From: Sipunculus nudus | Lineage: Eukaryota > Annelida > Sipuncula > Golfingiida > Sipunculidae | Direction of reading: 5' to 3' | Assembly: GCA_026874595.1 (NCBI GenBank) | Contig: CM049319.1 | Coordinates: 5,236,601 to 5,300,600, forward strand | DNA: 64,000 nt | Part shown: positions 1 through 64,000 of the stretch, piece by piece | Position numbering within the stretch: position 1 is the stretch's first letter | Layout of the letters: each line of letters begins with the position of its first letter | Translations under genes and position numbers: made by a program | Notes under the pieces: generated by a model | What the model was told of the DNA's origin: nothing | Database searches by the model: none | What the model saw: only the letters and a program-made list of their open reading frames with translations

Positions 1-3000
1 CATCATTTAGAAAGAATCCAGTTGATATGTTGGCAAAAGGCCAAGGTCATAGGTCAGGGATGTTCACAATAACTTATTTTGTAGACCATCTCTAATTTTC
101 TTGTTTTCTTGTATATATAACCATATGGCACTCACAACTGTTACATCTCACTATGTGCCCATAATTGTCAGTGACACTTGTGATATATGACTCCCTTTCG
201 TATCAGCTCATGGAGTGATAAGGATATATCATTAGTGCATAACAAAAACACTGTTGCCAGAATGCTTTGGCCAGGCATTAAGACTATGAGAGTTAAGTGT
301 TAAGTTTAGCTACTGATTAATAAAATGATAGGAACATTTTGCAGTTTATATCATGGAATCATAGCAATAAACTTAGTTTTCTAGATATCTGAATATTATT
401 ATACAAATCATCAGATATACCAGCAAGTGTTTGTTCTGATAATATGTGGGTCTGTACCTGGATTTAGGATGGCTTTATTTGATTACAAGACTCTTAGTGA
501 TGCTTTCTGCATTTCTTTTCTTTTAGGTTTTGCAGTTTACCTACCCTGCTGACCCCATTGAATAGCAAGCTGATAATTAAAACAAATTGGACTTGCACTT
601 TTTACATTTGCATGTTCATAAATCTGATATGAGAGCTCTCCAACCTGATCATGCCTTTTGAATTGTTTTGGACATTCATAACTGTTACATTCTTTGAAGC
701 AATTGCTACAAGTTTAGTGTCTTATTGGAGGATGTGTGACTTGTCAGAAAACCATTATGTCTGCCAGGTAGCCATTTTAGAAATCCTTTTGCCAGGACAG
801 TTTCTGTGATTTTTTTATGATGTTTGGTCCCTTTTAGAGGATGTTTGTTGTTCAATTTCCGACCTGTCAGAAATCCAATATGGCCACCAGGTCTTCATCT
901 TTAAATTCCTTTAGAACATATTATCTCAAGAACTATTAAAGTAAATGCAGTGGGATGTATATTAATGTAATCTTGCATTGGGTCAAAGATTTCTTAATAA
1001 ATATGACCATCATTTATGAAAGCTCAGTACAGTTGGCTTGTATTGAATAAAAATTAATATGGAAGCACCCGTTTCACAATAATTCTTGCATGGATTTCCT
1101 TGATCTTTTGAGACTGACAGGTATCGAGCAAGCTATGGGATTAGTTCCTGATAGCTCAACAACCATACATTTTGCCTCAGACCATCATTCACTATGTTTT
1201 AACCAGACATATATGATAAGAATTTATGGCAATGTAGAAAGTTTAAACAAAATTGGCATATAGGTTCTGCAACAATTTTACTAGAAGTTGTGAATTGCAG
1301 CCTATGATGTCGCAGGTCATGCTTGGCAGCTGAGCGTCATGACCCATGGGTCACTTGTTATAAATAGTTACTCTTATCTTATATGTGCTGCTTATCAGTT
1401 ATATGGCCAAGTCAAAATCTGTATGACAGTAGCACTCCATTTGTTAATAAATAAATGAAATCAATCTCTTCCCTGTCTCCAAAGAAACTATCAAAATCAT
1501 ACATAAGCTAAACACCAACAACTCATCATACAGCTTATATTTATTTCCACACAAAACCAGCATGTGCCTCATTTCAAAATCATATTTTTTATCATATATA
1601 ACAGCTGAGCGCCGTGACCCATGGGTCCCTTGTATTACCTTAATGTGTACCTTAACTAAATATTTTACATAAACTTGCATCTCCAGAAGGTATATTAAGG
1701 TTTGTACTTCAAGGTTTATAAAAATGAAAGATTTGTCCCTCCACAAGGCATATGACAACTTGTACCTTCACAAGGTATATTAATGTTTTGTATCTCCGTA
1801 AAGTATATTAAGACGTACCTTTACAGGCCACAAGATATTTTAAAACTTCGCAACAGACACAAACACAGTGTATTACATTAACATGTACCTTCACAAGGCA
1901 AATCTTAAGATATACCTATTACCTCGACTGTAGTACCTGTAAAAGGGTTACTTAACAAACATGCACCTGTAACAGATATTACCTTAATTTGAACCTGTAC
2001 TAGGTTTATTAGATTAACTTATACCTGTGTCTAAATCAACATTTTAACAAGTGAAGAAAACACATGGAGGAGTGAATGGTAGAATTTATGGCAAATATTG
2101 CACAAATCCTGGCTGTATACTTCCACCAGTTATAAAGGCCGCTTGTTGCATGACCAGTGGGATTGTTCAGGTCATGTGACACAGGCCCACAAGCTTTTTA
2201 GTCCAGGCTAATCAAGGCAATATGATGTTTTCAAGATCTCATATATAAATCATGTCTCCAATATGAGAAATAATTTCAGTTGATATCATATGCTTGTTTT
2301 AGACCAACATCTCTCCAGAATTTAAGGAACTCTTCCTGTTCTGAGAATGTACCATTCTAAATGTTTTACACGGTCTAGTAAATATCTTCGTAACATAACG
2401 TTACATTGTGACATAACTTTATTTTGTAAATATAACACACAGGACCATTCTTGTTATTTAAAATACTAAAGCTCTTTCAATAATATGTATCCTTTAATCC
2501 AGCGATCACAAGTTGTTTTTTTTTTGTCACAGTATTTATTATTATTCAGGTATAAAGTGACCTAAACACAAGTGGGTTGTTAGACTACTTTCAACATCTT
2601 ATTCAGTTATGTTTGTAATTTAAAGACATTGGTATTAAGTATAATCATTAATTCATGTTTTTCTTTCCTCAGGTACATATTGGGTAACTTTTTATTTTTT
2701 TTCCAAAGCCTTGCTGCGTCCAGCCTCGGGATTAGTACATATACTGAATTATTAAAAAAATTTTAAGGTTTTGCTTGGCACCCTCAGCCAAGTGCATTAC
2801 TTGTCTGCCCACAGTGTCTTTTAATTTGCCATTTGTTTACTTCAGAATATCTGGGTGGTTTGACAAGAGAGGTAATGCAGTGCACTCACAATAGTTAATC
2901 AGACATTCCTATAATTTATTTTTAATTTGTACAATCTGATTCATTTGATAACATCACTTTGTGCTCCTTAACAGAACTTTGTTACTTTTTCCTCAAGTAC

Positions 3001-3235
3001 ACTGAAAAGTATGCTGTTGTTGTCCTCAGCAGATTCTGAAGCACTTTTACACAAGTGCAGATCTCTTGCACTTGACCCAAGCCTGGCTGCAGTAATCTTG
3101 CTGATATAATGTGATATAAAGAATAAAAAGGGAAAACCATGGAAACAGGAGCTTGAAGCCTGTATGACTGTTACATAGGGAAAATGAAACAATTTAACCT
3201 ATCCTTAAACATATAAATGGTGTTATTTTTTCCAG
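1..3235. other. Intronic or upstream DNA of the SR-protein gene; no exon recognised
   Basis: I see no RRM-coding exon here, although the RS exons that follow need RNA-binding exons upstream, so this is most likely a long intron. It is AT-rich. It holds two copies of a short motif centred on GACCCATGGGTC (1327-1360 and 1602-1632) and repeated 'CTTCACAAGGTATATT'-like lines at 1680-1990. A tract ending TTTCTTTTCTTTTAG at about 527 looks like a splice acceptor, but the frame after it soon stops. Confidence 0.4.
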
Positions 3236-4546
3236 AACAAGAACAAGGTCAAGATCCAGGTCAAGTTCAAGGTCAAGATCAAGGTCAAGGAGAAGGTCAA
3301 GGTGAGGCATTGCATGAAGTTTAGTGCATTAGAGAAAAGATTTCAGATAGATAAACATTTGCCTAGGTTTTCACTTGGTTATAAAACGGGTTGCCTATCA
3401 CATCTTAAGAACATGCCCTTTAGGCACTTAGATAAAACTATAACACCTTTTAGATAAGGTTAAGTGTTTATCTGTGGAAGCCATCACTTCCTGTTTTCAA
3501 TGGTGTAGACTGCAATCTGCATTTGTTAAAAGAAAATCTTTCATTTATCTTTGTGGACAGAGCTGTGTCTCCTAATAGTTCAAACATGATACTTATCATA
3601 GTTGTTTAATGTAGGATTAAAATAGGATTCAAAATCTCCTGGATATATCACTCAGGAGTTAAAGACAATAAAAAAAAATGCCCGCAGTATTTTACATCTC
3701 ATAAGAATCTATACCAACTTATAGTAAGCTTTACTCCAGGAAGCATGTACTTCAACATACATCGTTCTGTTCACATTGATCTAGCCACCCAAGACACTAG
3801 ACCGACTAAATACCAAGCTTCTGGTCACAGACGCATAGCATGCACCTTTTTAATGTCTTATTTGTTATAATTTTAGGAGCAGGTCCAAGAGAAGGAGCAA
3901 CAGGTCAAGGTCACGATCTGATAGCCGGTCACGGGGCAGAAAAGAAGCCTCAGACAGCAGAAACAAAAGGAGGAACTCTCGTCAGCGCTCGAATAGTAGA
4001 TCCAGAAAGAAGAGTCGTCGTTCCAGATCTGGTTCTAGGTCCCGGTCCAGAAGGGACAGTAAGAGGTCAAAGTCAAGATCTCGATCTAAGGATAGAAGCA
4101 CCAAATCCAAGAAGGATAGTAGAAGGTCAAAGTCAAAAGAGCGAAGTTCAAGAAGAGACAGCAGACGCTCACGATCAAGAAGTGTTGATGATCAACCCAA
4201 GAAGGACAAACAGAAGTCCCAGTCACCGTCAAAGAAACCATCTAAAGATCAAGAAACAGATTCAAGGAAGGAAGAAAAGAGGTCACGGTCCGAGTCTGAA
4301 ACATCATTAAAGGGAAAAACAAAAGAAAGGTCAAGGTCGAAGTCCAGAGACAGGTCAAGGTCACGATCAAGATCTGTTGGGAAATCTTCCAAAGTTGAAA
4401 CTAAGGAATCACCGGAGAGGGAACAACAGTATGTGAGAAGTAAATGGTCTGAATCAAGGTCAAGGTCGAGGAGTCCAACCCCAGATAGGAAGGACAGGTC
4501 ACGGTCTAGATCAAACTCAAAGAGGGCTGGATCATACAGAGATTGA
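3236..4546 (+). CDS. SR-type splicing protein, C-terminal RS domain (last two coding exons, partial gene)
   Basis: Two exons encode the C-terminal arginine/serine domain of a nuclear pre-mRNA splicing protein. Exon 3236-3301 (66 nt) follows TTTTTTCCAG and ends before GTGAGG. Exon 3877-4546 follows ATAATTTTAG and ends with TGA. The two-base carry-over (AG) fits the next exon exactly, giving 22 plus 223 residues. The frame is a run of RS, RSRS, SRSRSR and KDRS-type repeats with lysine- and acid-rich spacers, and it ends in RAGSYRD. RS domains of this kind are phosphorylated by SRPK and CLK kinases and mediate contacts in the spliceosome and in nuclear speckles. The RRMs are outside the window, so the family member cannot be named; SRSF4/5/6-like and SREK1-like proteins are the main candidates. 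A longer open frame in another reading of the same exon is a shadow. Confidence 0.85.
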
Positions 4547-5270
4547 ATCCTCAAGTGGAGTAATTACAGGCAAGTTCATATATTTAACTGTATTATTATG
4601 CCAGGTTTGGAAAAGACTGTTCCTGTTTGTGTATGTATAAATATATGTATATATATATACATATATGTATGTATGTAAGTAACTTTTAGATAAACCCATG
4701 AGTGAATTATTTTAAGTATGGAAACTCAACCTATTTTATTTATGCATCAGAATATCACGACACAGTTGGTCAGGAGGACACTTGAGAAAACCAAGCTTTC
4801 CTTTTTCACTCCTTGTCATTCTAGTTATTTGTTAATAAAGTGTTTTTCCAGACAGTTTATTCACAGATTATTGATTGCCTGGGTGACCATTGACTTATTC
4901 TATCTAAACAAGTACCTGCTGCAGTACACTAAAAGGATTTTTACTTGCATTATTATATTTCAGTGACATTGGTTAAGGGAGTAGATATAGATTTTAAGGC
5001 CTAATTAATGCATGGTGTCAAGAGTGGGGGAAAACATAAAAAGCCTGTTGATAATTTCTTAATGTTGATAATGTGTCTAATGGTTTGGTACATCTTTTTG
5101 TTCCAGATTGACACGGGGTCTACAGGGAGACATCTAGGTGTAATAAGCTTTAGACATAGATATGTAAGGTGTCATAATGTATGGACACACGAGCACCCAA
5201 GGCTATGTAGAGGAATGGTGAAAAGTGATAATCATGATAAAGATAAAGATGTGTAATTAAATACCAAGTT
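4547..5270 (+). other. Probable 3' UTR of the SR-protein gene
   Basis: The stop codon is followed 23 nt later by ACAG|GCAAGT, which matches the consensus of the rare GC-type donor. A good acceptor (TTTTTGTTCCAG) lies at 5107. The 3' UTR may therefore be spliced across 4570-5107. An AT microsatellite with TATG steps lies at about 4633-4676. No coding sequence is recognised. Confidence 0.3.
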
Positions 5271-8076
5271 TACAGTAGCTCAGATGTATTAATGTTTAGC
5301 TGGATTACAGATTAAGTGACATCATGCGGCACTTGTGATAACGATAAGGTATCTCCGAAATCATCAGCTGCAGAGTTTCCTGTGTATATATTATAGATAA
5401 GATCATCACTAAGATAATTGTTGTTAAAATGATTATTTACATGTTATCATTAGATCGCATATTCAGTGTAATTTGATAAAAAAGACACAACTGTGTAGTG
5501 TATGGTGTGGATTGTAGTCATTCTATCTGAAAAAAAACTGTATACAACTAGATATGCTACACTTGTGAAAAAATAACTAGCTTTAAGAACAGATATGTCA
5601 GCTAGCCAAAGGCATCCTAATGTCAAGCATTCATGAAAGGGTACAGTGCTTCATAATTTAACCAGTGGGTGTGTATATTGTGTAGGACCAGGTATCTGTG
5701 TCTTTTGTATAGTGCTGTGTACTATGAGTGCATGCTGTAAGCTCTGCTGCAAGAGAAAATACAGATACATGAATTATGTAATCACAGCAAAAGTGAGATC
5801 AAGCAACATACTTTGTATGTATGTAGTTGTGTATGTTAGTTTACCACCAAAATTTAAATTATAAGATATATATATATATATCAGGGCTTACAGTACACAA
5901 CATTTTACAGGAGGCTGGGACGCTCATTGGACAAGCTAGGAGAGTCCAACAGGGTTTTGGCAAGTCAAAGGGGAGACCATATTATATAGAGAATTGTCCA
6001 TGTAAAGCCCAATGAAAACTTTAATGTCATTGTCTCGTGTGTGGCTTGCAAGATTGTGATAGACTTGCATCCTGTAACTTTTTATTAGCCACACTGAGCT
6101 TTTTAGGAAACCATAAACTGATGAAGTGATTAGCTGTTCTTTCCTTGGAGAGAGCTCTTTTCACAGTGAAAGATGGACATAATTTGTCTGCATATAGTAG
6201 TCAGTTTACTAATCATACTGTGAAAATGGCGTGGATTAATTCCAACATTCAGAAATGTGAGGGTCCCTTAGAAATGTGTCTGAGAAGTTCTTGAGCATCA
6301 CAGGTGCTTACCTCCGCATCCCTGGAAGCCTTGTATATAGTTTATACATGCAACATGTTTTCAAAGGTGTGTATGTTTACTCTTGCATAGGCAGCTTTCT
6401 GGTATAACCTTACTCATATGCTTTAATGGCACAATCAAGAGTGTGATGTTCAAGAGAACCCCACAGAGTTCTTACTTCACACACAGGTGTTAAGATACAT
6501 GCTAGGTGAATTTATTTTACCCATTTCACAATCTTCAAGGTATTCCTGTATCTGCAGATATAGTCATTAGATTGTACAGTGCATGATGATATGAAAACGG
6601 GTGCAAAAACAAGGTGAGACATTTGTTAAACATAATGCAATTTTCAGTGGGTCATGAGTTGTCCCATTTGCATATTTTTAACCAGCACGTGTAATGGGGT
6701 CTCCTACAGACAAGATTCTTTCAGCTCGGTCCGGTATTCTTGTCAAGTTATTCTTAGGCAAGAATACTGTTTTATACAGTAATACATCATAACATAATGT
6801 GTGCGTGTGAACAATGTAAGAAAAAATCTTCCCTTCAATATTTTTGATTGGAGGTACATACAGATCATGTTATCCTGAAATGTTTAAAGAGACAAGGATA
6901 TCAGTGGGAACTCATTTATATGAACATGAAGCAATGATAAAGACAGATTGTCAAAAGTCTGGAGTGTTTTAAAGTGTTTCTTTCCAGTAGCCTTTTATTA
7001 GGCTATGTTTGGTGTAATTTTCTTGGGGCATAAACTGGGTAATCTAGGGTAAGGTCAGAGTTCATATTCAAAGGCACAGCTGACCAGTGAATGTTATTTT
7101 ATCAGATGGATTTGACAGTAGCAATGATTAGGAGACTTGTGCTGTTTAATGTATTTTTTACTTGCAAAGTTTGAAATGTAATCATGATGTTTTGGCTTTT
7201 CTGTTTTGATATTTTGAGGTAATGCATATAGTTTATTAAATCATTGTATGTAAATGAAATTTATCATGTTTTAAGGTAGCTTTAATTTGTTTTGATAAGT
7301 ATTGTTTGTCCACCTTTTTTTCACTTTTCAAACATTTTTAGAGGGAAGACTTCAATAAATGTATGATGTGTTTCCAAAATAATGACCATGCTTTGTATGT
7401 ATATTTTAGGGTCCGAGTTATTTTCTGTGCTTGGGTTTCACATAAAATTCATGCATATTTTTCTAGAACGTTTCTATTGACAAGAAGCGCTTGGTCATAT
7501 ATCTTATCAGTTTTATTCCAAATTACCCTTTTCATACTTTAATGGGGAAATAACTGAATAGTCGTAATTTAAAAATTTATACTTTTTGTTTGTAAAATCA
7601 GCAGTGAAAGGCGTAACATCTGCTGTTGAGCTTTCAAGATGAATGAAGCTGTGCTCACATTGGTACAGATCCTAAAAAGTAGTGATATAACCAGGAGTGT
7701 TCACTCAGGCACATACAGATATAGATACAGCATGCAGATACAGTTATTGTAATCATGCAGTGTGGTGTACTCATGGCACCAGATTTTGTCAGTATGGTAG
7801 TGAAAACCAGCAACATATTTGCTTGCAGTATCTGTTTCCATCTCCATACCTATACAAACTTTACGTCTATACGGTTTACTGTTATCGTACCAGACCATAG
7901 GTCTTTGTAATTTTTCATTCTGTATATTTGTGTTCAGTTCTTAGTATATGCACCTGTATAATCAACTCTTGCACCTGTGTACTGTTTTACTTGTTACATT
8001 GTGTAGATGTGCATCAGGGCCCATTATTATTGGCTGCTTATATCCACAGGGAGCCAATCTAATCATGATCAGGTAA
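5271..8076. other. Intergenic, no gene recognised
   Basis: AT-rich unique-looking DNA. Short open frames here have no splice support or family resemblance. A TA run lies at 5867-5881. Confidence 0.5.
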
Positions 8077-8596
8077 CCAGGTAGACTGTTACCCTGTTCT
8101 ATTATGGCACTCAGCTTCAGTACTCTTAGTAGACTGGTTCCAACTCCAATATGTGTATATATGAGAAAAATAAACATTTCGTTTGCTCGGGGAAGTTGCT
8201 AAAAGTTGGCTGTACATTTCATGTGACATTAATGATTAGATCAATTGATATTAATGATAAATCAATGCCACGTACAGTGGAATATCAATCTTATTCAGTA
8301 TATCATATTATTTTTACATCCATCATTCAATTTTTTGTGCAACAACTCCCTCTTAAATACATGCATTTTTTAAAACTAGAAGTTACAGAAGAAAGTTATC
8401 TTACAAGAACTCTTCACGTGTAATCAAGCGGGACCAGGTGAGCTTCCATGACAACCAGCATGGCCTTGCATATTGAAGTTGGAACCAGTCAACTGGAAGG
8501 TCAGGAGTTGCAACTGGGAGTACTGATGATGGCTTTGTGCCGCTGTGTATGATTGGGCAAGGGCATAATATAGCAGGGTACCAGTCAGTTACCTGG
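8077..8596. mobile_element. MITE-like element with long inverted ends, copy A
   Basis: The ends are inverted copies of each other. The left reads GGTAGACTGTTACCCTG and the reverse of the right reads GGTAACTGACTGGTACCCTG; both then run on to GACTGGTTCCAACT. The inverted arms are roughly 100 bp or more and diverged. The middle matches copy B (56858-57413) in the opposite orientation, including CAAACGAAAT-type and ATCCATCATTCA blocks. There is no transposase frame, so this is a non-autonomous DNA element. Confidence 0.7.
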
Positions 8597-11500
8597 TTGC
8601 TAGCTATGTCTGACTGGAAAGCTGTACCCTGCACATACTCAGACCTTCCACACCATGATTCCGTTGCTTACAAAACTCTGTGAAATAAAATTCTTTGCAT
8701 AGGGTTAGCAGGTGTCATAAGGAACTTGAGCAGTTGTGAAAACTTTTGGAGCACTTGAAAATTCAAAACTGGTTTCAGCCACTTCTTGGATACCATCCAC
8801 TTAATAATATTGAAACTGAAACTGGTTTTGGCGAAACCATCTCCACTCAATAATTATACTGGTAAGATGGCGGAGGTGGGCAAAAGTAGTGCAATTTTGT
8901 TAATAATTTTAACAGTTGATACTGTGGATGACTGTTAAGAGTTAAATAAGCAATGATTTTGCCTTGGTGCAAGGCTGAGAATTACACACCAGGTGACCCG
9001 GGCTCCATTCATTTCAGTTATGAACCCATAACAAGCAATGATTGAGATATAAACATTCTTTTGGAAGTGTTTTGAATTCAATATTCCCTACTATAACCAT
9101 GTATCGCAAAAAATGAGCTGCACATATCCTGTTCGTCCATGTCATCTGACTCGTTGACATATTCTAAGATGCAGAGAAACCATCTATTTTCATCATAATT
9201 GAATGTATATTTGCCAGTCACTATTAATAATGCTCTCACTTGGTCTCAAAGTGCTAAGGCATGGATCTCAAACTTTGGAGAAAATTTTCATCATTAATTT
9301 ATTTCATTAATAATAAATAATTTACGATGTTATCAATATTTTCTATTCAAACCAAAACCATCCACTTAAAAAATACAAAGTGAAACCATACAGAACCAGT
9401 TTCCCTTACTGAAACCAGTTTTGAATGATCGAGTGCTCCCTTGGTTGCCGTGCCTGTGTTGTTGCTGCCATCTGGAGGCGAAAGTCATAAACTGCATTAC
9501 CTAATTTGATCATGTGCAGTGGCTTTGACTGGTACATACATTATGGACCGAGTTGCATGACATTGAACTTGTAGCTGTGTCATGTACAATTGTGTTGTTT
9601 ATACTTTTTCAGTCCATTAGAGGACTGCTTCATTGTGAACTTTATCACTGTGTCAATAGATCAGAGAGCAAGCTTTTCACAATAGTTTGGTTCTCCACTC
9701 ATATTTTACAGATTAAGTACAGCCCTTTAACAATAGTACAACATTAATGTAACCATCTTAAAATTGATGTTTATTGCCAAAATAATTAGAACAATTAAGC
9801 TTTGTTTTCTGTTATAGTGCTTGCTACATGTATACTGTCGCTGGAATGGAGAACTTTTTAATTTATGCACTGTAATAAAAAATTTTTTCAACATTTTTTG
9901 TTATTGATTGATTTCCAGATATTCTGTTTAAAGATGCTCTTTGTTAAAAATATGAACATATTTAGAAGTCATTGGTTTACACTACCACCCCTAGATGTCT
10001 CTCTATACTGGTAAGAGTGGCACATATATATCCACCAGGTAACCCCTTGGTGCAGCATAATTGAATCAACAATGTGGCTTCTTATGCAAGTGACCAGGCT
10101 TTGTGTCTGTGCTGATCAAGCTATAGTGATGGCTACGGGCATATTCAAACTCAAGGGCATTTGATCAAATGCATAATTAACTGCATTCATGTCCCAGTCA
10201 TCATCTAGCCAGTATGTCCCTAAACATGGCACATTTTACAAGCATTACAGCTAAGGTATGCAATTTTGCCTACAAGTTTTGAGTTCTCAAATAAAATCAG
10301 AATTAAAACTAGATGGTGCAGTCGAAGGCGACAGGGGAATCTCCTAATCAAGACTTCATGGGTTCACCTTGTGAGTGGCAGAATTGACGCTGGCCCCAAT
10401 ACCTATATTCTAACTGGGGTAATTTCTGTGTCAAAATGAACGACAAAAAAATGATGGTGATCCAGGTTACCTCCTCAGACTGTCATCAAAATTTTTTTAA
10501 TTTCTTTTTGAGTAAAATTGGGAACAGACTAATTAATAAACCAAGGGGAAAACTACCTGCAGTGAAGTTATGGTATAAATAATGAAGTTCTTCAAAAAAC
10601 CCTTCAATGTACCTTTTTTAAGTAATGAAAAAGAGTAATCAGGGAGTAAGAGTAAGTTACTCTGCTTGGTTTGTCTAATATTCATTGAAAAGTGAAACTT
10701 CAATCATTTCATAATAACTACACTTTTAAATAATTTTGTGAAATATCTGAAAAAAAAAACCATGAAACATCAAATTATCACCCTTTTATTATTGAAATAT
10801 GATGACAGAAGTTATAAATATGTCCCATGTCCAACATATAACAAAAATATACAATATCAAAAGAAATGCATGAAATAATTTCAAAACACAAATAGGACAG
10901 TTCATATGCCCATCATATGCAATATAAATGGTACTGATTGTAATGAGATACATTTGTATTTAATTATTTTTTTTCTGGAATAAATCAAGAAACCATACAT
11001 ATTACATGGAATTTCTGTCTCTATGCATTTAATTCAATACAAATAATACAGCATGAGAGAGGGAAATATAACTACATACCCACTTTGTTCAAAATGGGAT
11101 TGTTACTGAAGGGGGGGGGGGTTGACTTGGAGGTATAATCCTGTATGACATTATAAGAAGGAAATTATACTGAAGCCATTTGTTTATGGTTTTGGATAAT
11201 GAGATAAAATATACATTATGGTTTTTAATGAAGAATTCAAAGAGGTGAGCTATGTTACATACAAGCACAAGTTCTATAACTTGGTCTTTAAGGGATTCAG
11301 TGGAATAATTTAATGCTACACTACAGACTTGACAAATGTAAGTCTTTCCCACACTTGTGCAGAGGTCATTTAGGTAAAAGGTGGCTTGCATTCAATTTAT
11401 TATACAAACATGGACATGCCAATATATACAATGTGCTCTAAGAAATGTGGTAATATGAGTTTTCAGTGTGAGAAACTGCTTGAAACATCCACAGACCTAC

Positions 11501-11799
11501 ATAAACTAAAGATGTCAACACCCTTAATATCATCTTTAAGAACATACAAAAACATTTTGTTCACCTTGCACCATTCTATATTTGTTCACCCTGTCTGTAA
11601 AACTCCAACTCGTGACATTAAAGCATTGTGCATGTTCAATATATATGATGTATGGAGAACTGTGTCTTTGATCACAGATGTGAAATTCTGTACATTTTTA
11701 TGACATTCTCTGATTCAGTTCAGTCCATGTCTTCACCTCTGCTTGTTTCTGCCGTTCTTGCATACTAAGTAGTTGGTCGTCACATTACATCACGAAAAC
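8597..11799. other. Intergenic, no gene recognised
   Basis: No exon is recognised. A G(10) run lies at 11109-11118. An AATAAA on the minus strand near 10790 could be a distal poly(A) signal for a minus-strand transcript, but this is weak. Confidence 0.4.
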
Positions 11800-12077
11800 A
11801 TGCCTACTGGGAAGAAACGGAGAAAATTACTACTGGTACATTCATAGAAAAAAGCAGGTTTAATATCTAATTAAGAAATAATTTGCTATGCACAATTAAG
11901 TCAAAATTCAGAGAAACCTGTTGAAACAATGAAATTAATAGAAACACTAGTAATATATGGGTTTTACTGCTCAGCAGACCAGTTTGGTTTAAGTCATGCA
12001 ATGTTGTACCTGAATTTCTAAATTCTTGCATGATTACCTTTTGTTCAAATTACTGATATATGCGGACCTCCTTTAAT

Positions 12078-12517
12078 CTGGTAATTGTGCTTTTTAGTGT
12101 TTTTTTAGAGGCTTATTTTACCATTTTCAATGCATTATTTCCAAATTTTGTTTATTCTATAATACGGAAAATTGTTTACTTATAAAAGAATAAAGCTTAC
12201 AGAGTTTGATAACAAATACATTTTAGATCAAATGAGGAAAAATGCTCAAATATAGCTTGTTTTCTTGGCGACGTAATCAGTCATGCATCATGCAATAAAG
12301 TTACTCGGATGATGAAAATTTGAGCCAACAAATTGGACTTTTGAGACATTTCATCTCTCAAACAACACCACCTTTCATTATATAACCCTTATTTTTCTAA
12401 AATTATACATCTCTTGTATATTACAGAATATTACTTTTGTTACTAATTTGCATTAAAAATTTGTAAAATAAGCCTCTAAAAAACCTGCTAAAATGCACAA
12501 TTACCTTTAAACCAGCC
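12078..12517. mobile_element. Short inverted-repeat element (MITE-like)
   Basis: The left end has GGTAATTGTGC and AGAGGCTTATTTTAC. The right end has the reverse complements GTAAAATAAGCCTCT and GCACAATTACC. The arms are about 50-60 bp around a 330-bp AT-rich centre without a coding frame. It lies in the first intron of the tentative plus-strand gene. Confidence 0.7.
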
Positions 12518-14132
12518 AGTGAACTAAGTGTCACTGAAACATAATAAAGAAGTTAAAATATGACCTGGTTATTAAGTCACCAGAGGAGAAGAAGACCCCA
12601 TGAGAATTACTTACCTTATAAACGATTATACAGAGTGTGAATATTTATTGTTGGTCTTAAGGGAGAAAATTGTTTTAGGTCAATACCTCACTAGAAAGTA
12701 GGATAAGAACCCGGTGACTTTGTTTGTTTGACTGTTGGTGGAAGATTTTATGAAGATCTGTCTAGATGTCTAATTAGAACATTCTGGATATAACAGCAAA
12801 ATGTGCCCTGATACAGCTGGCCAGTCATCTTTACATACACAAAAGAAAGGACAATTGAACAGGAAATGCTAATTGCTTAAACTCGGTTAACACACAGTCA
12901 GCCGAGTGATACAGAATATTCATATCAATGTGACCATGAAAACCACAACACACTGTATAAATTTAAAACTTAGGTGCTATAATATCACAAAATGTGGACC
13001 TTTTATCTTGTTATATAGCATTAACTTTTATCTGTGAAAAAGAAATCGGACAGGAATAGTTCCACACACAAACTTAAAGGCAACAGGATGGTGTCAATTC
13101 TACATGTGAATGACGGTGATAGAATGTTCTAATATTTGTCCTTCCATAAAAGCACCCTACCAGTAGTATATAAATATTAAATATCCTGAAAATAAGACTT
13201 CATAACAGAACATGTATTCAAAACCAGTGCTGCAACTTTAAAAATTTTTAAATTTTAAAAGTATCAACATTTTTATGGGCCACTTAAAAATGTTTTCCTG
13301 TTGAAGATACTATTATTTTTAGGAGCAAAATGATGAATCTGAACTCGTCAAACAGATCATTGAGAAATGTGTGAGACTGGCAGATCTGCACTCTTTGTGT
13401 ATCATCAAAGTTAACACGTATGTTTTCACGCAATTTGCTGTTACTAGAGGTCTAAGAAATCAACATAAATGATTGATAACCCGACATGTGTATCAATTGA
13501 ATTGTGAGTCATACTTACTTTCATCATTACATGTATTATTCCAGAAGCTACTTTACCAGTGTCTCAAACAGTGCTGGCACACCAGTATATTCACATGAAC
13601 ATATTAAATTAAATTGAATACACAAGTTATAATACAGACTCGATAACACCAACTTTATGAAGCCGGAAGTGTTGTATACTACAGTCTTAAAGGTAGTGCA
13701 CATAATACAACATGGGGAAAAGGGTTGCACCATTTAAATACCACAAAAGTGTATTACAGTGCGAGATTAGAGCTTACAGTTAAATGAATTACTTGTCAAC
13801 TATTGATCACTTCGCTGTGTACTATCATTTCATTTTTCTCCTGATTGAAACGTTTTTGTTAGTGACATAACTATTGAATATAAATTATAATGTAATATAT
13901 AAATATATATATGAGGCATTACTCAGTATTGTGGTTAAATTTCACAGGTCTTTAATACTAGACAAAACTGTGTGTGTATACTTTTTGCATACTCATGTAT
14001 TACTCAATTTACGGTTGAAACCTATAGATTTGTCTAACATTTGTGAATGACAAGCAAATATACATATGCCATGAGAAAAGTATACTCAGGAAATCTATTT
14101 TATATCAACAGCTTATTTACGGTTTGGATATT

Positions 14133-14138
14133 TTTATT
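14133..14138 (-). terminator. Candidate YIPF3 poly(A) signal
   Basis: AATAAA on the minus strand, about 320 nt after the YIPF3 stop codon. It was chosen only by position and motif. Confidence 0.35.
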
Positions 14139-14458
14139 TAAGGAATACAAAGACATAGTGCTATAAAGCATACTCTGCGGCCAGAAAGCGTGATGAAATA
14201 CAAATGAAACTCAGTCTAATGAGTGTGATCAGCTGTTTTAAATGCATTTATATAATGCCATGTTCATAAAAAATAGCGTGAAAAAATCAATCTCCAAATC
14301 AAAAGTGTACATCATTAACCATCAGCTATATTTCCCAGCACCAAAAATTAAATGGTTTACAGAAAAAAAAAGATACTTGACCAATGTGCCTACTTGACCT
14401 TTGAACCTGACCACCTATTTGCATGCATAATCACTGACCTGTGACCTGCAGTGAGAGC

Positions 14459-29912
<15,454 letters not shown>

Positions 29913-30120
29913 GTTGACGTGTTGGTGCCAGTGAACGTCAATGGTCTGACTTCCTTGCCGTAAGTACTTCCGGGGATAATTCCTTAAAAATAATTCTACT
30001 ACTGAAGGTGTTTTATCGAAGTGGAAGAATATAAATTCCAAACTGTTTGATAACAATTTCAATTTTTAGTCCGCTATATTGAATTCCTCTTCCGGTATTC
30101 TATTCTTATAATAATACAAC
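29913..30120 (-). promoter_or_regulatory. Probable YIPF3 promoter with two ETS-type sites
   Basis: On the minus strand, CCCCGGAAGTAC lies at about 29963-29974 and ACCGGAAG at about 30089-30096, 50-185 bp before the start codon. Clustered CCGGAAG sites without a clear TATA box suit a housekeeping promoter. The assignment rests on motif and position only. Confidence 0.4.
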
Positions 30121-30256
30121 AAAAACAAACAAAAGCAATAAAACCTTATAATTACCCTCGATCTACCTAATAACATCTATCTGTATGGAAATACGAATTT
30201 ATGTTGTTAATAAAATTATTGGACGGTTTAAGGAATGCTATTAAAAATCCCAAAAC

Positions 30257-30334
30257 ATATATTATATTATATTATATTATATTATATTATATTATGAATG
30301 TTATGTTGTGTTATATAATATTATATTATATTAA
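30257..30334. repeat. (ATATT)n simple repeat
   Basis: Pentanucleotide ATATT runs with a short interruption (TATGAATGTTATG). Confidence 0.9.
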
Positions 30335-31894
30335 AGACTTTTTTATTAATAGTTTTGTAAATGTTGTACTGTATTCAATGTGTGCCTTGAACGATACTCA
30401 TTATGGGAGTTAATTGTAAATATATGACAGGATGATACCCAAGTAGAACATTATTCAACAAATGACCCGTGAAGCTTAGCTTATATACTAGTACTCTTAA
30501 TTAATTGGAGTACTCTGGTGGACAGGTAGAACACATTAAGGCTTTGGTCATATTGTAGTAAAATAACAACCCTCTCACAAAACACATGCGCGTTAACAAA
30601 CACGTAATCCCACATTTGTATGTACACAAATATATTTGAACGCCATCACGAAACACTGGACTTTTCATTATAATTATTTCAATATATGGTCCCCTTTTTA
30701 CGATTCCAACCGCGATCCGTGCCATGACCGGATGTTTTGAAAATACCTGCAACCACGTGCACCTGTCCCCATTCTCCTTGCAGAGCGTCTGTGGTTTTCA
30801 TGTCAAATTATGTGAAAATCAAAATCCAATGTATGATGCATTTATATTAACCGGATCATAGGCGATCAATAAAAATTTGTTACAATAAAATATGCACAAT
30901 TTTCTGATAAAAGGCTGTTGATGAATAAGCATTTATAGATATATAAAGTGGGCGTGGCCATTTGTGTGTGTTAACTGACCTCTCTTTATAGTTGGATTTT
31001 TTTAATGCTCTTTGAAGACATTCAAGTGTATTGTCTTGTGAAAGTTACACATTAATTTTATCTTCAAAATTTGGTTGAAAAGTTATAAAATATGTTTAAA
31101 TTTAATATATACATTAGCATCTTGTCCGACAGGACGGCAAACCATAGTGTGATTATTCCATTGAAACAAAATTTTATTTGCATCATTAATTTTTAGTAGA
31201 ATTAGTTTATCAAATTTAAAATCTCGAAGTTCGAATTTATTAATAAAAGAGGCCATGAATTAAGTATTTAGAGCAAAACCGGATTTGGGACAAATTTCAG
31301 GTCTTAGGCTTTGTGCGGAAAAAAAAAAAACTGCCAAAGCTATCAATTAAAGCAGCACAAGGTAGGCCTTTTTCATAGTTGCCCGGTCAGACTGGTGTTG
31401 GCTGGGATGTACATCTGCCTTTAGTTAGCAGTACTTATACTCATATTACAGCAACTTATGTTCATGACCACATACAAAGTAATTGTATGAGGCAGTGCCT
31501 TGTATGACTTCATTTTAGAACTGGAGTAAAGGCTAGTGTTCTCAATCATAAAGTATTGATAAATGTCAGGGTACTCCAGCTCAGGCCAGCATCTGGGATT
31601 GTCTGACCACAAAGAACCCTCAATAGCATAAGGGTCAGGCAGCATTGTACTATCTTCTCCATGGTCAATTTGCTTATATGCACCTGCTGATTATCTAGTG
31701 TTAATTGTTGGGCATCTGAGTTGCTCTGTTGATTATATAGTTGAGCTTAATTGTGAACATTCTGAGGGAAGAGTGGAGGCAGCCATTGTCCTACTGAGTG
31801 GAGTGACCAGCACTGGGCAATGTTTTGCCTCCTGCAGGAAACCCAGTGCATATCAATGAGGTCAGGTCATATTACAATGAGCCCGCAGAAAGGG

Positions 31895-31897
<3 letters not shown>

Positions 31898-31967
<70 letters not shown>
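31898..31967. repeat. (TA)n microsatellite
   Basis: About 35 perfect TA units. Confidence 0.95.
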
Positions 31968-31968
<1 letters not shown>

Positions 31969-33579
31969 TGTGTGTGTATATACTAGTATTGACGATTATT
32001 ATCGATCCGAACCGTCTTGCCCAATCATACATTTTACATTTGTTGTGTAAAAATAAGTGGAAACAAGTATTTGAAACGAATTATCTATGAAAATCATTCG
32101 GTACAATTTGACACGTGTTAATATGAAATAGAATTTCTTGTCTCGACCATAATTATTTTAAATCTGTTAATACAATTAAAACAAGATGTGCATATTTATG
32201 GTAACAAACTCAATGAAGCATCTGTGAATGGACAGATACCTGGATGCAATTATGCCAATTACTGTGTAGCCTAATACTCTAATCATATATAGTTTTACTT
32301 TATTCAATCCAATATAAGTATTTTTAAAGATATATTGAGACTGAAAAACGCATCATACAGAGAAATGCATAAAGCTAAATGAATGATATTATGCAGACAT
32401 TTTAAACAACACACAATTCCAATTTTTTCTTAATAATTCTAGTTCTTTGTTTCAATATACGGGTTAAGCCGGACCAGTTTATGTGTGCGTTTTCGATGTT
32501 TTTTTTATTTATCTGCTGGTCTGGTGTATGCATGGGCAGCAGAGCAGCATGTTTCACTTATTTCATTTATGATGAACAGTGCTTTTAGGAAGGCGTTGGT
32601 ATATGCGTCTCTGACGCTTGAAATCTTATTTGCACGCTCGGCTCTGCAGCTGCCAGCTGGATGCGGGGGTTCTGGTCGTAGGATCATGGCAAATGATCAA
32701 AGCGGTAACTCGTCACATTAAATCTTACAAGGTAGGCAGGTGATCTATAGTTCACTCATATCCCAAGCTGAATGCTTATTCTTGAATAATAACAAATATA
32801 CTGTTACACATTGATCGCTGCATCTGAATATGATGTGAAAATAAAATTAGAAAACGTAATACAATGACAATACCAGGGGGATGCCCTAAAATATTATGGA
32901 ACTCTTCAAGATCCGACCTGAGTTTTAGGATTTCTACATTTGTATTGCGCCTACAGAAAGCCGAAGGTTGGGTTAATTAAATACCACATTGTTGAAATAT
33001 GTTCTACGGAAATGACACACTCCCATGTTTGGTAATTTGCGGTAAAATAATCTGCCTCGGCCTTTTGACGGCGTACATTTAAAACACAAATAAAAAGATT
33101 ATTTTTTAAGAACTTTTATTTGTCGAGTCAAATCAGATAACAGTTTCTAATACGATTTAGCATCCTGGTATTGAAATAAAACTTTTCAAAGGGCCAATGA
33201 GCAAAACAAAAAAGTGACCCATGGGTGATGAAGCTCAGCCGAATGAAATTTAAAAAAAATTTTTTTTATCATATTTATTCAGAAAAACGTATACATGCAT
33301 AACGTTTACATACATGGAAACACATACAGTTACAAACGTCAGAACATGCACTTACAATACAATGTACAAGACAGTATATGAAGCTGTTCTCATTACCTGA
33401 TACAATCTTATGCATTACACTTAATTTTATAAACATGCAACGTCTCTTTACCTAACAAAACATGCATCTGCGTAATAACCACTGACATGCAAACATTTAC
33501 AAGACATTTTTCTGCAAATTTGCAAGGTCATCCTATTACAAAACAAAAGTAAAATACTTTGAAATACATTGTATTCAAC

Positions 33580-35433
33580 TCATATATTAATTAGTTTACC
33601 CCATTTCTTGTAATGTTTATGCAATATTTCTTTACAATCTGCCATGTATCTTTCTACTTTTTCTGTTTCTTTTAATCTACTTTTAAATTCTGCGAATAAA
33701 GATGAATGGTGATTCTCTCTGTGTTTATAGAGGACATATTTATACAATAGGAGAATCTGATTTAACAGCATGTTCGTTTCATTTACTGGAAGGATGCCAT
33801 ATATAATAACACAGAGAGACATGTTTGGAATGCATAATTCATACTCCTGTAACCATGCTTGTAATTTCAAATAAAAGTTCTTACTAACTGTGCAGTGGAA
33901 AAATAAATGAATAATAGTTTCATGTTCAATGAAACAAAATGAACACCGTGGGGTGTCTTTCAACTTCCATTTGAATAAATGTTCATTCACAGGTAAATAA
34001 TTATTAAGTATTTTATACTGAAATTCCCACAAATAGGTACTTAATGTAGTTTTATATATAGCTTGGTATACAAGATCCCATGTAACAACAGTATCATTCT
34101 CTATATTTAAACATCTCCATCTTTCTTGACCTGTTGGTGGTTTCCACAATTTATCCACAAGTGTACGATATATTTTTCTTGACTTTAAACCATTCACCGA
34201 CTCAAGCCCGCTAACTGTAACAATCATATCCATATTTTGTTCACTTTGTGTAAGCTTATTACTGAAAATACACTTTTTCCATTGTGTTGGGATGGCCGCT
34301 TTCAGTGCCATCCAGTTCATGTAATTTAGGAAACTATTACATTGATTTTTAACTTGCATAACAGCATCCCATTTCTTCCAAGATCCCTTATCATCTATCA
34401 TGTCCTTGATATAACTCATCCCCACATCATGCATATTTTTGTAATACACTGACTTTGAATTTATTTTTATATATTTGTTGTTCCACAGATACTGAAACAG
34501 AACATCATCTGGATTTTCTGGACTGACAGACACATAATAAGCCCAGTCCTCAAAACTATTCAAATAAAATTTTGGCAATATAGCAGGTAGCACAGTAACA
34601 TCAAAATTATTTCTGATACATTGTAATCCTCCTATTTTCCTCAATCTGTACTCTAACATCTCATTAATAATTGAGTTTGAAGTATCAAAGAAGCGTTTTA
34701 CCCACATTATTCTCTGGGTCTTAATCTTACAATCAATATCCGGTACATTAATTCCTCCATCATCATATTTTCCAATAATTGTGCTGTATTTAACTTTTGG
34801 CTTTTTTGCTCTCCAGATGAAGTTACATAAAAGTCTCTTTATAGATAGCATTGTATTTTTGGGGGGTAATAAAACATTTGTTATATACAATATCTTTGAA
34901 ATACCTAGTGAGCGCACAACCTCGCCTCTACCATATAATGTCAGGTTTCTAGTTTTCCAAAGTGAAAGTATGGTTTCTAGGTCATTTTCAACCCTCTTAA
35001 AATTCTCCTTGTATACCAGATCTTTATTATATAAAAACCTGATTCCAAGTATTTTTATACAATTGTGTGACAAATCTACCCATTTTAAATTACTATCATT
35101 TGGAGCAACATGTTTTAATGATCCAATGTATGCAGCTTCAGACTTTTGAAGATTTATCCTGAGTGATGAGAAATATTCAAATCGATTTATTACAGACAAA
35201 GAATGTTTTAGTGATTCAATATTTCTAACAAATATAGTTGTGTCATCTGCAAACATGCATATTTTTACAACAGAATTTCCAATTTGTATTCCATGAATAT
35301 TAGTGTCTTTCCTTATCATCATTGCCAATATTTCTACTGCCATTATGAATAAATAAGGAGAGAGTGGGTCTCCTTGCCGTGTCCCTCTTCCTAGCTTAAA
35401 ATATCCTGTAAACTGAACTTTGTATGTCCTCAT
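33580..35433 (-). pseudogene. LINE ORF2: reverse transcriptase palm, thumb and C-terminal zinc knuckle
   Basis: A 617-residue open stretch starting just before RT motif B (RQGDPLSPYLFIMAVEIL), then the catalytic FADDT (YADD-type) about 50 residues later, thumb and connector, and a C-terminal CSFCFIEHETIIHLFFHC zinc knuckle (C-x2-C-x8-H-x4-C) near residue 490. It is the longest open frame in the window. It lacks the upstream catalytic aspartate motif, which sits in another frame at 35396-35641, so the polymerase is not intact. Confidence 0.9.
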
Positions 35434-35951
35434 GCAATAATTTTACCCATCTGATAAAGTGATTATCAAACCCAAAATATCTTAAAGTGGGAAATACAAA
35501 ATCCTGCTCTAAACTATCAAAAGCAGCTTCAAGGTCAGCTGCAAACATAATACCTGGTATGTTTTGTATACAGAAGTATAATGCAATACATTCCATATCA
35601 ATCTGATAGGTTCTGCTATATATCGCCCTGAACAAAGGCATACTGATCAGGCTGGATTATTTTTGGTAGGTATTTTTCAATTCTCTTGACCTTGATCTTA
35701 CTTAATACCTTAACATCCACATTGAGTAAACTGATTGGTCTCCATGCATTAAAAAACTTTATGTCTTTCCCTGGTTTTGGTATTAATTTAACAAGAGCTT
35801 GCTTTTGAGATATTGTTAAGGAGCCAGTTTTGTAATTTTCATTTAAACATTCCGTAAGACAATCCCCAAGTTCACTGAACAAAGCTAAATATAGTTCTTT
35901 TGTCAACCCATCATTACCTGGAGTTTTATTATTTTTGTTCCCTTTAAACAA
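35396..35951 (-). pseudogene. LINE ORF2: reverse transcriptase fingers and motif A, frameshifted
   Basis: Two overlapping frames carry the start of the RT domain. Frame 35616-35951 has KTPGNDGLTKELYLALF and KLIPKPGKD; frame 35396-35641 has motif A, FAADLEAAFDSLEQDF. Frame breaks lie at about 35620-35640 and 35400-35430. Confidence 0.85.
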
Positions 35952-36006
35952 TTATATACATCATTTTACGTAATTAGTTTACCACATGGCAGTGCTTCTA
36001 ATTCAT

Positions 36007-36400
36007 TCAATTTATTCTCACACACAGGAAGGCTCTGAAAAAAAACTGTAATAGCTCTTGATTATTACATACTGCTTTTTTATCATACTTATCAATGAAG
36101 AATTTCCTAATACAAGACATAATTTCAAATGGGTCATTGATTTCTCTACCTTCATATGACAAAGAACGTAATATTGACCTTTTCTTATTATGTTTTTCAA
36201 GGTTTAGAAAATAGTGTGTACCCCTTTCACCCTCAAGTATCCACTGAGCCCTAGACCTAACAATAATACCTTTAGTAATGTTATCATAATATTCTTGCAA
36301 TTTATATTTTAATTCATAATATTCATCACGTGGTTCTTGGCTCCCAGCAGTATTTAACTGACTTTCCAGTTCAGATATCCTCTGTTCCAAACTTATTCCA
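36007..36400 (-). pseudogene. LINE ORF2: linker between endonuclease and reverse transcriptase
   Basis: The frame reads RSRAQWILEGERGTHYFLNL, the usual L1-like linker (W-x-EGE-T-YF), followed by a KHNKKRS region. Confidence 0.8.
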
Positions 36401-36465
36401 TACTCTTTACGTTTCTTTGCCTTATTTTTATAGTATATTTTATTGTATATTCCCTTATCTTGTAT

Positions 36466-37293
36466 TTAAAATACTCCCATGTACCTTGAGCTGTTTTTAA
36501 AGTTACTTCTTGCCTCTATTCTGCTATTTTTACGTTTTACATTACACATATATTCTTTGTCATTAAGCAAATTATTATTCATGCACCAATGTGCAGGTCC
36601 TGACTCTGTGTCATTTCTTGCAGATGCTTGAAATATTACTGCCGAATGGTCAGTGTTAATACTGGGGATTATCTCACAACATGTAGTATATGACAACAAC
36701 GTGTCTGATATTAAAAAATAATCAAGGCGTCTCTGAATTAAGGGTGTAGGTGAATGCCAAGTGAATGCTTTAACTGATTCATGTTTTATGCGCCATATAT
36801 CACATAAGTTTAAAGTATCCATTATCACTGAGATTTTATTAACAGAGTTATGTTTAATACTTAATCTTCCTCCATCAGCATCCCAATCAGTGAGATGTAC
36901 ATTAAAATCCCCACCCAATATTATTTCAATGCCTTGGTCATTTTCAGCGAATTTTCAGTATTTCTTGAAATACTAGTTCATAAAATTCAAGCTGCTGTAT
37001 TTCAGAATTTGGTGTACAAGTGTTAACTAAGATGCAGTGCAAACCTTCAAATTTACATTCAATTTTACATTCAATTATAACATATCTGCCTTTGGTATCA
37101 ATACTCTTATTTATTTCCTTGAAATCAACATTTTTTCCAATAAGTGTACATACTCCACGTGACATTGTAGTTCCGAAAGAAAAGTACATTTCACCACGCC
37201 ACTGTTTTGACCATGCATTCTTATCATTTTTGAACACAGTGACATTCTTGTAAAAAGCAGAATCCATTCTGTGACCCATGCTTCACCAGCCAA
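36466..37293 (-). pseudogene. LINE ORF2: APE-type endonuclease, frameshifted
   Basis: The N-terminal half at 36944-37293 and the C-terminal half at 36466-36918 are in different frames, with the break near 36920-36960. The C-terminal half has the motifs GGDFNVHL and TDHSAVIF (the catalytic D-N and DH of APE-like nucleases). Confidence 0.85.
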
Positions 37294-37669
37294 TTTAACA
37301 TCTGCCTTCTTTTCACATAGTTCCTTAATACACGTACATTTAAAGAGAGGATCTGAAATATTTTATTACCTAACAAACTGAAAATTGAATTGTTTTATAT
37401 CCTTTAAAAGCATGGGTTTTCTTGTTTGTAGTAATAATAATATTATCCCAAACAAAATGACTGTAAATATCTTATATAAATGTCCATTGGCTTGTAACTT
37501 GACATATACATACATAAAACACAATATATAGCATCAATATAATCATCAGGTCATGCCATGACTGGCAGTCTTTACCTTAAATAACATAACTTAATCACTT
37601 GCTGGTAAGTCATGCAGGGTTTCACCATATCTTACTTTGTGAATGTGTCCGTGTAAATCTTAAACAAAA

Positions 37670-38413
37670 ATCTTTCCTTCCCAAGTCCATGCTTCTCTGA
37701 CCTTGGGGCTATTTTTTACTCTGTTATACAATTTATGCAGCTCTTTGCATAAATCATCCACCATTACAATACCAGAACTTTTCAGTTTCTTTCTTTGCTA
37801 CATAACTGTTGTTTTTATATTATGTCTCTGACCATGACTGCCATGGGCCTATCACTTTGTTGATTATTATTGCTCTTTCTAATTCGATAGGCACCTTAAA
37901 TATCACTGGATTCTATCTCCATTCCCAACTTTTCTTTACATATTTTCTGAAAAGTTGAGACACAGTTTTCAGTTCCCCCTTCAGTTTGACCATTCTCTGG
38001 AATTCCAAAAATTCTTATATTTGACATTCTAGCATTTTGTTCTGTTTCAACTGTACGCCTAACTGCCTCTCTGGCTTCATAGTACATCAAGGTACTTTCT
38101 TGTTCTAATTCACCAATTTTCCCTGAAATTTTATTATTTCTGTTTTCAATTCTTTGTTTTCATTCTCAAGAGTAAACACCCGTGATTCCAACAACTGCAC
38201 AGTTTTTTCATACCTTTCTGTGATCTTTCTGACTATTTCAGTTTTTCAGATCATGCAGCATTTTCTTTAAAGTGTCTTCTGACACGCCTGACATGTTTAC
38301 TTTTGATTTATCTTTTTCTTTATTTTGCCGTTTTACTTTTTGCTGGGGTGTACCATGAGAAGTTGAAGGGGAGCTTGAGAGAACAGATCTTTGTCTTTTA
38401 AATTTTCCACTCA
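37670..38413 (-). pseudogene. LINE ORF1: nucleic-acid-binding protein remnants
   Basis: Three or four pieces in different frames: a basic, serine-rich start at 38413, a stretch ERYEKTVQLLESRVFTLENE near 38170-38230 (coiled coil), RMSNIRIFGIPENGQ near 38000, and AYRI followed by MAVMVRD and KSSGIVMVDDLCKEL-like sequence at 37700-37890, matching the order of L1 ORF1 domains. Confidence 0.75.
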
Positions 38414-38639
38414 TAACCTGGAATCAAAACATCATAAATCAGTAAAACAAAGTGAACCTTTTCCCTGTCACAGTGAATGTTATTACATTTTACAACTGCC
38501 TGGCATTCAGACTAGCTTAACTATTCATTGTTACTGGCCAGAAACAAATCTGAACTCTCTGACCCGACTTGAGAGACCTGGAGCACATGGTCCACTGACC
38601 ACACTCAAAGAACACTACTGGATTATGCAATAAACCCTT

Positions 38640-40090
38640 TAATTCCCCAGTGACAGTGGGTACCCTTTATTGTAAAACAATTTTTTAAATTAGCAAAATA
38701 ATATAAAAATACTTCCCTTTTCGATGAAATAACTGCAAAGCCCTATTCCCTGGGTGTTTATCTCAATGTGTACAAATTTGCAGTCACAAAGCAGGAGAAT
38801 TTCTATACAAATATGCGCCTCAATCAAGAGAGCACAAAAGTGTTTCCTCTCCCTTCAGCCGACTGAAATGTTACAAAATGTCCTTGCACAGGCAACTACA
38901 TAAGACAATGTAGGTGGTATCATCATTCATGCACATAAGCTTGAGTTCATCAGTCATCCCTCATAAGCACACCTAATTAAAATAACGAGCCATCCAGCCA
39001 TTCCTGAGGAATCTGGTAATTTGTGTGTATTTTGCATTATTTCTGGGGTGCACAAACATGATCCGTAACTGACTTAAGTATAATGTTGTATATTCTCTAG
39101 TAGGGTTAGCAGCCAGGTGATTGTTTTGATAATTAATTGTGCATTAATATGGAGTATCATGTTTAGATAATAGCTGAGATATTTGGTTAAAGGGCGCACG
39201 TGTTTTGTTTAATGTTGTTTTCAGGGCAGTTTAGGTGTAAGAGAGCACACGTGCCTCGTCTGATGTTAATTTCAGTTCGGTTTAATTGAGACGGAGCCGC
39301 CTCTGTTTTGGCGATCACTATATAGTGTTTGTTGTAGATTTCAAAGGATCACCTGTGTAAGTAAGGTTTTCTCACACTCTGTTCCTCGAGGCGTGTCTTT
39401 ATTAATATTCGTTCAGTGATTGACGGTCGGCATAAATTTGAGTGATGATTGACCGGGAGGACGATCTTGAGTTGTGACGTTGGCAAGCATTTATAAGGAG
39501 GGGCCGTTTCAGCTTTCGGGAGGAGAAGTGCCTGTTCAGCAGTCTGGAGGCAGGTCTGTATATGTAACAGTGGAGACAGCTCAGATGTGGTGTCTACGAA
39601 CGTAGTGAGTCGATGTCTGAGGAAGCTACGAGTGATTTCTCTGTAAAGGACCCAGAGCAAATCATTAAGGCATTTTTTCCGACGGACTGCATGGTAATCT
39701 GGCAGGAGATACTTGTTGTGCGTGCTTCCAGGAACAGACTGCATGTGAAACGTGTAGACACAGCGGGGGATTGAGGATTATAGAAACTCCGTGAATACGT
39801 GACAGTGTTTCATATCCCGGTATTACGGGTGTGCGAGATAGTCAAGTGGCTATAGGAACCGAGTGATCAGGAACTTTGCTGTTTTCCGTCATGATTGGAC
39901 TCTGTGTATTTATGTGATTTTATATTCATTATTTGTGCAAAGGAAGCTGCTCTCCAGAGAATATAAGTGACCTTAATAATATATAATGACCTTATAATAT
40001 ATATTATAGTTTTGTTAACCCAGGTCTTATTTTTTTAGTGTACGTATGTATGAGAACAGCGAGTTTGTTTGCCTCCTAAAAGAACCTGGA
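38640..40090. other. No gene recognised; contains one half of an inverted dispersed repeat pair
   Basis: 39123-39310 resembles the reverse complement of 57690-57870, sharing TTAATATGGAGTATC, GTGCCTCGT-TGATGTTAATT and a GGAGCCG-CTCTG block. It is followed by a TATA-like CACTATATAGTG at about 39317. A 131-residue open frame on the minus strand (39349-39744) has no family resemblance. The whole could be an LTR or another promoter-bearing repeat. Confidence 0.35.
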
Positions 40091-40094
40091 CGTT

Positions 40095-40440
40095 CACATT
40101 TTTACCGGTGATACACTCGAAAGATATATAGGTCACAGGGACCTAATTTCAGTTTTCTGAGGAGAACTTTTGCGGAACTCACAGAATACAAAGGTTCATG
40201 ATTCTAGCCTTTACGGGTATGATTTGTGCCTTGTTAACATATCTATTGTTCTCAAAACACAGGTAAAATTTCGTAAAAATCAAGTTCATAGACCTCCCTG
40301 GGTGTCAAGTTAGAAGATTCCAACTTCCAGCATTTACAACTTGTGCCTTGTTAACGGACGGACAGACGGACAGACGGACGACGGACAAAGAGTGACCAGT
40401 CAGCTGGGCAAAAAACAGACAGGCGACTGAAAACAATAGT
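40095..40440 (+). mobile_element. Diverged fragment of the H2 array family
   Basis: It shares GGGACCTAATTTCAG and GATTTGTGCCTTGTTAAC blocks and the GGACGGACAGACGGACAGAC tract with 18720-20832, and ends near GACCAGTCAGCTGGGC, a decayed form of the H2 hairpin region. Confidence 0.6.
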
Positions 40441-40728
40441 GTAGGAAAAAAATACATCGGGGCTTAATAAATCTAACTTTTCCTTCACCGTCCATGTTCC
40501 AGGTTACCCTTACAATTTTTATTTAATAAAAATACGCAAAATAATTGTAGGTATAACGGTTTTAATGTATAAATAACAATGTCAGTCGTTAGAAAATTGC
40601 AGAAGGGCAGCGAGTGCAGAAGGCTCACGCAGTGAGAGAGGCCTCTGGGTTCTTAGTCAGTGTTAGTTGTCACTGTTTGGAGCGTGGTATAGTGACATCT
40701 GGTGGAGACGGTGCAAACAAACCGGCCA

Positions 40729-42148
40729 AACAATGAGGGGTCTGTCTAAAACGCGGAGAATCCGCGGAGAGATGGAGAATTGGCGGAGAATTCGTGGAGA
40801 ATTGGCGGAGAGTTTTTATATTCAATGATACTTTTTAATCCACATTAAAATCACTTAAAACCCCCAACCATATTACTCTTAACATATTTGCGCACTAATA
40901 AATGAACGAAATAATTTTAAAAATCTGTATATAATTAAGCATTTTATGCTTAACAATGTAGACTCGCCGCCGAGTGAATGCGTTACACAAAATCTAACAC
41001 CCGTCTGAGTCACCAGCTGACACTGACAGATCTTTAGACGAAAACGCAAAACACCTAATATTTGAACAGTTTATTGTGCAAACAATATCAAAACCATGAA
41101 CGTGTTGCATTTACAGGTGTCAAACAATATATATAATATGATTAATAAATCATAATTTTACCTACATTTATTGCTAGATAAAAAAAATCATTATCACCAT
41201 TTATAGTGTCTGGACCCAATTTACATGCACAAATAAAAGGTGGTACACAAACATTCGACTTTACACACTTTATACACAAAATAATAGATTGCCCCTTTAA
41301 GCTAATGAATCAACTTGGCAGTAGGATTAAATAAAATAAAAGAAAAAATAGTAAATATATATTGTAATCACAGTTAAAGAATTATATTTTTCTTATTTTG
41401 TACAAAATACACCACACTGCTTTCTGGCCATATCAATACAGAGTATAATAATAAAAAAATTTAAACTATAGCACAATGTACACATACATACAGCAATAGT
41501 ACATGAACTTATTTGAACAATCTTCACAAAACCATTTCATTTTTTAATTGCTTTAGTTATTTTAAAGACATATGCACATTTAAAATGAAACGATTTATTA
41601 CATTTTTTTCATTTTTTTTTACAACCAATCATGTCTTCGAATAAACCTCCTAATCATCATTCACATTCAATCCCAATGGTCACAGTTGCATTATATTTAG
41701 GTAGTTAGGTTTTGGTATTCCAGGAGAACGTTTTGCTTGAGGAAATGGTGTGAAAATGCCTGAATCGTAACAAGAAACTAAGTGTTGTTGCATCAGTCCA
41801 TTGTTAAAATGTTCAATTTGTTTAATTTCTAGATTGAAACGAAAATCAACTGCATTTGCAATCACAAATAGTCTACAGTCTCCTGATGCTCTATTCGTTG
41901 TCCCTGGCATGGCACAAATAAAATCTTATGAGAACTGAGAGCTGAATTTTACATTAATGTACAGATTTTTAATTATTTTGGTAACTTAACAGATACGTTA
42001 ATATGTGAAGAGTAATATAGTTGCAGATTTTAAGTAATTTTAACGTGTATTTAAAAGTATTATTGCATATAAAAACTCTCCGCAAATTCTCCGCGAATTC
42101 TCCATCTCTCCGCGGATTCTCCGCGTTTTAGATAGACCCAACAATGAG
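40729..42148. mobile_element. 1.4-kb DNA transposon with ~80-bp inverted repeats and 9-bp target duplication
   Basis: The element is 40738-42139, flanked on both sides by AACAATGAG (40729-40737 and 42140-42148). Left end GGGTCTGTCTAAAACGCGGA; the right end inverted is GGGTCTATCTAAAACGCGGA. The match continues about 75-85 bp through GCGGAGAAT-type subrepeats to AGTTTTTATAT, with one extra ~10-bp subrepeat on the left. Long inverted repeats with a 9-bp duplication fit Mutator-like elements best; this is inference. No transposase is recognised. The insertion ends 158 bp before the FANCB start codon. Confidence 0.9.
41680..41910 (-). CDS. 76-residue frame inside the inverted-repeat transposon, unknown
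   Basis: Starts MPGTTNRASGDCRLFVIAN; it is mixed-charge and ends at a TAA. It could be the last exon or relic of an element protein, or chance. I see no catalytic motif. Confidence 0.2.
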   Translation of the reverse strand: MPGTTNRASGDCRLFVIANAVDFRFNLEIKQIEHFNNGLMQQHLVSCYDSGIFTPFPQAKRSPGIPKPNYLNIMQL

Positions 42149-42297
42149 CGATATTAGGTGCATGTTTACATTTGTGTTTCGCGGCATGTCACGCCTTCGC
42201 ATGCAGTTGGGTTTACTGATCGTGTACGGACAGTCGGCGTTAATCAGCTGTTTGGCTACGATGATTTGATGCACGAAGGAACAGATCTGTGATCACA

Positions 42298-45200
42298 ATG
42301 AAATATGACAGTGCCATTTTCGAATGGCATGGAACACTCGTTGAAACAAGGGCAGCCCACAGTGTCAGTGGCAGTAGAGGCCACACAACTTTCTCAAGCC
42401 AGCGGTACCAACTTTGCCATGGAGACGGAGGGCTGGATTATGATCTGCGAAGTTCTCACATGCATGAGTTTCAGATCCCAGGAAACTGGAAGATCATTAA
42501 AACTGGACAAGTTACAGATCACAAAACTGGGGTTAATTACCCAACCTTGTTGGCCCAGTGTAAACACAATGACTCGAACGGCTCAAAATGTTGTCTGTTT
42601 CAAGCAAAATCCCCCAGCTTTAAATGGTCAGCAGTTGCTAAATTTACTGTGCCTCATAAGTTAAACCCTGAGGAAACATTTCTCACATCAGGCCCAAATG
42701 TATGTATTGCTCAGAGTTCTACTGTGTGCTACACAACTGTTGACTTGTCAGTCCCTGGGAGAAGAAAGATTAGAAAAGTTGAAAAATTTCAAAATGTTAA
42801 GAAATTGTTGTATGCAGGATGGTTTGATGGCAAGATACATGTGATTGTTGCGGTTAATTTGTCAACTGGAAAAAAAGATGGCTGCTCAAATTTGCATGGA
42901 AAAGCAAAGACTAAGAAAAGTATGGAAGATGGGATTGCGCCTATGGATACCGATCAAAAACCAGACAATGGATGGTCTGAAAAGAACCCAAGAAGTGTAG
43001 CTTTAGGTCATTGTATGATTACAGCACTGGATGCTTCTAACCCTCTAGAAATTATTTTAGATTCAACAGATTCAATACCAGATGTGTATGGATCTATTAT
43101 TGATAAAATTTTAGTATTGGACTTGTCAGTGGAGAGGTTTGAAGTATCTATCAATAAACCAGAAATAAGCTCTCAAGTGAAAAAAGAAAGTGCTTCAAAC
43201 TTTACTGTGTCAATGGATGTGTTGTGCTGCACCAGCAAGTCTCAGCTGCTTCATTTCAGAAATGGAGGACTGGCAGGCTGTGCAAGGTTACCATTCAGTA
43301 ATGCTTCATCGATTGGTGTCGGTGTCATGTGGAGGTGTAAAGCAGTGATCGCTGTCACTGGTTCAGATGGCTTGATCTGTGTCATTGACACATCAACATT
43401 TAAGGTACAAACTAATGAAACCAGTGTATATGAATATTTAGTAATCCCCTGTTATATGAAATCATAGTAATCCCCTGTTATATGCAACCCTTATATGCAG
43501 TTCTCCAAATAAAAATTGATAAAAAGTAAAGCATTTTTGAAAATTGTACACAATTTCTCCATACCTAAGTTTCATTCTAAACGAAAAACAAAATCATTAA
43601 AATCGCCATTTTGTCACATAGACCAGTAATTTTCCAGACAGGTTTCCCGGAACCTTCAAAATGCAAGCCTTGCACTGCAGCTGAATTGTGTTGTTTCCTG
43701 TTCTCATCATTCTGTGAATTTGTTTTCTTTTTAGATTCTTCAGACTTTTGAAGGCTACCTGAATTTTTACATTGGAGATTTCTGTGGAAATGGTACCCAG
43801 CAATTATTTTTGACTGCCGGGCAGTCTACCCAGGTGTCAGCAGACTGGACACAGAGTTTTCTTCTAAGTGACTTTGGGTCAGTCAATGTGGACAAGAGAC
43901 AGGTGATCCAGATGTTATTGATTTAACTATTTTTATATATGCAGACTTCTGTGTTCATTGGTGTTTATTTATGTTTATAAGAACACTTGCTGTTAATGTG
44001 TAGACCAGTCATTGAAAGACAAATTGTTATTGTATCCGCCAAAACGAAGTTTTGCGGATACTATGTTTTTGACCGGGTTCCGCCGCCGCCGCCGCGTTCG
44101 TTTCCGGAGAACTCCTCTGGGACTACTGGACAGATTTTTCCGAAACTTACACAAATTATTGGGTCACATGTGAACTGGTGCCTAACCAAGTGACCTTGAC
44201 CTCTGACCTTTCGTCTCTGCCCAGCGTCCGTTTGTGCGTCTGTTTCCCACACATAAACCCATATATCTCGGGAACCATTTGACTGATCCGGGAAAAAATT
44301 TTACACAAATGTAGCCCTGGGAAAGCTTTATAACATACACAACAAAAGGTGGCGCCACCTGCAACCATGTTTGCACAGTGTCCATCTGTTCATCTGCCTG
44401 GGGTTAAAATCACTCATATCTCTGCAGTGATTTGACTAATTCACCTAAAATTCGGCATGCTTATACATCCTAGATGGCTTTCTCGATTTTTTGACAGGTG
44501 GCGCCACCTACATTCACTTTAACACTCCACACATAAACCCATATATCTCAGGAACCGTTTGACCGATCCGGAAAAAAATTTTACACAAATGTAGCCCTGG
44601 GATAGCTTTATAACATACACAACAAAAGGTGGTGCCACCTGCAACCATGTTTGCACAGTGTCCATCTGTTCATCTGCCTGGGGTTAAAATCACTCATATC
44701 TCTGCAGTGGTTTGACTAATTCACCTAAAATTTGGCATGCATATACATCCTAGATAGCTTTCTCGATTTTGTGACAGGTGGCGCCACCTGCATTCACGTT
44801 TACGCTCCACACATAAACCCATATATCTCAGAAACTGTTTGACCGATCCGGAAAATAATTTTACACTAATGTAGCCCTGGGATAGCTTTATAACATACAC
44901 AACAAAAGGTGGCGCCACCTGCAACCATGTTTGCACAGTGTCCATTTGTTCATCTGCCTGGGGTTAAAATCACTCATATCTCTGCAGTGGTTTGACTAAT
45001 TCACCTAAAAATCAGCATGCATCTACATCCTAGATAGCTTTCTTGATTTAATGACAGGTGGCGCCACCTACATTCACTTTAACACTCCACACATAAACCC
45101 ATATATCTCAGGAACTGTTTGACCGATCCGGAAAATTTTTTTACACAAATGTAGCCCTGGGATAGCTTTATAATATACACAACAAAAGGTGGTGCCACCT

Positions 45201-48200
45201 GCAACCATGTTTGCACAGTGTCCATTTGTTAATCTGCCTGGGGTTAAAATCACTCATATCTTTGGAGTGGTTTGACTAATTCACCTAAAATTAGGCATGT
45301 GTATACATCCTAGATAGCTTTCTTGATTTTATGACAGGTGGCGCCACCTACATTCACGTTTATGCTGCAGACATCCAAGCTCATATCTCGGGAACCGTTT
45401 GACCAATCAGGAAAAAAAATTTACACAAATGTAGCCCTTGGATAGCTTTATAACATGAACAAAAATGGTGGCGCCACCTGCAGCCATTTTTGCACAGCGT
45501 CCATCTGTTTGTCTGCTGTGGGATAAAATCACTCATATCTCTGCAGTGGTTTGACTTTTCCACATGAAATTTTGCATGTGTATATATCTTGGATAGTTTC
45601 TCGTTCAAATAACAGGTGGCGCCACCTACAATCATGTTTATGTGGCAGAGATCCATTCTAATATTTAACACATGTAACTCTGTATCCCCTTGCCACTCAA
45701 TCCATGCCTCACTTCACCCGTCCTTCTCTGATTTGGGCGGATACACGTAGTCGCTTGTCGACTACCCGTATTCTAGTTGCAACCAAGGCCACACACAAAA
45801 AATATTTCTCTATGGACTCTGGGAACAAAAGTATGAGGTGTAAAATGGAAAATTTTATTTTTTTTATTTTCACCTGTTGAGACACAACGTGGAATTTTGC
45901 CAGTTTGCCTAAAATATTAAAAAATTTGCTCCAGTTCTTGAAATGGTAGATATGTTCAACACAATTTTAATCCATTTTCCTTACCTTTAGAATTATTTTA
46001 GGTAATTTTTACCATGGCACAAATTAGGAAGGTTACCAAGGACCTGCAGTTCAGTTGCTATGCTCTGAACACAGCACGTGACCTCCAGGCCCAGTGACCA
46101 TCCATTCACACACTGTGAGAAATTGCAGAATTTTTCATGTTTGGCAACCCCAGTCAGTTTGCACTAGTTAAAGTAAAATCTGTTTGGCTCTACGTTTAAA
46201 AAAAACCAGAACTGGTAGAAGAAATCTGATTGGCTTAGCGCACGTGTAAACAGACATAGCTATGCGGGGCAAGCTCGTGGGGCACGCAATACAGGAAACA
46301 GCAGACAATGGGGGATAACTGACCTCAGGCAAGTCAGTATACAGACTGTGTTGAAAGCTGACAATTGCATCGTGTGTATTCCAATGGGGATGAAAAAAGT
46401 CTATGCTACCAAGTGCTTTCCGCAGCAGTGTAAAGTGACCAGTACCTCGAACAACATCCGGTTGCTGGTGATACCTGCAATGTGTTTAGTTAAATATAAC
46501 GCAGGGGGAATTCCACAGAGACAGCGATGCCTGGTGGCCACACCTGGCTGGCAACTGCTGTTTAATGCAGCGGGTAGTGTAGGGAATAGTTGAGCGTAGC
46601 GTAGCCGCTGCTAATGGAGCATATTCAGTTGCAGGCCAAGCCATGAAGTTATAGTGGGTTACCAAAATGAAGCATGTTGTTTCTGTTTCACTTCCATGTA
46701 GAAGTCTGCTGAGTGCACAAGCTTGCTGGTGATCAGCATTCTGTTCTCTCGTAACATGTTCATTCATAGTAATAATAAAATACCGATAATAATAATAATA
46801 GTAATATGCAACCGTGCATTATGATTTAGATCAGTTTTGATCATTGATCATGTTTTCTTGTATTGTGTTTAGGATCCGTCTTACCAGGATCTTTGTACCA
46901 GAGATACTACAGAGGGAATCCAAGTGACATGCAAGGCTTTACAGCGGAGGTTACAGGTCAGGTCCTATTCAATAGACTTTACTCGGATCTAAATAATCTT
47001 ATTTATTTCCTTTAGTTTAAATGTTTAATAGGGCTGATTCAAGAAACCTAATAAATTCTACAGATAATGTAGGTGAAAAGCTGGCTTTCCCTGCAATAAA
47101 TTCTGTTTGTTGAATTGGTGTTGGGTGCACTGCATGTGATCAATTAATTAGTTTAACAGGAAATTTGGGTTGGAAACCTACAGTCACTGGGCTTGGCCTA
47201 TGCAAGACATTAATTTAAAAAAGATTTTGAGATTTTCTAAGGTATTGTTCCGATCACTGGATTTGCGCTGTGCCTTGATTGTAATTTGATAAATTTGCAT
47301 AAAATTATTGGAGTTATGTTACAGACTACTGGTCATAGAAAAAGTGTAGGTGATCTCAAAAGGAACAACATGCAGCATACCAGTATGTTTCTGAATCTAA
47401 TGCAAATTCTTTAATACAAATTCTTTGAAAAGAATTTCTCACAAGATAAGTCAAACTTGAATTAAAAAAACATGTGTTGAATATCCCTGTAAGTAAAAGG
47501 AACACAAGCCAAGGTGTGAAACTATGAGAACAACAGGATTTCATGGCTTCATTCCTCACATTCAATGGCCAAATTTTAGTTAATGGTAAAAACGTGAGTG
47601 AATTCTGTGCTTATTAAAACCACTGCAGTCAGATCTGTCCATCAGGAACAGCTTAGTACATGCCGTTTCGATCCAAGTTAGGAAATGAATATTTTCTTGA
47701 AAGCCCCCAAAGTACCCTGGAAATCCATTTTACTCATTAAGCTTATTTATAGATATCACGTGATCATGGGATTTTAAACATTGTGAAGTGTTACTGTCAG
47801 ATGATTTCAAGGGAATGTGCTCATATCTTTCTAATGTGTAATTTTGTTGGATTTCTGTTGATTGCAGCTGAACCAGACTGCCCTCTGTCAGGCACAACAG
47901 AAACTACAGCAGACAGTCTTGTTCCTTCACAGATCTGTCACAGGCCTGCAGAAACTCCTATTATGGCAGGAACCAGTCTGTACAAATGATATGAGGCTAT
48001 TACCTCTCCCAGGCTGTAAACATGATACCAGGGCCACTGAGTGGTCTAAAGAACTGGTGAAGGAGCCAGCAGATGTAGTGACTGCCAGAGACATCTGGTG
48101 GAAAACCTTGGAACAACACATCGTGTTTGGTTGTGATGTGACAAACTCTTCAGACCAGTAAGTCTTCTGTTCTAGCCTTGTTTACAATTTGATTGTATAA

Positions 48201-51200
48201 ATGTTATTGCTGAATGGTGAAGTTCTTAAAGTATGGCCCTCTGACATATGTATGTGTATATATATATGATCAGCATATTGGTTAACCCCCCAGCACATTT
48301 GTTGAATTTCTGAGCACATAAAAGCATGTCTCACATGGGTTTTGTGGAGCCTAGCCAACTTGTTCATGGCACAAGAATTGACTGGTGACTATAAAGATAG
48401 AACTTATTCTTTGGTTCGCAATTTCACATGTGTTCTGTTCTATGAATACATCACTAGTAGCCAAATATAAAGATTACAGGATGTTTACAACGAGGTTGAT
48501 GCCACAGGATGGATGGCTGTTGCAGTGCAGTTCCCCTTATGATTTTTGTCACAAGTGAAGTAGGCCTGTCAGTCCATTATAAATGCCTTCTTAGTTGCTT
48601 GTCAAAAAGTTGGGTGTTTTGTAGTTATAAGTGAATATTAGCTCTACTCTTAACTTAACACAATAAACAAGTTTGGACAAACCTGATAGAGATTTATATC
48701 CATATTAAGAATGAATGAGTCATAATTGTGTGTCTCTCACACAAATGGACAAGGCTTTTCCTGGCTTTGTCTGTCATGGTTATGCTTTTTCCCTAACCTT
48801 TCAGAGATATCCATGATCTGGAGCTTACTGTGATTGCTACAGGAACTGTCAACACAGAGCTGGAGTGCTGGGGATATGCTATTCAACCAGACAAACAGCG
48901 AAACAGTGCAATTCCGGACTTAAGTTTTAAACCAAAAAGAAGAAAGCTAGACTGCAGTGGAAGTGGGGAACAAAAAATATCAAGTGCTTATAATACTCAG
49001 CCGAAAGTTTTGAAGCCAGAATCTCACCAGCTCCTGATGGCTGCATTAATGCTTAATCAGCAGAAAATTGTAAGAAAGTTTAAATTTCAATTACTTGTGC
49101 AGTATAGAAGTAGTAGGTTAAGACAATGTCAGCAACAAAGTGAAACAACAAAATGTGGTGCACAAAAAGGGGTACCAGCAGGGAATGAGAAACTGGTTCC
49201 CCGCGCATCCACAGCAGATGATTCAGGTGAAGGTGATATGACCAACTTTGACATTTTGACCTCTTGTGTTGGGAATGTGACCTTGACCTTAAGTGACCTT
49301 GTTTCTGTGGAGAATGCTGTGGTCCTAATGCCTGCAGAGTGTATTGATTTAACTGGTGAGTTTTTTCTTTTTTTTAATAATCTTACAAACTATTATAGAT
49401 TATCTGTAAGACATAGCTGGATCAAGGATTTCCAATGGGGGATGTTTTCTGAGGAATGAATAATGAATAGGTCAGCAAAACTTGCTTCAAAAAGGGAAAC
49501 TTTTATGCCAATCCAATAATAAAGTAGTGTGTAATTTACTTTGAATATATTTTTCTACCTATTTTAACCCCCCCCCCCCCCAACAGGACCTGGTAATGTA
49601 TGAAGAGGATATATAACTATTGACAGAAACACTACTTTGGTAATTGGAAATATCCTTTTGGACATTTTAGTTGCAGGCACAAGTGTCTAGCATATCGTCG
49701 TCTTAGTATGAATTAACAAAATTTGAGAGAACTTATACAAAAGAACTTTTAACAAAACTAGAGAACTTCAATATATGCAAGCAATTCAGTTCAGTGACAC
49801 CATTTTGAAGATACAAATTGACCTTTATATTGAGCGTATTAAAGTAAGAATGGTATGTGGTGGAAAATATTCCTTTAACAGAACAATATGTTTGTATATA
49901 TGAATAAATGTTGTGTGATTTTTTGTCTCTTTGTATGCAAGCTGTATTAGTATTTGTATTTATCGCCTTGTGTTTGGAAGTTCCTTTCTTCTTTAGTCAA
50001 ACGTAATATATAACCCAGTTTGACTCTGTAAATTCACTGGGTTGAATGTAACAGCTGAACCATTTCTTTCTGTAATTTTCATTTTACAGATCTGCAATGT
50101 CTTTTCTTGTACTTTTTTTCTTACTTGCTCTCACAAAGATATTACTAGCAATTTATACAGATAAAACATGTTTCAATTGTTCCTAAATCTGTCAAAAGGT
50201 TATTGTAATAGATAATCTTGAATTATTTAAAAATGGATGACATTTATTTTTACTTCCAGAACAACAAGTGCATCAGAATTTATCAGCCATGGATTGTGTC
50301 CAGGTTCACTTTGATGTAGTTTTCAAATCTGCTGTTTCTAATCTTGGCCACTTGGAGGCAGCACTAGTCAGCCAGACACCCTTAGAGAAGAACAACACAT
50401 ATGACTGCCTGATATCATCCAGTAACAGCCCCCTGAAAGGGACAAGGGTACGACTTCACACCAGACAATGGAATACTGTACATGCAGACCTGTATTTTAG
50501 GTGAGAAAGGCACACAAAAAAAAACATTATTGTCAGAGTGGCATATTCCTATTACCATTTACAGATACACATTCTTAAAACACATTTAGCCAAAGGAATT
50601 GTACTATCTAGAGTCTGTGTCAGTCAAGTCAGTGTCAATTAAAAAGACTGATTTTCCGCATTTTATCAATAAAACAGGTTGTATTATGGTGTGGGCAGCA
50701 TTGGTCCATATGTCTGTTTGTTAACCTTTAGTGTTGCGAACATAACTTACCACTAACCAGGGATTTTATGGATTTTCATAAAACTCACCATAAGATGAGT
50801 CGCACATGTATTATTGTATTGGCAGGGTCTGTCTGTCCGCATGTTCCTCCAAATGTCCTTTAAGCCTTAATGTCCCCATGATAAATTACCTGTGATTTTA
50901 TGAATATTCATGAACTCACTTTAAATATTAATTTATATAGTATCTCACCTAAATTTGACTCTCAGGAAAATCTATGCATAATTAATGAAGTCAGAGGTCA
51001 CCAGATGTCTTATTTAATGAAGTCAGAGGTCATCAGACGTCTGGCTACAATAACATAGCTACGATAACAAGGAATTTGATGGGTTTTGATAAAAATCAGT
51101 ATGAATGTTAACCAATAAACTGAGTCCAATTTCTGGCTAAATCTGTACATAATTAATGAGTTCAGAGGTCACAAGACACATGATTGGCATATTATGCACT

Positions 51201-52175
51201 CATCCTGTGCTAATGATTGGTTGTTGCAACATTTGAATGGAGGCTTTATGAATAGCTTTGTCAGCAAAAGACTCAGCATCACTTAATAACAGAATCACCA
51301 ATCAATCTGATAGAGTTTTACTGCAAATCATTTCCCTAAATCTTATGGATGAGACTGGTTCACATATATATTTATTTAACACTTAAGGAAAATACTAGAC
51401 ACAATGTTCAATACTAATACTATTTTCAGAGGGTACAGGTTACAGTGATTCAACAAGACCAGGAGAGTCATGCAGAAGCTAATATTTCTGATTCAGTTCT
51501 CAAATATATTGCATGTCATTCCATTTTTAAGAACTGCTATTATATTATATTAGTTGTATAATCGTTTTCATTTGAATTTTAATATTGCTGTAATTTGAAT
51601 ATGGATAATGAAAACCAGGAATGTTGTTTTTAAGCTTTCTAGATATCAGGAATTTATATGCACAAACTAGGAATAATTCAGACGTTATAATCAATCCTTG
51701 AGATATTATTATTATCTTAGCATGTTTCTTAGGCTTTATCCAGATTTTGCAGTTCTGATATTGAGGCCCTAACAGGGATGAAACTGAGGGCTCTCAGCTC
51801 TTCAACACAACACCCTCACCACCATGTCACTTCATACTAAAACTGATCTGTACAGTCTTCAAAACAGGCCATTTGAATCAGTATTTGTTGTTTAAAAATA
51901 TACCATTACTACCTCTTTCTGATGTTACTGTGTAGCTTTATCTTGCTTTGAAATGATTTGCTGATATTTATTTTGTATTTATTTTCAGAGACGTGGATCA
52001 GTTTGTGCTCCTCCTAAGCTCCATATATAGTGCCTTAGCTGATGATGTCATCATTGAACCGTGTCACCATGGTGATATCTTAAGTGACCTTGGCATGATT
52101 TTGACAAACATAGGGAGGGAAGTCACACAAAAGCTTGCAACCATGGAAAAAGGCGTTCAAAACAGTATGATTTAG
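42298..52175 (+). CDS. FANCB: FANCB, Fanconi anaemia core-complex subunit (complete, 7 coding exons)
   Basis: Exons: 42298-43404, 43735-43902, 46873-46956, 47868-48157, 48805-49355, 50260-50500, 51989-52175. All are GT-AG with consistent phases; the total is 2628 nt, 875 residues, against about 859 in human. Landmarks shared in order with vertebrate FANCB: an N-terminal strand-rich part with VTDHKTGVNYP (human-like VSDFRTGINLP), a block ending GGLAGCARLPFSNAS, GDFCGNGTQQLFL at the start of exon 2, a helical segment with RDIWWKTLEQHIVFG in exon 4, and a C-terminal block RLHTRQWNTVHADLYFRDVD across exons 6-7. FANCB acts in the nucleus with FANCL and FAAP100 as the catalytic module that monoubiquitinates FANCI-FANCD2 in DNA crosslink repair. 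It is a fast-evolving family, so the call rests on collinear motifs and length. The first upstream in-frame alternative is only a GTG. Confidence 0.9.
43903..46872 (+). other. FANCB intron 2
   Basis: It holds the complete H1 Helitron-like element (44035-45776) and, at 46000-46850, unrecognised sequence with an ATA-rich run near 46770-46800. The open frame at 46348-46593 has no support. Confidence 0.7.
44035..45776 (+). mobile_element. Helitron-like non-autonomous element, family H1, full-length copy with ~281-bp tandem units
   Basis: The 5' end is TCCGCCAAAAC after a flanking A. TATCCGCCAAAAC and GTTTTGCGGATA form a 5' foldback, followed by a CCG run. The 3' end has GGCGGATACACG (inverse of the 5' TATCCGCC), the hairpin GTAGTCG-CTTGT-CGACTAC, CCGTATT and CTAG at 45773-45776, before T. 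The interior has about five units of ~281 bp (ACATAAACCCATATATCTC at 44252, 44531, 44813, 45093 and a weaker copy at about 45370). Each unit holds two palindromes, usually AGGTGGCGCCACCT. No Rep/helicase is present. It lies in FANCB intron 2. Confidence 0.85.
50690..51240 (-). mobile_element. Degenerate array, family H4, copy 2 (inverted)
   Basis: It contains AATGAAGTCAGAGGTCACCA and ATTAATGAGTTCAGAGGTCA, reverse complements of the units at 26575-27047, and ends with GGCATATTATGCACTCA. It lies in FANCB intron 6. Confidence 0.55.
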
Positions 52176-52348
52176 AAGGGCAAAGATCTAGAAACCTGAA
52201 GGGAATTGAATTGCATTTAAATTGATTGAATTTTCAATAAGCATAATGTACAGTGCTGAAGACATTTATTTAAAAAAAGTCATATCTAACTTCAATTTAT
52301 ATGTATGTTATGTAATCAGATATATTCTGCTTGAAAGTGCTTGATCTA

Positions 52349-52354
52349 ATAAAA
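52349..52354 (+). terminator. FANCB poly(A) signal
   Basis: AATAAA, 174 nt after the FANCB stop codon, in an AT-rich short 3' UTR. Confidence 0.6.
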
Positions 52355-52436
52355 CTGAGGGATCAAAACCTTAACATGTTTGTATCATGTTTTTTCTTTC
52401 TCACAGTGGTCCACATACGGGCACTCAAAATTGATT

Positions 52437-55105
52437 TTTAGCGAACCTGTGAGCTTATGTGATGGCGCAGCATCATCCGTCCATCGTCTGCCGTCCAGGG
52501 CTGGCTTTCCGCTGTCCATGGCTGTAAGTCAGAAACCGTCGGAGCCAGCAGCTCCAAATTACATGTAAGAATTAGTCACGTGAAACTTGGTGCCCTGGAG
52601 CTTATTATTGGGTATCTGCATTAATTTAGATTGGAACTTAGGAGAGCTGGGGAAATGTTGTAAAATTTACCCTTGTAGAGGTGTTCTGCTGAAGGCCATG
52701 CTGGTTATTAATTTTTAGCGAACCTGTGAGCTTTAGCGATGGTGCGTCGTCGTCCGTCTTGTGTCGTGCGTTGTGCGACGTGCGTCGTCTGTACGTTAAC
52801 CATAGCTATCTCAAAAACGGCAGGAGCTAGCATCACCAAATTTTTTGCAAATAATCAGTCATCCAAAAAACTATATCGGATTTTGTTTCTTTTTTTTCTA
52901 ACTTCATTTTCTTAGATTTTATAGGGAAAAAGCTAAAAAACCTTTAAAAATCTTCTTCTCTGAAACTGTCCAGCCAAATTGTCCAATATTTCACAGAAAT
53001 GATCCCTGGAACAACCTCTCTAAAGTTTGTTGGAATGGTTCCAGTTCGGAGATTTTTGGCCGAGTTACAGGAGGTTGAACTTAGTCATCTGTCCAAAAAA
53101 GCGCACTAAAATTAAAATCTCAGAAACGGTTAGAGCTATAATCATCAAATTTTAAACCAATGTTTGTCACATATGTCATATCTGATTTTGAGGTGTTGGT
53201 GGCGCCACCTACATTGATGTGTTTTTTACAAGCGAAAATGTAATTTAAACTCTTCTAGCTTATACACTGGTTTATGATGAAACTGTAAAGCTGATTGGTT
53301 TAAACTTTACAAGAATTATTCTAGGGAATTTCAAGGGAACGTTTACCCTATACCTGCTTGAATGTAATTAATTAAATTTATTATTAAATTTCTAACTGTT
53401 CTAAACTATTTACATACAAGTATTGGTTTCACTGAACAAGAAGAACATACTCAACTGGCCAATTATTCCGGAGGGTTTAATTTTCGCGATTATTTCCCAT
53501 TCGCGAATATCGCGAAATTAAAACCCTCACGAACAAAAGACAACCACAGTATATCTTTCAACTGTTTGAAAAAACTTGGTTTGCATTTTAATAGAATTGG
53601 GTTTATCATCAGGTCACATGTGAACTGCTGCTCCTTCATTTTTGGTTGACCTCTGACCTTTCCTCACTGCCAAGCGTCCTTTTGTGCGTCTGTTGCCACA
53701 CATAAACCCGCATATCTCAGGAACCTTTTGACCGATCAGGCTAAAAATTATGCACAAATATAGCCCTTTGATAGATTTATAACATACACTGAAAATGGTG
53801 GCGCCACTTGCAACAATTTTTGCACAGCGTCCATCTGTTCATCTGCCATGGGATAAAATCACTCATATCTCAGCAGTGGTTTGACATATAAGCCTGAAAT
53901 TTTGCAGGTTTATACATCCTGGACAGCTTTCTCGATTTTATGACAGGTGGCGCCACCTACATTCATGTTTACTCTGCAGACATCCAAGCTCATATCTCGG
54001 GAATCGTTAGATCGATTGGGCCAAAATTTTGCATGTGTATAAATCTCATATAGTTCTTCATCATAGGCAAAACTGGTGGTGCCACCTGCAACCATTAATG
54101 CACAGCACCCATCTGTTCTGCCTTGGGATAAAATCACTCATATCTCAGCAGTGGTTTGGCTTATCCACCTGAAATTTTGCAGGTTTATACATCCTGGAAA
54201 GCTTTCTCGATTTTATGATAGGTGGCGCCACCTACATTCATGTTTACTCTGCGGACATCCAAGCTCATATCTCAGGAACTGTTTGACCAATTGGGCCAAA
54301 ATTTTGTAAATGTTTAGATCTCACATAGCTCTTTATCATAGGGAAAACTGGTGGCGCCACATGCAACCATTTTTGCACAGCGTCCATCTGTTCATCTGCC
54401 TTGGGATGATATCACTCATATCTCAGCAGTGGTTTGGCTTATCCACGTGAAATTTTGCAGGTTTATACATCCTGGACAGCTTTCTCGATTTTATGACAGG
54501 CGGCGCCACCTACATTCATGTTTACTCTGCGGACGACCAAGCTCATATCTCGGGAACTGTTTGACCAATTAGGCCAAAATTTGGAAATGTTTAGATCTCA
54601 CATAGCTCTTCATCATAGGCAAAACTGGTGGCGCCACGTGCAACTATTTATGCACAGCATCCATCTATTCATCTGCCTTGGGATAATATCACATATCTCA
54701 GCAGTGGTTTGACTTATCCACCTGAAATTTTGCAGGTTTATACATCCTGGACAATTTTCTCGATTTTATGACAGGTTGCACAACCTACATTCACGTTTAC
54801 GCTGCAGACATCCATGCTAATATGCAACACACCTCACTCTATTCCTCTTGCAACTTAATCCATGCCTCACTTCACCCGTCCCACTCTGATTTCTGCGGAT
54901 ACACATAGTCGCTTGTCGACTACCCATATTCTAGTTTTAAAATGTCCTAGTCTGAAACTTGCAGGATCGAAATGTCCATTTTGCTGAAATCATAATGACT
55001 AAGGTAGATATGCAGGACATAAAAGGATCAATATTAAATTTTAAAAATAAACCTCCATTCAAACTTTGCACAGGTTCGCATTAGGCCTGTAGGCCTTGTT
55101 AACAA
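52437..55105 (+). mobile_element. Composite Helitron-like element (family H5) hosting a nested H1 copy
   Basis: TTTTTAGCGAACCTGTGAGC occurs at about 52437 and again at about 52715. The far end has the inverse, GCACAGGTTCGCATT, at about 55068, followed by the palindrome AGGCCTGTAGGCCT and TTGTTAA. Between are GTCCGTC-type tracts and a GTGGCGCCACCTACATTGAT block resembling H1 units. The H1 copy at about 53612-54934 and a TTCGCGATATT-type element at about 53460-53550 are inserted in it. Confidence 0.55.
53612..54934 (+). mobile_element. Helitron-like element, family H1, 5'-truncated copy
   Basis: It begins at GGTCACATGTGAACTG, about 125 bp inside the full-length start, and carries the same tandem units with GGTGGCGCCACC palindromes. 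It ends with the hairpin TAGTCG-CTTGT-CGACTA, CCATATT and CTAG at 54931-54934 before T. Confidence 0.8.
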
Positions 55106-55149
55106 TTATATGTTATAGCGCAAAAAGCGTCCCCCCACCCTAGTTCAAG

Positions 55150-55256
55150 AACTGGACTGTTCGGGGCCTATTTATAATCTGGTAGTATATTTGTGCCCCG
55201 ACGGGGCAACACAGACTATCAGATAATAAATAGGCCCCGAACAGTCCAGTTCTGGA
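55150..55256. repeat. Long foldback (inverted repeat with short loop)
   Basis: GAACTGGACTGTTCGGGGCC at about 55149 is followed by TATTTATAATCTGGTAGT. The reverse complement, with few mismatches, comes at about 55213-55254 (ACTATCAGATAATAAATAGG, then CCCCGAACAGTCCAGTTC). The loop holds a second small hairpin, GCCCCGACGGGGC. Confidence 0.85.
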
Positions 55257-56365
55257 CTACCCCCACCCCGCCCCGGTCTTCCAAGTTCCAGTTGTGCCAC
55301 GTCTCACGATCCTCTGACACTTCCGTTTGACATTGCAGCACAGGATCCAGGGAAGCTTAAGAGCCCGAATGATGATTGTATAACATATGAATTAAGGTGC
55401 TCATTCACCTACCTTTTAAAAAAGTTATGTGTTTTCTGGCTTCATTTGTGTATATATTTATGATCTAAGGGTAATTCTGGTTATGAAAAGTCCTTATAAG
55501 GCCTTCATGAAGGATGTATGAACATGTTTATGAACAACATGATTGTAAACAGAGCAATGTTGACAAACGGGAAAAACGTAACCGAAGTGGGAAAGTTACA
55601 TATAAATCCAGGTAGAAAGGTCACTTGTTGCAAAACGCCATTTGCAAAGTTCTGGCTTATCTGACTTGCCGCCAGATGCCATTGTTGAATTGTTTTATTT
55701 GGCGGGCCTCGACAAACATACACGTTGATATAAACAAAACATATTTCTTTTTTTTTGTTGGAGTAAGAAAAACTTATTTCTTTTTTTTTTGTGTGTGAAA
55801 ATGTATGTTGAGACTCCTAGATATTATGCTGAGATTTTAAGATCCTATCTCGAGATTTCGACATAAAAAAAAATTCTGTCCCCTGAATAAGCCACCGTAC
55901 AAACGAAAGGACCAAGAAACAATTCATATCCTAACATTGCAGTCTTACGTCAGCTGTTATTTGCTGCAAAGCTAACACGAGTTCCATGTATCAAAACAAA
56001 CAAAGGTCTTATGTTGGCTGGCGGGTTTCAAACTCGTATTTTTTATAAAAACGTAAATTTTGCAACCGGCCACAGGGTTCCAACAACCAACATTTCCTCG
56101 CTGGAGTACACATTCGCCCCTCGAGGCACAGTCGAAAGTATATACATACATATTTATATATAGGTATATAACCGTCATTTAAAGAAATTTATGCAAAAGG
56201 TGTTACACGGTTTGGTGAGAAATCATCCGACATCATCCAAGTTATATGCATCGTTAGTTATTTTGTTTGCTGGACTAACTGAGAATTGTGCTTTATTCTA
56301 AATAACATGAATATGATGTTTTTTGCTGAATACGGTTAGAAAACTAGTTGTCATGTGCGCGATGG
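55257..56365. other. No gene recognised
   Basis: Two poly-T runs flank 55745-55790; nothing else is identified. Confidence 0.4.
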
Positions 56366-56595
56366 TGGCGCTCGGTAAAAAGTCCCTAGCGCTCGGTAGT
56401 TCCAAGTATGTAAGAACACTGCCTGTTGTTAGAGCAGGGTAGCGATCGGTAAAAAGACCGAGCGCTCGGTAGCCCTACGCGGGTCAGAGCAATGCCTGGT
56501 GTGAATCCAGGGTAGCGCTCGGTAAAAAGTCCTACCGAGCGCTAGCGCTCGGTAGCGCTCGGTACGCTCGGTAGCGCTCGGTAAAAAGACCGACC
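56366..56595. repeat. Irregular tandem cluster of AGCGCTCGGTA
   Basis: AGCGCTCGGTA or one-base variants occur about ten times, several followed by AAAAAGWCC. AGCGCT is itself palindromic. The copies sit in two looser groups (about 56370 and 56440) and one dense group (about 56513-56585). Confidence 0.85.
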
Positions 56596-56857
56596 GGCGC
56601 ACAGCCTATTCTATATGAACTTCGAATCAATGTCTTTCACAGCTTATATGTCTCCTGGATTCATCCAGCACTAGGCAACTGAATATGTCTCAACACAACG
56701 ATATTCAGAACCTCTAACAGTTCGCGTGTAAATAATGTCCTCGGCCTGTTATTGGAGGCGCGCACAACAGATACAAAATTGCCGGATTACCAGTCCATTG
56801 ACAATTGCGATATCCACTGAAGTCTGTTACAGAGGTATCAGCGTGGCCCGACTCAGA

Positions 56858-57413
56858 CACTGGTAGACTGGTACCCTGCTCTATTATGGCCCTCAGCCAA
56901 GCATAGAGACAGGCGTACAACGCCATCTTTAGTGCTCCCAGTTGCAACTCCTGACTTACCTGTAGACTGGTTCCAACTCCAGTATGCACGCTCATACCGG
57001 TTGTCATGGACGTTCACGCGATCCTTGTTGATTATCCGTGTAAATTTCCTATGAAATAACTTTATTTAGTTATTCCTAGTTTTCAAATATTAAAGAATGA
57101 GTTGTTACACAAAAAGTGAATGATGGATGTATAGATAATACGATATACTGAATCTTTTATATTCCTCTGTGCGTAGCAGTGATTTATTATTAATATATAT
57201 TAATCTGATCATAAATGTCACACGTAACGTACAACCAACTTTTGGTAACTTCTCTGAGCAAACGAAATTCTTATTTTTTTTTTCATATATCATACATACT
57301 GGAGTTGGAACCAGTCTGCCGGGAGGTCATAAGATGGTGTTGTACGCCCGTCTCTATGATTGGCCTAAAGCAGCGGTGCAATAATAGAGTTGGGTACCAG
57401 TCTAATACACTGG
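56858..57413. mobile_element. MITE-like element with long inverted ends, copy B
   Basis: Left CACTGGTAGACTGGTACCC; the right end inverted reads CCAGTGTATTAGACTGGTAC. The arms extend through TCATAGAGAC-like and GCGTACAAC blocks to GACTGGTTCCAACTCCAGTA, about 130 bp. Its centre is the reverse complement of copy A at 8077-8596. There is no transposase frame. Confidence 0.8.
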
Positions 57414-57689
57414 CTATTTACGCCTACAGACATCGTCTGTCAGCGGTCTTGACTCTAGACTGCAGACAATCGTAAGACTACACCGAACTGGCGTGCTGAA
57501 CAAGCAATTGTAGCGATTTTCTTCTCACCCACTGCATATATTGCTGACGTCACAAGTCCTGACTGTCTTTTGGCCAATCATTTCACTCTATTATGCCAAC
57601 TGTCACTAATTACATGAATTTATAAACGGACACCTCTAGAGATCAAACCCTGAGAAAAAGCAAACCAAGCAGGTGTTCACCCTTTCATT

Positions 57690-57872
57690 GAAGTTTATAT
57701 TAAACAACGTCACTAATAGAGACCGTCTTGACAGAGACGGCTCCCGCGGAATTAAACTGTAATGGAATTAACATCAAACGAGGCACCTGTGCTCTACAGT
57801 TCTCACGCTAACATCTAGCTAAACACGATACTCCATATTAATGTACAATAAATTATAAAAAAACAAGTCATA
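57690..57872 (-). repeat. Dispersed repeat matching 39123-39310 in inverse
   Basis: Read on the minus strand it carries TTAATATGGAGTATC, then GTGCCTCGTTTGATGTTAAT, then GGAGCCGTCTCTG, in the same order as at 39.1-39.3 kb. The element type is unknown. Confidence 0.55.
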
Positions 57873-57970
57873 TCATAACTAAGTCACGGTCCTCTGGTGA
57901 CATACACACATGGTAGTCGGGCGACACTTTTTTATATGTTTATACAGATGCAGGTTTTAGAATGGGCGAA

Positions 57971-58184
57971 GCGCTCGTCTTACCGCTTCGAGTGATTCAT
58001 GATCTTTCATGGCTACCAGGAGGTGCATGAAGACGCCATAACTTGTGATTGTAGCGTTCAGGACGATACAATAGATCAAATCATAGAAGTGGTGCGTAAA
58101 TACGACCAGAGCGCTCAGAAAGCAAAACAGAAGCAGACGGTGAAGATTTGTATAAAATATACTATTATAAACTGGTAAACCCGC
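57971..58184 (-). CDS. Candidate internal exon with two membrane-like segments, unknown
   Basis: An open frame on the minus strand reads LHRLLLFCFLSALVVF, then DLIYCIVLNATITSYGVF, then a charged end KDHESLEA, followed exactly by a good donor, GTAAGA. Codons are richer in G/C at third positions than the surroundings. A usable acceptor (TTTACCAG) lies just upstream at about 58185. No partner exons or family are recognised, so it may be part of an unfinished gene model, a relic or chance. Confidence 0.3.
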
Positions 58185-58439
58185 AACTGGGCTTTTATCG
58201 GGTTTAGAGGATGTATTAAATGAGATGAGGAATGTAAGCTTATTTTTTTTAATTCTAAAAGTTAAAATATAGATATCCAGTGGGATACTGTTCCGATAAG
58301 ATGTGTAATTATTTTTAAATTTATTTTGTGGCGCTGTGCTCCGTGCTCGTGGCAAGAAATTTCTTCATCGGTATGATTACCTTGAAGACCTGATGAGTGA
58401 TGATGCTAACATTTTCGAACCGGAATGGGACGCGGGGGC

Positions 58440-60570
58440 ATTCAGGTTTTAGAGGATCTTGGACTGGTTACATATATTATTATTGTTAGACGTATAAAGG
58501 TTAGATTGATGTAAGGAAGATATGAAAGAAGAATTAAATTTAAGTTTTAAGGCAAGGATGCTGTTTCTAAAGAAAGAAACGCATACGTCATTAGTCGGAG
58601 AACGGAGTCCAAGATGTCCGGACCCCCCCCCCCCCCCTTTTCAACCGTCGTAACCTTTTAAAGGGTTTCCTATCAATTTGTGTGTTCTGGACTCCCTTTT
58701 TCCGGACCATGGGACCCTCTTTTAGGTTTTGTAGGGAATAAATATATTTAAGGTGGGGAAACAACTCAATGTAAGGAAAATTTTGTTTTGTAGAGGCTGT
58801 AAATGATCTATTTTAAGCGGAAAATCACAATGTAAGAAAACGGAGTTCAACAGATGAAATCTGAGTGAAAGACCCGCATGGTGGAGCCCTTTATCCCCTT
58901 ATAATTGGCCGGGTAATGTCCTTGTTGACTATATGTCACATTCTTGACACAGACGGAATTTCAATATGAATGTAAAGGATAAACCTCCTTCCAGCATCCA
59001 TTCACTCTTGTAGCACGCTTTTACGCCGAAAAGCTGAGGAATGTAAAAAAAAGTAAATGGAGCAGAGTAGTATAGAGTATGCATCGACGTATCCATAGCA
59101 AATATAACGAACAAAAGGTATTTGTCCGTGAAAAATTTGGATTTGTATTTATATTGGATTTGTATTGAGTTGTATTGATAAACCCGTGCATGGATCTGTT
59201 TTGCGGTGTTAGGCTATACTCGTGATGCCGTATTGTAAATATAAACAGAAACTTATATGCACGTACTTCCTTGGATAGTTTACGTGATACAACTGTTTCC
59301 AGAATTAATGAAGATGTAAATGCAAGGTGATAGTGCAGCGACACTTGTGGTCATTTTAACATTATTTCAAATGAATTACTTGGTTGAACTGAGGGAATAA
59401 CCTTCATTGCAATCTGACATAAGAAATGAGTGACCTTTTTTTTATATTGACTGAACATGCACGTGGGTCAGTGACTGGGTCAGCTGTCAGACCAAACATG
59501 CTTAAATCCGTCACTGACAGCAAAGGTTATTCATATGCACAATAGTCCTTAATTCTGCGCTGGAGGCAGGCATCTCTGGTCTGTGCCGAGGGCAATTCGG
59601 CTGTTTTCGGTGGTAACCACCACGATATTTAAAACCTCACACAAAACATCTCTCAAAATGATGTGTTCTTTAAAAATAATTTATTCTCATATCGGCGAGA
59701 ACACTATATATACGAGAACAATAACCTTTAAAATGAGCTGGGCATGTTAGTCTTTGGTACATATTTCATTCAACATTTCCTAACATTTATTATCAATCTT
59801 ATCTTTCAGTCTTGAAAAACACAATTTTTCTTACACTATTTGAACAACGAAACATTTACTGTTCTGGCCAGCTTTTTTGTTCTTAATTCCAGTAATGGTG
59901 CTGTGAGTGGAAACATTTCTAGCGACTTGTGTCAGCATTTAAAAAAAGACTTATTTTGTTTTTCAAGTTCCGGTTGAATATAACTAAATATGTATGTATA
60001 AAGACATGTATTTGTGTTAATAGAAATCCTTACGCGGATTCGCATCTGTAATTTTTTTTTATTTTATCTATTTTTTTTTTTTGGTTAACAAGTTATCGTC
60101 AAGTAATACTTGAGTCTTCTAGTTTGCAAATTGCATTTTGTATATAATGTTGTGTCCATGGTTTCAAGGTGATCAACGTTTCAGACAATCTGGAGCATTT
60201 TAGTGTTAATGATGTGATGTGAGACTTAAAACACTCTGAAGGGCTATTATTTAAATTAAAATCATCGCCTGTGCAGTTATTGCTTTTTACTTTGTGAAGG
60301 AATATGTAATGGCTTCTGCAGAAATGAGGTGAAAGGCAGTTCTCGCTAATTTAAAAAAGCAAGTGACATCAATGCTTCCTCCAGTTAGCAGTGAAATACT
60401 CCCATTATATCGTATATGTAACATATAAAGTTAGGTAGCTGCTGAACATGGCCGTAATGGGAGACTTAAATACACTTTAAAGAGCAATTATTCAAAATTA
60501 TCTTTTGAGCACTTCTTTTATGCTTTATTAGGGCAGAATATCATAAAGTCAGACTATCTTTATATGGTAC
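58440..60570. other. No gene recognised
   Basis: A C(14) run lies near 58624-58637. Open frames on the minus strand (for example 59021-59344) show no family or splice evidence. Confidence 0.4.
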
Positions 60571-60579
60571 AATATATAT

Positions 60580-60638
<59 letters not shown>

Positions 60639-60641
60639 TAC
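60571..60641. repeat. (TA)n microsatellite
   Basis: TA units with one AAATA interruption. Confidence 0.95.
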
Positions 60642-62217
60642 AGGTGACATATCTGTATGCTTAAATATTTTTAGTTAATATATCGCAGTTCTTAGCTCTT
60701 GATACCAGTGTTGGCACTGCATGGAGAAGGAAAGCAGACTAATGGTACTTAGTATTAAGTATGCATGCAGGGCTGGATATCGCCTTCAAACTTCGTATTG
60801 CAATATATTGCGACATGTATTTGCGTATTTCGGTACGTATCGCGATTTTTTTATTGTATTAAATTTTAAGGAAATGAGTGTTTTATATATATATATCTTG
60901 ATTTTATCAGCGTTAATCATCCTTTATCATGTTAAATATAGTGAGACAATAAAAGTTTATGAAGATCAGTTTATTTCAAACACGAGAAAAGACAATATAG
61001 TTACTAATATATTTAGTAAGTCCTTACATGTCATTGACATTACTAAAAATCAAAGTATGTTCTTCGGTTCTAACATGTTGAATTACTTGTCAATAACTAT
61101 TGAATAACTTGTTTAAAAACTTGAGAATTCTGGACTGTGGTTTAGCACAGGCAGAGCGGTACAGATGCCGGTTCTATCACCTGACCGTGATACAGTTATC
61201 ATAACATGCGAGGAGAGATATTAATGAATGACTAGTCATTATGACCGTGATCAGCACTTCTTTATTTTTGATGTGTTGAAAAATTCTCGTATACCAATAA
61301 GTCACCGAGCAGATGTTTCCGTAGATTGACCTTTGATTTATGCTATATCGGGCCAACGTGACATTTCCTATTAAACGTCTAAAGACTGCTTTCATTTTAA
61401 GCCAGTCATTAATCCCAACCCGTTTAGATATCTAAATGTGTAACAGAAGCATAATTTTTCTTTTAAAATAAGTTTTTGGCGCGTTTTACAAAATTTCGAA
61501 AAATATGGGTACAATGTATTTGAAAACTGTATCGCCAAACCGCGATATGCAAATCACCGTTTTCGTGATATACCGATATATTAATAATAGGTCACATTTC
61601 ATAAGGTGGGCAATTTTCACAAAAGTCGGATTTTCTGACAAAAGCTCATGCTGATACCTCTGTGAAATGTTTTAGTGCATGTTCTATAAACATCAACAAA
61701 AGGCCAAAACAGACCCCTTCATGTGCGCTATGTGCAGGAAAAAAAGGACGAGGCCCGAAATTTACATTTATAATATAGATGTAATTTCTGAATATATCCT
61801 GTGACATGATGATTAGTTTTAAACGTATATAAAACTTAATCAGTACACAAATGCTGCAGTAACCACTACCACTTTTTTTTGTTGAACCTGCAGGTATTAA
61901 TCATGATTTAAAGCCACTCTAATTCATAAAAAAAGCTACTATACCCAGAAAGCCCTACAAGTTAATGTTGTCCAATTTCATTTTCGAAAGTTATATGAAT
62001 TTTGCAAAGTTGTGCTAGAGGGCTCAGACGTAATTATATGGTTTAGAATTGTTCATTATACAATGCTCATACGTTGTTTTTTTTCAGCTAAAGTAAATAT
62101 TAAATACTTTTGCTCATTGCTGGTTTTACACCATCTGTCTCAATTTCGGTGAATGCTTTGAAACGCAACCATTTTTTGATAAAATTAAGAGAGGTTTGCT
62201 GTTACTTTGCCCAAACT

Positions 62218-62455
62218 TAGAGGCCTGGACAGCTGAGTGGTAAAACGCTTGGCTCTCTCCGCTGGCGACCCGAGTTCGATCTGCGGCGTGGCTATGAAAA
62301 TGGGTTGTAGTTGCCCGTCCAAGGCCGGTGGTTTTCTCCGATAACTCCGTTTCCTCCACCCCTGCAGACTATCGAACGCCATCACCGGAGCCATGGAGAG
62401 TGCCGCGACTAGTTATAATAATTATTTGTACAATCCATGTAAAATAAATAAGTTT
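62218..62455 (+). mobile_element. tRNA-headed SINE
   Basis: The head has a pol III A box (AGCTGAGTGGTAAAACGC, about 62231-62248) and a B box (GAGTTCGATCTG, about 62272-62283) at tRNA-like spacing. It is followed by a body with GGTGGTTTTCTCCGATAACT and TTTCCTCC, then an AT-rich tail with AAATAAATAAG. The gene is not an intact tRNA, because the arms do not pair and the element continues past the head. Confidence 0.75.
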
Positions 62456-63829
62456 ATATTTATATTTTAACTTTTCCGCTATAGTCAAATAATTATCTCT
62501 TTTGAAGTCCATCACACAAGTTCTTATAAATTAAGCTTTTATTTGGTATATCATAAGCCCCTCTACCTGTCATGCAAGTGTAAAAACCAGGCTCCTAATT
62601 AGGTGAATGAAATGTAACACCATGTGTGTCTGAGATAACTACGTTTAAATCAGCATGTTACTGGATTGAGGAATCAAACTCCATTGACTCTTCATTTACT
62701 AGGGCAGCTACCATTATAAAGAGTGGCAGTGAATCTAGGATAGAGCTGTGGAGGAAAAACAAGGGCCCAAAGACCCAATGCACAACTGTAACATTTGCAT
62801 TAACAAAATCTGAAGAGGCTTACCTTTTTTTGTGCCATAGACACGAATTAATCAATATTGACCCATAAACACACCATTTTTCAGAAAAATCCATAAAGCC
62901 ATTCATTTGTATGAATTAAATCAGAATGTGACATCAGAAGTTCAAGGATTCTTACAAAAAGGTTATGAGCTCTTTGTTAAAGGGCTTGGTCCTATGACTT
63001 ATTTCTTGTTTTAGGTTTCATCCGACACAAAACTTATTTCAAATGTGTAATCATGACGAAAAGGGACTTAGTTTTATTAAGGATCAAATGTTATCATTTG
63101 GTAATATTTTGATCAATGAAATCTGGGTCAATTTACAGGTTAAACAAAGAGACATTAGTACACCATGATTTCCTTCAGAATATAGTAGTGCCACTTTACC
63201 CTGAAAGGTCAGACTTCATTTAGGACATTTCTGACCATCAATATGTATTAACTGTACTTTTGTAATTATATTTTTTAAGGTGAGACCTTGTTTTATATAG
63301 GCAGAATTTGTTTACTCCATAGTCATAATATGAATGATTCCATGCTTTAATCGCTTTCGATTATTGTTGTTTAACGACAACTTGTATCCACAAACTATAA
63401 CTCTCATATCTATGAACATTTCAATGTGACCCGACAAAAATTAAGAGGTAATGACATTGATGTTGTTTGTAAAAAAAATTCCAGAAATGGTAGTTTTGAA
63501 CTATGTCACACTTTTTTGACGACCTTGTGAAATGTTATCAATATCGCGCAGCCCTAACATTAAAGTTAGAGATGGTCATACATTCAGTAATCATTGGGCA
63601 GGAAAAAAAATCACTAAAAATGTTTAGAAAAATATTTAATTCGACTGAAAGTTTTTCCTGAAAATTATTGTTTTATTTAAAACCAATATAATCGATTTCT
63701 TGATTGGTAAAAAAGCTGCATAATGCTCATTGGTATTTTTTAATGTATTCAAGGGTCTTATTCAAAGAGTTACCTATACCATATCCTGGAAGGCGTCAGC
63801 TGCTTGCATGGTTAATTGTCTTGGCTAAG

Positions 63830-63830
<1 letters not shown>
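62456..63830. other. No gene recognised
   Basis: AT-rich; no exon, RNA gene or repeat identified. Confidence 0.4.

Positions 63831-63831
<1 letters not shown>

Positions 63832-63885
<54 letters not shown>
63832..63885. repeat. (AT)n microsatellite
   Basis: About 27 perfect units. The tyrosine/isoleucine frame across it is meaningless. Confidence 0.95.
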
Positions 63886-63889
<4 letters not shown>

Positions 63890-64000
63890 TGACCTTTCAC
63901 TCATATGAACTTATTTGGCGTATTTATTTACATTGAAAAATTAGTGAAACATTCATCCGAACTGAATTATTTTATCAATCGTTATAATAAACAACGTAAA

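Follow-up and report, generated by a model that had tools for sequence, protein, structure and literature searches.

A repeat-bearing element and its copies

The window analyzed here, a DNA stretch of 64,000 nucleotides, harbors a full-length element of the HINE type (copy B), two related copies (A and C), a stretch aligned as a stray monomer (F0), and two further elements, X and Z (Table 1). In the central array of copy B, a period of 280 bp recurs with 90% matches, each unit consisting of two diverged monomers of about 140 bp with one GGTGGCGCCACC site apiece; eight of the ten sites are exact and two carry one mismatch. The initial annotation recognized about five units, estimated at about 281 bp, and the two near-perfect palindromes per unit. 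In C, only 2 of 8 palindromes are exact. The longest stop-free stretch in B spans 110 codons, so the element is without a long reading frame.

Table 1 Features identified in the window
Feature	Position	Strand	Basis or remark
Copy B, full-length HINE-type element, 1748 bp	44029..45776	+	Ends common to A (both) and C (3' only); five-unit array
B: 5' flanking TT, target side; split of Ts ambiguous	44027..44028	+	TTATTGT before ATCC in A and B, flanks differ beyond
B: 5' subTIR GTATCCGCCAAAAC	44032..44045	+	Direct reading; inverse near 3' end
B: IR complementary to 5' subTIR, pairs with it as 5' hairpin	44049..44061	+	Fold -10.9 kcal/mol
B: short (CCG)n microsatellite, left flank	44080..44096	+	Direct reading; less regular in copy A
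B: central satellite-like array, five 280-bp units	44247..45638	+	Repeat period, palindrome sites, monomer alignment
B: 3' subTIR, inverse of 5' subTIR, one mismatch over 13	45732..45744	+	By-eye comparison
B: 3' palindrome/hairpin GTAGTCG-CTTGT-CGACTAC, 11 nt from 3' end	45747..45765	+	Pattern match, fold
B: 3' terminal CTAG, then TT	45773..45776	+	Identical in A, B, and C
Copy A, with both ends; single unit with two palindromes, one of them exact; lacks the 5' IR; 3' hairpin decayed in part	16458..17060	-	
Copy C, truncated at the 5' end; eight monomers in about four units; 2/8 palindromes exact	about 53612..54934	+	
F0, aligned as stray diverged monomer, palindrome intact at 53198-53209	53098..53239	+	
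Element X, a second element of the HINE type with different ends and units of 339 bp	18593..20833	-	3' end placed by eye
Element Z, third, HINE-like, 144-bp array, 5' TTATTA and hairpin, 3' CTAG/TT	24004..25298	-	3' end placed by eye

The last 60 nt show 50-54 identities among A, B, and C. Unit number varies, as the initial annotation had suggested it might, from one (A) to about four (C) and five (B), while the 3' end is fixed in 3/3 copies. The array accounts for most of B, as would be expected of an ordinary satellite array with coincidental terminal features. The probability of such an origin is negligible: one and the same 3' end recurs at three sites that differ in flanks and unit number, and two of the copies also have the 5' sequence in common. 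This explanation, contradicted by the three related copies, was set aside, as was chance.

Termini

The 5' foldback, the 3' subterminal inverse, the 3' hairpin, and the CTAG end, on which the earlier claim of a bounded element was built, are all seen in B. The 5' foldback is strong (z -6.65; none of 200 shuffles equally good). The subTIR and its inverse are present in both two-ended copies, with one mismatch over 13 bases in B and over 12 in A by eye; in the element, the 3' subTIR precedes the palindrome near the 3' end, and copy C retains a partial 3' subTIR. The IR complementary to the 5' subTIR is found in one of the two copies with a 5' end, B, and copy A has no 5' hairpin.

At the 3' end, the hairpin stem measures 7 bp without a mismatch in B and 6 bp in C. 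Its energy is unexceptional, with 10 (B), 33 (A), and 25 (C) of 200 shuffles equally good, and the same holds for the 3' hairpin of element X. The support for this hairpin is positional: when up to 3 mismatches are allowed, GTAGTCG-N5-CGACTAC, the pattern proposed for a search in the initial annotation, has three matches in the window (expected 0.41; 3/100 shuffles reach 3), and these are the 3' ends of copies A, B, and C, each with CTAG. Similarly, all five sites in the window that match GGCGGATACA with at most one mismatch (expected 1.32; 1/100 shuffles reaches 5) sit at ends of A, B, and C. For TATCCGCCAAAAC at 3 mismatches, there is no excess in the window (16 vs 14.8 expected).

At the 3' side, A, B, and C all read CTAG/TT (the slash marks the boundary), in agreement with the previously noted CTAG before T. 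A and B are bordered by TT at either end, and C at its 3' end. At the 5' side, A and B share TTATTGT before ATCC and then diverge, with 7 of the next 20 outward bases identical; of 63,546 ATCC site pairs from the window, 0.07% have as many as these seven upstream bases in common. Because of this shared stretch, the 5' end is placed about 6 bases upstream of 44035, and, as judged from the two copies that have a 5' end, it reads TT/ATTG, not A/TC. Thus, of the interval 44035-45776 assigned initially, the 3' end stands and the 5' end moves outward: in A and B, the boundary does not coincide with TC after A, an outcome that the initial annotation had named as speaking against its interpretation. 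The description of a Helitron-like element with terminal hairpins and a Helentron trait remains apt for B, except for the 5' TC in an A/T target.

These boundaries bear on whether the element is a canonical Helitron (Helitron1), which would have TC as its start, a hairpin followed by CTAG as its end, and A and T as its flanks; its 5' foldback and inverse repeat would then be incidental. A/TC and CTAG/T are also present in both two-ended copies, with A before TCC and T after CTAG; CTAG/T in 3/3 copies matches CTRR before T; and the hairpin of B ends 11 nt from the 3' end, as in the descriptions of Helitrons available in part. However, seven bases before ATCC are shared by two insertions with different outer flanks, and the strong 5' hairpin of B and the subterminal inverse are foreign to Helitron1 as far as these descriptions go, so that a canonical Helitron is very unlikely.

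Elements X and Z are of a similar build, X with other ends. The palindrome is the only clear similarity of the 339-bp unit of X to B, and Z has no clear 3' subTIR. CTAG may not discriminate because Z, a single copy delimited by eye, also apparently ends CTAG/TT. Among the 456 TTATT sites in the window, the strongest directly following hairpins, of 11, 11, and 12 pairs, occur at three sites, which mark the 5' ends of B, Z, and X. For 14 control 5-mers, such hairpins have at most 10 pairs, with three exceptions, two of which are the same X and Z sites shifted by one base and the third another repeat, at 56524. It is strength alone that is distinctive; the number of hairpins after TTATT (5, vs 0-4 for the 14 controls) is not, and TTATTR is not enriched in the window (202 vs 185 expected; 10/100 shuffles).

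Family assignment and proposed mobility

The feature is very probably a HINE, a non-autonomous Helentron, whose center is occupied by a satellite-like array. We base this assignment on the foldback, the (CCG)n tract, the satellite-like array, and the 3' subTIR with palindrome, which make up the published HINE anatomy; the evidence in hand further includes the comparison of the ends with two other copies, the TT flanks, the lack of a long ORF, and the variation in array length. Weighing against it are the 5' end seen in two copies only, and copy A, with its missing IR and decayed 3' hairpin, as well as A/TC and CTAG/T in both two-ended copies, the unexceptional energies of the 3' hairpins, and the lack of TTATTR enrichment. 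A non-autonomous element of the Helitron2 type, with the same kind of ends and a partner without the endonuclease domain, appears quite improbable. The Helitron2 layout, according to partial descriptions, is the same, the inverted repeats lying 0-2 bp inside the 5' end and about 20-30 bp inside the 3' end, with a hairpin at each end, but the satellite arrays, the microsatellite, and the TT flanks are closer to the HINEs in the published accounts at hand. This alternative is a sub-division of the HINE explanation, between which the ends alone cannot decide.

The HINE, gene-less and mobile, probably copies itself via a borrowed rolling-circle enzyme. An autonomous Rep-helicase encoded elsewhere in the genome would nick the element and copy it by rolling circle. 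The 5' and 3' inverted repeats would pair, destroying the 5' hairpin and so setting the replication end point, as Bao and Jurka suggested in their model (PMC3627910, in the section cited). The new copy would enter a TT site without target duplication, and the array, as passive cargo, may grow and shrink via unequal exchange or replication slippage.

Seven crude motif patterns directed at an autonomous Helentron have no match in the window. The Pfam search covered 7 of 14 stop-to-stop frames; for the frame 42265-43464, neither Pfam (E up to 0.01) nor PDB (E up to 1) gives a match. There are no Rfam matches at the gathering score and no ARAGORN matches. Pattern scans for related copies in viral and prokaryotic contig collections came up empty, a miss that says little for such collections.

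The palindrome shared by unrelated arrays

The odd point, at the sequence level, is the presence of the same short palindrome in the repeats of two otherwise unrelated elements. With up to 2 mismatches, the palindrome has 26 window sites vs 0.38 expected (0/100 shuffles reach 26), and the B unit and the otherwise unrelated unit of X share a 15-mer (0/1000 shuffles reach 14). It is the best-conserved block between the two monomer types (91% vs 53% elsewhere; no better 12-column window), and non-CpG substitutions number 7/200 in the palindrome vs 340/2588 elsewhere in 20 of 21 monomers, with the CpG positions of the palindrome counted apart (4 of 40); the monomer rows are related, so these conservation tests overstate independence. 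The F0 stretch is 46% identical to the monomers outside the palindrome. As DNA, the palindrome folds no better than shuffles (90/200 equally good). The 12-letter palindrome appears as a text string in one chitinase paper. Six strings of 13-22 letters from the element have no match in the text of the open-licence literature, figures and supplements aside.

The chances are about evenly balanced that the palindrome is neutral and functionless, inherited by both monomer types and passed to X by exchange between elements. In X, its conservation does not exceed that of the remaining unit (0.756 vs 0.785; 215/349 windows better), with 1/6 units carrying an exact copy; within monomer type b, other windows are more conserved, and the monomer types have a further conserved block in common around CTCATATCTC. 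Few exact sites in C point the same way. The conservation between monomer types, the paucity of non-CpG substitutions, and the 15-mer common to X speak against neutrality. A function of the palindromes, as considered in the initial annotation, is possible; conservation is strong between half-unit types, though not within X. As a guess, the palindrome may be a site recognized by a host DNA-binding protein, or one at which the array breaks and rejoins. If it were bound by a host factor, this could explain why such elements take up and keep certain repeats.

A more specific and rather unlikely scenario is that the palindrome AGGTGGCGCCACCT is a candidate binding site of one host architectural protein, which unrelated Helentron families would each have acquired and multiplied in arrays, spreading clusters of boundary or regulatory sites genome-wide. 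The half-site AGGTGGCGC resembles, as a string, the core of CTCF sites, and forms part of a guide oligonucleotide directed at a human CTCF site (PMC6344568, in the part cited). All 24 window matches to AG[AG][GT]GGCGC coincide with palindromes in A, B, C, X, or F0. A wider CTCF consensus has no match in the window, and the CTCF idea therefore rests on the half-site. CTCF in an annelid is treated in PMC7854359, as its available text indicates. Another literature match, PMC7883824, is irrelevant.

Comparison with known systems

Copy B is best filed as a new family of an already known kind, the satellite-carrying Helentrons, to which it adds copies with one, about four, and five units within one 64-kb stretch. 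The oyster papers, in the sections cited, describe such elements as a system spreading satellite-like repeats through the genome. Among the closest descriptions is that of Cg_HINE from Crassostrea gigas, which, in the cited part of PMC7492417, shares with B the subTIR, the complementary IR, the microsatellite, the repeats, and the 3' subTIR followed by a palindrome. The target of Cg_HINE is TT-rich, with no duplication seen, and may be likened to the TT on either side of B. It also carries a short satellite-like array, with monomers mostly of 140-180 bp (about 140 bp in B), and comprises several unrelated families per genome, as in this window. Unlike Cg_HINE, B has a 280-bp dimer as its unit and, in the consensus, a perfect 12-bp palindrome per monomer; the available text of PMC7492417 mentions no such palindrome, the comparison being by description, not by consensus sequences.

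The remaining likenesses are likewise by description, from the cited parts of the sources. In HINE-Mo of a mite, as in B, the subTIR lies 2-4 nt inside the 5' end, each side has at least 2 Ts, and there is a 3' palindrome; unlike B, HINE-Mo is described without the IR complementary to the 5' subTIR (PMC4067079). Drosophila DINE-1 shares the 3' palindrome, IR, and microsatellite (PMC4067079). Asymmetric terminal inverted repeats and hairpins at both ends are common to B, Helitron2 (PMC3627910), and the non-canonical Fusarium Helitrons (PMC5148889); satellite arrays are undescribed in the cited parts for either, and the Fusarium elements differ from B in their target. The bivalve Pearl-type elements CvA, CvE, CvG, DTC84, and MgE resemble B in their short central repeat arrays, with up to six repeats of about 160 bp in Pearl (PMC7492417, PMC5139131, PMC11136912), and in DTC84 a palindrome close to where the repeats join is conserved (PMC5139131) and may be likened to the palindrome of B.

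Structure, ends and copies of the element

The window appears to be eukaryotic DNA. Three related copies, A, B and C, represent a real element with defined ends. In copy B, five 280-bp units (90% matches, Tandem Repeats Finder) occupy positions 44247-45638, and this array includes ten sites of the palindrome GGTGGCGCCACC, eight of them exact and two with one mismatch. Across the window, 26 such sites with up to two mismatches are found vs 0.38 expected, a number that was reached in 0 of 100 shuffles. To the left of the array lies a 5' foldback (GTATCCGCCAAAAC, GAA, GTTTTGCGGATAC) with a predicted energy of -10.9 kcal/mol as single-stranded DNA (0/200 shuffles equal or better); to the right are, first, the inverse sequence GGCGGATAC, then GTAGTCG-CTTGT-CGACTAC with its 7-bp stem, and finally CTAG, the end of which is 11 nt beyond the 3' hairpin. 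The initial annotation of an element with hairpins and a palindrome array is borne out. The energy of the 3' hairpin is unexceptional (10, 33 and 25 of 200 shuffles are as good for B, A and C, respectively). Copy B contains a short microsatellite of the CCG type and no stop-free stretch longer than 110 codons, and seven crude Rep-helicase motif patterns gave zero matches within the window.

Element copies and elements of similar build in the window
Feature	Position	Strand	Basis or character
Copy A	16458-17060	minus	3' hairpin pattern match
Copy B	44029-45776	plus	shared ends and five-unit array
Copy C	about 53612-54934		3' hairpin pattern match
Element X	18593-20833	minus	second HINE-type element, own subTIR, six units of about 339 bp
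Element Z	24004-25298	minus	third, HINE-like, with a 144-bp array and TTATTA followed by a strong 5' hairpin

Copies A and B have TTATTGT in common ahead of ATCC and diverge further out, where 7 of the next 20 bases are identical. Seven common upstream bases are found in 0.07% of the 63,546 pairs from the 357 ATCC sites of the window, pairs from repeats included. CTAG|TT is present at the 3' ends of A, B and C (3/3), and the sequence beyond differs. The common TTATTGT and the three CTAG|TT ends therefore set the bounds at TT|ATTG...CTAG|TT, with two copies, A and B, defining the 5' boundary. The initial annotation, a canonical-Helitron reading, placed the start at the TC after A (44035) and is corrected at this end. 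An A|TC start is formally possible, given that A stands ahead of TCC in both A and B (2/2), but the upstream bases common to these copies would then be a coincidence. For the non-autonomous Helentrons (HINEs) of a mite, PMC4067079 describes insertions flanked at each end by at least two Ts, and subterminal inverted repeats (subTIRs) at a distance of 2-4 nt from the 5' end; within the TT|ATTG...CTAG|TT bounds, the 5' subTIR of B starts 3 nt inside the element.

If at most three mismatches are allowed, the window contains three matches to the pattern of the 3' hairpin, at the 3' ends of A, B and C (0.41 expected; three reached in 3/100 shuffles), and all five matches to GGCGGATACA with at most one mismatch are at ends of these copies. 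The last 60 nt have 51 (A/B), 50 (A/C) and 54 (B/C) identities. As predicted initially, the unit number varies (one in A, five in B, about four in C) while the ends are fixed (3' end 3/3, 5' end 2/2). Copy C lacks the 5' end; in copy A, the inverted repeat needed to close the 5' foldback is missing and the 3' hairpin has partly decayed.

Neighboring elements

The window has 456 TTATT sites. At 5 of these, a hairpin of 8 or more pairs follows directly, a count that is not distinctive because fourteen control 5-mers yielded 0-4 such hairpins each. The strongest three (11, 11 and 12 pairs) correspond to 5' ends: that of B at 44027 (plus), that of Z at 25300 (minus) and that of X at 20835 (minus). 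Control hairpins have at most 10 pairs, barring those of ATTAT and TATTA, which matched the same X and Z sites shifted by one base, and one AAAAA site at 56524, within a different repeat.

The subTIR of X is CTCAGCTGAC, with its inverse, and the microsatellite is of the GTCC type; the 5' region folds well (1/200 shuffles as good) and the 3' region poorly (89/200). At E <=0.01, blastn detects one 22-bp match between X and B, at the palindrome, and zero matches of Z to B or X. In the single copy of Z, the end, judged by eye, is apparently CTAG|TTTT, and no clear 3' subTIR was seen. By eye, the segment at 40100-40420 looks like part of the X repeat; a (GACGGACA)n microsatellite comes next.

Array homogeneity and palindrome conservation

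Each 280-bp unit is dimeric, made up of two diverged monomers of ~140 bp, types a and b. The alignment covers 21 monomers: ten belong to B, eight to C and two to A, and a stray one is located at 53198. In B, mutual identity among the first four type-a monomers is 92-96%; B8, the last, has 82-87% identity to these and 83% to A0 and C0. For type b, the values are 87-94% for the first four and 73-80% for the last (B9). Such a pattern, a homogeneous run whose 3' edge carries a diverged monomer, would be expected if the array expanded locally through unequal exchange or slippage.

Comparison of the two monomer types gives 91% identity for the palindrome vs 53% for the rest; in this comparison, zero 12-column windows better the palindrome, and 125 of 20,000 column permutations reach its score. 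Between the stray monomer and the others, the values are 95% and 46%. Non-CpG substitutions relative to the type consensus number 7/200 in the palindrome vs 340/2588 elsewhere (Fisher p = 1e-5, which overstates significance because the alignment rows are related), with CpG positions set apart (4/40). The unit consensuses of X and B have a 15-mer in common at the palindrome (14 reached in 0/1000 shuffles), and 18 of the 26 blastn matches of the X unit on B at E <=1 overlap the palindrome, the other 8 having E >=0.07.

Several observations count against function. Within X, the palindrome is not better kept than the rest (0.756 vs 0.785; 215 of 349 windows are higher); the palindrome is exact in only 1/6 units of X (the consensus of which has GGTGGCGCCACC), and 2/8 palindromes in C and 1/2 in A are exact; among type-b monomers, some windows exceed the palindrome in conservation; and a second block, around CTCATATCTC, is conserved between types. 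The palindromes may be functional, as initially proposed.

The palindrome half AGGTGGCGC resembles the core of CTCF sites, but a wider CTCF consensus has 0 matches in the window. A likeness to AGGTGGCGC is seen in one human guide sequence for a CTCF site in a passage of PMC6344568, and CTCF orthologues are reported from molluscs in part of PMC10658182. As precedents, an excerpt of PMC5139131 describes a clam satellite with a 12-bp palindrome associated with 13/16 junctions, and a conserved palindrome close to the repeat junction in DTC84.

Other features of the window

Pfam matches on the minus strand identify non-LTR retrotransposon remnants at 33580-36954 (RVT_1 and zf-RVT, 33580-35442; endonuclease, 36466-36954). 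Directly upstream of B, on the plus strand, are probable coding exons at 42265-43467, with zero matches in the Pfam or PDB search, and at about 43735-43905; they may have FANCB-like features. Short stretches at about 17400-25500 (minus) resemble YIPF3 exons. Tandem and inverted GGTAGCGCTCGGTA-type repeats are present at 56364-56583.

Classification

The element is best classified as a HINE-type family with a satellite array, a new family of a kind that is already known. Helitron2 and Helentron have similar ends, according to portions of PMC3627910 and PMC5148889, so the ends alone are compatible with either type of mobilizing partner. The plan is that of Cg_HINE of the Pacific oyster which, as outlined in PMC7492417, has the same order of 5' subTIR, complementary inverted repeat, short microsatellite, satellite-like array, 3' subTIR and palindrome. 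Cg_HINE has a TT target without duplication; here, TT lies on both sides of A and B and on the 3' side of C.
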